64,000 bases of DNA from Aquimarina algicola (lineage in GTDB: Bacteria > Bacteroidota > Bacteroidia > Flavobacteriales > Flavobacteriaceae): positions 124,001 to 188,000 of the forward strand of contig NZ_VFWZ01000009.1 in NCBI RefSeq assembly GCF_006443095.1, in the 5' to 3' direction. How positions within the stretch are numbered: the stretch's first letter is position 1; the number at the start of each line of letters is the position of its first letter. Below are positions 1-64,000 of this stretch, one piece after another. The notes beneath the pieces were generated by a model, which did no database searches, was not told the origin of the DNA, and saw nothing but the letters and a program-made list of their open reading frames with translations. Position numbers and translations under genes: made by a program.

Positions 1-1
1 T

Positions 2-1765
2 GTTAAAGAGCACTATACCAAAAAGGAAGTCGATATTGTAATGCGAGACGGGATCAAACTTCATACTACTATATATACTCCAAAGGACACTTCAAAAAAG
101 TATCCTATTATCATGCAGAGAACTCCATATAGTTCAAAACCGTATGGTGAAGATCAATTCAGATCAAAAATAGGACCTAATGAATTTTTGATGAAAGAAG
201 GTAATATAATCGTCTATCAAGATGTTCGTGGTCGTTGGATGAGCGAGGGAGTCTATGATAATATGAGAGCCTATATACCTAATAAAAAAGGAAAACAGTT
301 TGATGAAGCTAGTGATACTTACGATACTATTGAATGGTTGGTCAATAATGTTCCAAATAATAATGGAAAAGTAGGTACTTGGGGAATTTCTTATCCAGGT
401 TTTTATGCTACATACTCATTGCTAGATGCACATCCTGCGTTAAAAGCAGTTTCACCACAAGCTTGTATAGGAGATTTCTTTTTTGATGATTTTCATCACA
501 ATGGCGCTTATTTATTGAGTTACTGGAGAGTTACTGCACTTTTTGGTTACGAAAAAACAAAACCAATAGATAAACCATGGTACACATTTACAGAGTTACC
601 AACCGAAGATCAATATCAATTTTTCTTAGATGCTGGTCCTCTCAGTAATCTTGATCAATATTATAAAGAAGATAATGTTTTCTGGACTCAACTCAAAGAA
701 CATCCTAACTATGATGAATTTTGGAAAAAAAGAGGAATTATTCAACACCTAAAGGATATAAAACCTGCAGTTATGGTTGTTGGAGGATTATTTGATGCTG
801 AAGATTTATACGGACCATTTGAAACGTATGAAAATATTGAAGATAAAGGCGATAACTATAATATTATGGTTTTTGGTCCTTGGAGTCATGGGGATTGGGC
901 TAGAACAAAAAAGCGCCAAGCTGTTGGTAATGTTTATTTTGGTGATGATATTTCGTTACACTTTCAAAAAAATATAGAAACTCCTTTCTTTAATCATTTC
1001 TTGAAGGGAGAAGGAGATGGAAAAACTGGATTACCAGAAATTCAAATTTTTGATACCGGAACAAAAGAATGGAATTCGTTTGCAAACTGGCCACCAAAGA
1101 ATGTTGAAAAAAAGACATTCTACCTTTCTGAAAATCAAAAATTATCAACAACTAGCACCGAAGGATTTGAAACGTTTATTAGTGATCCTAAAAAACCGGT
1201 TCCTTATTCTGAAGATATTAAAATGGTATTTACACCAAGAAAATACATGACAGATGATCAGAGATTTGCAGCCAGACGTCCAGATGTATTGGTTTTTGAA
1301 ACTCCGGTATTGACAGAAGACATGACATTATCCGGTGAAATACTTACAAAATTAAAAGTTGCAACATCTGGTACAGATGCAGATTGGATTGTAAAGTTGG
1401 TTGATGTGTATCCTGGTGATGCCAAAGATACTCAAGAAACACAATCTCATCTCAAAATGAGTAATTACCATATGATGGTGCGTAGTGAAGTAATGCGTGG
1501 ACGTTTCAGAAATGATTTTAGCAAACCAGAACCGTTTGAACCAAATGCCAAGACAGATGTTACGATCAAGATGCAAGATGTTCACCATACTTTTAAAAAA
1601 GGACATAAAATGCAAATTCAGGTGCAAAGTACTTGGTTTCCTTTGATCGATCTAAATCCGCAAACATATGTTCCTAACATTTTTAAAGCAAAGGACTCAG
1701 ATTTTAAAAAACAAACACATAAACTATATTATGACTCTTCTATAGAAGTTTTATTGTCAAAATAA
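2..1765 (+). CDS. CocE/NonD-type alpha/beta hydrolase, 5' partial
   Basis: The reading frame is open from base 2, before the first ATG at 41, and the residues upstream of that ATG (KEHYTKKEVDIV, then MRDGIKL) are the normal start of the CocE/S15 hydrolase core. The gene therefore begins outside the window and the ATG at 41 is internal. The nucleophile elbow GISYPG has its Ser codon at 389-391. The likely catalytic Asp is in GLFDAEDLYGP (codon 794-796) and the His in PWSHGDW (codon 887-889). The C-terminal third looks like the jelly-roll domain of the X-Pro dipeptidyl-peptidase C-terminal family. Members cleave acyl esters, amides or X-Pro peptides, and the substrate cannot be read here. It is followed 26 bp later by a DUF885 lipoprotein gene on the same strand. 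Confidence 0.88.
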   Translation, partial: VKEHYTKKEVDIVMRDGIKLHTTIYTPKDTSKKYPIIMQRTPYSSKPYGEDQFRSKIGPNEFLMKEGNIIVYQDVRGRWMSEGVYDNMRAYIPNKKGKQFDEASDTYDTIEWLVNNVPNNNGKVGTWGISYPGFYATYSLLDAHPALKAVSPQACIGDFFFDDFHHNGAYLLSYWRVTALFGYEKTKPIDKPWYTFTELPTEDQYQFFLDAGPLSNLDQYYKEDNVFWTQLKEHPNYDEFWKKRGIIQHLKDIKPAVMVVGGLFDAEDLYGPFETYENIEDKGDNYNIMVFGPWSHGDWARTKKRQAVGNVYFGDDISLHFQKNIETPFFNHFLKGEGDGKTGLPEIQIFDTGTKEWNSFANWPPKNVEKKTFYLSENQKLSTTSTEGFETFISDPKKPVPYSEDIKMVFTPRKYMTDDQRFAARRPDVLVFETPVLTEDMTLSGEILTKLKVATSGTDADWIVKLVDVYPGDAKDTQETQSHLKMSNYHMMVRSEVMRGRFRNDFSKPEPFEPNAKTDVTIKMQDVHHTFKKGHKMQIQVQSTWFPLIDLNPQTYVPNIFKAKDSDFKKQTHKLYYDSSIEVLLSK

Positions 1766-1791
1766 CTAATGAACCCTAATAATTATCACTC

Positions 1792-3672
1792 ATGAATAAC
1801 ATAAAAACAATCATATTTTTATATCTATTTGTCATTGGATTAGTAGGTTGTAAAGAAGATCAAAAAAAAATCGAAGCAATTAATGCTACACCTACCCAGT
1901 CACTAGAAGAACATTCTAAAAAACTTAATGATTGGTTCGAAGCTCAATTTCAAGAAGAGGTTTCAGAATCTCCTATGAGACAAACCTATTTAGGGATGAA
2001 AACTGAAGATTATGGTAAGTGGGATGATATGTCTTCTAAAAAAGATGCAGAGAATCTATCAAGAGCAAAAAAACGATTAAGCTACTTAAAAGACTCTGTA
2101 GATACTTCTCAATTGGATAAAGCTACACTGCTAAGCTATACGTTGATGAAACAAAGGCTTGAAAATGAAATTGAGGATTTTAAATATAGATTTTATAATT
2201 ATCCTGTAAACCAAATGCATGGGATTCAGGCAGAGATTCCTGCTTTTTTGATCAATATGCATAGAATAAGTAATAAAAGCGATGCAGAAGCCTATATTTC
2301 TAGATTAGATGGTATGGATGAGCTTTTTGCTCAGGTCATATCAAATATAAAAATTAGAGAAAAAAACGGAGTGCTACCTCCAAAATTTGTATTTACAAAA
2401 GTACTTAACGATTGTAAAAATATCATCAAGGGCAAACCTTTTGATACTTCTAAAAATGAAAGTACGTTATTAGCAGATTTTAAGAGTAAAATTGCAAAAC
2501 TTGACTTTTCTGAAGAAGAACAAAAAGAGCTTGTGGCTAATGCAGAAAAAGCTTTGTTAGAAGGAGTGAAACCAGCCTTTGATAGTTTGATTACATTACT
2601 AAACGGGCAGCAACAAAGAGCCACAACAGAAGATGGGTGTTGGAAATTTCCTAAAGGTACTGCATTTTATAATAATGCTTTAAAACGTACTACAACAACT
2701 GACATGACAGCAGAAGAAATTCATCAGTTGGGACTTAAAGAAGTAGAGCGGATTCATAATGAAATGAAAGCAATTATGAAACAAGTTGCTTTTGACGGAA
2801 CACTTCAGGACTTTTTTACATTTATGAAAGAAGATAAGCAATTCTACTTTTCAAATACCAAAGAAGGAAAAGAAGAATATCTGGGTGAAGCGGTCAAACT
2901 TATTGATAGTATGAAATCTAGACTTGACGAATTATTTATCACAAAGCCTAAAGCAGATATCATTGTAAAAGCAGTAGAGCCTTTTAGAGAGAAAAGTGCA
3001 GGAAAAGCTTTCTACCAAAGAGGTACCCCTGATGGTTCAAGACCAGGTACATATTATGCTAATTTGTATGATATGGAAGCTATGCCTCGATACCAAATGG
3101 AAGCATTGGCGTATCATGAAGGAATCCCGGGGCATCATATGCAAATTTCTATTGCACAGGAACTTCAAGGAATCCCTAAATTTAGAAAGTTTGGTGGGTA
3201 TACTGCCTATACAGAAGGGTGGGGGTTGTATAACGAATTGTTACCCAAAGAAATAGGGTTCTATAGCGATCCGTATTCTGATTTTGGAAGACTGGCAATG
3301 GAACTTTGGAGAGCTTGTAGATTAGTAGTAGATACAGGAATACATGCTAAAAAATGGACAAGAGAAGAAGGAATTAAATATTATACAACCAATACTCCTA
3401 ATGCAGAAAGTGATGTTATAAAAATGGTAGAAAGACATATTGTAATGCCTAGTCAAGCTACCGCATATAAAATTGGAATGAACAAAATTCTTGAATTACG
3501 TGAAAACGCAAAAAAAGAATTACAAGATCAATTTGATATTAGAGAATTTCATGATGTAGTTCTTACAAATGGTGCTGTACCTCTTAATGTTTTGGAAGAA
3601 TTGGTTAAAGATTGGATTGCAAGCAAAAATGCTAAAGAAATTAGTGCTGTAGATACTTCTACTTCAAAATAA
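1792..3672 (+). CDS. DUF885 family lipoprotein, putative zinc metallopeptidase
   Basis: 626 residues. The N-terminus is a lipoprotein signal: hydrophobic residues 7-18, lipobox LVGC, Cys20 as the lipidated residue. The rest is a long helical DUF885 protein. HEGIPGHH at residues 442-449 is the family's zinc-binding signature, and the downstream segment YTEGWGLYNE could supply the third ligand. DUF885 proteins are believed to be gluzincin-like peptidases, with little biochemistry available. It probably sits on the periplasmic or outer-membrane face. It lies 26 bp after the CocE-like hydrolase, so the two may be cotranscribed peptide-processing enzymes. A strong hairpin follows the stop codon. 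Confidence 0.88.
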   Translation: MNNIKTIIFLYLFVIGLVGCKEDQKKIEAINATPTQSLEEHSKKLNDWFEAQFQEEVSESPMRQTYLGMKTEDYGKWDDMSSKKDAENLSRAKKRLSYLKDSVDTSQLDKATLLSYTLMKQRLENEIEDFKYRFYNYPVNQMHGIQAEIPAFLINMHRISNKSDAEAYISRLDGMDELFAQVISNIKIREKNGVLPPKFVFTKVLNDCKNIIKGKPFDTSKNESTLLADFKSKIAKLDFSEEEQKELVANAEKALLEGVKPAFDSLITLLNGQQQRATTEDGCWKFPKGTAFYNNALKRTTTTDMTAEEIHQLGLKEVERIHNEMKAIMKQVAFDGTLQDFFTFMKEDKQFYFSNTKEGKEEYLGEAVKLIDSMKSRLDELFITKPKADIIVKAVEPFREKSAGKAFYQRGTPDGSRPGTYYANLYDMEAMPRYQMEALAYHEGIPGHHMQISIAQELQGIPKFRKFGGYTAYTEGWGLYNELLPKEIGFYSDPYSDFGRLAMELWRACRLVVDTGIHAKKWTREEGIKYYTTNTPNAESDVIKMVERHIVMPSQATAYKIGMNKILELRENAKKELQDQFDIREFHDVVLTNGAVPLNVLEELVKDWIASKNAKEISAVDTSTSK

Positions 3673-3694
3673 TTTGAAGATATCAATATAGTAT

Positions 3695-3725
3695 AAACCT
3701 TCAGGAATTATTTCTGAAGGTTTTT
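3695..3725 (+). terminator. Intrinsic terminator between convergent genes
   Basis: A 10-bp perfect stem (3695-3704 with 3714-3723) has a 9-nt loop, and its T run at 3721-3725 partly forms the stem end. It lies 22 bp after the DUF885 stop and 13 bp before the end of the opposing gene. The T run favours the plus direction; on the minus strand the A/T tract is shorter. Confidence 0.8.
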
Positions 3726-3738
3726 CTGTATAAAACGA

Positions 3739-4911
3739 TTAGTTTTTAATACGATCAACTTTTTTGTTAACCAACAACTCTAATTTAGAACTTAGGTCAG
3801 TTCTCTGTGTATTGCGTAGTGTGGTTTCTATATCTAATTTCTTGTTGTTCTCAAAATTGGTTAGTAACAGTTCAAATTCTTGATCTCGTAATTCAACATA
3901 ATGAGTCCAGTATTCTAAAACCTGATTGTAAAAAGAATCTTCTATAGGTTGTTGTATATATAATTCTATTTGTGTAATCGCTTTTTTAAGTGTGAGAATT
4001 TCTTTTTGATTTTCTTCCTTTAGATGTTGAATTTCATTTTTTATATCATTGAGAACGTCTGTTCTGTGTTTTTTGAATTTAGAGGCTCTTCCTTTTTTCA
4101 CTTGTTCATTATATAAGAGCACGTTTTTTAAAAATGAATCATTAACCTCTTTATTTTCTATAATGTTTATACAATGATTTAAAAATACAGATAAGAAAGA
4201 TAATTCAGATGTATTATCTTTATGATTTGATGTCGTTTCATTTTTGATATGATCTTGATACTTTTTAAGTGTTTTTGATTGGTCGGATATTGAGATGGTT
4301 TCATTTTTATGAATACTTAACCATGCCAGTGCATATAAACCTTCTTTTTTAGAAAGATAACCGGTAGTCTCTTCATTCTTAAATACAGCATACCAATAGC
4401 TGCCAAACCCTGTTGCCAAAACTAGAAGATCAGTTAGAGTTTCATCATTAAAAAAAAGTTCTTTTTGAGCTAATAATATATAGTGAGAAAGTTCATGAGC
4501 AAGGGTATATACCATTTTATCATGATCTCTTAAAACAGACATCTCTATTGATACAATATATTGATTTTCTTTTTTTTGATATGTTCCTAACTTTAAATTT
4601 TCTGTTTGATACAGGTCGGCTGTTTTAAAAGCAGTTGTATCATCATTTTCTTGATACTGTAACGGTTTTTCCCAGAAAAATTCTAATACAATAGGATCTT
4701 CTTGTAATCCTAAAACCACTTTTATATCATCAAAAATAGCTTGGCAATTTTCTTTTTGATCTACGTAAGATGCTTTGGTGTCAATAGATTCTATAATATT
4801 GAAACTACCAAAAGTATCTGCACCTAGCAACCTTTCTAAAAATAATAATTTGTGTGTGATGGTTACAATAGCCTCTTCTTTGGGTAAATGATTTTTTTTA
4901 TTCCAGAACAT
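3739..4911 (-). CDS. Uncharacterised protein with HELSH zincin motif
   Basis: 390 residues with no signal peptide or membrane segment, so probably cytoplasmic. HELSH at residues 139-143 follows a hydrophobic strand (YTLA), as in HExxH zinc peptidases. About ten residues later comes NDETLTDLLVLATGFG, where an acidic residue could be the third zinc ligand. This layout (HELxH, then a TDL...GFG helix) occurs in poorly described bacterial zincin-like proteins. The C-terminal 130 residues are Lys/Glu-rich and probably coiled coil. I do not recognise a named family. It lies 209 bp downstream of the exporter genes on the same strand, so a functional link is possible but unproven. Confidence 0.7.
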   Translation of the reverse strand: MFWNKKNHLPKEEAIVTITHKLLFLERLLGADTFGSFNIIESIDTKASYVDQKENCQAIFDDIKVVLGLQEDPIVLEFFWEKPLQYQENDDTTAFKTADLYQTENLKLGTYQKKENQYIVSIEMSVLRDHDKMVYTLAHELSHYILLAQKELFFNDETLTDLLVLATGFGSYWYAVFKNEETTGYLSKKEGLYALAWLSIHKNETISISDQSKTLKKYQDHIKNETTSNHKDNTSELSFLSVFLNHCINIIENKEVNDSFLKNVLLYNEQVKKGRASKFKKHRTDVLNDIKNEIQHLKEENQKEILTLKKAITQIELYIQQPIEDSFYNQVLEYWTHYVELRDQEFELLLTNFENNKKLDIETTLRNTQRTDLSSKLELLVNKKVDRIKN

Positions 4912-5120
4912 TTTAAAATTACTTTGATGTTTTAGGGATACTTATAAAAAGTATTTATATAAGATGAATTAAGTATTAAAGATAGATGTATTTATCTTTA
5001 GATGTTTTACTGTTTTCAGTGAAAAACAAAAAAGGCTAGTATTTATCTAAAAGTTCCTTCTAAGTTATTTTCTTTTTTGAAAAGTTGTAAATATTCAAAA
5101 AGGATCGAAGTAAAAAAATA

Positions 5121-6413
5121 TTACTTGTCCATTAGTGTTCTAAATTGATAGAAGAAACGTTCGATAAGCCTTAAGTCTTCTGTAATAATTTCTACTACAC
5201 CTCTCATCTCTTGTTTAAAAGGGATTTCTTTGTCGTAGGTAGTTATCAATTTTTCAGGTAATTCTACATCGATTAAATATAATCCATCTTTATCAGGAAG
5301 TAGTGAAATATGTTTTACTTTACCTTTTAAAGTCCCAAACTCGTTATCTGGATAGTTTTCTAATTTGATATTAGCAACTTGACCTATTTTTATTTTCCCT
5401 GAGTTTTGCGATGGAGCTTTTATTTTTGCTAAATAAGAAGAATCTTCAGATGGAATAATAATAAATACAAGATCACCGGAAGAGACAGTTTGGTTTTCTG
5501 TCCAAAAATTAAGAAAAGAAACCCTGCCCTCTATATCCGATGTAATCACATATTGTAACTCCCAATCTTTGATACTTTTCTTAAGTTGTCCAAAGGATTG
5601 TAGTACCTTTTTGAATAAACTGACCTCTTCTTTTCTTTTGTTGATTTCTGTACCTTTTGACGTTTTGGTAGCATTACTAATACTTTCTTTTATTTGAGAA
5701 AGTTGAACATCATTGTTCTCGTAATTACGTTTGAATTGAAGGTATTCTAATTCTTTACTTTCATACTCTTGTGCAGAAATAACTCCTTTTTCAAAAAGGT
5801 TTTTTTGGCGTTGCAACTCTTTGTAATTAAAATCCAGTTCTGTCTTTGATAGCTTTTTTTGGGCTTTAACGCTTTCTAATCGCCGATATAATTCTGATAA
5901 CGAGACTTGATTGGCAATAGCCTCATTAGAAAAAGGTTGCAATTCTTTATTTAGAATATATTCAGAATAACTATTTTCAAAAAGTGCATAGCTGGTTTCG
6001 ATATCTCCCAAAAACAGTACAGGCAGTTTATCAATGGGAAAAACAAAAGAATCGCTATTTACTTTTATGGTATCTACAATTGATTTTAGTAAAAAAACAT
6101 CTTTATAATTTGCACTACTTTCTAAAATCGCCAGTGGTGTGTTTTTAGGAATAATTTGATTGTCTTTGACCAAAATAGACTCTATTCTACCAGTTACTTT
6201 GGCATATTCTTTTTGAGGGGGAATTCTTGTTGTAATAATTGCTTCTGCGGGGATAACATCTGGATATTTAACTAGCCATGATAAGAATAGTAATAGTAAA
6301 ACTAAAGCCAAAATTAATAGGTTTCCCCATCTAATCATCCAGTGTGGTACTCTAGTAAGTATTTCTTGTACTTCTTCACTACGTAATTGTATGTCGTCTA
6401 ATGATTCTGGCAT
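5121..6413 (-). CDS. HlyD-family membrane fusion protein
   Basis: 430 residues: a short cytoplasmic N-terminus, one membrane helix at about residues 31-48 (LILALVLLLLFLSWLV), then the HlyD-type periplasmic part with a lipoyl/barrel segment (KVTGRIESILVKDN), a coiled-coil hairpin at about 160-275 and a second beta-barrel half. It would bridge the inner-membrane ABC exporter to an outer-membrane channel. It starts 19 bp after the C39 ABC gene, so the two form an operon. No TolC-like gene is in the window. Confidence 0.9.
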   Translation of the reverse strand: MPESLDDIQLRSEEVQEILTRVPHWMIRWGNLLILALVLLLLFLSWLVKYPDVIPAEAIITTRIPPQKEYAKVTGRIESILVKDNQIIPKNTPLAILESSANYKDVFLLKSIVDTIKVNSDSFVFPIDKLPVLFLGDIETSYALFENSYSEYILNKELQPFSNEAIANQVSLSELYRRLESVKAQKKLSKTELDFNYKELQRQKNLFEKGVISAQEYESKELEYLQFKRNYENNDVQLSQIKESISNATKTSKGTEINKRKEEVSLFKKVLQSFGQLKKSIKDWELQYVITSDIEGRVSFLNFWTENQTVSSGDLVFIIIPSEDSSYLAKIKAPSQNSGKIKIGQVANIKLENYPDNEFGTLKGKVKHISLLPDKDGLYLIDVELPEKLITTYDKEIPFKQEMRGVVEIITEDLRLIERFFYQFRTLMDK

Positions 6414-6432
6414 AATGTATTGTGGTTACCTG

Positions 6433-8637
6433 TTATTTACCCAGTTCTAACTGATTTTTTACCAAATGATAATAGTTTCCTTTTTGTTTGATTAATTCTT
6501 CATGATTACCTACTTCGATGATTTTACCTTGATCAAGTACAACAATTTGATGCGCATTTTTTACAGTACTTAATCGATGTGCGATCACCATTACAGTTTT
6601 ATCTGTAAAAAATGTATCAAGTTTCTCCATTATTACTTTTTCATTGTTAGCATCTAATGCAGAAGTAGCTTCATCAAAGAATAAGAATTTAGGATTCTTA
6701 TATACGGATCTGGCTATAAACAATCTTTGCTTCTGTCCTGTACTCAACCCAATACCTTCCATACCAATTTTGGTATTGTACGATAGGGGTAATGATTCTA
6801 TAAAATCTTTGATATTAGCAACATCAACGGCATGTGCTAATTTCTTTTTATCTACATAGTCATCTCCTACAGCAATATTATTGGCTATTGTATCATTAAA
6901 GATATACCCTTCTTGCATGACAACACCAAAATGATCTCGCCAGGCTTTTTGTGAGACGTTTTTTAGGTCATGTGAACCAATAAAAATCTGTCCTTCGTCA
7001 GGATCGTAGAATTTGAGCAATAGCTTCATCAAGGTAGTTTTTCCGCTACCACTTACTCCTACAACAGCCGTTATTTTATTAGCAGGAATAGAGAGATTGA
7101 GTTCTTCTAAAACGGGTTTGTCTGATCCAACATATCTAAAACTTAAATTTTTTATAGTAAAGCCAGAACTTTCTGGGATTTCTTTTATTTTTTCGTCTCC
7201 TGCTTGTTCTTCATCTTCTTTATTATGGATTTCTCCTAAACGTTCTAATGAAATTTGAGCATCTTGTAATTCTCTCAAAAAATTAATCAATTGAGAAATA
7301 GGAGCATTCAACTGCCCTACAATAGCAGTAATGGCCAACATCATACCTAGTGTAATATCTCCATCAATTACAAGTTTAGCAGAAAATACGGTAATTAAAA
7401 TGTTTTTAAGCTCATTGATAAAAGAAGAACCTACACTTTGATATTGTTCTAAAGCTAAATTTTCGATAGAAATCTTAAATAGTTTTGCCTGTACAAATTC
7501 CCAATTCCATCGTTTTCTCTTTTCGGCGTTATGTAGTTTAATTTCCTGCATACCGTTCACCAACTCGATCACTTTACTTTGCTCTTCGCTAATTTGTGAA
7601 AACCTCTTGTAGTCCAGAGTTTTTCGTTTTTTGAAGAAAATAAGAATCCAGACAAAGTAGAAAAAGCTACCAATAGCAAAAATTCCAAAAATGGGAATAC
7701 TATAATACACTAGTACAATACTGAATACAACAAGATTTACCATAGAAAAAAGCACATTGAGTGAAGACATGGTAAGGATCTGTTCTATTCTTTTATGATC
7801 ATTGATCCGCTGAAGCAAATCTCCTGTCATTTTTACATCAAAATATGATATTGGTAAATTCATCAATTTGATGAAAAAATCTGATATAAGAGAAATATTG
7901 ATACGAGTACTTAGATGCAACAAAATCCAACTACGTAATACATCTATTAACGTTCTACCAACAAATAGAGAAAGCATTGCAATAAGTACAAGATATACAA
8001 AGTTTAAGTCTTGATTTTTAATACCTACATCTACGATGCTTTGTGTTAAAAAAGGTGTGATAAGCTGGAGAATACTACCGGCAGTTAATCCCAAAATAAG
8101 CTGAAAAATAAAAGCTTTGTATTTAAAAACATATTTAGAAATAAACTTGAAACCAAATTTCTCATCTTCTTCATCTAGGTTATCACTATAAAATTTTGGA
8201 GTCGGTTCTACAAGCAGCGCGACACCTTCTTCAGTATCTTTATTTGCATTATTACCAATCCAGGATTTTAAAAACTCTTCTTCGGTATATGTAATCAAAC
8301 CATGTGCAGGATCAGAAACATAAATAGTCATCTCTCCTTTTCTATTGGTTTTAATCTTATACACAACAACATAATGAACTTTGTTCCAATGTACAATACA
8401 GGGTAGTGGTACTTCGTCTAGTTTTTCTAATGATAACTTGACTCCAAGAGATCTAAATCCTATCTGTTCTACAGCATCACTTAGCCCTAATAAAGAACTT
8501 CCTTCTCGTGTAGTTTCACTTAATGCTCTAAGATTTTGTATGTTTATGACTCTCCCGTAGTGTTTAGAGATAATTTTTATACAAGTAGGCCCGCAATCTT
8601 TGGATTCTGTTTGCTTATAAAAAGGAAATTTTGGCAT
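6433..8637 (-). CDS. C39 peptidase-containing ABC exporter
   Basis: 734 residues in three modules. Residues 1-130 are a C39 cysteine peptidase with KDCGPTC (Cys15 catalytic), His88 in VHYVVVY and Asp109 in SDPAHG, so the triad appears intact. Residues about 165-450 are a six-helix ABC transmembrane domain. The nucleotide-binding domain follows, with GVSGSGKTT (about residue 530), signature LSTGQKQR and Walker B FLFFDEATSALD. Such proteins cut double-glycine leaders from peptides and export them. The partner is the downstream HlyD gene. No small double-glycine peptide gene was found in the flanking gaps. Confidence 0.93.
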   Translation of the reverse strand: MPKFPFYKQTESKDCGPTCIKIISKHYGRVINIQNLRALSETTREGSSLLGLSDAVEQIGFRSLGVKLSLEKLDEVPLPCIVHWNKVHYVVVYKIKTNRKGEMTIYVSDPAHGLITYTEEEFLKSWIGNNANKDTEEGVALLVEPTPKFYSDNLDEEDEKFGFKFISKYVFKYKAFIFQLILGLTAGSILQLITPFLTQSIVDVGIKNQDLNFVYLVLIAMLSLFVGRTLIDVLRSWILLHLSTRINISLISDFFIKLMNLPISYFDVKMTGDLLQRINDHKRIEQILTMSSLNVLFSMVNLVVFSIVLVYYSIPIFGIFAIGSFFYFVWILIFFKKRKTLDYKRFSQISEEQSKVIELVNGMQEIKLHNAEKRKRWNWEFVQAKLFKISIENLALEQYQSVGSSFINELKNILITVFSAKLVIDGDITLGMMLAITAIVGQLNAPISQLINFLRELQDAQISLERLGEIHNKEDEEQAGDEKIKEIPESSGFTIKNLSFRYVGSDKPVLEELNLSIPANKITAVVGVSGSGKTTLMKLLLKFYDPDEGQIFIGSHDLKNVSQKAWRDHFGVVMQEGYIFNDTIANNIAVGDDYVDKKKLAHAVDVANIKDFIESLPLSYNTKIGMEGIGLSTGQKQRLFIARSVYKNPKFLFFDEATSALDANNEKVIMEKLDTFFTDKTVMVIAHRLSTVKNAHQIVVLDQGKIIEVGNHEELIKQKGNYYHLVKNQLELGK

Positions 8638-8768
8638 TAAATACTATATCATTAATTTTTTTGTGTAAAAAACATCTTCTATTAAAGAAGACGTTCTACA
8701 AAGTAAAGTAATTCTTTTTAATTTTTGTATTGTTATATCGTTAATAGAGAATTTATATTGATATAACG

Positions 8769-8802
8769 ATCAAAGGACACTTATTTTAAAGTGTCCTTTG
8801 AT
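8769..8802. terminator. Perfect hairpin downstream of amylase operon
   Basis: A 12-bp perfect stem (8769-8780 with 8791-8802), extendable by two A-T pairs, has a 10-nt loop. It lies 33 bp past the stop of the minus-strand amylase gene and upstream of the C39 exporter. There is no long T run after it on either strand, so it may be a stabilising 3' structure rather than a classical terminator. Confidence 0.55.
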
Positions 8803-8834
8803 GGTCATTGTATTAAGGTATATCGTACAATAAA

Positions 8835-11606
8835 TTACTTTATGCTAAGCTTTGTAACATAATTTTTAGTATTGTTTTCCACTTTTATAATGTAAAAACC
8901 TTTAGAAAGTTCGCGTACTGGGAATTGTTGATGAGGAGCAAATTTTCCTTCAAATTCCTTGACTAAAATACCTCGATTATTGAATATGGATATTTTTTCG
9001 GCTTTTTCTCTCAGCGCAAAAGTACTTCTAGTTGGGTTGGGATAGATAACAATACTTGGCTTTTTTGGTCTTCGAATACGAGGAAAATAAGGCCTATCTC
9101 CATAAATTTTGAACTCACCGGGTTGTAAAGTGATTTTTGCATTCACATCTCGTATAAAAATAGCTCTTTTTCTACCGTCTAAAAGATCAAACCAAAACCC
9201 TCTATTTTGAAATTCAGGATCAATTTCTATAGGTTCTACTCCAAAGTTTCCTATAATGGTTACATTTTTAATTCCAGGGTGATTGAAAGATGAGCTTGTA
9301 AGATGTATTGATTTTGCAGTATCAGAAGAAGTATTAAGTGTAAAGTTATTGGTCTGAAAAACAGGTTCATTCTTCTTTAATGCAATTAATTTTGAATATA
9401 ACTCGTAAACAGCTTTTCTATTGGTATCCTCATAATAGTCCCAACGTATTGGTTTAGGACTTGTTCTACAACCATCGCTAATGCTATTGTCTTCGCAAGC
9501 ATTAATACTAAAATCGTATCCTAATTCTCCAAATTGCCAAATCATTTTAGGACCTGGTATTGTAAAATAGAATGCCCCAGCCAGAGAAACTCTTTCTAAA
9601 GCGGTTGTAAGGTTTTTTACAGAATAGTCGGCATTACTATTACCAAATTGAATGTTTTTGTACATTAATCTTTCTTCATCGTGACTTTCCATGTAGCTTA
9701 TGTTAGAAGGAGTATCCCAACCTCTTGATAGATATGAAACAGCACTAAAATCAGAATTATCATATCCCATTGTAGCTTGATTGTAATTAAAATTGTGATT
9801 ACCCCAAACAAGCATTCCCTCGTTTATTAAGATAGTTTCCTCTTCATTTGGAGCAAAATGTTCTAATATTACATACGCTTCTGAGTCAATATCTTTGATT
9901 TGGGTATTCATGCGTTTCAAAATATTGATCCTACTTTGATCAAAAGCGCCACCATCACCAATTGTGTTGGTAAACCCTTTAGTAAAATCAAATCTAAAAC
10001 CATCAATATTATATTCTTTTAACCAAAATTCATTTAATTGATCAACGTACTCTTGAGTTGCTTGAGATTCATGATCCATGTCATTAAAGAATGAAAATGA
10101 GGTATTTGTATCTCCTATATTAAAAAAAGGATTCTCAGAAGTTACTTTACCGGTATAACAACCGTTACAATCATTCCACATTCTGTAATACGGATTTTGG
10201 CCAGTAGCGTGATTATAAACTACATCTAATATCACAGCAATTCCTCTAGAATGACATTCATCTACAAATTCTTTAAAGGCAGTAGGGGAGCCATAATATT
10301 TATCTAAAGCCATATGAAATGAAGGATTATACCCCCAGCTAATATTTCCATCAAACTCAGAAACCGGCATTAACTCAATAGCATTGATACCGAGATCTTG
10401 TAAATAATCCAAACGATTTTTTACAGCTTCAAAAGAGTGCAATTCATCAAAATCCCTAATCAATAATTCATAGATAACTAAATCTGTTGTTTTTGGTCGG
10501 TTAAAATCTTTTACTTTCCAATCATAAGCATTTTCATTTGTTTTGAACCAAGAAACAGCATGCTGTGTCTTTCCTGTAGGGTAATCGGGTATGTCAGTAA
10601 ACGTATTTTCATCTATAAAAACATCATTAAATTCTGAAAGAATTAATGTAGAATAGGGATCTGCAATTGATATACTTCCTTCTACAACATATTGAAAAAG
10701 AATATCAGAATTATTTGGGAGGTTATTTAGCGTAATCCAAAATCGATTTTGTTCAGTATCCTTATTGAGAAGATATTTATCATCCAAAGTCCAATTGTTA
10801 TTATTGAAATTACCTTTTACATGAACAAAGTTTTTTTCTGGTGCATATAGGACTAAAGTTACAGAAGTAGGGTCTTCTGGATTGATATTTATACCATCTT
10901 GCATACCAATAGGAACAGGTGCTTCATTGATTTCTGGAGAGATTAATGCAGAAAACTGTTTTGATATTGTATTTGTAGTGTTAGGGTCATTTGCTGTTAA
11001 TATAAACTCTGTATCGTCTTCTACTGTATATTCATAATCATAGTTGATAATTCCCTGTTGAATGTTTATGATTACACCATTGGCGGTCAATATGAAATCT
11101 GCTGGGATAGTTGTATTTGCTTTAATTGAAAAAGGAGAGTCTCTATCTGCAATAGTGATGTTTTTTGACGGTTGAATAAGTGATAGATCAAATGCACCGA
11201 CATCTACAACATTGTCTTGTGTTTTTTTGTCTCCGGAACCATCTTTTGCCTTGGCTAACATTCCAATTCTATCAATTCCTGTTGTATTGTAGAATATCGA
11301 TGGTGTAAAAGTAAAAGAGTACGTACCATCACCATTGTTTGTAAATTTGTTGGCTTCGTTAGAATTTATCCATTCTCCATTAGTTGGAGCATTATTAGCA
11401 TTATTGCTTCCCTGCTCAAAATACCAAGCCCATAAATAAATGTCTGTTACTCCCCATATATTCGGATCAATATTAGAAACCGTTATGGTAATTTCGTCGT
11501 TTTCTTCAAATATATCCGGGGTAATTGTAAATGTTGCATTTTGCTGTTGAGCATTGATAATGTTTACTACAAAAAGTAGAAGAAATAAATGAATAGTTTT
11601 TTTCAT
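8835..11606 (-). CDS. GH13 alpha-amylase family protein, T9SS cargo
   Basis: The start is placed at the ATG at 11604-11606 because it gives a clean signal peptide (MKKTIHLFLLLFVVNIINAQ). An upstream in-frame ATG would add 15 polar residues. The product is 923 residues. N-terminal beta-sandwich modules, one CBM48-like (about residues 235-330), precede a GH13 barrel: DVVYNH (region I), FRFDF with nucleophile Asp540, ILEHF with acid/base Glu582, and SHDEE with Asp643. The last 75 residues (SIVIYPNPTRSTF onward, ending YVTKLSIK) are a type A T9SS sorting domain, so the enzyme should be secreted or surface-attached. It is the last gene of the susCD operon and would attack starch-like glucans outside the cell. 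Confidence 0.93.
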   Translation of the reverse strand: MKKTIHLFLLLFVVNIINAQQQNATFTITPDIFEENDEITITVSNIDPNIWGVTDIYLWAWYFEQGSNNANNAPTNGEWINSNEANKFTNNGDGTYSFTFTPSIFYNTTGIDRIGMLAKAKDGSGDKKTQDNVVDVGAFDLSLIQPSKNITIADRDSPFSIKANTTIPADFILTANGVIINIQQGIINYDYEYTVEDDTEFILTANDPNTTNTISKQFSALISPEINEAPVPIGMQDGININPEDPTSVTLVLYAPEKNFVHVKGNFNNNNWTLDDKYLLNKDTEQNRFWITLNNLPNNSDILFQYVVEGSISIADPYSTLILSEFNDVFIDENTFTDIPDYPTGKTQHAVSWFKTNENAYDWKVKDFNRPKTTDLVIYELLIRDFDELHSFEAVKNRLDYLQDLGINAIELMPVSEFDGNISWGYNPSFHMALDKYYGSPTAFKEFVDECHSRGIAVILDVVYNHATGQNPYYRMWNDCNGCYTGKVTSENPFFNIGDTNTSFSFFNDMDHESQATQEYVDQLNEFWLKEYNIDGFRFDFTKGFTNTIGDGGAFDQSRINILKRMNTQIKDIDSEAYVILEHFAPNEEETILINEGMLVWGNHNFNYNQATMGYDNSDFSAVSYLSRGWDTPSNISYMESHDEERLMYKNIQFGNSNADYSVKNLTTALERVSLAGAFYFTIPGPKMIWQFGELGYDFSINACEDNSISDGCRTSPKPIRWDYYEDTNRKAVYELYSKLIALKKNEPVFQTNNFTLNTSSDTAKSIHLTSSSFNHPGIKNVTIIGNFGVEPIEIDPEFQNRGFWFDLLDGRKRAIFIRDVNAKITLQPGEFKIYGDRPYFPRIRRPKKPSIVIYPNPTRSTFALREKAEKISIFNNRGILVKEFEGKFAPHQQFPVRELSKGFYIIKVENNTKNYVTKLSIK

Positions 11607-11681
11607 GATTTGTGGTTTTAAATGAGAAAGGTTGCTTCTTGTCAGAAACAACCTTTTATTTTAATTAGCTAACTCATAATT

Positions 11682-12776
11682 TTAATTTTTAACTATGGTA
11701 TACGTATATCTTCTTGGGTTACTAAAATCAACATTGATAGTATAATTACCGGCAACTCCAATCGGGATAGCATTATTCTCTTCGGTATTTAAGAAACCTC
11801 CAACACCTCCAAAGCTGATATCCCATGCATCGTTTGCTCTAAACATGATTTCTCCAACAGATAGATCTAGAGTTACAGACCATATTTTGGTATCTTTATC
11901 ATAAACCATATCATGATCTTGGTCAGGCCCTGATTGTTCTGGTGCAAGACCAAGAGGAGTAGCAGATCCAGTTACAGCCCAATCTGTTTTGGTGAGTGAA
12001 TATGTTAGATCTTTGGTATCAGCTTCTACTTTATAAAAACCAGCTTCAGCAACAGGTAAATTGTTTTCTCCATCTCCATCAAATAAGATACCCTCAGTAG
12101 ATTGAAAACCATAATCTGTAAACACATTCCACTCCGGACCTTCTATAAGTTTAAATTGAGAGTCGTCGTTTGCAAAATAAACATATCCTTCATAATTAGT
12201 ATCTCCTATTTTTGGAGCAGCAATAGTTGGGGTTTCTGGATCACCTGGACTCCAGTCGTTTCCATAACCACTTGCATTAGCATACCCGCCCGGTAACCAA
12301 AGCTTATTTGGTAATACAATGAGCACAAAATATGGAGTAGCAGTCAAGGTAATTGTATCGGATATAAGTTGATCAGCATCAGCACTTCCCAAAGACGATT
12401 TTACTCTCAATTCTATAACTCCCTCTACATCCCAGCTTAGACCGGCTCTAAGCATTTGACTATTCAGCTCTCCTAAATTCCATTTATATTCTGTGCCCGT
12501 AGTTTTTGTAACAAAAATTGGATTTGAGAAATCCGTACCCGGTAATGCTATTTCTATTGTATAGTTTACGGTTGTATTAATACCATAATCACTCTCATTC
12601 CACGAAATAGATATAGAGTCTAAAGCTTGACTTTCAGAAAGCTCTAATTTGATATCTGTGGTTGTTAATTGAACAGTTTCATTGGGTTGAGAGATAATTT
12701 TATCATCATCATTATCACAAGCAAACGATAACAGCGCTATAGTTGCTATGACCGAAATTTTAATTAAATTTTTCAT
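11682..12776 (-). CDS. SusE/SusF-like outer-membrane starch-binding lipoprotein
   Basis: 364 residues. Lipoprotein signal with SFAC, Cys20 lipidated, followed by an Asp-rich stretch (DNDDD) typical of surface-exported lipoproteins. The N-terminal part is a SusE-type Ig-like domain (about 35-150). The remainder holds two starch-binding repeats rich in Trp and Gly (LWLPGGYANASGYG near 165, then another after about 265). It lies between susD (30 bp gap) and the amylase gene (75 bp gap). It should help hold malto-oligosaccharides at the cell surface, and it lacks catalytic motifs. Confidence 0.85.
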   Translation of the reverse strand: MKNLIKISVIATIALLSFACDNDDDKIISQPNETVQLTTTDIKLELSESQALDSISISWNESDYGINTTVNYTIEIALPGTDFSNPIFVTKTTGTEYKWNLGELNSQMLRAGLSWDVEGVIELRVKSSLGSADADQLISDTITLTATPYFVLIVLPNKLWLPGGYANASGYGNDWSPGDPETPTIAAPKIGDTNYEGYVYFANDDSQFKLIEGPEWNVFTDYGFQSTEGILFDGDGENNLPVAEAGFYKVEADTKDLTYSLTKTDWAVTGSATPLGLAPEQSGPDQDHDMVYDKDTKIWSVTLDLSVGEIMFRANDAWDISFGGVGGFLNTEENNAIPIGVAGNYTINVDFSNPRRYTYTIVKN

Positions 12777-12806
12777 TAGAGTGATTTTTTTAATTCATAA
12801 TTTTGA

Positions 12807-14450
12807 TTAGAATCCTGGATTCTGTTTAAGGTTTGGATTTGCCTGCAATGCTTCTAATGGAATAGGGAACAAGTTATAATTTGCCGGGATGGCTGTTCCT
12901 TCTGCAGTACCACCTTTCCAAGGCCATATATAAGCGCCTCCTGTAAATCTTTTAAAACGAATTAAATCCTGTCTTCTATGACCTTCGTAGTAAAGTTCGC
13001 GAGCTCTTTCGTCTATAATGAAGTCTAGGGTTAGTTCAGCATCAGAGATGTTACCAGAATCATCTCCATACGCTCTCCTTCTTAATTCATTAATTAAATT
13101 TAATGCAGTAGCTCTATTTCCTCCACCATTATTAAGATGTGCCTCTGCATACATTAAATATGCATCTGCTAATCTAAACATCGGGAAGTCTATGTCTGAT
13201 GCATTCATCACCGGAGCTGTCCCTTCTGCATAGCTATTTCTAAATTTGGTAGTAGGATACCCATTATTCCATTCTCTGTAATCCCCCATTTCAAAACTAT
13301 GTCCAGCAGTAAAGAAAATTGCTCTTTTATCATTATTTTCATCAGACTCATCAACACCTGTATCAAAACTATTATCATTAAGTGTTCCGAATAATCCGTA
13401 TAACGCTTTTGTACATCGGTGACCAGCCCAACCATTTTGAGCACCTAAGTCAGCAATACTATATAATAGAGGACTATCATCATCATTTGGATCCGCTTTT
13501 ACATTCATTGTCTCGGTATTATAGCTTCCATTTACCAAATAAGTAGTATTACCAAACGATTGAACATTGTTTCGATCTCCTATCAGTGGAAAAATAATTT
13601 CAGGAGAAGTGAAATTATCTCCTTGAAAAACAGATTGATAATTATCGTCTAGAGAGAAGTTAGAATCATTGATAACTTCTTCAGAGAGACTCAAAGCTTT
13701 ATCGTATTGAGAAGTTCCTGTATATACTTCTGCATTAAGATAAATTTTGGCTAATACCATATTAATTGTAGCCTTGTTTGCTCTACCATATTCATTAGAA
13801 GCCGGGATTGTTTCCTTGATGGCTAATAATTCATTTTCTACAAACGTAAATACTTCTGCTCTTGTAGATTTTTCTTTTAAAGCACCACCAATACCATCTG
13901 CTTCTGTCACAAGAGGGATTCCCCCGAATAAATCCATACCATGATAATATGCTAAAGCTCTAAGAAATCTTGCTTCTGCTCTGATGATTTCTTTTTGTTC
14001 AAAATCTAACCCTTCAGTTTCAAGCATAAAATTATTAATCTGCCCAACCTGAAAATAAATTCTGTTGTACATGTATCCCAGAAATTTATTTGTAGATACC
14101 CAACCTGAAGTTGTCGTTAGAGGATCTAATCCATCATCTCCCCATCTATTTTTTACCAAGTCAGAAGTCATTTCCTGAAGATTCCAAAGGCTTCTAAGGT
14201 ATACTGTTGATCCTGCATCATCACCAATAATATCGGTTAACTGATCATCTCCCTCAAGTGCACCAATACCATGTAGGACAAGACCTCCATATAGTTTAGC
14301 AAGAAGTCCTTTGATGGCATCAGGATCTTCTTCTAAAGCGGCACCTAGTGTTTGTTCTATTTCTGGTTCTGTATTAAGATCATCTGTACAAGATGTTATG
14401 ATGAATACAGAAAGCAATACTAATATTGTCAAATTCTTTTTAATATTCAT
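12807..14450 (-). CDS. susD: SusD/RagB family glycan-binding lipoprotein
   Basis: The start is set at the ATG at 14448-14450, 10 bp after the susC stop, because it gives a standard lipoprotein signal ending ITSC (Cys21). The longer reading with MLIFKILA in front would overlap susC. 547 residues. The SusD TPR-like helices are recognisable (RAEARFLRALAYYHGMDLFGGIPLV), as is the usual C-terminal part (INELRRRAYG, ERARELYYEGHRRQDLIRF, NPNLKQNPGF). It would be the lid on the SusC channel, binding malto-oligosaccharides. The symbol is by family, not proven orthology. Confidence 0.93.
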   Translation of the reverse strand: MNIKKNLTILVLLSVFIITSCTDDLNTEPEIEQTLGAALEEDPDAIKGLLAKLYGGLVLHGIGALEGDDQLTDIIGDDAGSTVYLRSLWNLQEMTSDLVKNRWGDDGLDPLTTTSGWVSTNKFLGYMYNRIYFQVGQINNFMLETEGLDFEQKEIIRAEARFLRALAYYHGMDLFGGIPLVTEADGIGGALKEKSTRAEVFTFVENELLAIKETIPASNEYGRANKATINMVLAKIYLNAEVYTGTSQYDKALSLSEEVINDSNFSLDDNYQSVFQGDNFTSPEIIFPLIGDRNNVQSFGNTTYLVNGSYNTETMNVKADPNDDDSPLLYSIADLGAQNGWAGHRCTKALYGLFGTLNDNSFDTGVDESDENNDKRAIFFTAGHSFEMGDYREWNNGYPTTKFRNSYAEGTAPVMNASDIDFPMFRLADAYLMYAEAHLNNGGGNRATALNLINELRRRAYGDDSGNISDAELTLDFIIDERARELYYEGHRRQDLIRFKRFTGGAYIWPWKGGTAEGTAIPANYNLFPIPLEALQANPNLKQNPGF

Positions 14451-14460
14451 AGCTAAAATT

Positions 14461-17400
14461 TTAAAAATTAACATTTACCCCAAAAGTATATGTCCTTGGT
14501 CTTGCATAAGGGGATTCTTCAATACCTCCAAAATTTTCAGGATCTAGTCCATCATAATCTGTAATTACAAAGGCATTGTTTACAGAACCATATATTCGTA
14601 ATCTAAATTCGTTATTAAAGAAATCGCTAAAGTCATATCCTATAGTCACATTGTCTAACCTTAGGAATGAAGCATCAGAAACAAAAAAGTCTGATAGCGC
14701 TTGATTATCTGATGGATTGGCGATAAATCCTGTATATGTTCCATTGGTGTCATTCAGATTCAATAAATTATTTAAATATCCAGTACCATCAGTAGGAATT
14801 GTTCCTTCAGCAAAACCTCTGTTAAGAAGGTTGGCATTGTAAATATTACCACCAATCTGACCTCTAAAGTTTGCAGAAAAATCAATTTTCTTGAACGTAA
14901 ACAAAGTTCCAAAACCGTACGTCCATTTTGGATCATAAGGAATATAAATTCTATCGTCAGCATTGATTACATTATCTCCGTTCTGATCGACAAATGCATC
15001 TAAGATTGGGTTTCCATTTTCGTCATATACTTGTTCAAATAACCAGAAGTTTCTTGATCGTTCTCCAATGGCATAGTATCCTATATTAGAACCTGTTCCT
15101 CTTCCGATTCCTGTGTCTGATATAGGAACCTGAGTAACACTGTTAAGATCGGTAACAAAGGTTTCGTTAAAAGAGATATTTCCATTAAAAGAAAGAGAAA
15201 GATCTGCTTTATTAATTGCTTGAAAATTTAAAGAGACTTCAACTCCTTCACTTTCTGTACTACCTACATTTGATATAAACTCATTAATCAAACTTCCTTC
15301 TGATTGAGGGATTTCTGCAAGAAGATCCTCTGTATCAGTTCTATAATAGTCTACAGTACCTGACACAACACTATTAAATAGATCAAAATCAAGACCTAAG
15401 TTAAAAGTCTTTGCTTTTTCCCATGTTAAATCACTATTGTAGGGTTCTGCTCTATAGGTAGAGAAAAATTGATCCCCAAATTGATATTGTACAACTTCAT
15501 TTCCGTTTCTATACAATGCAGTATAAGGAAAATACCCAGCGGTATCTGTTATATCTTGTTGACCGGTAACACCATAACCGACTCTTAATTTTAATTCGTT
15601 GATTGTTTCTGAATCCTTAAGGAAGTTTTCTTCGCTTAATTTCCAAGCTGCTGCAAAAGCAGGAAAATATCCCCATCTGTTATCTTCTGGAAATAGGGAA
15701 GAGGCATCAGCTCTAAAAGAGGCTGTTAAAAGATACTTGTCTTTTAAATTAATGTTCATTCTTCCGAAAAAAGATTGAAGATTAAGTTTATTTACGTAAG
15801 CAAAAACATCTCCAAGTTCTCTAAGTCCTTCGTCATTGATTTGAGTAGGGAATTTAACCCCACGATTGAAAAAGTTTTGATAAGAGTACCCTCCTTGTGC
15901 ATCAATTCTCGTGATAAAACTATCAAAATCTTTTGCATATGATAGATAAGCTTCTAGAGTCTGATCTCGTCTTAATTGACTTTCTTCAAAAGATTTTCCT
16001 CCATTAAAAAGAGGATTATCTACATTGTTATTATATGCATCAATTGCATTATCATCAAAAGATTCTAATATATCTGATTCTGAGTAATCCATACCTAGGT
16101 TTAGTACGCCTCGTAATTCAGGAAGAAAAGGCAATGCATAATCAATTTCGATATTTCCTATAAATCGATCAGAATCTTCATCTCTTTCTCGCTGTTTTAA
16201 CAGAGCAAGAGGGTTTTTTGGACCTGCTGTTATAATTGTAGATTGATTAGGATCTAGAGTTTGAAAAAAACCTCCAAAAAAGTTATCACCTGTAGGGTCA
16301 AAAACTGGTAGTGTTGGATTTGATGCCAATGCAGAACCTATTACAGCATCTTGATCAGGTTGTTGTTTACGAGACAATATCCCTTTTGCGTTAATTGTCA
16401 CTTTTAAGCTATTATCAAGTAGTGTTGGTCTAAAGGTTAAAGCACCACTATATCGATCTAATTCAGATTCTTTTAGAATCCCTTGTGTGTTCGTATATCC
16501 TACAGATGCTCTAAATGGGATTTTTCCAAAAAGATTTGCTCTTGCACTAAAATTATGGTCTGTAGTGACAGAAGTACGATAAATTTCATCTTGCCAATCA
16601 GTATCATATATAGTACCATTAACTCCTAAGAAATTCGTTTGATCAGGAAAATTATTGGTAATAAAATTTACGAATTCACCAGAATTAAATACATCAAGTT
16701 TTTCTGATAATTCTCCTATTTGAATATTTGAATTGAATTCAAATTTGGCATCACCACTAGTTCCTGCCTTTGTTTTGATAATGATCACACCATTAGAAGC
16801 TCTAGAACCGTATATTGCAGTTGCAGAGGCATCTTTAAGAATAGAAAAAGATTCGATATCATTTGGGTTGACAAGACCTAGTACATTTTGTTGTCCTGCC
16901 GGATTGTTGTTAGAAATTGGTACTCCGTCAATTACAATAAGTGGACTATTGTTTGCACTTAAAGAAGAGCCTCCTCTAATTCTAATGTTTGCTGTGGCAT
17001 CAGGTTCTCCTCCAGAAGTTACAACTCTTACCCCTGCAGTTCTACCATTCAATAACTGGTCTGCTGTAGTAATTGCACCTTGATTTAAATCTTCAGAAGT
17101 TAGTAATGATACAGAACCTGTCAAATCTTTTTTTCGAGAGGTACCATAACCAATCAGTACTACTTGTTCTAATTCTGAAGCATCTTCTATCAATGAAACA
17201 TCAATAGTTGGTTGACCTGTGTAAGAAATTTCTTGAGTTACGAATCCAACGTAAGAGAATAAAATAGTTTCTCCTTCGTTAACATCACTTAATGTATATC
17301 TTCCATCAAAATCTGTGGAAGTTCCATTTGTTGTTCCCTTGACGATTATATTTGCCCCAGGAATTGGTTGCCCATTTCCTGCATCTACTACTGTTCCCTC

Positions 17401-17475
17401 AATAGAAGATTGTGCAAAAAAGCCCATTGGAATTAACCACAATAAAAACAATGTGCTTTTAGTAAATTTTTTCAT
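14461..17475 (-). CDS. susC: SusC/RagA TonB-linked outer-membrane importer
   Basis: The start is placed at the ATG at 17473-17475, where a signal peptide begins (MKKFTKSTLFLLWLIPMGFFAQ). The open frame extends 36 codons further, but those residues are polar and unlike a leader. 1004 residues: a CarboxypepD-regulatory-like domain (IEGTVVDAGNGQPIPGANI), a plug with the SusC signature (IRGGSSLSANNSPLIVIDGVPI), and a 22-strand barrel ending in YTFGVNVNF. It imports oligosaccharides through the outer membrane using TonB. It is the first gene of the four-gene minus-strand operon and is divergent from the LacI regulator. The symbol is by family. Confidence 0.94.
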   Translation of the reverse strand: MKKFTKSTLFLLWLIPMGFFAQSSIEGTVVDAGNGQPIPGANIIVKGTTNGTSTDFDGRYTLSDVNEGETILFSYVGFVTQEISYTGQPTIDVSLIEDASELEQVVLIGYGTSRKKDLTGSVSLLTSEDLNQGAITTADQLLNGRTAGVRVVTSGGEPDATANIRIRGGSSLSANNSPLIVIDGVPISNNNPAGQQNVLGLVNPNDIESFSILKDASATAIYGSRASNGVIIIKTKAGTSGDAKFEFNSNIQIGELSEKLDVFNSGEFVNFITNNFPDQTNFLGVNGTIYDTDWQDEIYRTSVTTDHNFSARANLFGKIPFRASVGYTNTQGILKESELDRYSGALTFRPTLLDNSLKVTINAKGILSRKQQPDQDAVIGSALASNPTLPVFDPTGDNFFGGFFQTLDPNQSTIITAGPKNPLALLKQRERDEDSDRFIGNIEIDYALPFLPELRGVLNLGMDYSESDILESFDDNAIDAYNNNVDNPLFNGGKSFEESQLRRDQTLEAYLSYAKDFDSFITRIDAQGGYSYQNFFNRGVKFPTQINDEGLRELGDVFAYVNKLNLQSFFGRMNINLKDKYLLTASFRADASSLFPEDNRWGYFPAFAAAWKLSEENFLKDSETINELKLRVGYGVTGQQDITDTAGYFPYTALYRNGNEVVQYQFGDQFFSTYRAEPYNSDLTWEKAKTFNLGLDFDLFNSVVSGTVDYYRTDTEDLLAEIPQSEGSLINEFISNVGSTESEGVEVSLNFQAINKADLSLSFNGNISFNETFVTDLNSVTQVPISDTGIGRGTGSNIGYYAIGERSRNFWLFEQVYDENGNPILDAFVDQNGDNVINADDRIYIPYDPKWTYGFGTLFTFKKIDFSANFRGQIGGNIYNANLLNRGFAEGTIPTDGTGYLNNLLNLNDTNGTYTGFIANPSDNQALSDFFVSDASFLRLDNVTIGYDFSDFFNNEFRLRIYGSVNNAFVITDYDGLDPENFGGIEESPYARPRTYTFGVNVNF

Positions 17476-17801
17476 AAATAAATCTAGTTTTGATTGTTTT
17501 AAATCACTTATATTTCCGCTTTCATCAACCAAAGTATGTAAATTTTGTGTTAAATTTTTATGATGATATTTAGGAGGTGTCACGAAAACGTTTGCGTGTG
17601 GAAAACTTTTTAAACTTTATGAAATTTTAGGTATAAATTTTTAGAGATGATATATTTTCGTGCCTAAATTTGAGTATTATGTAAAAAGTGAATACATATT
17701 TGAATTTAAAATCAGAAAAACACAAATTTTATTCTTTGTCTTGTTTCTAATATAAATAGAAGTCAAGATGACTTCATAATCAAGAATATTAAATAAAAGC
17801 T
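17476..17801. other. Divergent control region, susC / lacI-type regulator
   Basis: 326 bp without a gene between two divergent starts. It contains one near-perfect CG-centred 18-bp palindrome at 17581-17598 and otherwise AT-rich sequence. I see no clear pair of -33/-7 elements for either gene. On the minus strand a TACTTTG-like string (about 17529-17535) could be part of the susC promoter. Confidence 0.6.
17581..17598. promoter_or_regulatory. Putative LacI-family operator, susC side
   Basis: CACGAAAACGTTTGCGTG is a palindrome centred on CG, with 8 of 9 positions symmetric. This is the classic shape of LacI/GalR operators (AAACGTTT core). It sits about 106 bp upstream of the susC start and about 200 bp upstream of the LacI-type gene. 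Binding by the adjacent regulator is an inference from position and symmetry. Confidence 0.6.
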
Positions 17802-18830
17802 ATGAAGCAGAAAATTACATTAAAACAAATCGCCAAAGAATTAGACGTTTCTATATCTACTGTTTCAAAAGCGTTGAAAGATAGCGAAGAAATCAGTATT
17901 GATACACGAGAAAAAATCAAAGCTTTTGCAAAATTCTACAACTATAAACCTAATAATATTGCTTTAAGTTTAAAGAATAAAAAAACAAAAACAATTGGAG
18001 TTATTATCCCCGAAATTGTACATCATTTTTTTACTACTGTAATCGGAGGAGTAGAAAAAATAGCTAATGAAAAAGGATATAATGTAATTATTTGTTCTTC
18101 TAATAATTCTTTTGATAAAGAAGTAATTAATATGGAAATGTTGGCTAGCGGAAGCGCAGACGGTTTTATCTTGTCTGTAGCAAAAGAAACACAGCTCAAA
18201 AAAGACTACCATCATATACAAGAGACAATAAATCAAGGAATGCCAGTCGTTTTATTTGATAGGGTGATAGATGAATTAGTTTGTGATAAAGTTATTATTG
18301 ATGATGCCAAAGGTGCGCAAACCGCAACAAATCACTTATTGTCTTTGGGGTGTAAAAACATAGCAATTCTTACTACAGTCGATTACATTAGTGTAGGTAA
18401 ATTGAGAACCCGAGGGTATTTTAGAGCATTACGAGGGTTTGATATTGAAGAAAAAGAAGAATTGGTATTAAAAATAGAAGATATTGATAACTGCGAATCT
18501 GAAATTGATGAATTTCTTAAAAACAAAAATGTAGATGGTATTTTTGCGGTGAACGAGTTATTCGCAGTTACCGCTGCAAAAATATTGAATAAACAAAACA
18601 AAAAAGTTCCTCAAGATGTGGCTGTAGTTGCATTTACCGATGGGATATTATCAAAACACTTTATACCAAGTCTAACAACAATAAGCCAACATGGAGAAAA
18701 TATGGGAGAACGCGCAGCTATGTTGTTAATTGATAAGTTAGAAGATGATGAGACAGTTGCAGAAGAATATAGAACTGTAATCATCGATACGAGTTTGGTA
18801 GAGCGGCAGTCTACAAAAAAAGCCGATTAA
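17802..18830 (+). CDS. LacI-family transcriptional regulator of the glucan locus
   Basis: 342 residues. The N-terminal helix-turn-helix (ITLKQIAKELDVSISTVSKALKDS, then hinge ALSLKNKKTKTIGVIIP) is typical LacI, and residues about 60-335 are the periplasmic-binding-like effector domain. It is divergent from susC and 126 bp ahead of the MFS transporter gene. In Bacteroidota, LacI-type regulators often control maltose/alpha-glucan genes in place of SusR. The likely effector is a malto-oligosaccharide or sugar phosphate, which is not determined by the sequence. Two CG-centred palindromes, before susC and before pfkA, are candidate targets. Confidence 0.9.
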   Translation: MKQKITLKQIAKELDVSISTVSKALKDSEEISIDTREKIKAFAKFYNYKPNNIALSLKNKKTKTIGVIIPEIVHHFFTTVIGGVEKIANEKGYNVIICSSNNSFDKEVINMEMLASGSADGFILSVAKETQLKKDYHHIQETINQGMPVVLFDRVIDELVCDKVIIDDAKGAQTATNHLLSLGCKNIAILTTVDYISVGKLRTRGYFRALRGFDIEEKEELVLKIEDIDNCESEIDEFLKNKNVDGIFAVNELFAVTAAKILNKQNKKVPQDVAVVAFTDGILSKHFIPSLTTISQHGENMGERAAMLLIDKLEDDETVAEEYRTVIIDTSLVERQSTKKAD

Positions 18831-18910
18831 GGTTTATATAGTTGAAAAATTATAATATATTTACCACCATAATCAAAACTTATATTTTCGCTTTCTACTA
18901 AATAAGTTTT

Positions 18911-18930
18911 GATAAGTTTAAACGCTTATC
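18911..18930. promoter_or_regulatory. Palindrome in the MFS transporter leader
   Basis: GATAAGTTTAAACGCTTATC has 6-bp arms (18911-18916 and 18925-18930) around a short AT-rich centre. It ends 26 bp before the transporter ATG. It could be an operator or an mRNA hairpin. It does not match the CG-centred palindrome near susC, so it cannot be assigned to the LacI-type protein with confidence. Confidence 0.35.
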
Positions 18931-18956
18931 AGTGTAATAATTAAATATTTCACTTA

Positions 18957-20306
18957 ATGAACAAGCGTAAATTAAGTTTCTGGGAGATTTGGAACATGAG
19001 TTTCGGTTTCTTAGGAATACAAATGGGCTTTGCTCTCCAAAATGCAAATGCCAGTAGAATTTTACAGATTTTTGGTGCAGATGTACATGAATTATCCTGG
19101 TTCTGGATTGTTGCTCCTTTAACGGGATTAATAGTACAGCCAATTATTGGATACTACAGTGATAAAACCTGGACTAGATTAGGCCGTAGACGGCCATACT
19201 TTCTTACCGGATCTGTTTTAGCATCATTAGGCTTACTTCTTATGCCTAATGCAGATATGTTTACAGCTTTTTTACCGGCTTTGTGGGTGGGAGCAGGAAT
19301 GCTTATGATTATGGATGCTTCGTTCAATGTTGCAATGGAACCTTTTAGAGCTCTCGTTGCAGATAATCTACCCTCAGATCAAAGAACATTGGGGTTTAGT
19401 GTACAAACAGCATTGATTGGTTTTGGAGCAGTAATTGGATCTTGGTTACCCTATGCTTTTGTTAATTGGTTTGGGATTTCTAATGTTGCAGAAACAGGAA
19501 AAATACCCTTACATTTATTACTGTCTTTTATAATTGGGGCAATTGTTCTTGTTGGGAGTATTCTTTTAACTGTTTTTACAACAAAAGAATATACTCCAGA
19601 AGAACTTAAGGCATTTGAAACAGATACTGAAGAAAAAGTAGAAGAACAATCATCATTATTGAATATATTCTCAGATTTTAGAAAAATGCCTTTGACCATG
19701 AAACAACTCAGTTGGGTGCAATTTTTTTCATGGTTTGGTCTATTTGGAATGTGGGTTTTTTCAACACCCGCTATTGCACATCATATTTATGGGTTACCAA
19801 TAGAAGATCATACGAGTAAAGCATATCAGGATGCAGGAGACTGGGTAGGTTTCTTGTTTGGTGTTTATAATGCAGTATCTGCTATATTTGCTTTTTTTCT
19901 ACCCGCGATTGCCCTCAAAATAGGCAGAAAATTAACACACTCTTTATGCTTAGTAATAGGGGGACTTAGCTTTATTTCTATGTATTTTGTTTCTAATGAA
20001 ACCTTATTGATACTACCGATGATAGGAATTGGATTTGCATGGGCAAGTATATTGGCTATGCCTTATGCAATTTTAGCAGGAGCAATCCCTTCTAGAAAGA
20101 TGGGGGTATATATGGGGATATTTAATTTTTTCATTGTATTACCGCAAATAGTTAATGCACTAATAGGAGGTCCTCTAGTAAAATATTTTTATGGAGGTAA
20201 TGCCATGTATGCACTTGTAATCAGCGGAATTTCATTTATAGTGGCAGCATTACTGGTAACAAGAGTTAAAGATGTAGATGATAAAGTAATTGTAAATAAA
20301 ACCTAA
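18957..20306 (+). CDS. MFS sugar transporter (SLC45/GPH-like), probable maltose importer
   Basis: 449 residues with about 12 membrane helices. The loop-2 motif YYSDKTWTRLGRRRPYFL is the SDxxxxRxGRRRP signature shared by the SLC45 and GPH-type sugar permeases. A charged cytoplasmic loop (about 210-235) divides the two six-helix halves. It should carry maltose or short malto-oligosaccharides across the inner membrane by cation symport. It heads the plus-strand operon, 11 bp before pgmB, which fits supply of substrate to the GH65 phosphorylase. Confidence 0.88.
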   Translation: MNKRKLSFWEIWNMSFGFLGIQMGFALQNANASRILQIFGADVHELSWFWIVAPLTGLIVQPIIGYYSDKTWTRLGRRRPYFLTGSVLASLGLLLMPNADMFTAFLPALWVGAGMLMIMDASFNVAMEPFRALVADNLPSDQRTLGFSVQTALIGFGAVIGSWLPYAFVNWFGISNVAETGKIPLHLLLSFIIGAIVLVGSILLTVFTTKEYTPEELKAFETDTEEKVEEQSSLLNIFSDFRKMPLTMKQLSWVQFFSWFGLFGMWVFSTPAIAHHIYGLPIEDHTSKAYQDAGDWVGFLFGVYNAVSAIFAFFLPAIALKIGRKLTHSLCLVIGGLSFISMYFVSNETLLILPMIGIGFAWASILAMPYAILAGAIPSRKMGVYMGIFNFFIVLPQIVNALIGGPLVKYFYGGNAMYALVISGISFIVAALLVTRVKDVDDKVIVNKT

Positions 20307-20317
20307 GTAAAATAAAC

Positions 20318-20977
20318 ATGAAAAAAGGATTCATATTTGATCTTGATGGTGTCATTGTAGATACAGCAAAATATCATTTTCTAGCTTGGCAAAACCTAGC
20401 CAGCTCATTAGGGATTTCTTTTTCTGAAGAACAAAATGAACAACTAAAAGGAGTTAGTAGAGTAAGGTCTTTAGAAAAAATATTAGAATGGGGAAATACA
20501 TCTATTTCTCAAGAAGAATTCAATAGACTCATGACAGAAAAAAATGAGGAGTATCTAGTTTATATATCAAAAATGGATGCTACCGAAATTCTACAAGGAG
20601 TTCCTGAGGTGCTCAATTACCTAAAATTAAAAGAGCAAGGTATTGCATTAGGCTCCGCAAGTAAGAATGCGAGAATAATCTTAGAAAAAGTACATCTTCA
20701 AAATATGTTTGATGTAATCGTAGATGGTACAAATGTTTCTAAGGCAAAACCAGACCCAGAAGTATTTGTCAATGGAGCTCAAGAGCTTAACATTTCTCCA
20801 AAAGATTGTATTGTTTTTGAAGATTCTGTGGCAGGAATTCAAGCTGCAAATGCAGCAGATATGATCAGTATTGGTATTGGCGATGCTACAATTTTACATG
20901 AAGCAGACTATATTTTTAATGATTTTACAGAAATAAAAGAAGAATTTATTAATCAATTAATTACAACCATAAAATAA
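20318..20977 (+). CDS. pgmB: Beta-phosphoglucomutase (HAD superfamily)
   Basis: 219 residues. The HAD motif FDLDGVIVDT places the nucleophile at Asp8 and the acid/base at Asp10. The cap domain follows, then GSASKNARIIL (motif II Ser), Lys in SKAKPDPEVF and EDSVAGIQAA (motif III). It converts beta-glucose 1-phosphate to glucose 6-phosphate through beta-glucose 1,6-bisphosphate. Position between the transporter and a GH65 phosphorylase is diagnostic, since that enzyme makes the beta anomer. Length is normal for the family. Confidence 0.93.
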   Translation: MKKGFIFDLDGVIVDTAKYHFLAWQNLASSLGISFSEEQNEQLKGVSRVRSLEKILEWGNTSISQEEFNRLMTEKNEEYLVYISKMDATEILQGVPEVLNYLKLKEQGIALGSASKNARIILEKVHLQNMFDVIVDGTNVSKAKPDPEVFVNGAQELNISPKDCIVFEDSVAGIQAANAADMISIGIGDATILHEADYIFNDFTEIKEEFINQLITTIK

Positions 20978-21036
20978 CCAGATATAAATAAACAAACCTA
21001 ATCTATAAACTGCCAAGAGTATAGTATTAGTAGTTA

Positions 21037-21052
21037 TTTATTGTACAATAAA
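21037..21052. promoter_or_regulatory. 16-bp palindrome just before the GH65 start codon
   Basis: TTTATTGTACAATAAA is a perfect inverted repeat ending 10 bp before the ATG at 21063. It could be an operator or a weak leader hairpin near the translation start. No regulator can be assigned, and AT-rich palindromes of this length do arise by chance. Confidence 0.3.
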
Positions 21053-21062
21053 AACGGAAAAA

Positions 21063-23369
21063 ATGAATCAGGATTATATAAAACCAGATAACTGGTCGAT
21101 TATTGAAGAAGGATTTGATGTAGAACGTGTTAAATCATCAGAAAGTCTTTTTAGTATAGGAAATGGAGCGATGGGACAACGTGCTAATTTTGAAGAAATG
21201 TACTCAGGCCAAACTTTTCAAGGGAGTTATATTGCCGGAGTATATTATCCTGATAAAACTAGAGTAGGATGGTGGAAAAATGGGTATCCGGAATATTTTG
21301 CAAAAGTATTAAATGCCCCAAACTGGATAGGGATCAATGTTAAAATAAATGGAGAAGAACTAAATCTTCATACATGTACAGCTGTAAAAGATTTTAGACG
21401 AGAATTAAACATGAAAGAAGGTTGGTATCAACGTTCTTTTACAGCAATTCTAAAAAATGAAATAGAAGTTAAGGTAAAGTCTACTCGATTTTTAAGCCTT
21501 GATTTAGATGAAGTAGGAGTAATCAAATATGAGGTGACACCTGTAAATCAAGATGCGAATATAGTTTTTACATCTTATTTGGATTCAGGAATTACGAACG
21601 AAGATAGTAACTGGGATGATAAATTTTGGGATACATATGATGTAGCACATAAAGAACATTCGGCCTATATTTTGTCAAAAACCATGAAAACTGAATTTCA
21701 TGTTTGTACAGGAATGTTGAATCAGATATTTCTTGATGATACAGCAGAAGAAATCTTGCCCGTAGTTGATAGCAATGAAACATTTGTTGGATTATCGTAT
21801 GAAGTGAATGCACCAAAAAATACAACTGCATCACTTGTTAAATACGCAGGGTACACAGTATCACTTAATCATAAAAAAGAAGATCTGGCAAGTGCAAGCA
21901 AAACTGTTTTGAAACAAGCTTCAGAATCTGGTTTTGATTCCCTTTTGGATTTACAGAAAAAAGCCTGGTCTCGTATTTGGGAAATGGCAGATATTGTAAT
22001 AGAAGGAGATGTAAAAGCCCAACAAGGAATACGATTCAATATCTTTCAACTTAATCAAACCTATTTGGGTAAAGACGCAAGGCTAAACATTGGTCCCAAA
22101 GGATTTACTGGCGAAAAATATGGAGGGAGCACTTATTGGGATACCGAAGCATATTGTATTCCCTTTTATATGGCTACCAAAGATCAGCATGTAGCGCGAA
22201 GTCTTCTTACCTATAGATATAATCATCTCGAAAAAGCGATCGAAAATGCTAAAAAATTAGGTTTTGATAATGGAGCAGCACTTTATCCTATGGTTACTAT
22301 GAATGGAGAAGAGTGTCATAACGAATGGGAAATTACTTTTGAAGAAATCCATCGTAATGGAGCTATGACATTTGCTATTTATAATTATGTAAGATATACA
22401 GGGGATTACAATTATATACCAGAAAAAGGACTAGAAGTAATGATCGGTATAGCTCGTTTTTGGCATCAAAGAGCTACATTTTCAACAGATAAAAATAAAT
22501 ATGTAATCCTTGGAGTTACGGGTCCAAATGAATACGAAAACAATATCAATAATAATTGGTATACGAATTATTTGGCAAAATGGTGTATTGAATATTGTGT
22601 AGAACACCTTAAAAAAGTTGAAGAAGAATATGCTTCTGATCACAAAAGAATTATAGAAAAAACAAAGCTTACTCAGAAAGAAGTTGAAGAAATGCTAGTG
22701 GTAGCAGAAAAGATGTATTTTCCATATTCTGAAAAACATCAAGTATATTTACAACAAGACGGATTTTTGGATAAAGAACTAATCACAGTATCAAACCTTG
22801 ATGCATCCCAAAGACCTATTAATCAAAAGTGGAGTTGGGATAGGATTTTACGATCACCATATATCAAGCAGGCAGATACATTGCAAGGCTTCTATATGTT
22901 TGAAGATCATTTTACAAAAGAAGAATTAGAACGTCATTTTGATTTTTATGAGCCTTTTACAGTTCATGAATCATCACTTTCACCATGTGTACATAGCATT
23001 CAGGCAGCATCTTTGGATAGAATGGAACAAGCATACACATTTTATTTAAGGACATCCAGATTGGATTTGGATGATTATAATAAAGAAGTAGAAGAAGGAC
23101 TTCATATCACTAGTATGGCAGGAACCTGGATGAGTATTGTAGAAGGTTTTGGAGGACTTAGAATTAAAAATGATACCTTGTTTTTTACACCACGTATCCC
23201 AAAAGAATGGAAAGGATATTCTTTTAATGTTAATTTTAGAAATCAAATTCTAAAAGTAAATGTTTCGCAAGAAGGAACGTCTTTTAACCTCGAAGGAGAT
23301 CAAGAACTATTAATAGTTGTTGATAATAAAGAAGTGAAAATAACACCAAATCATTTGGTAACTGTTTAG
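21063..23369 (+). CDS. GH65 maltose phosphorylase
   Basis: 768 residues, the usual length, with no signal peptide and so cytoplasmic. An N-terminal beta-sandwich (to about 270) precedes an (alpha/alpha)6 barrel. The acidic active-site segment GEECHNEWEITFEEIHRNGA begins at about residue 416 and matches bacterial maltose phosphorylases. KWSWDRILRSPYIKQAD and HESSLSPCVHSIQAA are further conserved blocks. It splits maltose with phosphate into glucose and beta-glucose 1-phosphate, the latter used by PgmB 85 bp upstream. Kojibiose or trehalose phosphorylase is a less likely alternative. Confidence 0.92.
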   Translation: MNQDYIKPDNWSIIEEGFDVERVKSSESLFSIGNGAMGQRANFEEMYSGQTFQGSYIAGVYYPDKTRVGWWKNGYPEYFAKVLNAPNWIGINVKINGEELNLHTCTAVKDFRRELNMKEGWYQRSFTAILKNEIEVKVKSTRFLSLDLDEVGVIKYEVTPVNQDANIVFTSYLDSGITNEDSNWDDKFWDTYDVAHKEHSAYILSKTMKTEFHVCTGMLNQIFLDDTAEEILPVVDSNETFVGLSYEVNAPKNTTASLVKYAGYTVSLNHKKEDLASASKTVLKQASESGFDSLLDLQKKAWSRIWEMADIVIEGDVKAQQGIRFNIFQLNQTYLGKDARLNIGPKGFTGEKYGGSTYWDTEAYCIPFYMATKDQHVARSLLTYRYNHLEKAIENAKKLGFDNGAALYPMVTMNGEECHNEWEITFEEIHRNGAMTFAIYNYVRYTGDYNYIPEKGLEVMIGIARFWHQRATFSTDKNKYVILGVTGPNEYENNINNNWYTNYLAKWCIEYCVEHLKKVEEEYASDHKRIIEKTKLTQKEVEEMLVVAEKMYFPYSEKHQVYLQQDGFLDKELITVSNLDASQRPINQKWSWDRILRSPYIKQADTLQGFYMFEDHFTKEELERHFDFYEPFTVHESSLSPCVHSIQAASLDRMEQAYTFYLRTSRLDLDDYNKEVEEGLHITSMAGTWMSIVEGFGGLRIKNDTLFFTPRIPKEWKGYSFNVNFRNQILKVNVSQEGTSFNLEGDQELLIVVDNKEVKITPNHLVTV

Positions 23370-23394
23370 CGTTTAAATATAGATCATTTTTTTG

Positions 23395-23421
23395 GGACAC
23401 TTTAAATAACATAAGGTGTCC
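23395..23421. other. Small hairpin in the gap after GH65
   Basis: A 9-bp stem (23395-23403 with 23413-23421, one G-T pair) carries the string GGACAC in the 5' arm. No T run follows on the plus strand. It may mark mRNA processing between the GH65 and GH13 genes. The hairpin at 8769-8802 has the same GGACAC/GTGTCC stem. Confidence 0.35.
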
Positions 23422-23557
23422 TGAAAAATGAATTATATAGTCGTTTATTTCACTTCGATTTTACGTCAATTTGTTTTTGTACTTCATACTCAATAGTACA
23501 AATTCCTATTTTTCTTTTATTCAAAATTACCTTTTAGTTAATAAATAATTACGTATA

Positions 23558-25423
23558 ATGAAAAACCAACATTTTTTTGTAATATTTATAATTGCTAGTT
23601 TTTATTTTTCATTGAGTTACTCACAAGTAGAGAAAATAGAACCCCCATTTTGGTGGAGTAACATGCACCATCAAGAATTACAATTAATGTGCTATGGAAA
23701 AGATATATCCAAGTACGATGTAGAAATTGATGGGGTAACTATTACAGAAACTACTAAAACAGAAAATCCAAACTATATTTTTATTACTATAAATACCAAA
23801 GATATTACATCCAGTAATATCGTAATTGATTTTAAAAATCAAGGAAAAGTTGTCACCTCTCGAGAGTATGAGTTTAAAGATAGGAAAGCTAACTCTAAGT
23901 ATAGAAAAGGTTTTGATAGTAGTGATGTCATTTACCTTTTGATGCCTGATAGGTTTTCTGATGGAAATTCTAAAAAACATTCGCGGTCAGATATTGCAGA
24001 AAAAGAAGATCGAACAAATCCGGCAGGACGACATGGGGGTGATATACAAGGTATAATTAATCATTTAGATTATATAAAGGATCTTGGTGCTACCGCTTTA
24101 TGGAGTACGCCCTTATTAGAAGATAATGAGCCCGAATACTCATATCATACATATGCTCAAAGCGACTTATATAATATTGATCCCAGATATGGAAGCAATG
24201 AAGAGTATAAAAAATTGGCTCAGGAGTTGCACAAATTGGATATGAAATTGATCATGGATTATATTACAAATCATTGGGGGTCAAAACACTGGATGATCAA
24301 GGATTTACCTACAAAAGACTGGATACATCAATGGCCCGAAGGGTTTAAAAGAAGTAATTATCGAATGACAACACAGTTTGATAATCATGCATCACAGATA
24401 GATGCCAAAGGTTGTATGAATGGATGGTTTGATGTTTCTATGCCTGATATCAATCAAAATAATCCGTTGGTGCTTCAATACATTATTCAAAACGCTATCT
24501 GGTGGATAGAATATGCAGATTTAGATGGGCTTAGGGTAGATACCTATTCTTACAATGATAAAGAAGCGATTGCACAGTGGACAAAAGCAATTATGGAAGA
24601 ATACCCGAATTTTAACATTGTAGGAGAGGTTTGGATGCATGATCAGGCACAAATAGCGTATTGGCAAAAAGATAGCAAAGTAGGAGCAATAGGCAATTTC
24701 AACTCTCATTTGCCTTCTGTCATGGATTTTACGTTATATAATACGGTAACAACAATGTTTAATGAAAATGATGATGTATGGGATAAAGGTATGATAAGAG
24801 CCTATAATAATTTTGCCAATGATTTTTTATATCCAGATATCAATAATATCTTGATTTTTGCCGGTAATCACGATACAAATCGAATTAATGAAGTTTATCA
24901 AAGTAATATTGATAAATATAAAATGATAATGACATTAATTTTGACTACTCGAGGGATTCCACAGATATACTATGGTGATGAAATAGGAATGCTTGGTAAT
25001 AGAGATAAAAGTGGAGATGGCGATATTAGAAGAGATTTTCCCGGAGGTTGGGAAGAAGATGAACAAAATGCATTTCTGCCTTCATCTGTGAAAAAAGGAA
25101 GAACAAACAGTCAAGAGGCTTTTCATACGTTTACAAAAAAAGTTTTGAATTGGCGTAAGCAATCTCAGGCGATTCACAGAGGAAAGCTATTACAGTATAT
25201 TCCATTTCATAATGTATACGTATATTTTCGATACACAGAAGAAAAAAGTGTTATGGTCATTATCAATAATAACAAAAATGATCAAACAATTGACGTTTCT
25301 CGTTTTACAGAAGGTGTAAAAACATTCACCAAAGGATTAGACATTCTAACAGGTACTACTATAGATACCACCAAAGATTTTCAGGTTTCATCACAGACTT
25401 CGATGATACTAGAATTACAATAA
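23558..25423 (+). CDS. Secreted GH13 amylase (neopullulanase/cyclomaltodextrinase type)
   Basis: 621 residues with signal peptide MKNQHFFVIFIIASFYFSLSYSQ. An N-terminal beta domain (about 25-110) leads into a GH13 barrel: DYITNHWG (region I), GLRVDTYSY with nucleophile Asp328, VGEVWM with Glu357, and GNHDTNRI with Asp439. The layout resembles SusA-type neopullulanases and cyclomaltodextrinases. No T9SS tail is present, so it is probably periplasmic, trimming imported oligosaccharides to maltose. It follows GH65 by 188 bp and precedes a second GH13 by 33 bp. Confidence 0.9.
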   Translation: MKNQHFFVIFIIASFYFSLSYSQVEKIEPPFWWSNMHHQELQLMCYGKDISKYDVEIDGVTITETTKTENPNYIFITINTKDITSSNIVIDFKNQGKVVTSREYEFKDRKANSKYRKGFDSSDVIYLLMPDRFSDGNSKKHSRSDIAEKEDRTNPAGRHGGDIQGIINHLDYIKDLGATALWSTPLLEDNEPEYSYHTYAQSDLYNIDPRYGSNEEYKKLAQELHKLDMKLIMDYITNHWGSKHWMIKDLPTKDWIHQWPEGFKRSNYRMTTQFDNHASQIDAKGCMNGWFDVSMPDINQNNPLVLQYIIQNAIWWIEYADLDGLRVDTYSYNDKEAIAQWTKAIMEEYPNFNIVGEVWMHDQAQIAYWQKDSKVGAIGNFNSHLPSVMDFTLYNTVTTMFNENDDVWDKGMIRAYNNFANDFLYPDINNILIFAGNHDTNRINEVYQSNIDKYKMIMTLILTTRGIPQIYYGDEIGMLGNRDKSGDGDIRRDFPGGWEEDEQNAFLPSSVKKGRTNSQEAFHTFTKKVLNWRKQSQAIHRGKLLQYIPFHNVYVYFRYTEEKSVMVIINNNKNDQTIDVSRFTEGVKTFTKGLDILTGTTIDTTKDFQVSSQTSMILELQ

Positions 25424-25456
25424 AACACCAACATATTACATTCAATTTAAAAATTC

Positions 25457-26854
25457 ATGAAAAAAATATTTATAAGCATATTATCATTAGGAATTGTTTT
25501 TTCTTGTGGAAAAACCGAAAAGAAAAATACTGCTGAGAAGGCAGACCTAGTTAAAGAAGAAGTAAAAGAAACAGAAACAGAAACTATTCTTTCTGTAAGT
25601 GACGCAATGATGGAAAATGCTGTCATTTATGAAGCAAATATTCGTCAATATTCTGAAGAAGGATCTTTTAATGCGTTTACCAAAGACATTCCGGTTTTAA
25701 AACAATTGGGAGTTAAAATTCTTTGGATCATGCCTATTTACCCAATTTCTACAACAAAAAGTAAAGGGTCATTAGGTAGTTATTATGCGATATCGGATTA
25801 TAGTAAAGTTAATCCAGAATTTGGAACTATCGAAGATTTTAGAAACCTCGTGAAAACGGCACATGATCATGGTATTTATGTTATTCTGGATTGGGTAGCT
25901 AATCATACAGGATGGGATCATCATTGGATAAAAGAACACCCAGAATATTATACAAAGGATAAAAAAGGAAATATCACACATACCGTTGATACAGACTGGA
26001 CGGATGTGGCAGACCTTAACTATGATAGTAAAGAGATGCGAGAAGAAATGAAAAAACATATGATGTATTGGGTTAAAGAAGAAGGAATAGATGGATTTCG
26101 ATGTGATGTAGCTGGTATGGTACCTATAGATTTTTGGAAAACAACAACAGAAGAACTCAATAAAATTAAACCAGTATTTATGCTTGCAGAAAGTTGGGAA
26201 CCCGAACTTTTAGCAAATGGATTCGATATGGGGTACGCTTGGGATACACATCATAAAATGAATGATATTGCAAAAGGAAAAGCAAATGTAATTGATTGGG
26301 ATAAACGAATGAAACAAATCGATTCATTATATACAAAAGAAGATATCCTAATGAATTTTACATCCAATCATGACGAAAACTCCTGGAATGGAACTGTAAA
26401 AGAAAGAATGGGAAATGCTTCAGAAATGTTTGCTGCTTTGTCTTATGTAGCTCCCGGGATGCCTCTCATATATTCCGGACAAGAATATGATATGGATAAA
26501 AGACTTTTGTTCTTTGAAAAAGATACTATTCTTAAGAATAAAGGTAAATTCTTCACGCTATATGAAAAATTAGGAAAACTTAAAAATTCGAATCCTGCTT
26601 TGCATGGCGGTAAAAAAGCAGCTTCTTATCACAAGATTTCGACATCAGAAGATGACAAAGTTTTAGCATTCAGAAGAGAGAAAGACAACCACCAGGTTAT
26701 CTTTTTAGCTAATATGACAAAAGAAACCTTAAAATTTACCATTGAATATGAAGGTGTTTTTCAAGATTATCTGTCAGGAGAATCAGTAGGAATTATCCCT
26801 AATGAGAAACTACAATTTTCGCCATGGCAATATAGGATTTTGATTAAGAAATAA
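25457..26854 (+). CDS. GH13 amylase lipoprotein
   Basis: 465 residues. Lipoprotein signal ending VFSC, Cys17 lipidated, then a Lys/Glu-rich linker to about residue 45. Compact GH13 barrel: DWVANHTG (region I), GFRCDVAG with nucleophile Asp217, LAESWE with Glu245, and TSNHDENS with Asp306. It lacks the N-terminal sandwich of the preceding enzyme. Attachment to the periplasmic or outer membrane face is likely. Two different GH13 enzymes in tandem suggest division of labour, such as endo and exo action or debranching, but the products cannot be read from sequence. It is the last gene of the plus-strand glucan operon. Confidence 0.9.
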   Translation: MKKIFISILSLGIVFSCGKTEKKNTAEKADLVKEEVKETETETILSVSDAMMENAVIYEANIRQYSEEGSFNAFTKDIPVLKQLGVKILWIMPIYPISTTKSKGSLGSYYAISDYSKVNPEFGTIEDFRNLVKTAHDHGIYVILDWVANHTGWDHHWIKEHPEYYTKDKKGNITHTVDTDWTDVADLNYDSKEMREEMKKHMMYWVKEEGIDGFRCDVAGMVPIDFWKTTTEELNKIKPVFMLAESWEPELLANGFDMGYAWDTHHKMNDIAKGKANVIDWDKRMKQIDSLYTKEDILMNFTSNHDENSWNGTVKERMGNASEMFAALSYVAPGMPLIYSGQEYDMDKRLLFFEKDTILKNKGKFFTLYEKLGKLKNSNPALHGGKKAASYHKISTSEDDKVLAFRREKDNHQVIFLANMTKETLKFTIEYEGVFQDYLSGESVGIIPNEKLQFSPWQYRILIKK

Positions 26855-26879
26855 TCAATATAAAGAATTACTTATTACA

Positions 26880-26914
26880 AAAACGACTTGTTTCTACAGG
26901 TCGTTTTGTTTTTT
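26880..26914 (+). terminator. Intrinsic terminator of the glucan operon
   Basis: An 11-bp stem (26880-26890 with 26897-26907, one G-T pair) and 6-nt loop are followed by a T run at 26909-26914. It lies 25 bp after the stop of the second GH13 gene and separates the glucan operon from pfkA. Confidence 0.85.
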
Positions 26915-27040
26915 ATGCAAATTTTGGGAGTAAAAAATGCAGGGAGTGGTATTTTTAATGAATTACTTTAATCTTAACGTAATAAATGAAAAAGTGTTAG
27001 AATAGAGGCTTTTTCGTTTGTAAATACGAAATTTATCAAC

Positions 27041-27054
27041 CGAAAACGTTTTAG
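27041..27054. promoter_or_regulatory. Putative LacI-type operator before pfkA
   Basis: CGAAAACGTTTTAG is a CG-centred inverted repeat (6 of 7 pairs), sharing the string CGAAAACGTTT with the palindrome at 17581-17598 before susC. It ends 50 bp before the pfkA ATG. A shared regulator is inferred from this similarity. A -7-like TAGCTTTG is present at 27091-27098, without a well-spaced -33 box. Confidence 0.45.
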
Positions 27055-27104
27055 TTTTTTGACAAATTAGGTTATTGTCTGTAATAACGATAGCTTTGGT
27101 TACA

Positions 27105-28091
27105 ATGACAAAAAAAGTTGAAAATATAGCAGTCTTAACCTCGGGTGGTGACGCCCCTGGAATGAATGCTGCAATACGATCTGTAGTTCGTGCTTGTAGC
27201 TATTATAAATTAAATTGTTTCGGAGTTTTTAAGGGATATGAAGGTCTTATTAATAATGAAATCGAAGAGCTAAATGCCAGATCAGTACGTAATATTATTA
27301 ATAAAGGAGGTACTTTTCTTAAATCTGCCCGTTCACAAGAATTTAGAACCAAAGAAGGTCGTGAAAAAGCATACAAAAACCTTTTGAAAAATAATATTGA
27401 TGCACTCGTAGTGATAGGAGGAGACGGCAGTTTTACCGGTGCATTAAAATTGTCAGAAGAGTTTGATTTTCCTGTGGTAGGAATCCCGGGTACTATCGAC
27501 AATGATATCAATGGTACAGACTATACAATAGGGTATGATACGGCATTAAATACGGTAGTAGATGCTATAGACAAAATTAGAGATACCGCTAGTTCTCATA
27601 ATCGATTATTTCTTATCGAAGTAATGGGAAGAGATGCCGGAGATATCGCTTTGAATGCTGGTATTGGAGCAGGTGCAGAAGAAATTCTTATTCCTGAAGA
27701 AGATATGGGAGTAGAGAGGCTTTTGGATTCATTAAGAAAAAGTAAAAAAACAGGTAAGACTTCTAGCATTATCGTAGTTGCAGAAGGTGACAAATCTGGT
27801 AAAAATATTTTTGAGTTAGGAGAGTATGTAGAAGAAAACCTTGATGATTACGAAGTGAGAGTTTCTGTACTCGGACATATACAAAGAGGGGGTGCCCCTA
27901 GTTGCTACGATAGAGTACTCGCAAGCAAACTGGGAGTAGGAGCAGTAGAGGCGCTCATAGAAGGAAAAAGAGAAGTGATGATTGGTATAGTTCATAAAGA
28001 GGTTACCATAGTTACTCTCAAAACCGCATTAGAAAAGAGAACACATAAACATGATAAATTGATTAAGGTAGCAGATATTACCTCAGTTTAA
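27105..28091 (+). CDS. pfkA: ATP-dependent 6-phosphofructokinase
   Basis: 328 residues from the ATG at 27105; the frame is open upstream but only through a TTG. Family motifs in order: LTSGGDAPGMNAAIR (nucleotide binding), GGDGS, PGTIDNDINGTDYTIGYDTA (catalytic Asp in TIDND), MGRDAG and GHIQRGGAPS. The GGDGS and TIDND pattern indicates the ATP enzyme of type A. It phosphorylates fructose 6-phosphate in glycolysis. It stands 46 bp before gapA, and a putative LacI-type operator lies upstream, tying glycolysis to the adjacent glucan locus. Confidence 0.95.
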   Translation: MTKKVENIAVLTSGGDAPGMNAAIRSVVRACSYYKLNCFGVFKGYEGLINNEIEELNARSVRNIINKGGTFLKSARSQEFRTKEGREKAYKNLLKNNIDALVVIGGDGSFTGALKLSEEFDFPVVGIPGTIDNDINGTDYTIGYDTALNTVVDAIDKIRDTASSHNRLFLIEVMGRDAGDIALNAGIGAGAEEILIPEEDMGVERLLDSLRKSKKTGKTSSIIVVAEGDKSGKNIFELGEYVEENLDDYEVRVSVLGHIQRGGAPSCYDRVLASKLGVGAVEALIEGKREVMIGIVHKEVTIVTLKTALEKRTHKHDKLIKVADITSV

Positions 28092-28118
28092 TCATTATGA
28101 TCTTAAATTATAAATTAA

Positions 28119-29138
<1,020 letters not shown>

Positions 29139-29160
29139 AAGAAATGCTATAAGAATTAAA

Positions 29161-29232
29161 CTAATTCATAATACATATAGCTAAGTTTATAGATTGATTA
29201 CAAGTTATGATTACTATATGTATTATGATTAG
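29161..29232. repeat. Long inverted repeat after gapA
   Basis: Arms at 29161-29180 and 29214-29232 are complementary over about 19 bp with one bulged base, and the loop is 33 nt. It lies 22 bp past the gapA stop and 64 bp before the kinase start. It could stabilise the gapA mRNA or weakly terminate. No T run follows. Confidence 0.6.
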
Positions 29233-29296
29233 TATCTAAGATAGATTAAAGAATATTCAAAATTACTCTCTTTACAAACCAATAATAAAGATTAAA

Positions 29297-30184
29297 ATGA
29301 TTTTATTAGCTGATGGTGGTTCCACAAAATGTGATTGGATTCTTCTAGATGATTCAGGAGATATTGTTTTTAAAACCCGTACAAAAGGTTTAAATCCTGC
29401 TGTATTTGAAAAATCCCTTCTCGAAAAAAGAATTGAAGAGAACGATGAACTTTCTTCTTATAAAGAAAAAGTAGATACCGTTCACTTTTACGGGGCAGGT
29501 TGTGGAACACAAAAACCAGCAGCAATGTTAAAAGGTGTCTTCGAAGCATTTTTTGCAAATGCAGATGTTGTTGTAAAAGAAGATATGGTTGCTGCGGTAT
29601 ATGCAGCGACAACAGAACCAGGAATTGTTTGTATACTCGGTACAGGGTCTAATAGTTGTTATTATGATGGTGATGATATCCATATGACAGTCGATTCTCT
29701 AGGATATATATTAATGGATGAAGCTAGTGGTAATTATTTTGGGAAAAGATTAATACGTGATTATTATTATAAAAGAATGCCACCTGAAATAGCATCTGAA
29801 TTTGAAAAACGTTTTGATCTCTCTTCGGATTCAATTAAAGAAAATCTTTATAAAAAAGACAATCCAAACACGTATTTAGCTTCTTTTGCAGAGTTTATTT
29901 TTACGAGTATTCGTAACGGGTATTTTTATAAAATTTTGACCGAAGGAATTCAAGAGTTTGTAGAAAATAGAGTTTTATGTTTTCCAGAAGCTCAGAATGT
30001 GCCTATTCATTTTATAGGTTCTATCGCTCATTTTAGCGAAGATATTATTAGAGCTGCTGTATGGCCATATCATCTTACCGTAGGTAATATTGTAAGGAGA
30101 CCTATTGATGGAATCATTGATTATTATCGAAACGAAATCATAAATAAAAATAAAACTATAGGTTCAAAATCTACTCAGGAATAG
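29297..30184 (+). CDS. BadF/BadG-type kinase, N-acetylglucosamine kinase-like
   Basis: 295 residues of the ASKHA (actin-like ATPase) fold: phosphate-1 motif LLADGGSTKCDWILLD, GAGCGTQKPA, and phosphate-2 region CILGTGSNSCYY. The family includes eukaryotic-type GlcNAc kinase and bacterial glucosamine kinases. The substrate may be N-acetylglucosamine, glucosamine or possibly glucose. The last is worth noting because maltose phosphorylase releases free glucose and no glucokinase is seen in the window. Its 3' end overlaps the opposing sensor kinase gene by 14 bp. Confidence 0.85.
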   Translation: MILLADGGSTKCDWILLDDSGDIVFKTRTKGLNPAVFEKSLLEKRIEENDELSSYKEKVDTVHFYGAGCGTQKPAAMLKGVFEAFFANADVVVKEDMVAAVYAATTEPGIVCILGTGSNSCYYDGDDIHMTVDSLGYILMDEASGNYFGKRLIRDYYYKRMPPEIASEFEKRFDLSSDSIKENLYKKDNPNTYLASFAEFIFTSIRNGYFYKILTEGIQEFVENRVLCFPEAQNVPIHFIGSIAHFSEDIIRAAVWPYHLTVGNIVRRPIDGIIDYYRNEIINKNKTIGSKSTQE

Positions 30185-31988
30185 TATAATTGAGAGTAAC
30201 TCGGCTGCCTTCTCCGGGTTTAGAATTGATGAATATTCTGCCATTGATATAATTCATTCTTTCTTTCATAAAAAATAATCCCATACCTCCTTTTGCATTA
30301 TTATCAGGTTTGGCAGGTATTTTATCGGGATCAAACCCTTTACCGTTGTCAACTATGGTAATACTTAGTATAGACTCAGATAAATTGACGGTCACTAATA
30401 TATAATCTGAATCAGCATATTTTATTGCATTATTTACAGCTTCTTGAGTAACTCTATATAAATTTGTTTCTACTAAGCTGTCAAATCTTTGATGTAATTC
30501 AGATTCTTGTTCCAACACAATACGCTTACCGGTAAGCTTAGAAAGTTCTGTAACCATCTTTTGTAAAGCGATGAGAATACCATAATCTTTTAATTCGGGA
30601 GGGGTTAAATTGAAAGTAGCAATTCTGATACCTTGTATCAAGTCATCAGATAATTGCTTTAATCCTTCAATTTTTTGTTCGGTTCGTTCTTGATTTTTTA
30701 AGTTGATAGATTCTATATTAAGCTTTAGTGCAGTGAGCATTTGGCCAATACTATCATGTATTTCTTTAGCAATTCTTTTTCTTTCTTCTTCCTGTGCTTC
30801 GACTATTTGACTTGCATTTGATTTTTGGATTTCTTGTTGTTCTTTATATCGAACGGCATTTAGTCTTTCAATCTCTTTTTGAGCTTCTTTCCGTTTAGAG
30901 ATATCAGAACATAATACTAATTTTTCTGAATCTCCAGATATTTTAAAAATAGTATAGATCGACACATCAAGCCAAATTTGTTCACCTTTATTTGTTTTGA
31001 TAGAGAACTCTTCGTTAAAAATATTTCCTTTATTCTGTTTTAATAACTGAAGCAGTCTATTTTTTTGGACTTCATTTAAGTTGATGAAATCTGCCAGATT
31101 CTTTTGCTTAGGATTGTCTTCTGCATTTAAAATTTGAGTAAAACGTTCTCCCAGATTTATGATAGTACCCTTATGATCTACTCTTGCATATAATAGTGTC
31201 TGATCTATAGCCTTGGTAAGTGAAATTAATTCTTGAACATTTTGTTCCTGTTTTTTTCTCAACTCTTCAGTTCTATGAGCCATATCTTCAGTTCTCTTCT
31301 GCGACAGCATCAAATCCGATATTGTCTTCTTAATCGTAATGGTAGCAGGTCTGAATAATAGGAAAAATTCAAAGATTAATATCAAAATAATAATGATAAA
31401 AAGAATATACTCGATTCTTTTTAAACTGGATACTTTTTGCTTAGCCTCTTTATCATATTGAAAAACAATTGCATCCATTTGTTTTAAAAAGAGCGGCTCG
31501 TATTTTATAACTCTATTTAAATGAGATTTAAAATCTTTTGTGTTTTTTGAATCACTTTTGATTACATATAATGCTTCAACAGTATTTTTATAGACTTCCT
31601 GAAAATAAGGATCAAGTGCCGCAAACATTTTCATGATTTCTGTACTGTCTTTATGTTTTTTCTGAACAGATTCATTGTATTGTGTTAGTATTTCTTGGGC
31701 TTCTTTCCATAAATCTACAGTAACCTCTAGATGATTGATATGTTGGTTTTTTAATTCTTCGTCTGTGAAATACTCAATTAATAATAACTCTTTAGCTATT
31801 TTCTGACTGAGCATTCTTTGTTTTCCGGAGATATTGATGATTCTGGAGTCATCTATTTGAGTATTTAAATACTTTTGAATAAAAAACTGAGCGCCTATTG
31901 TAAAAAGAGCAATTGCTCCTAAAGCAATAATATAAATTTTGCTTAAACGGCTAAATGTTTGATGATCTAAAGATTCTTGCTTGTTCAA
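30171..31988 (-). CDS. NarX-like sensor histidine kinase, nitrate/nitrite sensing
   Basis: 605 residues. Membrane helix at about 17-36, then a PilJ/NarX-type periplasmic sensor with P-box INISGKQRMLSQK (Arg58 lines up with the nitrate-contacting Arg of NarX), second helix at about 185-207, PAS domain at about 240-360, and a HisKA_3 dimerisation region RIAKEIHDSIGQ with His411. HATPase follows with NAIKYA, DNGKGFD and GGMGLFFMKERM. It should sense periplasmic nitrate or nitrite and phosphorylate the NarL-like regulator at 37476-38159. It is the last gene of the nirB-nirD-DUF4202 operon (12 bp from DUF4202). Confidence 0.88.
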   Translation of the reverse strand: MNKQESLDHQTFSRLSKIYIIALGAIALFTIGAQFFIQKYLNTQIDDSRIINISGKQRMLSQKIAKELLLIEYFTDEELKNQHINHLEVTVDLWKEAQEILTQYNESVQKKHKDSTEIMKMFAALDPYFQEVYKNTVEALYVIKSDSKNTKDFKSHLNRVIKYEPLFLKQMDAIVFQYDKEAKQKVSSLKRIEYILFIIIILILIFEFFLLFRPATITIKKTISDLMLSQKRTEDMAHRTEELRKKQEQNVQELISLTKAIDQTLLYARVDHKGTIINLGERFTQILNAEDNPKQKNLADFINLNEVQKNRLLQLLKQNKGNIFNEEFSIKTNKGEQIWLDVSIYTIFKISGDSEKLVLCSDISKRKEAQKEIERLNAVRYKEQQEIQKSNASQIVEAQEEERKRIAKEIHDSIGQMLTALKLNIESINLKNQERTEQKIEGLKQLSDDLIQGIRIATFNLTPPELKDYGILIALQKMVTELSKLTGKRIVLEQESELHQRFDSLVETNLYRVTQEAVNNAIKYADSDYILVTVNLSESILSITIVDNGKGFDPDKIPAKPDNNAKGGMGLFFMKERMNYINGRIFINSKPGEGSRVTLNYTIPE

Positions 31989-32000
31989 TGTAAAAAAGAT

Positions 32001-32585
32001 TTATTGCAATGCTTGTTTGATTAAAGATAACCCATCCTCTGAATACGATAACTCCAAGGCAGCTTCATGACCCTTTTCAGACATTTTACGCCATGTTTTT
32101 TGTAAAATATCGATAACTTTTTCATCAGTATGTTTTTTAGAAAATTCCTCGTAATAATAATTGAGAAAAACTAAACAAATTACATCTTCTAGCGTTTGTG
32201 TTTCTTTGTTTTTTTTTAGTTTTTTTTTCTGAAGCAAAAATGAAACATTATCTATAGTACTATTATCATATCCAACTTCTTCAAGAATTTTTGCAGTGGT
32301 AGTTGCATGAAATTTTTTCAGTTCTTCGCGCCATTTTAGATATCCTACTCTATTCATAGGGTAGGTGTCTCTAGGAATTTTCCATCTACAAATGTGTTGC
32401 GCCCTTGCCGCTATTTTTAAAGCTTCTGAAGCATCGGGCTCAAACGTAGTAATCATTTTGGTCATTCGTTGACCATAGAGGAGTTCTTTGGCAATCGATT
32501 CACCATCTACTTTTTCTTTATTTGGATCTTCTGCATTGGCTTTATCAATTAATGAATAAGCGTTTGTAAGTTTATCATCGATCAT
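32001..32585 (-). CDS. DUF4202 family protein
   Basis: 194 residues, no signal peptide or helices crossing the membrane. RAQHICRWKIPRDTYPMNRVGYLKWREELKKFHA is the conserved core of DUF4202; its His, Arg and Asp residues recall HD-type hydrolases but no full HD motif is present. Function unknown. The family recurs beside assimilatory nitrite reductases, and here it sits between nirD (62 bp) and the sensor kinase (12 bp), so a supporting or regulatory role in nitrite assimilation is the best inference. Confidence 0.8.
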   Translation of the reverse strand: MIDDKLTNAYSLIDKANAEDPNKEKVDGESIAKELLYGQRMTKMITTFEPDASEALKIAARAQHICRWKIPRDTYPMNRVGYLKWREELKKFHATTTAKILEEVGYDNSTIDNVSFLLQKKKLKKNKETQTLEDVICLVFLNYYYEEFSKKHTDEKVIDILQKTWRKMSEKGHEAALELSYSEDGLSLIKQALQ

Positions 32586-32647
32586 AAGAGTGATTTTGAT
32601 ATACTAACAAAGTTAATATTTTTAACTTAGTTTTTTATATGTTTTCT

Positions 32648-33025
32648 TTATTCAGAAAAGCCTATATAAACATTATTGTTTTTAATCTTTACGGGATAAG
32701 TAGCAATAGGAGGGAGGTCACCGTTTAGATTTTCCCCATTTTCTAAAGAAAAAGTTTTTTTATGCATGGGGCAGGCAACTTTAGGAATACCATTTTGATC
32801 ACCAATCATTCCTCTGCTTAGTACCATCTCCATTTTATGCGGACAAACATTTTGACAGGCATACCATTTATTTCTTCTGCTAAAATTAAATACAGCTATT
32901 TGCTTTTCTTTATATTTTATGCATGCGCCTCCATTAACAGGAAAATCGTCTACTGATGCTGCTTTAAACCAAACTTTTACTTCTTCGGTATCTATTTTTT
33001 TATAAATTTCTAAAATTTCTTGCAT
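32648..33025 (-). CDS. nirD: Nitrite reductase small subunit, Rieske-type
   Basis: 125 residues. A Rieske fold with both cluster boxes intact: CPHK (Cys61, His63) and CPMH (Cys85, His88). NirD proteins of enterobacteria lack these ligands, so this version should hold a [2Fe-2S] cluster. It would form the NADH-dependent assimilatory nitrite reductase with NirB, whose gene ends 62 bp upstream. Confidence 0.9.
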   Translation of the reverse strand: MQEILEIYKKIDTEEVKVWFKAASVDDFPVNGGACIKYKEKQIAVFNFSRRNKWYACQNVCPHKMEMVLSRGMIGDQNGIPKVACPMHKKTFSLENGENLNGDLPPIATYPVKIKNNNVYIGFSE

Positions 33026-33087
33026 TGCTATTAACTTTTTTAGGGTTTTTGTTTGAATTTTGTATTAGAAATGTGTTCTTATTAGTG

Positions 33088-35604
33088 TTATTGCCATGGT
33101 TGAGGCATCTTTTGCTCCCTTAATGGAACAAACACCAGGCTATCATCTGTATCATCACTATTCACAAAGTGATTAAATCGCTTCATGATTTCTTCATTTT
33201 GAATCGCCTGTGTCCACTCACATTGAAAATGATTAACTAGTTGTTGCATTTCTAATTCTAGTTCATCTGCTAATCCAAGTTTATCATCAATAACTACTTT
33301 TTTTAGATACTCAATACCACCATCTAAATTGTCTAGCCATTTAGCCGTACGTTCTAGCGGCGCTGCAGTTCTTATATAAAACATTAAAAATCTATCTATA
33401 TATTTGATAACATTTTCATTATCAATTTTTTCAGCTAAAAGTTCTGCATGTCTTGGGTTTGCACCACCATTACCACATACATATAAATTCCATCCTCCTT
33501 CTACTGCAATAACACCAAAATCTTTGCACCTCGCTTCTGCACATTCTCGTATGCAACCGGAAACACCACCTTTGATTTTATGAGGCGATCTAAGGCCTTT
33601 ATATCTGTTTTCTAATGCTATTGCAAAACTTACACTTTCATCCATACCATACCTACACCATGTTGATCCTACACAGCTTTTTACAGTACGCAATGATTTA
33701 CCATAAGCATGGCCACTTTCAAAGCCATGATCTATAAGTTCTTTCCATATTTTTGGAAGCTGATCTAATCGCGCTCCAAAAAAATCGATGCGTTGCCCAC
33801 CCGTAATTTTGGTATACAAGTCATATTTTTTACCAATCTCGCCCAATACGATTAATTTTTCTGGTGTAATTTCTCCTCCCGGAATTCTTGGAACAACAGA
33901 ATATGTTCCATTACGTTGGATATTGGCCAAGAATCTATCATTTGAATCTTGAATAACTTCTTCTTTGTTTGCAGTATCGGCATAAATACTTGCCATAATA
34001 GAGGCAATAATAGGCTTACAGGTTTCACATCCATCACCTTTACCATAATGATTCAGAACTTGATCATACGTTCTGTATCCCTTTAGTTTTATGATATCAA
34101 AAAGTTCTTGTCTGTTTAAGTCAAAATGTTCACAAATTGTATCTTTAATTTCTTTTCCAAGGGATTTTAGCGTTTCATTTACCAAGTCTTTTACCATTGG
34201 CTTACAGCCTCCGCAACCTGTTCCTGCTTTGGTACACGATATAACATCTTCTAGAGTATCACAAGTACCATCTTGAATAGCGGTACATATTGTTTCTTTT
34301 GAGATGTTTTCACAAGAACAGATCTGTGCACTGTTTGGTAAATCCATCACATTGCCAAGTGGAGAAACATCTCCTCCCTCACGATTTCCTAAAATTAAAT
34401 TTTCAGGATCTTCGGGTAAAGAAATATTATTATGATAAAGTTGAAACAATGCATTATAATCTGAAGAGTCTCCTATTAGTATTCCTCCTAGTAATTTTGT
34501 CTTGTCTTCTGATATATTTATTCTTTTATATATGCCTTTGCATTTGTTTTCATAGACTATAGAGTGAATATTCTCATCTGTAGATAAAGCATTTCCAAAA
34601 CTTGCTACTTCGGTACCAATAAGTTTTAGTTGGGTAGACATATCTATGTCTTCTGCCATTACGGTATCTGTTTCTCCTGTGATTTGAGCTACAGCTACAT
34701 TTGCCATTTCGTATCCAGGAGCTACAAGACCATATATCATATTATTATAGAGTGCTACTTCTCCTATCGCATAGATACAATCATCTGATGTTTTCATCTT
34801 GTTATCAACAATGATTCCTCCTCTAGGGCCTATTGCGAGTCCACTATGCTTAGCTATCTCATCTCTTGGTCGAATTCCTGCTGATATTACGAGCATATCA
34901 ACTAAAAGATGATCATGATCTATATATTCTAGCCCTTCTATAGCATGTGTTCCTTTGATATTTTTTGTTTGTTTATCCAAGTGAACCGTTAATCCAAGTT
35001 CTTCAATTGTTGCTTGGAGCATATCACTTGCTCCTTTGTCTAACTGTCTTGGCATTAATTTAGAAGCGAATTCTACTACATGTGCTTGTAATCCGAGTTC
35101 TTTTACCGCATTAGCAGCTTCTAGACCTAATAAGCCTCCTCCTAAGATTGCAGCTTTTGTTTTTCCTTCAGATTTTAGTTTTGATGCATAGGATTCGATT
35201 GCTTCTAGATCTTCTATAGTTCTGTATACAAAGACTCCTTCTTTTTCTATCCCTTCTATTTGAGGTACAAATGCAGATGATCCAGTAGCTATCACAAGAT
35301 AGTCATACGCATATTTTACACCTCTATGATTCGAAACTGTCTTTGCACTTCTGTTAATTTCTGTAATCATTTCTGAGGTGTGAAGATCAATATTATGATC
35401 GGTATACCATTGTAAAGAAGATAAACTTAAATCTTCAGAGTTCTTTCCGGTGTAGTATTCACTAAGATGCACTCGATCATAAGCATGTCTAGGTTCTTCT
35501 CCAAAAACAGTTAGACTGTAATGTTCATATTTTTTGGAAGCCACAAATTTTTCGCAAAACTTGTATCCTACCATACCATTGCCAATAACAATTACCTTTT
35601 TCAT
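33088..35604 (-). CDS. nirB: Nitrite reductase large subunit
   Basis: 838 residues. N-terminal FAD/NAD reductase (VIGNGMVGYKFCEKF; second nucleotide motif AAILGGGLLGLEAANA), two BFD-like [2Fe-2S] regions (ICSCENI...GCGGCKP at about 430-475 and a second ending GCETCKP near 535), then the siroheme/[4Fe-4S] part with CVGSTWC (Cys644, Cys650) and CIREC (Cys684, Cys688). It reduces nitrite to ammonium with NADH in the cytoplasm. The promoter carries the AAGTA-N4-TACTT palindrome. The operon order is nirB, nirD, DUF4202, sensor kinase. Confidence 0.95.
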   Translation of the reverse strand: MKKVIVIGNGMVGYKFCEKFVASKKYEHYSLTVFGEEPRHAYDRVHLSEYYTGKNSEDLSLSSLQWYTDHNIDLHTSEMITEINRSAKTVSNHRGVKYAYDYLVIATGSSAFVPQIEGIEKEGVFVYRTIEDLEAIESYASKLKSEGKTKAAILGGGLLGLEAANAVKELGLQAHVVEFASKLMPRQLDKGASDMLQATIEELGLTVHLDKQTKNIKGTHAIEGLEYIDHDHLLVDMLVISAGIRPRDEIAKHSGLAIGPRGGIIVDNKMKTSDDCIYAIGEVALYNNMIYGLVAPGYEMANVAVAQITGETDTVMAEDIDMSTQLKLIGTEVASFGNALSTDENIHSIVYENKCKGIYKRINISEDKTKLLGGILIGDSSDYNALFQLYHNNISLPEDPENLILGNREGGDVSPLGNVMDLPNSAQICSCENISKETICTAIQDGTCDTLEDVISCTKAGTGCGGCKPMVKDLVNETLKSLGKEIKDTICEHFDLNRQELFDIIKLKGYRTYDQVLNHYGKGDGCETCKPIIASIMASIYADTANKEEVIQDSNDRFLANIQRNGTYSVVPRIPGGEITPEKLIVLGEIGKKYDLYTKITGGQRIDFFGARLDQLPKIWKELIDHGFESGHAYGKSLRTVKSCVGSTWCRYGMDESVSFAIALENRYKGLRSPHKIKGGVSGCIRECAEARCKDFGVIAVEGGWNLYVCGNGGANPRHAELLAEKIDNENVIKYIDRFLMFYIRTAAPLERTAKWLDNLDGGIEYLKKVVIDDKLGLADELELEMQQLVNHFQCEWTQAIQNEEIMKRFNHFVNSDDTDDSLVFVPLREQKMPQPWQ

Positions 35605-35623
35605 AAACTACGTATTAAAACGA

Positions 35624-35650
35624 TAAAATTAAGTATTAATACTTAATTTT
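35624..35650 (-). promoter_or_regulatory. nirB promoter with 26-bp perfect palindrome
   Basis: 35625-35650 is a perfect inverted repeat whose core is AAGTATTAATACTT (35631-35644). Read on the minus strand, the last T of the core starts a -7-like TAATTTTA (35631 down to 35624), 19 bp before the nirB ATG. No TTTG box is seen at the -33 distance. The same register recurs at 37176 and 39369. Confidence 0.65.
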
Positions 35651-35710
35651 TAAGTAAGAATTACGTAATTATAGATACGGTTAATTGAGAATCTAAAAAA
35701 AATAAACAAA

Positions 35711-35740
35711 AAAACCTGCGAAATCATTTCACAGGTTTTT
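35711..35740 (-). terminator. Intrinsic terminator of the porin gene
   Basis: A 14-bp stem with one mismatch (35711-35724 with 35726-35739) lies 35 bp past the porin stop on the minus strand and is followed there by a long T-rich tract (complement of the A run at 35701-35714). It separates porin transcription from nirB. Confidence 0.85.
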
Positions 35741-35774
35741 GATAAATATTGTTTTTGATAGTTTAATACTTTTA

Positions 35775-37082
35775 TTAATTTACTTCTACAGGTTTTGGTT
35801 TAGGACTCCATTTTAATAAATTTGGTTTTACGACCAACATAGCCCATCCCCAATATTGAGCATCTTTTGGGTTGCTTACATTTTTTAATACTTCCATTGT
35901 GTCTGAAGCAAACATATGAGAGTATCCAACTTTTAGCGTAGCAAAGGGTAATACTTTTTGAGTAAATACTATATCTATTTCTGTACCGAGATAATCATCC
36001 TCATCTCCTAAATCTTCTGCAGTTGCAAAATAGTGAGCGCTTACTAATAGATTAGACTTTTCTCCGGTTTTGATAACAGTTTTTGCATAGATGTCATTTA
36101 AACCAACATTATTTGCATGATTCCCTACATAAAAATAATCCATATACCCATTGAATTTATGGTTTGTACCAAAAATAGGGAAGAAAGATTCTATTTCTCC
36201 ATCTGCAGCTCCGTTTTCATCACCGCTTAGCGTCTCAAAACCTAAACCAAAAAGTGTGTTACCTGGTTTGTAATTTACTTCTAATAATCCATTATAGGCA
36301 GATAAATCTACTTCTTCTGTAAATTCACCTGTTTGAGCATATAAATTTGCTATTATCGATAAACCTTCCGCAGGTTTACCCACAAGATGTGCACCAAAGG
36401 TCTGACGATTTACATTACCATCAACGGGTACTTGATCTTCAAGATTTTGATAAGAATTATTTGCAAAAAGAAGACTACCAGAAAATTTTTCCCAATCTTT
36501 ATGTAACCATGCATATACCATTCCTTTGTAATCGAAAACGGCTCTGGCATTTCCTGCATTGTTTGGGTCGAAAAGTGTATTTTCATTACTAACACCATTT
36601 TGATTAAATGCAAAACCTATGTCTAATTTTAAACTTCCTTTTTCATATTTTAATAAAGCAGCATCATGAAATCTTCCTTGCATAGCCCAATCTAATCCTC
36701 CAAAAATCCTTTGATCATCATACGATAATGCCTGTCGACCTAATTTGGTAGACCAACCATCACCAAATTTAAAATTGATCCAAGCTTGAGCTAATGAAAA
36801 ACTGTTATTACCATCTACAGGAGAAATTTGTGGAGTGTCTCCCCATACACTTACATCCTGTACGCTCATAAAAGCAGAGAATTTTTCAGCTTTATATCCA
36901 AACTTTAGGCGTGAACGTTGTTGTACAAACGTTCCGGCATCTGTATTCTCGGGGATTAAAGTCCCAAAACCATTAAGATATTCTGCACGAGGCCTAATAT
37001 CTGCATCGATACTAAGCTCTTGAGCTGCGCCATTCAATACTCCTAATACAAAGAGTAAAATAAAATACGAAGTGTTTTTCAT
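35775..37082 (-). CDS. Alginate-export-type outer-membrane beta-barrel porin
   Basis: 435 residues. Signal peptide MKNTSYFILLFVLGVLNGAAQ, then a beta-barrel of the alginate-export family (RPRAEYLNGFG, RLKFGYKAEKFSAFMSVQDV, LGRQALSYDDQRIFGGLDW). Despite the family name, no alginate genes are nearby. Its place between nirB and the NarL-like regulator, together with a shared promoter palindrome, suggests that it is the outer-membrane pore for nitrate or nitrite. That role is inferred. Confidence 0.82.
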   Translation of the reverse strand: MKNTSYFILLFVLGVLNGAAQELSIDADIRPRAEYLNGFGTLIPENTDAGTFVQQRSRLKFGYKAEKFSAFMSVQDVSVWGDTPQISPVDGNNSFSLAQAWINFKFGDGWSTKLGRQALSYDDQRIFGGLDWAMQGRFHDAALLKYEKGSLKLDIGFAFNQNGVSNENTLFDPNNAGNARAVFDYKGMVYAWLHKDWEKFSGSLLFANNSYQNLEDQVPVDGNVNRQTFGAHLVGKPAEGLSIIANLYAQTGEFTEEVDLSAYNGLLEVNYKPGNTLFGLGFETLSGDENGAADGEIESFFPIFGTNHKFNGYMDYFYVGNHANNVGLNDIYAKTVIKTGEKSNLLVSAHYFATAEDLGDEDDYLGTEIDIVFTQKVLPFATLKVGYSHMFASDTMEVLKNVSNPKDAQYWGWAMLVVKPNLLKWSPKPKPVEVN

Positions 37083-37168
37083 TTGAATAATTTTTGGTTA
37101 AATAATAGTAGCAAATTTTTTATTGCTATGATTAGCTTTTTAATTGATTTAAAATTTAGTTACAAGAA

Positions 37169-37189
37169 CAAATCTAAGTATTAATACTT
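37169..37189 (-). promoter_or_regulatory. Porin promoter with AAGTA-N4-TACTT palindrome
   Basis: The core AAGTATTAATACTT at 37176-37189 is identical to that in front of nirB. On the minus strand its last T begins TAGATTTG (37176 down to 37169), a full match to the Bacteroidota -7 element TAnnTTTG. The start codon of the porin is 86 bp downstream. Confidence 0.7.
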
Positions 37190-37389
37190 GTTTATTTTAA
37201 TTTTTATAGATAAAAATACTTATTTTTGTTTAAAAAATTGAATTTTAGATTCATCAATCACTTAATATTTTATTAGGAACATTAAAAAGTTTTTTTTGCT
37301 AGGACTGTGAAAATTATTTCAATTGATTTTACAATTTTTAACTAGAATAAAACAACTTAATTTAACAATTTTTTCACAATTATATGATT

Positions 37390-37422
37390 TTTGTCATAGT
37401 TTTTGAAATATTTTTATTTTTG
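37390..37422 (+). promoter_or_regulatory. Bacteroidota-type promoter of the response regulator
   Basis: TTTG at 37390-37393, a 21-bp spacer and TATTTTTG at 37415-37422 match the -33 TTTG / -7 TAnnTTTG consensus. The ATG of the response regulator lies 53 bp downstream. No AAGTA palindrome is present, suggesting that it is expressed independently of the other nitrate promoters. Confidence 0.5.
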
Positions 37423-37475
37423 AAGTGGGAAAATTTTACTCGTAAAATAACGTAAACACACAATAGTCAAAAATC

Positions 37476-38159
37476 ATGATTAAAATAGTATTGGTAGATG
37501 ATCATTTTATGGTGAGGGATGGTATTCGTGCTATTCTAGAAGATGAAGATCGATATAGTGTCATAGGAGAGGCATCAAATGGAATAGAGGCAATTGGCTT
37601 GATAAAATCCCTATCTCCGGATATAGTTGTTTGTGATATTAGTATGCCTGAAATGTCAGGAATCGAATTAGTGCAAAAATTAGCGTCTTTAGGATTGTCG
37701 ACACGAACAATCATGTTGTCTATGCATGATTCTGATGAATATATTCTTCAATCAATTAATGCCGGTGCAGAAGGGTATTTGCTTAAGGGCGCTAGTAAAC
37801 AGGAATTTCTCAAAGCGCTCTCTATAGTTAGTAATGGAGAAAAGTATTTTAGTGGGGATGTGTCTTCAATTCTGGTAAAGAAAATACGTAATAGAGAATC
37901 TGAGGAATCATCGAGTAAATCGAGCAAGAGTAAAAAACAAATACAATTATTGCTTAATAACCCCTTTGATCTTACAAAACGCGAAAGTCAAATATTGCAC
38001 TTAGCGATTTCAGGAAAAACAAATAAAGATATAGCTTCAGAGCTTAATATTAGTAAGAGAACGACAGAAGTACATCGTTTTAATTTAATGAAGAAAATGG
38101 GGGTGAAAAATGTTTTAGAGCTTAGTAATAAGGCTAGAGAACATGGAATGTTACCCTAG
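37476..38159 (+). CDS. NarL/LuxR-family response regulator
   Basis: 227 residues. Receiver domain with VLVDDHFMVRDG, phosphorylated Asp54 in VVCDISMPEMSG, the Ser in LSMHDSDEY and Lys in YLLKGASKQ. A Lys/Ser-rich linker (about 140-160) leads to a LuxR-type helix-turn-helix (LTKRESQILHLAISGKTNKDIASELNISKRTTEVHR). It is the natural partner of the NarX-like kinase at 30171-31988, both lying in the nitrate island. It is the leading candidate, though not the only one, for binding the AAGTA-N4-TACTT palindromes. Confidence 0.92.
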   Translation: MIKIVLVDDHFMVRDGIRAILEDEDRYSVIGEASNGIEAIGLIKSLSPDIVVCDISMPEMSGIELVQKLASLGLSTRTIMLSMHDSDEYILQSINAGAEGYLLKGASKQEFLKALSIVSNGEKYFSGDVSSILVKKIRNRESEESSSKSSKSKKQIQLLLNNPFDLTKRESQILHLAISGKTNKDIASELNISKRTTEVHRFNLMKKMGVKNVLELSNKAREHGMLP

Positions 38160-38185
38160 CCTTCAATGATTTTACAAATATTGTG

Positions 38186-39016
38186 TTAGTTACTTGTTAA
38201 TCCTTCATAAATACCTGTTATTTTATTGAAGCTTCTTGTTAGTTGATTGGTGGTGGTAAATACTTCTTCTAAAGGAAAATCACCATTGGTAAATCCTCTT
38301 TTATTGGTTTGAAACTTTTCCCAAATAGACATTACAGACCCTAATTCTTCTTCTAGCTCGGTAGTATTGTGATTACTAATAAGTAGGTTGCCAATCACAC
38401 TGTCAAATTCATCAAATACTTGATTAAGAACTTTTTTGTATTCAGTTTTTTCATTAGGAAACATTGTAACCGCGGTATAGTATAAACATAATCGTTGTGA
38501 TAGCATACGCTGTTTGCCTGATGTATTTATGATCTTAACTAGATCTTGATTTTTGTCTTTAAAAAATTGATTATTATAATTTGAGCTTTGTTCTATACTT
38601 AAAACTAATTCGTGGCATGCTTTTAATAAAGTGGTATTTAATCTCATTACATCTCCCGAATTCGCAAAATTAGGTTGTGAACTAATGATAGTCTTAAATT
38701 CTGACCAGATTTTTTGAACATTCTTTATTGATAATTTAACATTTGAAGTAGAGGCATTTTTTGTTAATATCTCTAATTGTTTTTCAAAAATAAATTTACT
38801 GGAATTTAATTCTTTCTTAATTTCATTATTATTAATTCCTTTAGTTAATAATAAGTATGCTTTAGACATTTTCTGAGAAAGCATTCTTTGTTTACCTGAA
38901 ATGTTAACTGCTTTACCATAAGAAATAGAGCCATAATTTTGGGATTGTGATATGGCGTTAGGAGCAGATAATATAATGGTAAATATTACCAATATCAAAG
39001 GGGCTTTTATCTTCAT
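38186..39016 (-). CDS. Exported protein with two PilJ/NarX-type P-box domains
   Basis: 276 residues: signal peptide (about 1-23, ending APNAISQ) and two copies of the PilJ-type helical domain, each with the motif SGKQRMLSQ (Arg44 and Arg170). No transmembrane, kinase, HAMP or chemotaxis domain follows, so it is a free periplasmic protein. The P-box arginine matches the nitrate-binding Arg of NarX, and the same string is present in the sensor kinase of this island. It could bind nitrate/nitrite and present it to the kinase or the ABC importer. The gene faces the response regulator and is preceded by an AAGTA-N4-TACTT site. Confidence 0.8.
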   Translation of the reverse strand: MKIKAPLILVIFTIILSAPNAISQSQNYGSISYGKAVNISGKQRMLSQKMSKAYLLLTKGINNNEIKKELNSSKFIFEKQLEILTKNASTSNVKLSIKNVQKIWSEFKTIISSQPNFANSGDVMRLNTTLLKACHELVLSIEQSSNYNNQFFKDKNQDLVKIINTSGKQRMLSQRLCLYYTAVTMFPNEKTEYKKVLNQVFDEFDSVIGNLLISNHNTTELEEELGSVMSIWEKFQTNKRGFTNGDFPLEEVFTTTNQLTRSFNKITGIYEGLTSN

Positions 39017-39066
39017 TGTCGAATAATTTAAAATAATTTAGATTAGTAAATCTTTAACACTGTGAT

Positions 39067-39080
39067 AAGTAAAGATACTT
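39067..39080 (-). promoter_or_regulatory. AAGTA-N4-TACTT site before the twin-P-box gene
   Basis: AAGTAAAGATACTT lies 50 bp before the start codon at 39016. Unlike the other three sites, the bases following it on the minus strand (TATCACAG) do not form a TAnnTTTG element, so its promoter geometry may differ. Confidence 0.5.
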
Positions 39081-39368
39081 AATTTTTGACAACTACCAAA
39101 TCATTGTTGTTGTTTAATATCAGGCTAAGTATTTACCGCAATTAACTACTATCATTTCAACATTAAGAATAACGGTAAAACCCTTTTTTGTATAGGTTAA
39201 CGCCTTATTTTATTGATGGTTAAAGAGTTTTTTATTTTCAAATGATTATCGTATTATTAGTTTTTATTTCAAGAAATTACATAAATAATAATTATTGTAT
39301 CAAAATTTTCCACAATACGTAATAATAATTTTAACACAAAAATTTATGAATAATTATAGAAATAAATA

Positions 39369-39389
39369 AGTAATAATACTTAGTTTTGA
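39369..39389 (+). promoter_or_regulatory. Nitrate importer promoter with palindrome
   Basis: AAGTAATAATACTT at 39369-39382 overlaps TAGTTTTG (39382-39389), a full TAnnTTTG match beginning at the last T of the palindrome. The ATG of the substrate-binding protein is 39 bp further on. There is no TTTG at the -33 distance. Confidence 0.7.
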
Positions 39390-39428
39390 AAAGTATTAAG
39401 TAAAGAAATACTTAAAAATATTTGGATT

Positions 39429-40823
39429 ATGAAAAAAACACATCTTAGAATTACCCTAATAGTTTCGCTGATATTGATAGTTTCTTGTACGGGAGGTAAG
39501 AAGAAAAATATTGCATCAAGTATTACTTCAGAAGAAGAAAACTCACAGCTTCTTATTGAAAAACCGCAATTGACTTTTGGTTTTATAAAATTAACAGATA
39601 TGGCTCCTTTGGCTATTGCTAAAGAAAAAGGTTTTTTTGAAGATGAAGGGCTTTTTGTTTCTGTAGAAGCGCAATCGAACTGGAAAAATATTTTAGATAG
39701 AGTTATTGATGGTCAATTAGATGGTTCTCATATGTTGGCAGGGCAACCTATCGCTGCAAGTGTTGGTTTTGGAAGGCAAGCAGAATTGATTACTCCTTTT
39801 TCTATGGATTTAAATGGAAATGGTATTACAGTTTCTAATGATGTTTGGTCTAAAATGAAGTCTAATGTGCCTGTAGGTGAGGATGGAAAATTAATACATC
39901 CGATATCTGCAGAAGCGCTAAAACCTGTCATTGATTCTTATAAAAATAATGGAAAACCTTTTAAAATGGGGATGGTATTTCCCGTTTCTACACATAATTA
40001 CGAATTAAGATATTGGTTGGCTGCTGCAGGAATTCATCCCGGGATGTATTCAAAAAGTAATATACAAGGGCAGATAGATGCAGATGTACTATTGTCTGTT
40101 ACACCGCCACCACAAATGCCGGCTACATTAGAAGCAGGAACAATTCATGGATATTGTGTAGGAGAACCATGGAACCAGCAAGCAGTTTTTAAAGGGATAG
40201 GTGTTCCGGTAGTGACAAATTATGATATATGGAAAAATAATCCTGAGAAAGTTTTTGTAATGACAAAAAAGTTTGTTGAGCAATATCCTAATACAGCTGT
40301 TGCGGTAACTAAAGCTTTAATAAGAGCAGGGAAATGGTTGGATACTCCGGGAAATAGAGAAGAAGCAGTTGAAATTTTATCGATGTCGGAGTATGTAGGA
40401 GCTGATGAAGTAGTGCTGGCAAATTCTATGACAGGAACATTTGAATTTGAAAAAGGAGACAAAAGAGATATGCCTGATTTTAATGTTTTTTATCGCCATC
40501 ATGCGACATATCCGTTTTATTCAGATGGAATCTGGTTTTTAACTCAAATGAGAAGATGGGGACAAATCCCTGAGAGCAAACCTACAGAGTGGTATGATAG
40601 TAAAATTAAAGAAATCTATAAGCCTGATATTTGGACAAAAGCGGCTGATATTTTGGTAGAAGAAGGTTACTTGGAAGCTTCAGAATTACCAAAAACAGAT
40701 GGGTACAAACCTGCCACAACCGATTTTATTGATGGTAAAAAGTATGATGCAAAAGACCCACTGGGCTATATCAACAGCTTTTCGATAGGCAATAAAGATA
40801 ATAAGACCTCTGATGTTCAATAG
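39429..40823 (+). CDS. nrtA: Nitrate ABC transporter substrate-binding lipoprotein (NrtA/CmpA type)
   Basis: 464 residues. Lipoprotein signal ending IVSC (Cys20). The NrtA/CmpA fold is recognisable from [42 protein letters not shown], and [20 protein letters not shown], followed by [13 protein letters not shown]. It captures nitrate in the periplasm, anchored by lipid, and delivers it to the permease encoded next. It is first in the importer operon, which starts from a palindromic promoter. Nitrite, cyanate or bicarbonate are possible ligands of the family, but the flanking nitrate reductase favours nitrate. Confidence 0.9.
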
Positions 40824-40857
40824 TACAGATAGTACTGTTGCGATAATGATAGATATA

Positions 40858-40903
40858 CTATAGTAAACCGGATACCTAAGCAAATAAAGAAGATTTACTA
40901 TAG
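40858..40903. repeat. Inverted repeat between binding-protein and permease genes
   Basis: Perfect 10-bp arms CTATAGTAAA (40858-40867) and TTTACTATAG (40894-40903) enclose a 26-nt loop in the 155-bp gap between nrtA and the permease gene. A 3' stem of this kind could protect the binding-protein mRNA and raise its level over the permease. Confidence 0.45.
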
Positions 40904-40978
40904 ATTTTAATCCCCAACATACCATGATTAATCTCTTTAAACAGTGATGATCATAAATAACAATGTAAAAATATACTT

Positions 40979-42076
40979 ATGAAAGACAGATCAATTCATA
41001 TCCTGAATTTTGTAGGCTTAGGTTTTTTTGAGCCAGCTATTAGACTTGCAACAGGAGAAGAAGTAAAGAAAAATTTAATAGGATTATTTAAGAAAATACT
41101 ATTACCGATATTATCGATCAGTTTATTTTTAATACTATGGCACTCTGGTGCAGCTTATCTCTACAATGTAGAAAAAAGTGCAAGGATAGAAAAGGCATTG
41201 AGTGATCGTGGAGAAACCGCGGCACTCGAGATGAAAACATGTATAGAGTCAGGCGATGTAAGTTGTCAGCCAAATACTTTACCTTCTCCAGCTCAAGTGT
41301 GGATGGCATATAAGTCACTTTTGGCAGACCATAGAATTATAACAGAGAAGAAAGCTGCTTTTGCAGAAAAAGTAGCGACTACAAATGCAAAGCGAGAGGC
41401 GCAGGGACTTAGTCTCATAGAATATACCGGTAGGCCTTCGTTTGTAGATCAGATCTTAACAAGTTTAAAAACAGTATTTGCCGGGTTTTTGTTAGCGCTA
41501 TTTATAGCTGTACCGATCGGTATCATGTTAGGATTGAGCCCAACTTTGCGATCATCAGTGAATTGGTTGATACAAATCTTTAAACCTGTTTCGCCCGTAG
41601 TGTGGTTACTTTTGGTTTTTATGATTGTAAAGACACTTACAAGAGGGTCAGATGCAGATAGCGCCTTTATTATATCTTTTATTAGTGTTGGGTTGTGTTC
41701 TATGTGGGCAACTCTTGTAAATACTAGTATGGGAGTTTCTTCTGTTGATAAAGACTATATAAATGTAGCAAAAGTATTACAGCTCAATGTAGGGCAAAAA
41801 GTATTCAAAATTATTTTACCGTCTTCTTTTCCTTTAATTTTTACAGGCCTTCGAATTACATTGTCAGTGGCTTGGATGGTATTAATTGCTATAGAATTGT
41901 TAGCTCAAAGCCCAGGATTAGGGTCGTTTGTATGGGAAGAATTTCAAAACGGAGCAAATGATTCAAACTCAAAAATTATTGTAGCGATGTTTGTAATAGG
42001 TATCATCGGGTTTTTGCTAGATAGAATAATGCTTACAATTCAAAAATTTGTAACATTTACAGAAGAAACTGCTTAA
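40979..42076 (+). CDS. nrtB: Nitrate ABC transporter permease
   Basis: 365 residues. First membrane helix at about 40-60 (LLPILSISLFLILW), then an extra extracytoplasmic segment of about 80 residues, then the BPD_transp_1 core with five helices. The EAA-like loop is at VAKVLQLNVGQKVFKIILPSSFPLIFTGLRI. The insertion is longer than in most NrtB proteins. It should form the inner-membrane channel with the two ATPases encoded 13 and 27 bp on. Confidence 0.88.
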   Translation: MKDRSIHILNFVGLGFFEPAIRLATGEEVKKNLIGLFKKILLPILSISLFLILWHSGAAYLYNVEKSARIEKALSDRGETAALEMKTCIESGDVSCQPNTLPSPAQVWMAYKSLLADHRIITEKKAAFAEKVATTNAKREAQGLSLIEYTGRPSFVDQILTSLKTVFAGFLLALFIAVPIGIMLGLSPTLRSSVNWLIQIFKPVSPVVWLLLVFMIVKTLTRGSDADSAFIISFISVGLCSMWATLVNTSMGVSSVDKDYINVAKVLQLNVGQKVFKIILPSSFPLIFTGLRITLSVAWMVLIAIELLAQSPGLGSFVWEEFQNGANDSNSKIIVAMFVIGIIGFLLDRIMLTIQKFVTFTEETA

Positions 42077-42089
42077 AAAATAAAGAGTT

Positions 42090-42953
42090 ATGGCATATAT
42101 AGAATTAAAAAACGTATCCAAGTCCTTTGGAAGCGGAAAAGATAGAACTCAAGTATTGTCTAATATAAATCTTGAGATAGAAGAAGGAGAGTTTGTTGCC
42201 ATTGTTGGTTTTACAGGAAGTGGAAAAACAACATTAATAAATCTTATTTCAGGACTTATTCAACCAGATGAAGGGCAGGTTTTGTTCAAAGGAGAGCCTG
42301 TAAACGGTCCTAGTCATGAAAGAGGTGTGATATTTCAGAATTACTCGTTGCTTCCATGGTTGAACGTGAGAAACAATGTTGGTATGGCTGTGAAAGAAGC
42401 TTTCAAAAAAATGACTAAAAGAGATAGGAATAATCGTGTTGAAAATTATGTTGATATGGTAAATTTATTACCTGCTATCAATAAAAAACCAAAAGAACTC
42501 TCAGGAGGAATGCGTCAACGGGTATCAGTAACAAGAGCTTTGTCAATGAGCCCAGAAGTTATTTTGATGGATGAGCCTCTTAGTGCTTTGGATGCATTAA
42601 CAAGAGGGAATTTACAACAAGAGATTCTTAAAATTTGGAATAAGGACAAGAAAACCGCATTGTTGATTACAAATGATGTTGATGAAGGAATTTTAATGGC
42701 GGATCGTATTATTCCTCTTAAACCCGGACCCAAAGCAACTCTAGGACCTGAGTATAAAATAAACCTTGAACGTCCCAGAGATAAAACAGCTCTTAATCAC
42801 AATGATGAATATAAAAAGTTGCGAAACAGTATTATGGAATATCTGATTCAGATTGGTGAACAACGTGCTTCAAAAAAAGAAACAAACTACGTGTTACCAG
42901 AAATCAAACCCCTAATCAAGCCAGCTACTTTTAGAAGAATGAGTTTTAGATAA
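42090..42953 (+). CDS. Nitrate ABC transporter ATP-binding protein (first copy)
   Basis: 287 residues. Walker [10 protein letters not shown] at 40-48, Q-loop [12 protein letters not shown], signature LSGGMRQR, Walker [13 protein letters not shown]. The H-loop position reads [10 protein letters not shown], with Asn in place of the usual His, which may weaken ATP hydrolysis at one site. A C-terminal tail of about 60 residues lacks a sensor domain. It pairs with the next gene as a heterodimer, as in NrtC/NrtD. It starts 13 bp after the permease gene. Confidence 0.88.
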
Positions 42954-42967
42954 AAAAAGATTGTGTT

Positions 42968-43792
42968 ATGGATGAAATATTAGAAAAATCGAAAATAAGA
43001 CGTACTGATAATGGATTGTTTGAAGATAAGTACATGTTGGATATTACTGGACTTACAAAAATTTATCCAACACCAAAAGGAGATTATGTAGTTTTAGATG
43101 ACTTAGATTTAAAGATTAAGCATGAAGAATTTATTTCTATAATTGGGCATTCAGGATGTGGTAAATCTACATTGTTGACGATGATTGCCGGACTAAATCC
43201 TATTTCAAGAGGAACTATAATTGTCAATAATCAAACGATAAAAGGACCTGGACCAGACAGAGGTGTTATTTTTCAGTCTCCTAGTCTTTTGCCTTGGATG
43301 ACCGCTTATGAAAATGTTATGCTTGGTGTAAAACAGGTTTTTAGTCACGGTACTAAAAAAGATAGGGATGATATTGTAAAATATTATCTTTCTAAAGTTG
43401 GATTAGAAGATGCAATGCATAAAAAAGCAAAGGAACTATCTCAAGGTATGCAACAACGCGTAGGAATTGCGAGAGCATTTGCTCTAAAACCTAAAGTACT
43501 ACTATTAGATGAACCTTTTGGAATGTTAGACTCACTAACAAGAGGAGAATTGCAAGATGTATTAATTGAAGTCTGGAACCAAGAAAAAATTACGGCTATT
43601 ATGATTACTCATGATGTTGATGAATCTATTTTTTTGGCAGATAGAGTAATTATGATGACTAGTGGTCCAAGAGCCAAAGTAGGTGATATTTTAGAAATTG
43701 ATTTTGATAGGCCAAGACTTCGAAAAGAAGTTTTGGATCATCCGGATTACTACAAATACAGAGAACATTTGATTAATTTTCTTGAACATTAG
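42968..43792 (+). CDS. Nitrate ABC transporter ATP-binding protein (second copy)
   Basis: 274 residues. Walker [10 protein letters not shown] at 60-68, Q-loop [10 protein letters not shown], signature LSQGMQQR, Walker [13 protein letters not shown], and switch His in MITHDVDES. All catalytic residues are present, in contrast to the first ATPase where the switch His is Asn. The two therefore look like an asymmetric pair with one strong hydrolytic site. It follows the first copy by 14 bp and ends the importer part of the cluster. Confidence 0.9.
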
Positions 43793-43828
43793 TGCCTTTA
43801 TATAATTAACTATTCGATTTTAATTATT

Positions 43829-43870
43829 TATCATGTAGAATAATTTTGATACACTGTATTCTACATGATA
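43829..43870. repeat. Perfect 14-bp inverted repeat before the nitrate reductase gene
   Basis: Arms at 43829-43842 and 43857-43870 are perfectly complementary with a 14-nt loop. The hairpin is 36 bp after the importer stop and 82 bp before the reductase ATG. There is no T run, so it may be a processing or leader structure rather than a plain terminator. Confidence 0.55.
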
Positions 43871-43952
43871 ATTTGTATATTAAAACTAGATACTCGCTGA
43901 GCAGTATTATGTAAAAGATTATAAGGAAACTGGCAAAATATAATAAATTTTA

Positions 43953-46900
43953 ATGTCCGCATTCAAAACATATAAAACGACATGCTCTTATTGTGGGGTA
44001 GGTTGTGGGATCATTGCAAAGAAAGATAGAAGAGGAGTTATCACTGTAGAAGGGGATCCTGATCATCCTGTTAATAGAGGTATGTTGTGTTCTAAAGGAA
44101 TGAACTTGCATCATGTAGTTCAGGATAAAGAAGACAGGATTTTATATCCAGAAATGCGTTGGAGTAAAGAGCATGCAAGAGAAAGGGTTTCTTGGGATCA
44201 GGCATTGGATAGAGCAGCTAAGGTATTTAATACAATTATAAAAAAGCATGGTCCTGATAGTGTAGGGTTTTATGTTTCTGGGCAATGCCTTACAGAAGAA
44301 TATTATCTCGTTAATAAACTTACAAAAGGTTTTATTGGTACAAACAATCTTGATACAAATTCACGATTATGTATGAGTTCTGCCGTAGTGGGATATAAAC
44401 AAGCTTTTGGAGAAGATAGTGTTCCAATTTCTTATGATGATATCGAATTGGCAGACTGTTTTATGATCGCAGGAGCAAACCCTGCTTGGTGTCATCCTAT
44501 TCTTTATAGAAGGATAGAAGCTCGAAAAGAAAAAAATCCTTCAACCAAAATAATAGTTGTAGATCCCAGAAAAACGCAATCTTGTGATATAGCAGATTTG
44601 CACTTACAAATTCTACCGGGAACAGATGTTGCGTTGTACAATGCAATCGCAAAGAGATTAATTGATAGAAAAAAAATAGATAAAAGTTTTATACACGGTC
44701 ATACCGATAACTTTAATGCTTTAAAGGAGTCAGTATGTTCATTTTCTTTAACAGAATATGCTAAAATTTGTGGGATTACTGTAGCAGAAATTAAAAAAGC
44801 AGCATCCTACATTTCAAATGCAAAGGGATTTATTACCCTTTGGGCAATGGGGCTTAATCAAAGTTCTATAGGAGTTAATAAAAACAATGCTTTGATTAAC
44901 CTATCGCTACTTACCGGTCATATTGGTAAACCGGGTTCAGGTCCCTTTTCTCTTACAGGGCAACCTAATGCTATGGGAGGTAGAGAGGTTGGGGGCATGG
45001 CTAATCTTCTTGCAGCTCACAAAGATTTAGCTAATGACCATCATAGGAGAGAAGTAGCAAATTTTTGGGGTGGAAAAGAGATTTCTTCTAAACCCGGACT
45101 TACAGCAACAGAAATGTTTGATGCTCTCGAAAATGGTAAACTGAAAGCTGTTTGGATTATATGTACAAATCCTCTGGTAAGTCTTCCAAATGCAAACAAA
45201 GTAGAAAAGGCATTAAAAAACGCAAAATTTGTAGTGGTTCAGGATATATCCAACCGATCAGAAACTATAGAACATGCAGATTTAGTACTTCCTGCTGCTG
45301 GATGGGCAGAGAAAGAAGGTACAATGACAAATAGTGAAAGAAGAATTACATATTTAGATAAAGTTGTGGATCCTCCCGGTGAGGCGCTACCGGATGTAGA
45401 AATTTTGTGGCGTTTTGCCAGAAAAATGGGATATAAAGGATTTGATTATAATTCTGCTGAAGAAGTTTATAAAGAACATTGCTCACTTACAAAAGGAACT
45501 AATATTGATATTTCAGGGCTGAATTATATAAGACTCAAAACAGAAGGTAGTTTTCAATGGCCGGTTCCAAAAAATAATCATGCCGGAACAGAAAGATTAT
45601 TTGAAGATAAAAAATTCTACACCGACACAGGAAATGCAAAATTTGTAGTTCCTAAGTTTATAAAACCAACATCAGAAATATGTACAGAAAAATACCCTTT
45701 GATTTTAACAAGTGGTAGAATTAGGGATCAATGGCATACGAGAACAAAAACAGGAAAAGTCAATAGGCTTTTAACACATATTAGAGATCCGTATATAGAA
45801 GTAAATCAAGTAGATGCTTTCTTAAGAAAATTAAATGATGGCGATATTGCAATAGTAGAAAGCAAAAGAGGTAAAGTTCGAGTGAGGGTAAAAGTATGTG
45901 ATACTTTAAATAAAGGCGTGGTTTTTATGCCAATACATTGGGGTAAAGTTTTTGGAAATGATTATGGTAGAGTAAATAATCTTACTACGAATATTGTTGA
46001 TCCAATGTCAAAAGAGCCTGATTTTAAATTTTCTGCGGTTCAGGTTTCAAAATATGTTAAATCAAAACAAAAAATATGTGTTATTGGCGCGGGTACCGCA
46101 GCTTATCGATTCATCCAAACGTATAGAGAATATAATACAGATGATGAAATTGTAGTTTTTTCAAAAGAATCACATCCATTTTATAATAGAGTACTACTTC
46201 CAGAGTATGTGAGTGAGGAGTTAAAATGGGAGCAATTGCAAAAAATGAGAGAGGGTAGTATGGAGTCTCTAGATGTAAAACTATATACTGATAATCCTAT
46301 TAATGAAATTAATAGAGAAGAGAAATACATAATTGATAGTAAGGGCGTACAGCATGATTACGATGTTATTTTGATGGCTACAGGCAGTCGGGCTTTTATT
46401 CCAAAAGAAGTACCCCTGCATCTACCGGGACGTTTTACAATGCGAGATAGAGGAGATGCAGATAGGTTAAAAACATATTTGGATCAGACAGGACTACCGG
46501 ATCACCATCAACATGTAACTATTGTAGGAGGAGGATTGTTGGGGTTAGAACTAGCAGCAGCTTTACGAAAGAAAAAAGTTAAAATAACTATCGTGCAACG
46601 TGGTAATCGTTTGATGGAAAGGCAATTAGATGAAGTTGCTAGTCAATTGCTTGCAGAAGATGTAAGAGAAAAAGGGATTATAATTCATTTTGATAATGAA
46701 GTTGATACGGTATTAAATCAAGAAACAGGTGAATTATTAGTTAATCTTAAATCAGGAAAATCGTTTCAATGCCATGCGGTTGTATATGCAATAGGCACAA
46801 TACCTAATATAGATCTGGCTAAAAAAGTAGATATAGATTGTAGAAGAGGTATTTTGGTAAATCAATACATGCAGTCATGTGATAAAGATATTTTTGCTAT

Positions 46901-47504
46901 TGGCGAGATTGCTGAATTTAATGGTAATTTATATGGTATAACAGCAGCAGCAGAACAACAAGCAGATATCGTAGCAAAATATTTACTAGGGGACTTTAGT
47001 GCGATATACAGAGGGTCTGTGTTTATGAATATTTTGAAGTTTGAAGACTTAGATTTATGTAGTATAGGTAATATTGATATGCCCAAAAATGACTTGTCTT
47101 ACGAAGAGGTTGTTTTTACAGATGTGAGAAAACGTTTTTATAAGAGATGCATCATAAAAAATGATAGGCTTGTGGGGGCAATACTTATGGGGGATAAAAG
47201 TGAGTTTGCCGAATTTAAGAGATACATAGAAGAAAAAATTGAATTGTCAGAAAAAAGGGAAGAACTACTTAGATCTTCAAGATCATCAGAGCCGGTAATT
47301 GGAAAATTAATCTGCTCTTGTAGTCAAGTTGGAGAAGGAAATTTACAAAAAGCTATCAAATCAGGTTGTACTGATTTTTCAGAACTTTGTAACAGAACAG
47401 GAGCAGGACTAGGATGTGGTAGTTGTAAACCCGAAGTAAAAGAAATATTGAATAATTACGAACAACGGGGGAATGAAAAAAGAACAAAAATTATACAGAA
47501 TTGA
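43953..47504 (+). CDS. nasA: Assimilatory nitrate reductase fused to NirB-like flavin reductase and BFD domain
   Basis: 1183 residues. An N-terminal [4Fe-4S] site (Cys11, Cys14, Cys18, Cys46) opens the molybdopterin guanine dinucleotide oxidoreductase (to about 700), with NSRLCMSSAVVGYKQAFG and the C-terminal cofactor-binding fold ILTSGRIRDQWHTRTKTG. From about 706 a second module begins with ICVIGAGTAAYRF and includes VTIVGGGLLGLELAAAL, an FAD/NAD reductase like that of NirB. The end (about 1121-1165) is a BFD [2Fe-2S] domain with CSC and GCGSCKP. One chain thus appears to contain the electron path from NAD(P)H to nitrate. In Klebsiella the flavin part is a separate protein. Confidence 0.92.
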   Translation: MSAFKTYKTTCSYCGVGCGIIAKKDRRGVITVEGDPDHPVNRGMLCSKGMNLHHVVQDKEDRILYPEMRWSKEHARERVSWDQALDRAAKVFNTIIKKHGPDSVGFYVSGQCLTEEYYLVNKLTKGFIGTNNLDTNSRLCMSSAVVGYKQAFGEDSVPISYDDIELADCFMIAGANPAWCHPILYRRIEARKEKNPSTKIIVVDPRKTQSCDIADLHLQILPGTDVALYNAIAKRLIDRKKIDKSFIHGHTDNFNALKESVCSFSLTEYAKICGITVAEIKKAASYISNAKGFITLWAMGLNQSSIGVNKNNALINLSLLTGHIGKPGSGPFSLTGQPNAMGGREVGGMANLLAAHKDLANDHHRREVANFWGGKEISSKPGLTATEMFDALENGKLKAVWIICTNPLVSLPNANKVEKALKNAKFVVVQDISNRSETIEHADLVLPAAGWAEKEGTMTNSERRITYLDKVVDPPGEALPDVEILWRFARKMGYKGFDYNSAEEVYKEHCSLTKGTNIDISGLNYIRLKTEGSFQWPVPKNNHAGTERLFEDKKFYTDTGNAKFVVPKFIKPTSEICTEKYPLILTSGRIRDQWHTRTKTGKVNRLLTHIRDPYIEVNQVDAFLRKLNDGDIAIVESKRGKVRVRVKVCDTLNKGVVFMPIHWGKVFGNDYGRVNNLTTNIVDPMSKEPDFKFSAVQVSKYVKSKQKICVIGAGTAAYRFIQTYREYNTDDEIVVFSKESHPFYNRVLLPEYVSEELKWEQLQKMREGSMESLDVKLYTDNPINEINREEKYIIDSKGVQHDYDVILMATGSRAFIPKEVPLHLPGRFTMRDRGDADRLKTYLDQTGLPDHHQHVTIVGGGLLGLELAAALRKKKVKITIVQRGNRLMERQLDEVASQLLAEDVREKGIIIHFDNEVDTVLNQETGELLVNLKSGKSFQCHAVVYAIGTIPNIDLAKKVDIDCRRGILVNQYMQSCDKDIFAIGEIAEFNGNLYGITAAAEQQADIVAKYLLGDFSAIYRGSVFMNILKFEDLDLCSIGNIDMPKNDLSYEEVVFTDVRKRFYKRCIIKNDRLVGAILMGDKSEFAEFKRYIEEKIELSEKREELLRSSRSSEPVIGKLICSCSQVGEGNLQKAIKSGCTDFSELCNRTGAGLGCGSCKPEVKEILNNYEQRGNEKRTKIIQN

Positions 47505-48915
47505 TGTAAAAGGGGGAGTTTTATCTACATTAGAATTACAACAGATTATAGAATATGCAATAGAGTTAGAATTAGAATGTATTCATTTTGGCTCTAGACA
47601 AGATATTATCTTTCCTCTAAAAAACAATAAAGAAAAGTTTATATCACAACACCCATCTTTTGATCCGGGAATTTTTGCAAAAACAGAGAATCAAAACATT
47701 AGCAGTTCTTATGTTTCAATGGATATTTTTGATGCTACTGTTTGGCTTAGAGGTACAACCTATCTCTATTTGTTAGAAGAATTTACATATGATCCAAAAT
47801 TTAAGATTAATATAATTGATCCTAAACAACAGATTGTTCCATTATTTTCTGGAGACCTTAATTTTATTGCCTCATCTCATGAGAACTATTGGTACCTATT
47901 TTTAAAATTACCAAATTGGGAAGAAGTCTATTATCCTGTTTTGGTATATACATGGGATATTGCAAAAATAGCAGAGGGCATAGAAAACATTTATGAAAAA
48001 GTTAATAATGTCGAAGAGCTTTTTCAGTTTTTGAATGAGAGCCTTGATACAAATAATAAAGTAATAGAAAAGCCACTTCATACTGTATTTCATCCTTTTC
48101 CGTATTATGAAGGGATGAATAAAATGGGAATTGATCAATATTGGTTAGGGTTATATTGGAGAAACAATAGATATGATTTAAAATTCCTAAAAGCATTATG
48201 TGAATTTTGCGTTGAACATAGAATAGGAAAAATATGTTTAACCCCTTGGAAATCTTTTATTATAAAGGGGATAGCAAAAGAAAATAAACTAAGTTTAGAA
48301 AAACTTCTTGGTCGATTTGGAATCAATATAAGACATTCTGCATTAGAATTAAATTGGTATTTGCCAGTTAATGATCAAAAAGCATTGCAATTAAAAGAAT
48401 ATTTAGTTAAAAAGTTTGATCAAAATGACATTAGTACTTATGGTCTTACTTTTGCTATCACCTCGAAACGAAATCAAAAACGATATTTTACCTCGATTGT
48501 GATTGAAGAGAATATCAAATCTTTAGCTTTTGATGATATGGTTGTAGTGTCTGGGTACAATGTTTTGTATGCTAAGAATTTTGATCCAAATTCTAAAACA
48601 TATCTTCTGTATGCACAGGATGTTGGGCAAACAGATTTACCGGATTTACTTCTAGAGCTTACCAAAACATATTTTAAAAATTTAGGAACAGAACAAACAG
48701 GACTATTTTTTCAGTCTTCCTCAAAAAAAGAAATAGTAACAAAGGAAGTATATCAATGCAGAGATTGTGATACTATCTATGATTCTACATTAGGAGACAG
48801 GGCAAACAAAATACCTAGAGGGATTAAATTTAATGATCTGCCTGCAGACTACTGCTGTCCACTTTGTGAATCTCCAAAAGAAAATTTTAAAAAATCTTCG
48901 CTGTCGTATACTTAA
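47473..48915 (+). CDS. Nitrite/sulfite-reductase-like protein with C-terminal rubredoxin
   Basis: 480 residues, starting inside the nasA end (32-bp overlap), so translationally coupled. Two ferredoxin-like half-domains of the nitrite/sulfite reductase type can be seen: IDVKGGVLSTLELQQII at the N-terminus and DLKFLKALCEFCVEHRIGKICLTPWKSF near 230. The siroheme Cys pattern (CX5C with CX3C) is absent, so it should not reduce nitrite itself. The C-terminal 55 residues are a rubredoxin with CRDC (Cys429, Cys432) and CPLC (Cys462, Cys465). A role as electron carrier or assembly factor for NasA is inferred. Function unknown. Confidence 0.8.
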   Translation: MKKEQKLYRIDVKGGVLSTLELQQIIEYAIELELECIHFGSRQDIIFPLKNNKEKFISQHPSFDPGIFAKTENQNISSSYVSMDIFDATVWLRGTTYLYLLEEFTYDPKFKINIIDPKQQIVPLFSGDLNFIASSHENYWYLFLKLPNWEEVYYPVLVYTWDIAKIAEGIENIYEKVNNVEELFQFLNESLDTNNKVIEKPLHTVFHPFPYYEGMNKMGIDQYWLGLYWRNNRYDLKFLKALCEFCVEHRIGKICLTPWKSFIIKGIAKENKLSLEKLLGRFGINIRHSALELNWYLPVNDQKALQLKEYLVKKFDQNDISTYGLTFAITSKRNQKRYFTSIVIEENIKSLAFDDMVVVSGYNVLYAKNFDPNSKTYLLYAQDVGQTDLPDLLLELTKTYFKNLGTEQTGLFFQSSSKKEIVTKEVYQCRDCDTIYDSTLGDRANKIPRGIKFNDLPADYCCPLCESPKENFKKSSLSYT

Positions 48916-49185
48916 AAGTAATAATCAATAAAAGGGTATTTTTAGAGCTATTAAATTAATAAATAATTAATTTCTACTATTTCATTTTTGTTTTTTGATA
49001 ATAATTTAGGCTTCACTATATATTTTTTAGGGGTAATTTTTATTTTTTGACACTTTATATATAGATTTGAATTGTTTTTAAGGGGTAGTATCGTTTTTTA
49101 ATGATATTTTTTTAAAATAGACCCTAATTTTTTATAGGTTGTGTTTTGCAGCTTTTAAGTTAAATATATTTTATAACCAAAATTT

Positions 49186-49518
49186 ATGCTTATGAATCTA
49201 GAAGAAATTATTACGGCATCAATTTCAGAGTTCTTAGATGTAGAAGTCCATAAAGATACAGAAACACTTGATTTGGCTTCAAAAATAGAAATTGTTCAAA
49301 AAAGAATCTTAGATAAATCCAAAAATAGTCCATTTCCTAATTATACAGAAAAGGTAAAAGACTATAAATATGAAATGTTTTTTAAGAGTAACCCTAATGA
49401 TATGATTAAAATAGATGGTTGGTTACCTATTGAAACTGAAAAAATAGGTAAAACAGATAAAATATCTGAATACATAGAAATTGGGCTTCTCAGAAAAATA
49501 GAATCCGTGTATAGCTAA
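49186..49518 (+). CDS. Hypothetical protein, 110 residues
   Basis: Two ATGs (49186 and 49192) could serve as start. The product is acidic and Lys-rich, mainly helical by composition, with no signal peptide, Cys pair or known motif. A conspicuous 14-bp palindrome overlaps its stop codon. Codon use matches its neighbours. I do not recognise the family. It follows the nitrate island by 270 bp, in which there are two copies of a GGGGTA string (49030 and 49082) but no clear promoter. Confidence 0.55.
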   Translation: MLMNLEEIITASISEFLDVEVHKDTETLDLASKIEIVQKRILDKSKNSPFPNYTEKVKDYKYEMFFKSNPNDMIKIDGWLPIETEKIGKTDKISEYIEIGLLRKIESVYS

Positions 49519-49530
49519 CAAACGTTTGTT
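49517..49530. repeat. 14-bp perfect palindrome overlapping a stop codon
   Basis: AACAAACGTTTGTT is perfectly symmetric around CG and begins in the stop codon of the 110-residue gene. The core resembles LacI-family operators, yet it lies at a gene end, about 280 bp before the next gene, so an operator function is doubtful. Confidence 0.4.
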
Positions 49531-49621
49531 GTTAGGATATATAAACACAATTTCTGGTTTTAGTGTTTATTGATCTATAGAAAAATTGATTTTTATTATA
49601 TAGATACTGATTGTTTTGAAT

Positions 49622-49667
49622 GTACCGGTCATGATTGTGTAACAACTATGATCGGTTTTTTATTTTT
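49622..49667 (+). terminator. Imperfect hairpin with T run
   Basis: An arm from about 49623 (ACCGGTCAT) pairs with ATGATCGGTT ending near 49657, with wobble pairs and a mismatch towards the loop. TTTTTTATTTTT follows. It is about 105 bp after the 110-residue gene and is its likely terminator. Confidence 0.6.
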
Positions 49668-49811
49668 CATAATTTCTATCTTTTTTAGACTGTTTATTCA
49701 ATTATAATTGTTAATACTTCTGTTTAAAAGTATTTTTTTTACAAAACGTTAGGTTTTTTTTAAACTGTATTTTTACAGATACAATTTTAAAGTATCAAAT
49801 TAATAGTATTT

Positions 49812-50000
49812 ATGACAGAGTATGTCTTATTAACAGACGATCAAACTTATTTTGTAGAATATTTAATAGGTGAGTTAGTGCTTTCAAATAGTATTAGTGA
49901 AGCTATGAAATTTGATGATGAGCATATTGCCCAAAAATTTAAAAAGATGCTACATGCTACATGCAAGCTTACCACAAGTGTAAATACTTACATAGAGTAA
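49812..50000 (+). CDS. Small hypothetical protein, 62 residues
   Basis: A short frame with ATG at 49812 and normal composition, ending 11 bp before the opposing S41 peptidase gene. No signal peptide or recognised motif; one Cys (LHATCKL). Codon use is consistent with coding, but the length makes the call uncertain. No terminator separates the two convergent genes. Confidence 0.45.
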   Translation: MTEYVLLTDDQTYFVEYLIGELVLSNSISEAMKFDDEHIAQKFKKMLHATCKLTTSVNTYIE

Positions 50001-50010
50001 TTAAAAAGGA

Positions 50011-51468
50011 TTAGTTATTACCTTTTATTAATCTAAAAATATAATCTAATAAAGGATCTTTTGAGAGGGTTAAATGTTCTACTGACATGTTGATATGCTT
50101 GTCTGGCATAACACCAGAGCCTTTGGGAACATTTTTATCTGTTATATAATGATTATTTTTCTGCATATTCATAATCACTTTAATTTTTGAATTTGGAAGT
50201 TCGTAGTACACAGGCAATTCTCCATTAGAAAAATAATATCCGCCCCCTGTTTCTTCTCCTAATAGTGTGATATTTTTGTTGTTTTTTGCATTTAGCGCAA
50301 ATATCGAAGCTTCAGAGGATGTAGCGCCACCAATTAAAACATAAACTTTCCCTGTAAACTTATTTTGACTAGGGATCATCATAGTTTCCAGATCATCAAA
50401 ATTAAATTTCCAACCATCATAAACAGGATGATTATTAAACTTGGCTTTTAATACTTGTTTTTCATTTGAAAATGATCTAATAGCATGTTTTTTCTCGGGT
50501 ATCGATAAAGAGGCTACAAACTCACTTGTTATTTGTTTAAAAGGTTTATTTGTGATATGCGAATATAAACTGATAGTATTGGATCTAAACCCTCCTTTGT
50601 TATTACGAATGTCAATAACTAAATTTTGAATTTTTTGTTGCTCAATTTCTTTAAATATATCTTCTACATGTGATTTGAAAACTCTGGTATCTCCTGCAAA
50701 TGAATTTACAACGAGTACTGCTGTATTCAATTCTTTTTTAAACAAGGTAAAGGGACTCTTGTTAACTATAAAATGAGTATAAAATTTGAAATTATTTTGT
50801 TCACCATGAAATTTTGCAAAATAAGAATAACGTTTAGCATTTCTTAACTTTACTTTTACAGAAGATTCAGCAGGAAGCTCAATGCTTGCTTCTGTTCCAT
50901 CCAGTTGCCTATAAGTAATCAAAAACTGTTTTTGTAATCCAAACTCATAAAAGTAATACTCTCCAAAAAGAGCTTCTAACATTCTATATTTACGAGTTAG
51001 GTTATGCCCATCTGCCGGAATGTATTTTTTTAACTTTTCTAAGATATGATCAGACTTTTGATCATTGATTTGTATTATTTGTGAACCAACGGGAATGTCA
51101 AAATCATCTGTGTCAGTATAAAGGTGGTGGTTAATAATTTTTAATGATAAAGGGAAATAGTATTGATCTTTTTTCAAAATTTTGGGAGGTAGTAATACTA
51201 AGTGACTGTCTTTGATGTGATTTGTTATGCCTAATAATGTTTTGTAAACATCTATGTCAGAAGTGTCTTTTATTTGATTTTTTGTAAGATCAAAAACGTA
51301 ATCAAGTGAATCATTGCTTATGTATTCATAAAGATTAGGATGTCCCTTTTTAAGAATATTTTCAAAAATTATAAAATCTTCCGCAACACCAAGAGAGTCG
51401 ATAGCTCTTTGTGCAGAAAGAAAATTTATAAACATATAAAAAACTAAAATCGATCTGATTTGTTTCAT
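50011..51468 (-). CDS. S41 family (C-terminal processing type) peptidase
   Basis: 485 residues, signal peptide MKQIRSILVFYMFINFLSAQ. The S41 core is visible: NLVIDIRNNKGG (strand and oxyanion turn), then GGATSSEASIFALN with the probable nucleophile Ser, and LLGEETGGGYYF. A divergent PDZ-like segment lies at about 100-180. Such proteins in Bacteroidota cut peptides in the periplasm or act as tricorn-like hydrolases, and no substrate can be named. It is a single gene: 136 bp separate it from the upstream gene on the same strand. Confidence 0.87.
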   Translation of the reverse strand: MKQIRSILVFYMFINFLSAQRAIDSLGVAEDFIIFENILKKGHPNLYEYISNDSLDYVFDLTKNQIKDTSDIDVYKTLLGITNHIKDSHLVLLPPKILKKDQYYFPLSLKIINHHLYTDTDDFDIPVGSQIIQINDQKSDHILEKLKKYIPADGHNLTRKYRMLEALFGEYYFYEFGLQKQFLITYRQLDGTEASIELPAESSVKVKLRNAKRYSYFAKFHGEQNNFKFYTHFIVNKSPFTLFKKELNTAVLVVNSFAGDTRVFKSHVEDIFKEIEQQKIQNLVIDIRNNKGGFRSNTISLYSHITNKPFKQITSEFVASLSIPEKKHAIRSFSNEKQVLKAKFNNHPVYDGWKFNFDDLETMMIPSQNKFTGKVYVLIGGATSSEASIFALNAKNNKNITLLGEETGGGYYFSNGELPVYYELPNSKIKVIMNMQKNNHYITDKNVPKGSGVMPDKHINMSVEHLTLSKDPLLDYIFRLIKGNN

Positions 51469-51603
51469 CTATAATAATAACACTATGTACTAATGGACTT
51501 TTAAAAAACAGTAGTTGTTACAATTTTATTATGTTTCCCGTAGTAAAAGTACTAAAATTACTTTTTCATAGTGTTAATTATTATAAAGATATTATGCTAA
51601 TTA

Positions 51604-52902
51604 TTAGTTTAATTTACGCAGTTGTTTCTTGATTTTTTTAATAGCAGATTCTATAGATTTTTCAGGTTCTATAACGTTGTATTCTCCCCAAAACTCTGGA
51701 TCAGAAAATCCTGAAGCTTCATCACTAATTACAACAGAAGATTTTAATCGTTCTCGCGCAGCAATGGATTCTTTTTCTGTATTCTTTTTCCAGTCAGTAA
51801 CTGCCATTTCTACATTTAATTTATATAGAGAATTGAATAGTCTTTTTTTCCAATTAATCTTTATGTTTAAATCTATCCTACCGTAACTATAGTACCATTT
51901 TCCGTCTTTTTGTCTGTAATCGATATTATAAGAGGCCTGTGTAGGATAAACTTTTGCTCTTTTAGGTTTTTTTCTAATAAACATTTTACTCACCTCGTCT
52001 TTGTTTTCCAAATTGAGATCAAACACAGCTTTTGTTAAAGCCAATGTTTCAGAGTCTATATACAGTTTTCCAAAATATAAAGGTTCTTTTATATTTGGAC
52101 GTTGTTTGAAATTTAAGACATAAATATATTTGTCATTTATTTTGGTAGATTTTCCAAAACTAAACTCATATAGAGCGGTCATGTTTTCTGTAAAAAGGAT
52201 CTCAGGATTCTTCATTACATCTATGTATAATGTACTTGTAGGGCCTCCTTGCAATTTTACAGTTAAGGTATCTAATTTTTTATAATCAGCACTTTTTCGT
52301 GCTTTAAAAAGTTTGATCACATCATTTTTTCGAGATTCGTATGGATTTTTATAAACATCAATAACTGCTTCAGAAAGTGATACATATGTTCTACGCTTTT
52401 TGATGGTTTCTCGGTAAAAAGCTGTCATTATCGTATTGTCACTTAAATAGTTAGTGCCTTTTTTCTTGAGGACTTCTCTTATAAGTGCATTAGGGTCTTT
52501 GGGATCAATATTAATCTCTGAAAGTTCAGTTACAGATAAGTTTAATTTTATCTTTAATTTACCTTCTTTAAAATCTGAAAAAGAAATTACTTTATCGTGA
52601 TAACCTAGGTAAGAAACTTTAATGCTATTGCTATTGGTAAGCGATTTAGGAACTTTAAGCAAAAATTCTCCTTCATCATTTGTAACAGTAGAAATATTTG
52701 TTTGATTTACAGAGACAGAAGCTGATATAAGTGGTTTATTTGTTTCACTATCTAGAACAATTCCTTCATATTGCATGTATTCTGATGACGTATCTTGAAA
52801 AAATGCAAATGCATGCATATTAAAAAACAATCCGATTACAAAAACAATCATTTTAAAAGCATTGCTACTGCTTCTTTTGTGTAAAGTATTTTTTTTACTC
52901 AT
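51604..52902 (-). CDS. Carboxypeptidase-regulatory-like domain protein, secreted
   Basis: 432 residues. Signal peptide at about 17-37. A CarboxypepD_reg-like beta-sandwich (EGIVLDSETNKPLISASVSV ... LGYHDK) covers about 45-130. The remainder is rich in beta-strands (ALIREVLKKKGTNYLSDNTIMTAFYRE, TLYIDVMKNPEILF) and occurs in many Flavobacteria proteins of unknown role; DUF5686-type proteins have a similar start but a longer barrel. No TonB plug or barrel is present. Function unknown, possibly cell-envelope assembly. Confidence 0.72.
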   Translation of the reverse strand: MSKKNTLHKRSSSNAFKMIVFVIGLFFNMHAFAFFQDTSSEYMQYEGIVLDSETNKPLISASVSVNQTNISTVTNDEGEFLLKVPKSLTNSNSIKVSYLGYHDKVISFSDFKEGKLKIKLNLSVTELSEINIDPKDPNALIREVLKKKGTNYLSDNTIMTAFYRETIKKRRTYVSLSEAVIDVYKNPYESRKNDVIKLFKARKSADYKKLDTLTVKLQGGPTSTLYIDVMKNPEILFTENMTALYEFSFGKSTKINDKYIYVLNFKQRPNIKEPLYFGKLYIDSETLALTKAVFDLNLENKDEVSKMFIRKKPKRAKVYPTQASYNIDYRQKDGKWYYSYGRIDLNIKINWKKRLFNSLYKLNVEMAVTDWKKNTEKESIAARERLKSSVVISDEASGFSDPEFWGEYNVIEPEKSIESAIKKIKKQLRKLN

Positions 52903-52988
52903 GATTAAATTTTTAATTTTTCTTTTTATTTAGCTTATAATGAACAATATAAGAAATTTTGGGCAGAAATGCTGGTTTTGTAAGGGAA

Positions 52989-54389
52989 CTAGTGATAATC
53001 ATGATGTTCTCCAAACCAATTTTTTAGTTTGATATTTAGAGTTTCTGTAGTAAATGGTTTTGTGATGTAATCATCTAATCCTTTGGCGATAAAACGTTCA
53101 GCATCTCCCGGTAAGGCATTGGATGTAATAGCAATAATAGGAGGTACTTTTTTATGATGTTCACGAATCAACTTACTAGTTTGTACACCATCGATACCAG
53201 GGAGATTAATATCCATCAAAATCAAGTCGTATAAACCTTCTTTGAACATTTGTAATGCTTGTGTTCCATTTTTTGCAACATCAGTTGTACATCCAAAATA
53301 TTTTAATATTTGTTTAGATACTAATATATTGGTTTCAGAATCTTCGACTAAAAGAATGTGCAGGTTATATTTTTGCTCTTGTATATTACTATTTTGTTTT
53401 GTGTCTTTTTGTAAGGAGGTTTTTGAAATTTTTGTCTTAAAAGTAAACCAAAAGTTACTCCCTTTGCCAAGCTCACTTTCGACTCCTAATGATCCTCCCA
53501 TCAAGTCAACTAATTTTTTTGAAATAGTAAGACCAAGACCACTACCTTCACCAATTAAAATTGATGGTTCATGAAATTGGCTGAATCTATTAAAAAGAGC
53601 TTCAGAGTCTTGTTTGTTAATTCCAATTCCTGTATCGATTACCTCAATTTTAATGATAAGTTCTTCTTGTTTTTGGGAGAAAACAGAGCATTGTATTTTG
53701 ATCTCTCCCTCATCTGTAAATTTGATAGCATTACCTATAAGATTTGATAAAACCTGAGTTAAACGATTATTATCGGCTATAATATTTTCAGGTACATCAT
53801 CAGCATAATCAGCTTTTAAAGCAATATTTTTTGATTTTGAAGTTGCTAAAAAAAGATAAATATTTTGATGAATCAAATCTTTTAAGTTGAGATGAATATG
53901 AGATAATTCAAATTTTCCCGCCTCAATTTTTGATATATCTAAGATTTGATTTAAAATATCAAGTAAATTAAGAGAAGATTGGTGTATGGTCGTTACATAC
54001 TCTTTTTGAAGATTATTAAGTTGAGTGTTCTTAAAAAGAAGATCAATCATTCCTACTACTCCTACCATGGGAGTTCTTATCTCATGACTCATATTGGCCA
54101 AAAAATCCAGTTTGAACTTAGATGCTTTGAGAATCTGTTGATTTTTCTCTTTTAATTTATCAAGATTTCTACCGCCAAACAGAGCAAACAATCCTAAAAA
54201 TAAAGGGGCAGTATCTATAATATAATGTATAGGATAACTTTTTTGAACATAGAGTATAGATTTCCACGAAAACTCTAGATTGAGTCTTGATATATCTATA
54301 AAAGTAGCTAGTATAGGAAATAAAAAACCAAAAAATACCCCATATAAAGAGTATTTAGCAGCTTCAGATTTTACCCATGATGTGTGCAT
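52989..54389 (-). CDS. Hybrid sensor histidine kinase/response regulator
   Basis: 466 residues. Two membrane helices (about 13-32 and 55-72) with a loop of about 20 residues and no recognisable sensor domain. HisKA with FLANMSHEIRTPM (His102), HATPase with NLIGNAIKFTDEG, DTGIGI and GSGLGLTISKKL, and a fused receiver with LLVEDSETN and Asp393 in ILMDINLPGIDG. A partner with an Hpt domain is expected but not seen here. Signal unknown. Confidence 0.9.
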   Translation of the reverse strand: MHTSWVKSEAAKYSLYGVFFGFLFPILATFIDISRLNLEFSWKSILYVQKSYPIHYIIDTAPLFLGLFALFGGRNLDKLKEKNQQILKASKFKLDFLANMSHEIRTPMVGVVGMIDLLFKNTQLNNLQKEYVTTIHQSSLNLLDILNQILDISKIEAGKFELSHIHLNLKDLIHQNIYLFLATSKSKNIALKADYADDVPENIIADNNRLTQVLSNLIGNAIKFTDEGEIKIQCSVFSQKQEELIIKIEVIDTGIGINKQDSEALFNRFSQFHEPSILIGEGSGLGLTISKKLVDLMGGSLGVESELGKGSNFWFTFKTKISKTSLQKDTKQNSNIQEQKYNLHILLVEDSETNILVSKQILKYFGCTTDVAKNGTQALQMFKEGLYDLILMDINLPGIDGVQTSKLIREHHKKVPPIIAITSNALPGDAERFIAKGLDDYITKPFTTETLNIKLKNWFGEHHDYH

Positions 54390-54518
54390 TGTGTATGTTA
54401 GAGTTGGTTAGGTTTTAATTTGATTTTACATCCAATAATATCAAAAATAAATATCAATATTTTTTTAGTATAAAAATTAAAGAATAAGAACTATAATGTG
54501 ATAAATATACACTAAAAA

Positions 54519-54544
54519 ATCCACGACACGTAATGGTCGTGGAT
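54519..54544 (-). terminator. Intrinsic terminator of small secreted-protein gene
   Basis: A 9-bp perfect stem (54519-54527 with 54536-54544) and 8-nt loop lie 33 bp past the stop of the minus-strand gene. The minus strand continues with a T run (complement of the A run at 54514-54519). Confidence 0.8.
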
Positions 54545-54576
54545 CATAAAAATCTCCTTACTTTTGATGATTGAAT

Positions 54577-55110
54577 TTAGTTTTTAAAAATTATTTTTTT
54601 TAGTTTATATCCTTCGATTTTCATTAGATATGGTTTTGGATCTATATAATTTTGTATATAATCATCTACTTCACCTTTGTCAAGTAATCTTCCCGACATT
54701 GTATATAAACTATAATTTAGACCTTGCTCTACATCTTTGATATTCTTAAATGTTTTTTGGTCTGTACTTTGTTGACAAGTATCATCTGCTAGAAATCTAT
54801 TGGTAAATGTAATTCTTCCTTGTTCTTGACCTTCTAAAGTAACTGTTGCAGATTCATCTATTTCGATGATGCCATTACCGGTTAAATCTCCTAATATTAT
54901 AAGGCATGCATTTCTTACTTTAATTCTAGCGCCATCTTCAAGATGTAAACTCTCTGTAATAAAAATTACTCCTTCTTCCGAGTTTTCATCTAAGCCATCA
55001 ACAACTGTATTTTCTGTAACCGACATTAACTTATAAGAAATATCTATTTTGGTTGTTGAAAAAGTTAAGCCCGTTACAAAAAAGGCTAATAGGGGTAAAA
55101 ATATTCTCAT
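54577..55110 (-). CDS. Small secreted protein with T9SS-tail-like end
   Basis: The start is placed at the ATG at 55108-55110, which yields a signal peptide (MRIFLPLLAFFVTGLTFS); a longer frame would add 35 residues without leader character. 177 residues. The middle has short beta-strand repeats (ITESLHLEDGARIKVRNACLIILGDLTGNGIIEID). The last 45 residues (YSLYTMSGRLLDKGEV to LKKIIFKN) resemble a shortened type A T9SS sorting domain. Function unknown, likely exported or surface bound. Confidence 0.6.
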   Translation of the reverse strand: MRIFLPLLAFFVTGLTFSTTKIDISYKLMSVTENTVVDGLDENSEEGVIFITESLHLEDGARIKVRNACLIILGDLTGNGIIEIDESATVTLEGQEQGRITFTNRFLADDTCQQSTDQKTFKNIKDVEQGLNYSLYTMSGRLLDKGEVDDYIQNYIDPKPYLMKIEGYKLKKIIFKN

Positions 55111-55469
55111 ATGTTCGATTTTGGGGTTAAACCTTAATTTTTTAAAAAGTAAGTAAATTCTTACTTTGTTTAATTTATGATCGTTGTAAAACGTTAAATC
55201 AACGACAATATACAATATTTTATGCTAAAAACGTAATCCGTTTATGCTTAACATTGAGCATTTTAGCATTTTGATAGCTATGTAATCATTCTTAGCCCCT
55301 ATAATTACTAATGATAAACACAAATGTTAAATTTTTGCTTTTTTTTAACAAAAGAAAAAATAGATTGTTATCTGTTTGATTTTTAGTAAAAAACAAATTT
55401 TAAGAATTTGGATACAATAAAAGAGATGTTTTATTTATTAGATTTATATACGTTTTAATATCTAGAAAA

Positions 55470-57776
55470 ATGAAATTATTGTTGTTTTTTCAACAATTCA
55501 GTATTTGGTCAAAAGTACTATTGCGAGAGTTATATAATAATTTAATAAGTTTTTTCTTTATTTTATCAGTATATTTTGCATTATGGCATTTTCCCCAGAC
55601 CATTGATTTGTTATTGATTTTGAATCAGGCAGATGCTTTTATGTTCGAAGTTCCACTATACTTTTTCTTGCTATTAGCTTCGGCTTTTTTGATTTGGAAT
55701 ATACCGAAGTACTTCTATTATTATAATTATAAAGATATTTCGTTGTCAAATTTTATTGGTTTTGTCCCTAATCAGCACTATCGATTTCAAACCAAAGGAA
55801 CTTCGGTGAATTATCAATATAGATTAAGAATCCATATGCGTAAAGTAGTACCTAGAATTTTGGCGCTAATGCTATTAATTATCTCTGCTTTAAGTATACT
55901 CAATGCAATGCAATTATTTGAACTTGATAATATTTATACCAGTATATTAAACCCTTTTAGTACTCTTATATTTTGTATTATATTATTACTTGTTCTTTCA
56001 GAACCGAATGCATACAAAAAAATTCAGTATTTATTTGCAAAAGTACCTAGAACAAAGAGCTTGCTTGTTATTATGGTTTTGATATTGATACTGTTTATTA
56101 TTTCTTTAGGAACGCTGAATACGCAAACAGAAAAAGATTTAGGAAATCTTTTTTTAGCAAATACTGCTTTAGTTCTAGTGTTCTTCATTTTGGTTTTTAA
56201 TAGTTATATTTTTTTACGGAAAATTTCAAAAAGATTTTTCTATGGAGTGATCCTTATTTCAGGTTTTTTAGGAGTATTATTTTTTTTAGGGCTTAACTTT
56301 AATCCCAATTGGGCTAGTAATATCAATCCGTTGTCTATCATGATTTTATCCTTTTCTAGCCTTTTTATGATCAGTTTCATCCTTATCCTTATTGGAAAGA
56401 AAATAAAACTACCATTATTTTCTATAGTAGTGATATTATTCTTTTTGTTATCAAAATTATTTTTCCAAAATTCTGAACATTACCAATTGTCTTTACAACC
56501 TACCAAAGTAGCTAGACCAACTCTAGAAGACTATATGTATCAATGGATTAAAGCTCGAAAAAACAAAATAATTAAAGCGAAAGATGATTTTCCTGTTGTT
56601 TTGATATCTTCTGAAGGAGGAGGGTCGAGAGCAGGACTTTGGGCATTTTTGGTACATAGTTATTTATATGAAAGCTCTGGAGGAGAATATTTTGAAAATA
56701 ATTTGCTATCTATTACAGGAGCCTCTGGCGGTAGTGTTGGTAATGCTATGTTTTTTGCAGAAGCAAGAAAAGCTCAATTACAAAATAATAAAGGAATTTT
56801 TAAGATAAAGGATCAAGACAATTCTTCTATAGTATACAAAGCAAGTGCTATTTATAAAGAAAATTATTTGTCAACTAGTTTACTTTCTTTATTGGGACGA
56901 GATTTATTTAAAGAAGCAACTAACTTATTTGTATTTGAAAATAGAGGTCAATTACTAGAGAAACAGTGGAGCGCTGCATTTGATAAATATTTTTCTGTGA
57001 AAAAGGATCGTATTTTACAAAATGAATTTCTCTCATTTTATAAAGATTTGGATTTTTCAAGTACTACTACAAAACATACACCACCTTTATTATTTATTAA
57101 TACGACTCACACCCAAACAGGGAATTATAATATTATTAGTCCTGTTTTGTATACTCACTTAAAACCTCTTGCAGGAATGAATGATTTTATAAGCAATATA
57201 CAATCGAGTACTCCTGATTTTTCTATAGCATTATCTACGGCAATGAGGGTAAATGCAAGTTTTCCTTATGTTACACCTGTAGGCGAAGTTAAAAGAAAGT
57301 CAAAGCTAGACAGAGTATATTCTGATCAATATGCAGATGCAGGGTATTACGATAATATTGGTGGGAGGGTATCTAAGGGGATAGAAGAAGTTTTTAATAA
57401 AGTAGTATTAGACTCTTTTCCAGACTTAAAAAATAAAATTAAAATAAAGCATGTTATTATAACCAATGACGAAGAAAGAAAAATAATAAAAACACAAGCT
57501 CAATTTTCTGCTCCGTTAACAACATTACAAAACGTTAGATATGGTCATACCAAAGAAATAATCAATAGATTAGGAAGCAATAATATTATTCGTCTAAAAC
57601 CCACAGCAATACCTTTGTATAAAGCCAGGTTAGACTTGCAGTCGAAAGAAGACGTACTAATGATCAAACCTGTTTTACCGCTAGGAAGATACTTGTCTAC
57701 TGTAGCAATTCGTTCAATTGAAGCACGATTAGATGAGGTAAAACCGCAATTAGATTCAGTTTTAATAACAAATTAA
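55470..57776 (+). CDS. Membrane-anchored patatin-like phospholipase
   Basis: 768 residues. The N-terminal 345 residues contain about eight hydrophobic helices (for example 22-40, 70-90, 127-148, 157-176, 193-212, 225-245, 252-271, 283-303). The patatin domain follows: oxyanion loop SSEGGGSRAGLWA, nucleophile GASGGS (Ser419) and the Asp in YADAGYYDN (Asp623), here DA in place of the usual DG. Ser-Asp dyad enzymes of this type cleave phospholipid or acyl esters. The catalytic domain should face the cytoplasm or periplasm beside the membrane. Confidence 0.82.
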   Translation: MKLLLFFQQFSIWSKVLLRELYNNLISFFFILSVYFALWHFPQTIDLLLILNQADAFMFEVPLYFFLLLASAFLIWNIPKYFYYYNYKDISLSNFIGFVPNQHYRFQTKGTSVNYQYRLRIHMRKVVPRILALMLLIISALSILNAMQLFELDNIYTSILNPFSTLIFCIILLLVLSEPNAYKKIQYLFAKVPRTKSLLVIMVLILILFIISLGTLNTQTEKDLGNLFLANTALVLVFFILVFNSYIFLRKISKRFFYGVILISGFLGVLFFLGLNFNPNWASNINPLSIMILSFSSLFMISFILILIGKKIKLPLFSIVVILFFLLSKLFFQNSEHYQLSLQPTKVARPTLEDYMYQWIKARKNKIIKAKDDFPVVLISSEGGGSRAGLWAFLVHSYLYESSGGEYFENNLLSITGASGGSVGNAMFFAEARKAQLQNNKGIFKIKDQDNSSIVYKASAIYKENYLSTSLLSLLGRDLFKEATNLFVFENRGQLLEKQWSAAFDKYFSVKKDRILQNEFLSFYKDLDFSSTTTKHTPPLLFINTTHTQTGNYNIISPVLYTHLKPLAGMNDFISNIQSSTPDFSIALSTAMRVNASFPYVTPVGEVKRKSKLDRVYSDQYADAGYYDNIGGRVSKGIEEVFNKVVLDSFPDLKNKIKIKHVIITNDEERKIIKTQAQFSAPLTTLQNVRYGHTKEIINRLGSNNIIRLKPTAIPLYKARLDLQSKEDVLMIKPVLPLGRYLSTVAIRSIEARLDEVKPQLDSVLITN

Positions 57777-57805
57777 GACAGTTGTCTTTATTTTTTGTAT
57801 ATTTG
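57772..57805 (+). promoter_or_regulatory. Toxin-antitoxin promoter with palindromic operator
   Basis: A 20-bp inverted repeat, 57772-57791, has 8 of 9 matched pairs (arm core AAGACA/TGTCTT) and starts at the stop of the patatin gene. It sits 6 bp ahead of a consensus -7 element TATATTTG at 57798-57805. A repressor bound here would block the promoter, which fits autoregulation by the Xre-type antitoxin. The hairpin followed by TATTTTTTG could also act as a weak terminator. Confidence 0.5.
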
Positions 57806-57821
57806 TCAAAAATATGTACCT

Positions 57822-58274
57822 ATGAGCGCCGTATCTCCACTTGAATCAGATGACTTTGAAAACAAAGGTTTGTTACGATATTTGAATATTGATACTCCTT
57901 TACATAATGTATATGACTTTATAGAGCTTTCCAGAAATGGTATAGATAAAAAAGCATTATTACATTTAGCAAAAACTATTGGTTTCGATCTTAAAGAGTT
58001 AGCTCATGTGCTTCATGTTTCTGAACGTACAATTCAGAGGTATGATCTTAATAAAAAGTTAGGTACAGAAGCGAGTTCTAAGGCTTTGCAGCTTGCAAAA
58101 TTATATGCAAAAGGAGAAAATATTTTTGGAGACCTAGCTCGTTTTAAGAATTGGATGTCTCACCCTAGTACAGCATTAGCTATGAAAAAACCAAAAGAGC
58201 TTTTGGATACCACTTTTGGGTTTCAGCTGCTTAATGAAGAATTAGTACGAATAGAACATGGAATTTTTGCATAA
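57822..58274 (+). CDS. Xre/MbcA/ParS-type antitoxin
   Basis: Start at ATG 57822, the first ATG in frame and 16 bp after a -7 element; the frame is open farther only through a TTG. 150 residues: an Xre-like helix-turn-helix (DLKELAHVLHVSERTIQRYD, about 65-90) and a C-terminal MbcA/ParS toxin-binding domain ending in a helix with LDTTFGFQLLNEELVRIEHG. It would neutralise the RES toxin encoded next and repress the promoter. Stop and next start overlap by one base. Confidence 0.9.
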   Translation: MSAVSPLESDDFENKGLLRYLNIDTPLHNVYDFIELSRNGIDKKALLHLAKTIGFDLKELAHVLHVSERTIQRYDLNKKLGTEASSKALQLAKLYAKGENIFGDLARFKNWMSHPSTALAMKKPKELLDTTFGFQLLNEELVRIEHGIFA

Positions 58275-58729
58275 TGCTCGTATATAGAATAGCAAAACAA
58301 AAATACATAAATGATCTTACGGGTATTGGAGCAAAAACAGTAGGAGGAAGATGGAATCCTAAAGGAGTAGCTGTGTTGTATACAAGTTCTACAGCAGCAC
58401 TTTCTGCTTTAGAAGTGCTTGCACATCTACCAGCGGCTTATTTTCCTGATAACATGTCTATTGCTTCAATAGAAGTTCCTGATGATTTAATAACATCTGT
58501 AGAAGTAGATAAACTGCCAGAAAATTGGAATAAAATTCCTGCGCCGATTGAGGTCCAGAATTACTCTATGTATTGGATTACAGAAGCTAAGTATTTAGGA
58601 CTGATAGTTCCCAGTATTATTATCCCAAAAGAGAATAACCTTTTGGTTAACCCTTTACATCCACAATTTGAAAGCGTAAAATTAGTATCGGTAGAACCTT
58701 TTAGTTTTGATACACGACTACTGAAGTAA
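58274..58729 (+). CDS. RES-domain toxin (NAD-degrading family)
   Basis: 151 residues with the three RES hallmark residues: Arg in GGRWNPKG, Glu in ALEVLAHL, and Ser in HPQFESVKL. RES toxins phosphorolyse or hydrolyse NAD+ and stop growth when not neutralised. It overlaps the antitoxin gene by one base (TAATG), showing translational coupling. Length and motif spacing are normal for the family, so it should be active. Confidence 0.9.
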   Translation: MLVYRIAKQKYINDLTGIGAKTVGGRWNPKGVAVLYTSSTAALSALEVLAHLPAAYFPDNMSIASIEVPDDLITSVEVDKLPENWNKIPAPIEVQNYSMYWITEAKYLGLIVPSIIIPKENNLLVNPLHPQFESVKLVSVEPFSFDTRLLK

Positions 58730-58973
58730 TATTCTTTATTGTAAATAAATCAATTAAAACATTAAGAAATATTAAAAAAAAGTCTCTATAACATATCTAT
58801 TTTTATGGATATTGTAATGGTTGCGTTGATTTATTCTTATTTTTTTGTTAAAAAAGTAGTGTCTTTTTATTTAGATTTTTTTCTTTTGTATAAATTTCAA
58901 AAATATTTTTCGTAACGAACGAGGTTTCTTTACGTCATATTTGAGAAATAACTAATCTTAATTTTCTAATAGA

Positions 58974-61061
58974 ATGAATAATAAAGCAAAAAATTTACTT
59001 TTATTATCCGCATTCGTTGTTGCTTTTGTAGGTTGTAAGGATGAAAAAAAGCAAAGTGATAACAATACAGATGAAAAAGCTGTAGCGGAAGTAGAAAAAA
59101 TTCCAGGGATTGTACTTGAGAATATGGATACTCTAGTTAACCCAAAGAATGATTTCTACAATTATGTAAATGGTAATTGGATGAAGACTACCGAAATACC
59201 AGAAGATCGTACGACTTGGGGAGGTTTTAGTGTGCTTCGTAAATCAACAGACGCAAATGTATTAGAAATTCTTGCCAATGCTAAAAAAAGTGGAAAGTAT
59301 GGGGGAGAAACTGATCAAGCAAAAGCGATAGCTATTTTTGATACCAAATTAGATACAGTAGCTAGAAATAAAGTGGGCTTAGCTCCCTTAAAAGCGGCTC
59401 TTGATGATATAGCGTCGATCAAAGACCTATCAGAACTACAAACAGTTTTGGCAAAAAATCCATCTGTATCATCTCCGTTTTTTAATATAGGTGTTCAGGC
59501 TGATCTTAATAATAGTAAGATGAATGCTGTATATCTAGGTCAGGGAGGGTTAGGATTGCCAGATCGTGATTACTATTTAGATCAGGATGCAAAATCAAAA
59601 GAGATACGAGAAGAGTATAAGAAACATATCTCGAGAATGTTGCAAATGTTAGATGAGTCTGAAGCTGATGCAACTGCTGCTGCCGATAAAATTCTAGAAT
59701 TAGAAACTATTTTAGCTAAACCAAGGCTTAATAAAGTAGAGCGTAGAGATGCACGTAATTTAAACAACCCTAGAACGATAGCAGAGGTTGATAAAATGAT
59801 TTCATCTTTTGATTTTAATAAAATTATAAGTGATCTTGGTATTACCAAAAAAATTGATACACTCATAGTAGCTCATTTACGTTATACAGAGACATTAGAT
59901 GGTTTCTTTAAAAACACTCCGATTGAGGATGTTAAAACATTAGTAAAGTGGGATACCTTTAATAGTTCTACGGGTCGATTGACAACTGATGTAGAGAGAG
60001 CTAATTGGGAATTTTATAGTAAATATTTGAGAGGTCAAAAAGAACAAAGACCTGCTGATGAGAGAGCATTAGCTACTGTAAATAGAACTGTGGGAGAAGC
60101 TCTGGGACAATTATATGTAGACGAAAAATTTCCGCCAGAAGCAAAAGCTAAGGCAGAAAAAATGATTGCAAATGTAATTGAGGCTTACAAAGCTCGTATT
60201 CAAAAATTAGATTGGATGGGAGACGATACAAAAGCTAAAGCGATTGAAAAACTAGATAAATTTACTGTAAAAATAGGATACCCTGATAAGTGGGAAGATT
60301 ATTCAAAATTAGAAGTATCTGCCGATAAGACGTATTTTGATAATATGATTGCAGTACAAAAATGGGCAAGAGATAGAAATTACGAAGATATAGGAGAACC
60401 TGTAGATAAAACCAAATGGGGGATGTCTCCACAAACAGTAAATGCCTATTTTAATCCACTTAATAATGAGATTGTTTTTCCAGCTGCGATATTACAACCT
60501 CCATTTTATAATTATACAGCAGACGAGGCAGTTAATTATGGTGGTATAGGTGCAGTTATTGGCCATGAGATTTCTCATGCTTTTGATGATTCTGGAGCTC
60601 GTTTTGACTCAGATGGAAACCTTAAAAATTGGTGGACAGAAAATGATCTTAAAGCATTTACAGAAAGAGGAAACGCTTTAGCAGAACAATATAGTGCTAT
60701 AGAAGTTTTAGATAGTGTATTTATCAATGGTAAATTTACACTAGGAGAAAATATTGGAGACCTAGGAGGTGTATTAGGAGCTTATGATGGACTACAAAAG
60801 CACTTTGCAGAAAATGGAAGACCAGAAGATATAGACGGTTTTACTGCAGAGCAAAGGTTTTTTATGTCTTGGGCAACAGTTTGGAGAACAAAATCTCGTG
60901 ATGATGCTTTAAGAACTCAAATTAAGACAGATCCACACTCTCCAGGAATGGTACGTGCAATACAACCTTTATTAAATGTTCCTGCGTTTTATGAAGCATT
61001 TAATATTGTAGAAGGAGATGAAATGTACTTAGCACCAGAAAAAAGAGTTAATATCTGGTAG
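58974..61061 (+). CDS. M13 family zinc metallopeptidase lipoprotein
   Basis: 695 residues. Lipoprotein signal ending FVGC (Cys21). Large N-terminal M13 domain, then VIGHEISHAFDD with HEISH at 531-535 and third ligand Glu in ENIGDLGG. NAYFNPLNNEIVFPAAILQPPFY is the family's substrate strand. The C-terminus ends with VNIW, close to the usual M13 end. It cleaves short peptides at the periplasmic side. Single gene, terminated by a strong bidirectional hairpin. Confidence 0.94.
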   Translation: MNNKAKNLLLLSAFVVAFVGCKDEKKQSDNNTDEKAVAEVEKIPGIVLENMDTLVNPKNDFYNYVNGNWMKTTEIPEDRTTWGGFSVLRKSTDANVLEILANAKKSGKYGGETDQAKAIAIFDTKLDTVARNKVGLAPLKAALDDIASIKDLSELQTVLAKNPSVSSPFFNIGVQADLNNSKMNAVYLGQGGLGLPDRDYYLDQDAKSKEIREEYKKHISRMLQMLDESEADATAAADKILELETILAKPRLNKVERRDARNLNNPRTIAEVDKMISSFDFNKIISDLGITKKIDTLIVAHLRYTETLDGFFKNTPIEDVKTLVKWDTFNSSTGRLTTDVERANWEFYSKYLRGQKEQRPADERALATVNRTVGEALGQLYVDEKFPPEAKAKAEKMIANVIEAYKARIQKLDWMGDDTKAKAIEKLDKFTVKIGYPDKWEDYSKLEVSADKTYFDNMIAVQKWARDRNYEDIGEPVDKTKWGMSPQTVNAYFNPLNNEIVFPAAILQPPFYNYTADEAVNYGGIGAVIGHEISHAFDDSGARFDSDGNLKNWWTENDLKAFTERGNALAEQYSAIEVLDSVFINGKFTLGENIGDLGGVLGAYDGLQKHFAENGRPEDIDGFTAEQRFFMSWATVWRTKSRDDALRTQIKTDPHSPGMVRAIQPLLNVPAFYEAFNIVEGDEMYLAPEKRVNIW

Positions 61062-61084
61062 GATTAAACCTTAAAAAATAAGCT

Positions 61085-61119
61085 AAAAAGCTCTGTAAAA
61101 TTATTTTACAGAGCTTTTT
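61085..61119. terminator. Bidirectional intrinsic terminator
   Basis: A perfect 16-bp stem (61085-61100 with 61104-61119) with a 3-nt loop has T runs in both directions. It lies between the M13 stop and the convergent gene, whose TAA (61119-61121) touches the stem end. Confidence 0.92.
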
Positions 61120-61763
61120 TAATTTTCTTTGATCTCATTCATTAATAAAAAAGCTTTATTCACATACTCTTTTTCTAAAAACAGAGTAAAGTAATTAGAG
61201 GTAGAAATAATTTCAAAAACAGGTATCCCCTCATAAGCAAGTAACTTGAAGATATAAAAATAGAGTCCTATTGCCTTAGAATTATCTTCGGGTAAAGCAA
61301 TAGAAATCGAAGATAAGTTATCTGCAACAGAAATACAGGTCTCATTTTTGAAATGCTTTTCTACAACATTTTTCAATGAAGATGTCACAAGAATATTGCT
61401 TTCTTGAAAATTACTTGAATAGGTAAAATATGCTTTTGTTTCATTTTTAACATTTTCTAAGAGATTACTCTGGCTAGTGAGTATCGTATTAGAGTTAAGA
61501 AACGTGTATTCGGTAATCCCAGATCTTACAACAATATCTCCTAGATTCCTTAGATTATCAATATGTTTGATTTTTCTAGGATGGTAACGCCTTAAGGCCA
61601 TTACTATAGAACCAGGCTTTACCGGTTTTTTCATGATTTTTTCAACTTGAGGCAATAAATCAATAGCCAAAGAACTAAAGTTTATAATGTCTCTTGATAG
61701 TGCATCTTCCAAAAAAGGTTGATGTCTTAAAATATTATGTACACAATCTGTAATAGTCTTCAT
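61119..61763 (-). CDS. HTH and ACT domain protein, putative amino-acid regulator
   Basis: 214 residues, no signal peptide. Residues about 20-60 (ALSRDIINFSSLAIDLLPQVEKI ... PGSIVMALRRY) match the winged-helix region of ACT-containing regulators of the COG2150 type. The C-terminal half (about 135-210) has ACT-like strands (ISVADNLSSISIALPED, GIPVFEIISTSNYFTLFLEKEYVNKAFLLM). It is divergent from aspartate kinase (116 bp apart), so a link with control of aspartate-family amino acids is inferred. Ligand unknown. Confidence 0.7.
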   Translation of the reverse strand: MKTITDCVHNILRHQPFLEDALSRDIINFSSLAIDLLPQVEKIMKKPVKPGSIVMALRRYHPRKIKHIDNLRNLGDIVVRSGITEYTFLNSNTILTSQSNLLENVKNETKAYFTYSSNFQESNILVTSSLKNVVEKHFKNETCISVADNLSSISIALPEDNSKAIGLYFYIFKLLAYEGIPVFEIISTSNYFTLFLEKEYVNKAFLLMNEIKEN

Positions 61764-61879
61764 TGTTATATATTTAACATTTTGTGTAAAAATAGACTTT
61801 TTTGTCGTAAAATATTTATTTTATGTGAAGTATTAACTAATTATGTGCTTTCAAAATTAGAATTGATAAAAGAAGAAAG

Positions 61880-63208
61880 ATGAAAATTTTAAAGTTTGGT
61901 GGTACTTCGGTAGGTTCGGTAGACAATTTGAGAAGAGTAAAAGATATTCTTATTACAGAAGAAGATGATAAGATCGTAGTGTGCTCTGCGATGTCTGGCG
62001 TGACAGATCAACTGGTAAGGTTGGTAGAAAGTGTAAAATTTAAAGATTCAGAAGCTATCGCTCGTCATTTACATCGTTTAGAAAGTAAACATAATGACGT
62101 CATTGATCAATTAATAGAAAGTAAAGATTTACAAAATACGCTCAAAAGTAATATTTCTATTATGATTACTGAAATGTTTGAGATTGCAAGTCAAGACTAT
62201 TCAGCAGAAATAAATTCAAGAATTATTACATATGGAGAAACACTATTGACATATGTATTTTCAGAATATTTAAATTCAATAGGAGTGACCAATACACTTC
62301 TAGACGCAAAACAATTTATGTATGTTGATACTATAGAAAGTCCGAATATTGTAAATGTATCCAGAAAAATTGATGCCCTTATAAAAGAACGTCCTTCTTC
62401 ATTATACATAACTCAAGGATTCGTTTGTAGAGATAGTGACGAGAATATTAGTCATTTAAAAAGAGGAGGTAGTGACTATACAGCAACTATTATAGGAGCT
62501 GCTGTAAATGCTGAAGAGGTTCAAATATGGACAGATATCGACGGACTACATAATAATGATCCTCGTTATGTAGAAGAAACATATCCAATTTCACATCTTA
62601 CCTATAATGAAGCTGCCGAATTAGCATACTTTGGAGCTAAAATTCTTCATCCTCAAACAGTTTCTCCGGTTGTCAATAAGCAAATTCCTGTATTATTAAA
62701 AAATACGTTTGATCCGGAAGCACATGGTACTGTAATTTCTAACAAAACGTATAGAAAAGGTTTAAAAGCAATTTCTGCAAAAGATGGTATTACTGCTATA
62801 AAGATAAAGTCTAATAGGATGTTGATGGCACATGGGTATCTGAGAAGGATTTTTGAAGTTTTTGATAACTATCAAACCTCGATCGATATGATTACTACTT
62901 CAGAAATAGCAATATCACTTACAATAGATAATGCAAGTAATTTGGATAAGATCGTAAAAGAGTTAGAAACATATGCAGAAATCACTGTAGAACAAGATCA
63001 TAGTATCATTTGCATTGTAGGTGAATCTGTCATAAATGATAAAAATTCGCATAAACTTTTTGAAATTTTAAATTTTATACCTGTTAGAATGGTCTCTTAT
63101 GGGGGGAGTAATAATAATATATCAATTTTGGTAGATACAAAAGATAAGATTCCTACATTGAGACTTTTGAATGAAAAGCTTTTTTGCGTCGAAGAACATG
63201 CCATATAA
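61880..63208 (+). CDS. lysC: Aspartate kinase
   Basis: 442 residues. N-terminal kinase motif KFGGTSVGS, then CSAMSGVTD, GETLLTYV, TQGFVCRD, LKRGGSDYTATIIGAA and WTDIDGLHNNDPR. Two ACT domains at about 305-440 give feedback control, with ITTSEIAISLTID typical for lysine/threonine-sensitive forms. It makes aspartyl phosphate for lysine, threonine and methionine. The homoserine dehydrogenase part found fused in ThrA is absent. Transcribed away from the HTH-ACT gene. Confidence 0.94.
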   Translation: MKILKFGGTSVGSVDNLRRVKDILITEEDDKIVVCSAMSGVTDQLVRLVESVKFKDSEAIARHLHRLESKHNDVIDQLIESKDLQNTLKSNISIMITEMFEIASQDYSAEINSRIITYGETLLTYVFSEYLNSIGVTNTLLDAKQFMYVDTIESPNIVNVSRKIDALIKERPSSLYITQGFVCRDSDENISHLKRGGSDYTATIIGAAVNAEEVQIWTDIDGLHNNDPRYVEETYPISHLTYNEAAELAYFGAKILHPQTVSPVVNKQIPVLLKNTFDPEAHGTVISNKTYRKGLKAISAKDGITAIKIKSNRMLMAHGYLRRIFEVFDNYQTSIDMITTSEIAISLTIDNASNLDKIVKELETYAEITVEQDHSIICIVGESVINDKNSHKLFEILNFIPVRMVSYGGSNNNISILVDTKDKIPTLRLLNEKLFCVEEHAI

Positions 63209-63226
63209 ATGTTTGTTATATTTATT

Positions 63227-63264
63227 AAAAAGCAGGACTGTAATTAGATAGTTCTGCTTTTTTT
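63227..63264 (+). terminator. Intrinsic terminator after aspartate kinase
   Basis: A 12-bp stem with one G-T pair (63227-63238 with 63251-63262), a 12-nt loop and a T run to 63264. It begins 19 bp after the stop codon. Confidence 0.85.
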
Positions 63265-63360
63265 GTAATTTATTTTGTTAAAATAATTTTATACATACAA
63301 AATTACAGTCTCATTTTTTGAAACTCATATAGCCTATGTTTGCATATAAAAATTAAATTT

Positions 63361-64000
63361 ATGCTAACAAAAGTATTTGGAAGTGCTGTTTTTGGGATAG
63401 AAGCGACAACTATAACAGTTGAGGTTAATATTGATAAGGGAATAGGGTATCATTTGGTCGGGCTACCTGATAATGCAATCAAAGAGAGTAGTTATAGAAT
63501 AGCAGCAGCATTACAAAATAATGGTTATAAACTACCGGGCAAGAAGATAACAATCAATATGGCGCCTGCAGATCTAAGAAAAGAAGGTTCTGATTATGAT
63601 CTTACATTAGCACTAGGAATTTTGGTTGCAAGTTCTCAGATTAAAGCTGAAGCTATATCAGAATACTTGATCATGGGAGAACTGTCTTTAGATGGTAGTT
63701 TGCAACCTATAAAAGGAGCGCTTCCGATCGCTATAAAAGCTAGAGAAGAAGGTTTTAAAGGGTTTATTCTTCCAAGACAAAATGCTAAAGAAGCAGCAAT
63801 TGTAGATGATTTAGAAGTATATGGAGTCGATAATATAAAAGAAGTAATAGATTTTTTTGAAGAGAGAATAAATCTAGAAAGAACCATCGTAGATACACGC
63901 CAGGAATTTTATAAAGAATTAGAAAATCCAGAGTTTGATTTTGCAGATGTAAAAGGGCAGGAGAGTATTAAACGATGTATGGAAATTGCCGCCGCCGGAG
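63361..64000 (+). CDS. YifB-family Mg-chelatase-like ATPase (ComM), 3' partial
   Basis: The frame is open from the ATG at 63361 to the window end (213 complete codons). MLTKVFGSAVFGIEATTITVEVNIDKG, LVGLPDNAIKESSYRIAAALQNNGYKLP, ITINMAPADLRKEGSDYDLTLALGIL and IMGELSLDGSLQPIKGALP are the conserved N-terminal (Lon protease S16-like) domain of YifB/ComM. The final visible part (FADVKGQESIKRCMEIAAAG) opens the AAA+ domain. ComM is a helicase that helps integration of DNA taken up by transformation; other YifB proteins are less understood. The rest is beyond the window. Confidence 0.92.
   Translation, partial: MLTKVFGSAVFGIEATTITVEVNIDKGIGYHLVGLPDNAIKESSYRIAAALQNNGYKLPGKKITINMAPADLRKEGSDYDLTLALGILVASSQIKAEAISEYLIMGELSLDGSLQPIKGALPIAIKAREEGFKGFILPRQNAKEAAIVDDLEVYGVDNIKEVIDFFEERINLERTIVDTRQEFYKELENPEFDFADVKGQESIKRCMEIAAAG

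Follow-up and report, generated by a model that had tools for sequence, protein, structure and literature searches.

A rubredoxin-tailed protein with a sulfite-reductase-like body lies next to a fused nitrate reductase in Bacteroidota

Downstream of a fused nitrate reductase gene (nasA) in Aquimarina algicola lies a gene whose product resembles a sulfite reductase and ends in a rubredoxin, and it raises the question of what such a protein does in a genome that has its own siroheme nitrite reductase. We coined the name prs for this gene (pseudo-sulfite-reductase with C-terminal rubredoxin); the window denotes the whole stretch of 64,000 nucleotides that was analysed, and its features are collected in Table 1. 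Many Bacteroidota make PRS next to their nitrate reductase, where it most likely serves nitrate use alone, and PRS points to an unrecognised step of nitrate use in this phylum, which is common in sea and fresh water.

In the accessible parts of the papers concerned, a rubredoxin is listed for the Aquirufa nitrate operon (PMC12528234, PMC11861422) and in a table near nitrate genes (PMC10821818), and the legend of Figure 3 of a review, a gene-order figure including Bacteroidetes in which genes of unclear involvement are gray, has 'rub, rubredoxin' and gives no genome for it (PMC8199190). Two PRS relatives are named 'rubredoxin' in plasmid gene tables. Matched by description, the published 'rub' or 'rubredoxin' of nitrate clusters is probably the same gene as prs. 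These accessible parts name a 'rubredoxin' in nitrate operons and do not mention its sulfite-reductase-like body; a description of that body was not found in the portions of the open papers searched, and annotation as 'rubredoxin' leaves most of PRS undescribed.

Table 1. Features of the window, with positions counted from its first letter
Feature	Position	Strand	Basis or remark
nirD-like Rieske protein	32648..33025	-	PF13806
nirB, siroheme nitrite reductase	33088..35604	-	TIGR02374 1007 bits, above cut-off; PF01077, PF03460
ABC transporter substrate-binding protein	39429-40823	+	SsuA family (NCBIfam), NMT1_2 (Pfam)
ABC transporter permease	40979-42076	+	best match ntrB, below cut-off
ABC transporter ATPase, first	42090-42953	+	best match ntrCD, below cut-off
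ABC transporter ATPase, second	42968-43792	+	ABC_tran
nasA, fused nitrate reductase, 1183 aa: [4Fe-4S]-molybdopterin, FAD/NAD (NirB-like), BFD [2Fe-2S]	43953..47504	+	Pfam, NCBIfam (NCBIfam below curated cut-offs)
nasA/prs 32-bp overlap	47473..47504	+	nasA ends 47504
prs	47473..48915	+	480 aa, ATG start
Two-half sulfite/nitrite reductase fold, residues 1-414, without [4Fe-4S]/siroheme cysteines	47473..48714	+	AlphaFold2 model, matched ~residues 7-408
Rubredoxin domain, residues 427-472, Cys429/432/462/465	48751..48888	+	PF00301 E 4e-14

Fold and conserved residues of PRS

The ATG start of prs is probably correct, judging from the reading frame, because no in-frame ATG, GTG or TTG lies between it and the conserved GG and because the distance from the start to the conserved Arg9 is similar in relatives. 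The frame is kept in 112 loci and is thus not a chance one (in this set L082-L109 may repeat species of L002-L081; L110 matched as a rubredoxin standing alone and is not included).

The sequence-only reading had described two half-domains of the nitrite/sulfite reductase type. One ferredoxin-like half-domain was matched by PF03460 at E 2e-8, above the cut-off, and was present in 54/54 aligned members, and a second stretch of this type was matched by Pfam at the lax E threshold of 10, with none at 0.1. The AlphaFold2 model of PRS (pLDDT 88.4, pTM 0.80, input alignment of 54 sequences) matched E. coli SiRHP (4htr) with Z 26.7 and rmsd 3.5 over 364 residues at 17% identity (VIA-align), spinach NiR with Z 24.4 and M. 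tuberculosis NirA with a Foldseek E of 6e-17. The structural match by Foldseek and VIA-align spans about residues 1-408, which is the whole sulfite/nitrite reductase fold; in the model, PRS has the complete two-half NIR_SIR fold, and the comparison with sulfite reductase that had been proposed as a check returned a related fold and not an unrelated one. PRS thus shares the fold of the siroheme sulfite and nitrite reductases (CysI/SiRHP, plant NiR, M. tuberculosis NirA; Z 24-27), whereas it lacks their [4Fe-4S]/siroheme cysteines, cofactor loops and N-terminal extension and adds a rubredoxin. Models of NirA, CysI and CobG scored PRS alike (14-18 bits), and the PRS profile matched the NirA of clusters without PRS at E 0.009 with a probability of 4.5%, a weak match though collinear over residues 1-430. 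CobG (precorrin-3B synthase) was ruled out as the identity of PRS, with TIGR02435 giving 15.9 bits against a cut-off of 234.8.

To compare residues, 18 PRS were aligned with five NirA proteins and with CysI of E. coli. The PRS loops that match CysI Cys434, 440, 479 and 483 were shortened or deleted; no column of PRS residues 256-428 held Cys in at least 20 of 81 sequences, that of the window included; and Pfam gave no match to the siroheme/4Fe-4S domain PF01077 up to E 10. The cysteines for siroheme and [4Fe-4S] binding are accordingly missing, as had been noticed before. A siroheme nitrite reductase was also ruled out, the cofactor cysteines being absent and NirB present in the genome, so the earlier view that PRS is not a nitrite reductase holds for the siroheme type; besides complete NirB and NirD, the Aquimarina algicola genome has a separate protein with two siroheme-reductase domains.

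Some of the residues aligned with the old pocket are kept. We take the anion-binding residues of CysI to be Arg83, Arg153, Lys215 and Lys217. Arg83 corresponds to PRS R9 (R or K in 110/112), a pairing that agrees with the structural range, in which model residue 9 falls on chain residue 83, and Lys217 corresponds to K111 (K or R in 111/112); Lys215 is partly kept, as K109 (Lys in 49/112), and the counterpart of Arg153 in the window PRS is not Arg. CysI Arg117 corresponds to R42 (112/112), so that counterparts of Arg83, Arg117 and Lys217 are common to PRS and the siroheme reductases. Across the 112 sequences, with identity down to about 30%, conservation reached 95% or more at 77 of the 480 positions, and 69 of these lie outside the rubredoxin; the residues R42, Q43, N75, E213, R230, K260, E292 and K308 were invariant, H288 and C246 were kept in 111 and C243 in 108. 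Since so many positions of the body are conserved while its cofactor cysteines and loops are gone, the body, as read from the alignments, stays conserved yet is predicted to be unable to hold the usual siroheme and [4Fe-4S] cofactors. The same conservation makes it scarcely credible that PRS is a decaying pseudo-enzyme kept by linkage alone: all 36 sampled genomes that have both PRS and fused NasA keep the matched part of the frame uninterrupted, and what speaks for decay is an orphan copy without rubredoxin in one genome (G126), where a genome-wide search found no fused NasA and no NirB above the cut-off.

The C-terminal domain is a full rubredoxin, as first read: PF00301 reached 52.7 bits against a cut-off of 23, with both C-x2-C knuckles present, and residues 424-477 matched rubredoxins structurally (Z about 9). 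All four cysteines occur in 111/112 PRS sequences; the four-Cys motif is shortened in two members and the rubredoxin is absent in one. We searched 20 genomes with PF00301 (E up to 0.001). Fifteen of the 17 PRS genomes had exactly one match, located at PRS, and two had none (G190, where the PRS domain is shortened, and G126, where it is lost); the three PRS-less genomes gave no match. Because the sole match lay at PRS in 15 genomes and the other five had none, the PRS rubredoxin does not, by these profile matches, duplicate a general carrier of the cell encoded at another place in the genomes searched, and a sole rubredoxin per genome favours a dedicated redox role over that of a general carrier.

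Pairing with the fused nitrate reductase

In 110 of the 112 PRS loci, prs is preceded on its own strand by fused NasA or, in short loci, by the C-terminal part of NasA, and the gene pair that the sequence-only reading had proposed to look for is thus widely conserved. Of the other two loci, one begins at the gene (L034) and one about 270 bases before its conserved part (L109, from G126). The contig ends within NasA in L068, the gap between NasA and prs is 606 bp in L106/L151, and a frame of 269 aa with no Pfam match separates the two in L108/L150. The 32-bp overlap, from which strict coexpression had been argued, is real here and was found at 1/108 loci, that of the Aquimarina algicola genome. 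At the 108 measurable loci up to L113, the median spacing was +2 bp, with 80 loci within -40 to +20 bp, 15 from 21 to 100 bp and 13 above 100 bp; an overlap of any length occurred at 28 loci, the next largest being 11 bp. Hence, because relatives mostly abut and 13 of the 108 gaps exceed 100 bp, the overlap is a weak argument for coexpression; adjacency and the shared strand are a stronger one.

In a first sample of 395 Bacteroidota genomes, fused NasA was present in 33, PRS in 29 and both in 28. In a second sample of 395 genomes of the class, which overlaps with the first, 20 had NasA (E up to 1e-250) and 21 had PRS, which occurred in every one of the 20. G126 is the single PRS genome in which NasA was missing. 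With the samples joined, 36 of 41 genomes with fused NasA had PRS, and the PRS profile gave no match at E 0.01 in the other five. In all five of these PRS-less clusters a NirA-type reductase with two PF01077 domains adjoined NasA and an FAD/NAD-binding CysJ-like protein was present; a flavodoxin was found in four by Pfam and in the fifth (L146) as a flavodoxin-like frame by eye only. NirB above the cut-off was found in 28 of 29 PRS genomes, a count that leaves out the 8 PRS genomes added by the second sample, and in none of the five genomes with fused NasA and no PRS. A plasmid collection gave 43 matching records, of which 4 covered at least 80% of the query, all from Bacteroidota; the scan of genome contigs covered the 80 top-ranking of 226 relatives that were confirmed.

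In a quick tree of NasA with long branches (51 chosen rows, including two duplicates and without the 8 later genomes), the 42 PRS+ rows formed one clade with SH-aLRT 94, and no loss of PRS was seen among the 51 rows. PRS was thus probably gained once, and because the PRS+ rows are a single clade, the co-occurrence of PRS with NirB is in essence one evolutionary contrast and not many. PRS is a clade-wide partner of fused NasA, not a siroheme nitrite reductase.

Possible roles beside NasA

Our preferred reading, held tentatively and at a little short of an even chance, is that PRS is a dedicated non-siroheme partner of NasA in Bacteroidota, made of a docking body and a private one-electron carrier that together act as a relay. 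The body would be a catalytically gutted platform for docking and ligand binding, and the C-terminal rubredoxin a private one-electron carrier. PRS would sit on NasA, take single electrons from its NADH-FAD/[2Fe-2S] module and deliver them either to the nitrate site or to NirB, which co-occurs with PRS, and the relay may keep nitrate and nitrite reduction balanced. In this relay we infer that PRS binds NasA, that its rubredoxin holds iron, that NADH is used, which way the electrons run and what the pocket does. If the reading is true, a siroheme-reductase fold has been put to another use with no siroheme in it, and the one rubredoxin that these genomes were found to have is tied to a single nitrate enzyme.

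Three things point to a docked one-electron carrier: the pairing with NasA, a rubredoxin that is private to PRS, and the likeness of the NasA flavin module to rubredoxin reductase. A Rubredoxin_C domain (E 3.5e-23) is part of this module, and the NorW model matches it at E 1.8e-47, far below the curated cut-off and with other models scoring higher; the BFD cysteines of NasA are kept in 108/108 PRS+ rows (from L002-L141, a set different from the 108 spacing loci). Precedents for the proposed carrier can be found in the accessible parts of two papers. In Paracoccus nitrate assimilation, the ferredoxin NasG is described as an operon-encoded carrier that connects the NADH site to the reduction of nitrate and of nitrite (PMC4724949), and rubredoxins are said to carry electrons for nitrate reductase in Clostridium perfringens (PMC2940859). 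NasG belongs to a different family, whereas PRS is fused to a reductase-like body and a NirD-like Rieske protein is also present in the window; their roles are likened by analogy.

Several observations stand against the relay. NasA has FAD, [2Fe-2S], [4Fe-4S] and Mo domains and NirB is likewise complete, so that no electron link is missing from the NasA chain. NirB-type proteins share the Rubredoxin_C domain, and we know of no rubredoxin partner for them, which makes this domain weak evidence in NasA. Moreover, NasG is itself Rieske-type, and the NirD-like Rieske protein of the window could take a NasG-like role. It is not obvious why a body that does nothing but dock should need this number of invariant polar residues, and the conservation of the emptied pocket is surprisingly good. 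The covariation of PRS with NirB is essentially a single contrast. The rubredoxin is shortened in two members and missing in one.

The invariant basic and polar residues (R42, Q43, R230, K260 and K308 in 112/112) suit an alternative that we consider unlikely and that the sequence-only reading had named beside an extra electron donor, in which PRS is a maturation or cofactor-insertion factor, its body chaperoning apo-NasA or the pterin cofactor and its rubredoxin or zinc-ribbon acting as a redox or structural knob. The almost exclusive pairing with a single enzyme and the faster divergence of PRS than of NasA (70% versus 84-87% identity, L002) are also consistent with maturation, as is a MobA-like gene (PF12804) that adjoins prs on the other strand in one relative (L151). 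However, the dedicated Mo-enzyme chaperones NarJ, NapD, TorD and FdhD are not known to be related to PRS or to carry a redox centre, and no replacement chaperone was recognised in an unsystematic look at the five PRS-less NasA clusters.

A handover of nitrite from NasA to NirB, in which the retained pocket residues would bind nitrite and prevent its leak into the cytoplasm, is quite improbable. It would account for the retained counterparts of Arg83, Arg117 and Lys217 and for the co-occurrence of PRS with NirB and not NirA, but the Arg153 counterpart is not Arg, the cofactor loops are gone, the rubredoxin is left unexplained and the NirB link is one evolutionary contrast.

The layout of a flavin reductase module with a rubredoxin-tailed partner, common to NorW-NorV and NasA-PRS, raises the thought that PRS is an enzyme in which a new cofactor has taken the place of siroheme and which draws electrons from the NasA flavin through its own rubredoxin, so that it might for example remove the by-products NO or hydroxylamine; we judge this distinctly improbable. 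Production of NO has been reported for an assimilatory nitrate reductase (PMC4724949, from its accessible part), and E292, C246, H288 and C243 are conserved candidate ligands. The likeness to the Nor system has its limits: the NorV flavorubredoxin model matched the PRS rubredoxin below its cut-off (E 7e-6, 25 bits against 711, other models scoring higher), Pfam up to E 10 found only rubredoxin and NIR_SIR_ferr in PRS, neither a flavodiiron nor a flavodoxin domain being among the matches, and, unlike NorW, the reductase module is built into NasA. Beyond rubredoxin there is no known cofactor motif in PRS, and the cofactor loops are shortened. A bolder reading is rather unlikely: the stripped sulfite-reductase fold would have become either an active site of a new kind, fed by the rubredoxin, or a sensor of ligands. 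It would be an obligate subunit of the NADH-nitrate reductase, and a new metal or small molecule would be bound where the siroheme used to sit.

Two minor observations concern NasA and its surroundings. Of the NasA positions at least 98% conserved in the 108 PRS+ rows, the FAD/BFD part has 121 and the Mo part 227; 7 of the former and 4 of the latter differ in all PRS-less rows (Fisher p 0.054, a comparison confounded by one clade, with five PRS-less rows, or four for residues 1-149). We give this hint at an interface no weight in the readings above. Upstream of nasA, a nitrate-type ABC transporter gene block runs from 39429 to 43792 on the + strand.

A Gly/Arg difference next to the BFD motif of NasA

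In the fused nitrate reductase NasA, residue 1150 directly precedes the AG in the cluster motif of the BFD domain. Comparison of NasA rows showed that this position is Gly in all 108 sequences from loci with PRS, the siroheme-less reductase-fold protein with a C-terminal rubredoxin, and Arg in 5/5 from loci without it; the siroheme nitrite reductase NirB of the window has Lys at the matching place ahead of the AG. This difference may mark an altered electron partner, a reading confounded by the fact that the PRS-associated rows form one clade.

Clusters of fused NasA without PRS were seen in five Bacteroidota loci (L144, L145, L146, L147 and L148), where NirA-type reductase, flavodoxin and CysJ-like proteins lie with NasA, together with a transporter frame of NarK-like appearance, and L144 has an additional bacterial-type globin.

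Cysteines of PRS

In the predicted structure of PRS, a C-x2-C pair (residues 243 and 246) lies in the second ferredoxin-like half, where it is part of a helix. Both cysteines are nearly invariant among 112 PRS sequences (108 and 111, respectively), and the CysI and NirA proteins of the alignment shown have no counterpart there. The pair is a possible metal or disulfide site. In the same set, PRS from L107 and L108 keep all four rubredoxin cysteines with a strongly shortened middle loop.

One sampled genome (G126, contig C4 1-1556, locus L149) carries an orphan PRS with a conserved body and no rubredoxin; searches of this genome found neither fused NasA nor NirB above cut-off.

PilJ and DUF4202 proteins around the operon

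The two PilJ proteins possibly serve nitrate sensing around the operon. The DUF4202 gene is flanked by the sensor kinase and nirD, and is also present in a Hymenobacter plasmid cluster.

Features in the window
Feature	Position	Strand	Evidence
Histidine kinase with PilJ domain	30171-31988	-	domain match
DUF4202 protein	32001-32585	-	E 2.5e-81
276-aa protein, PilJ domain in two stretches	38186-39016	-	domain match
NasA	43953-47504	+
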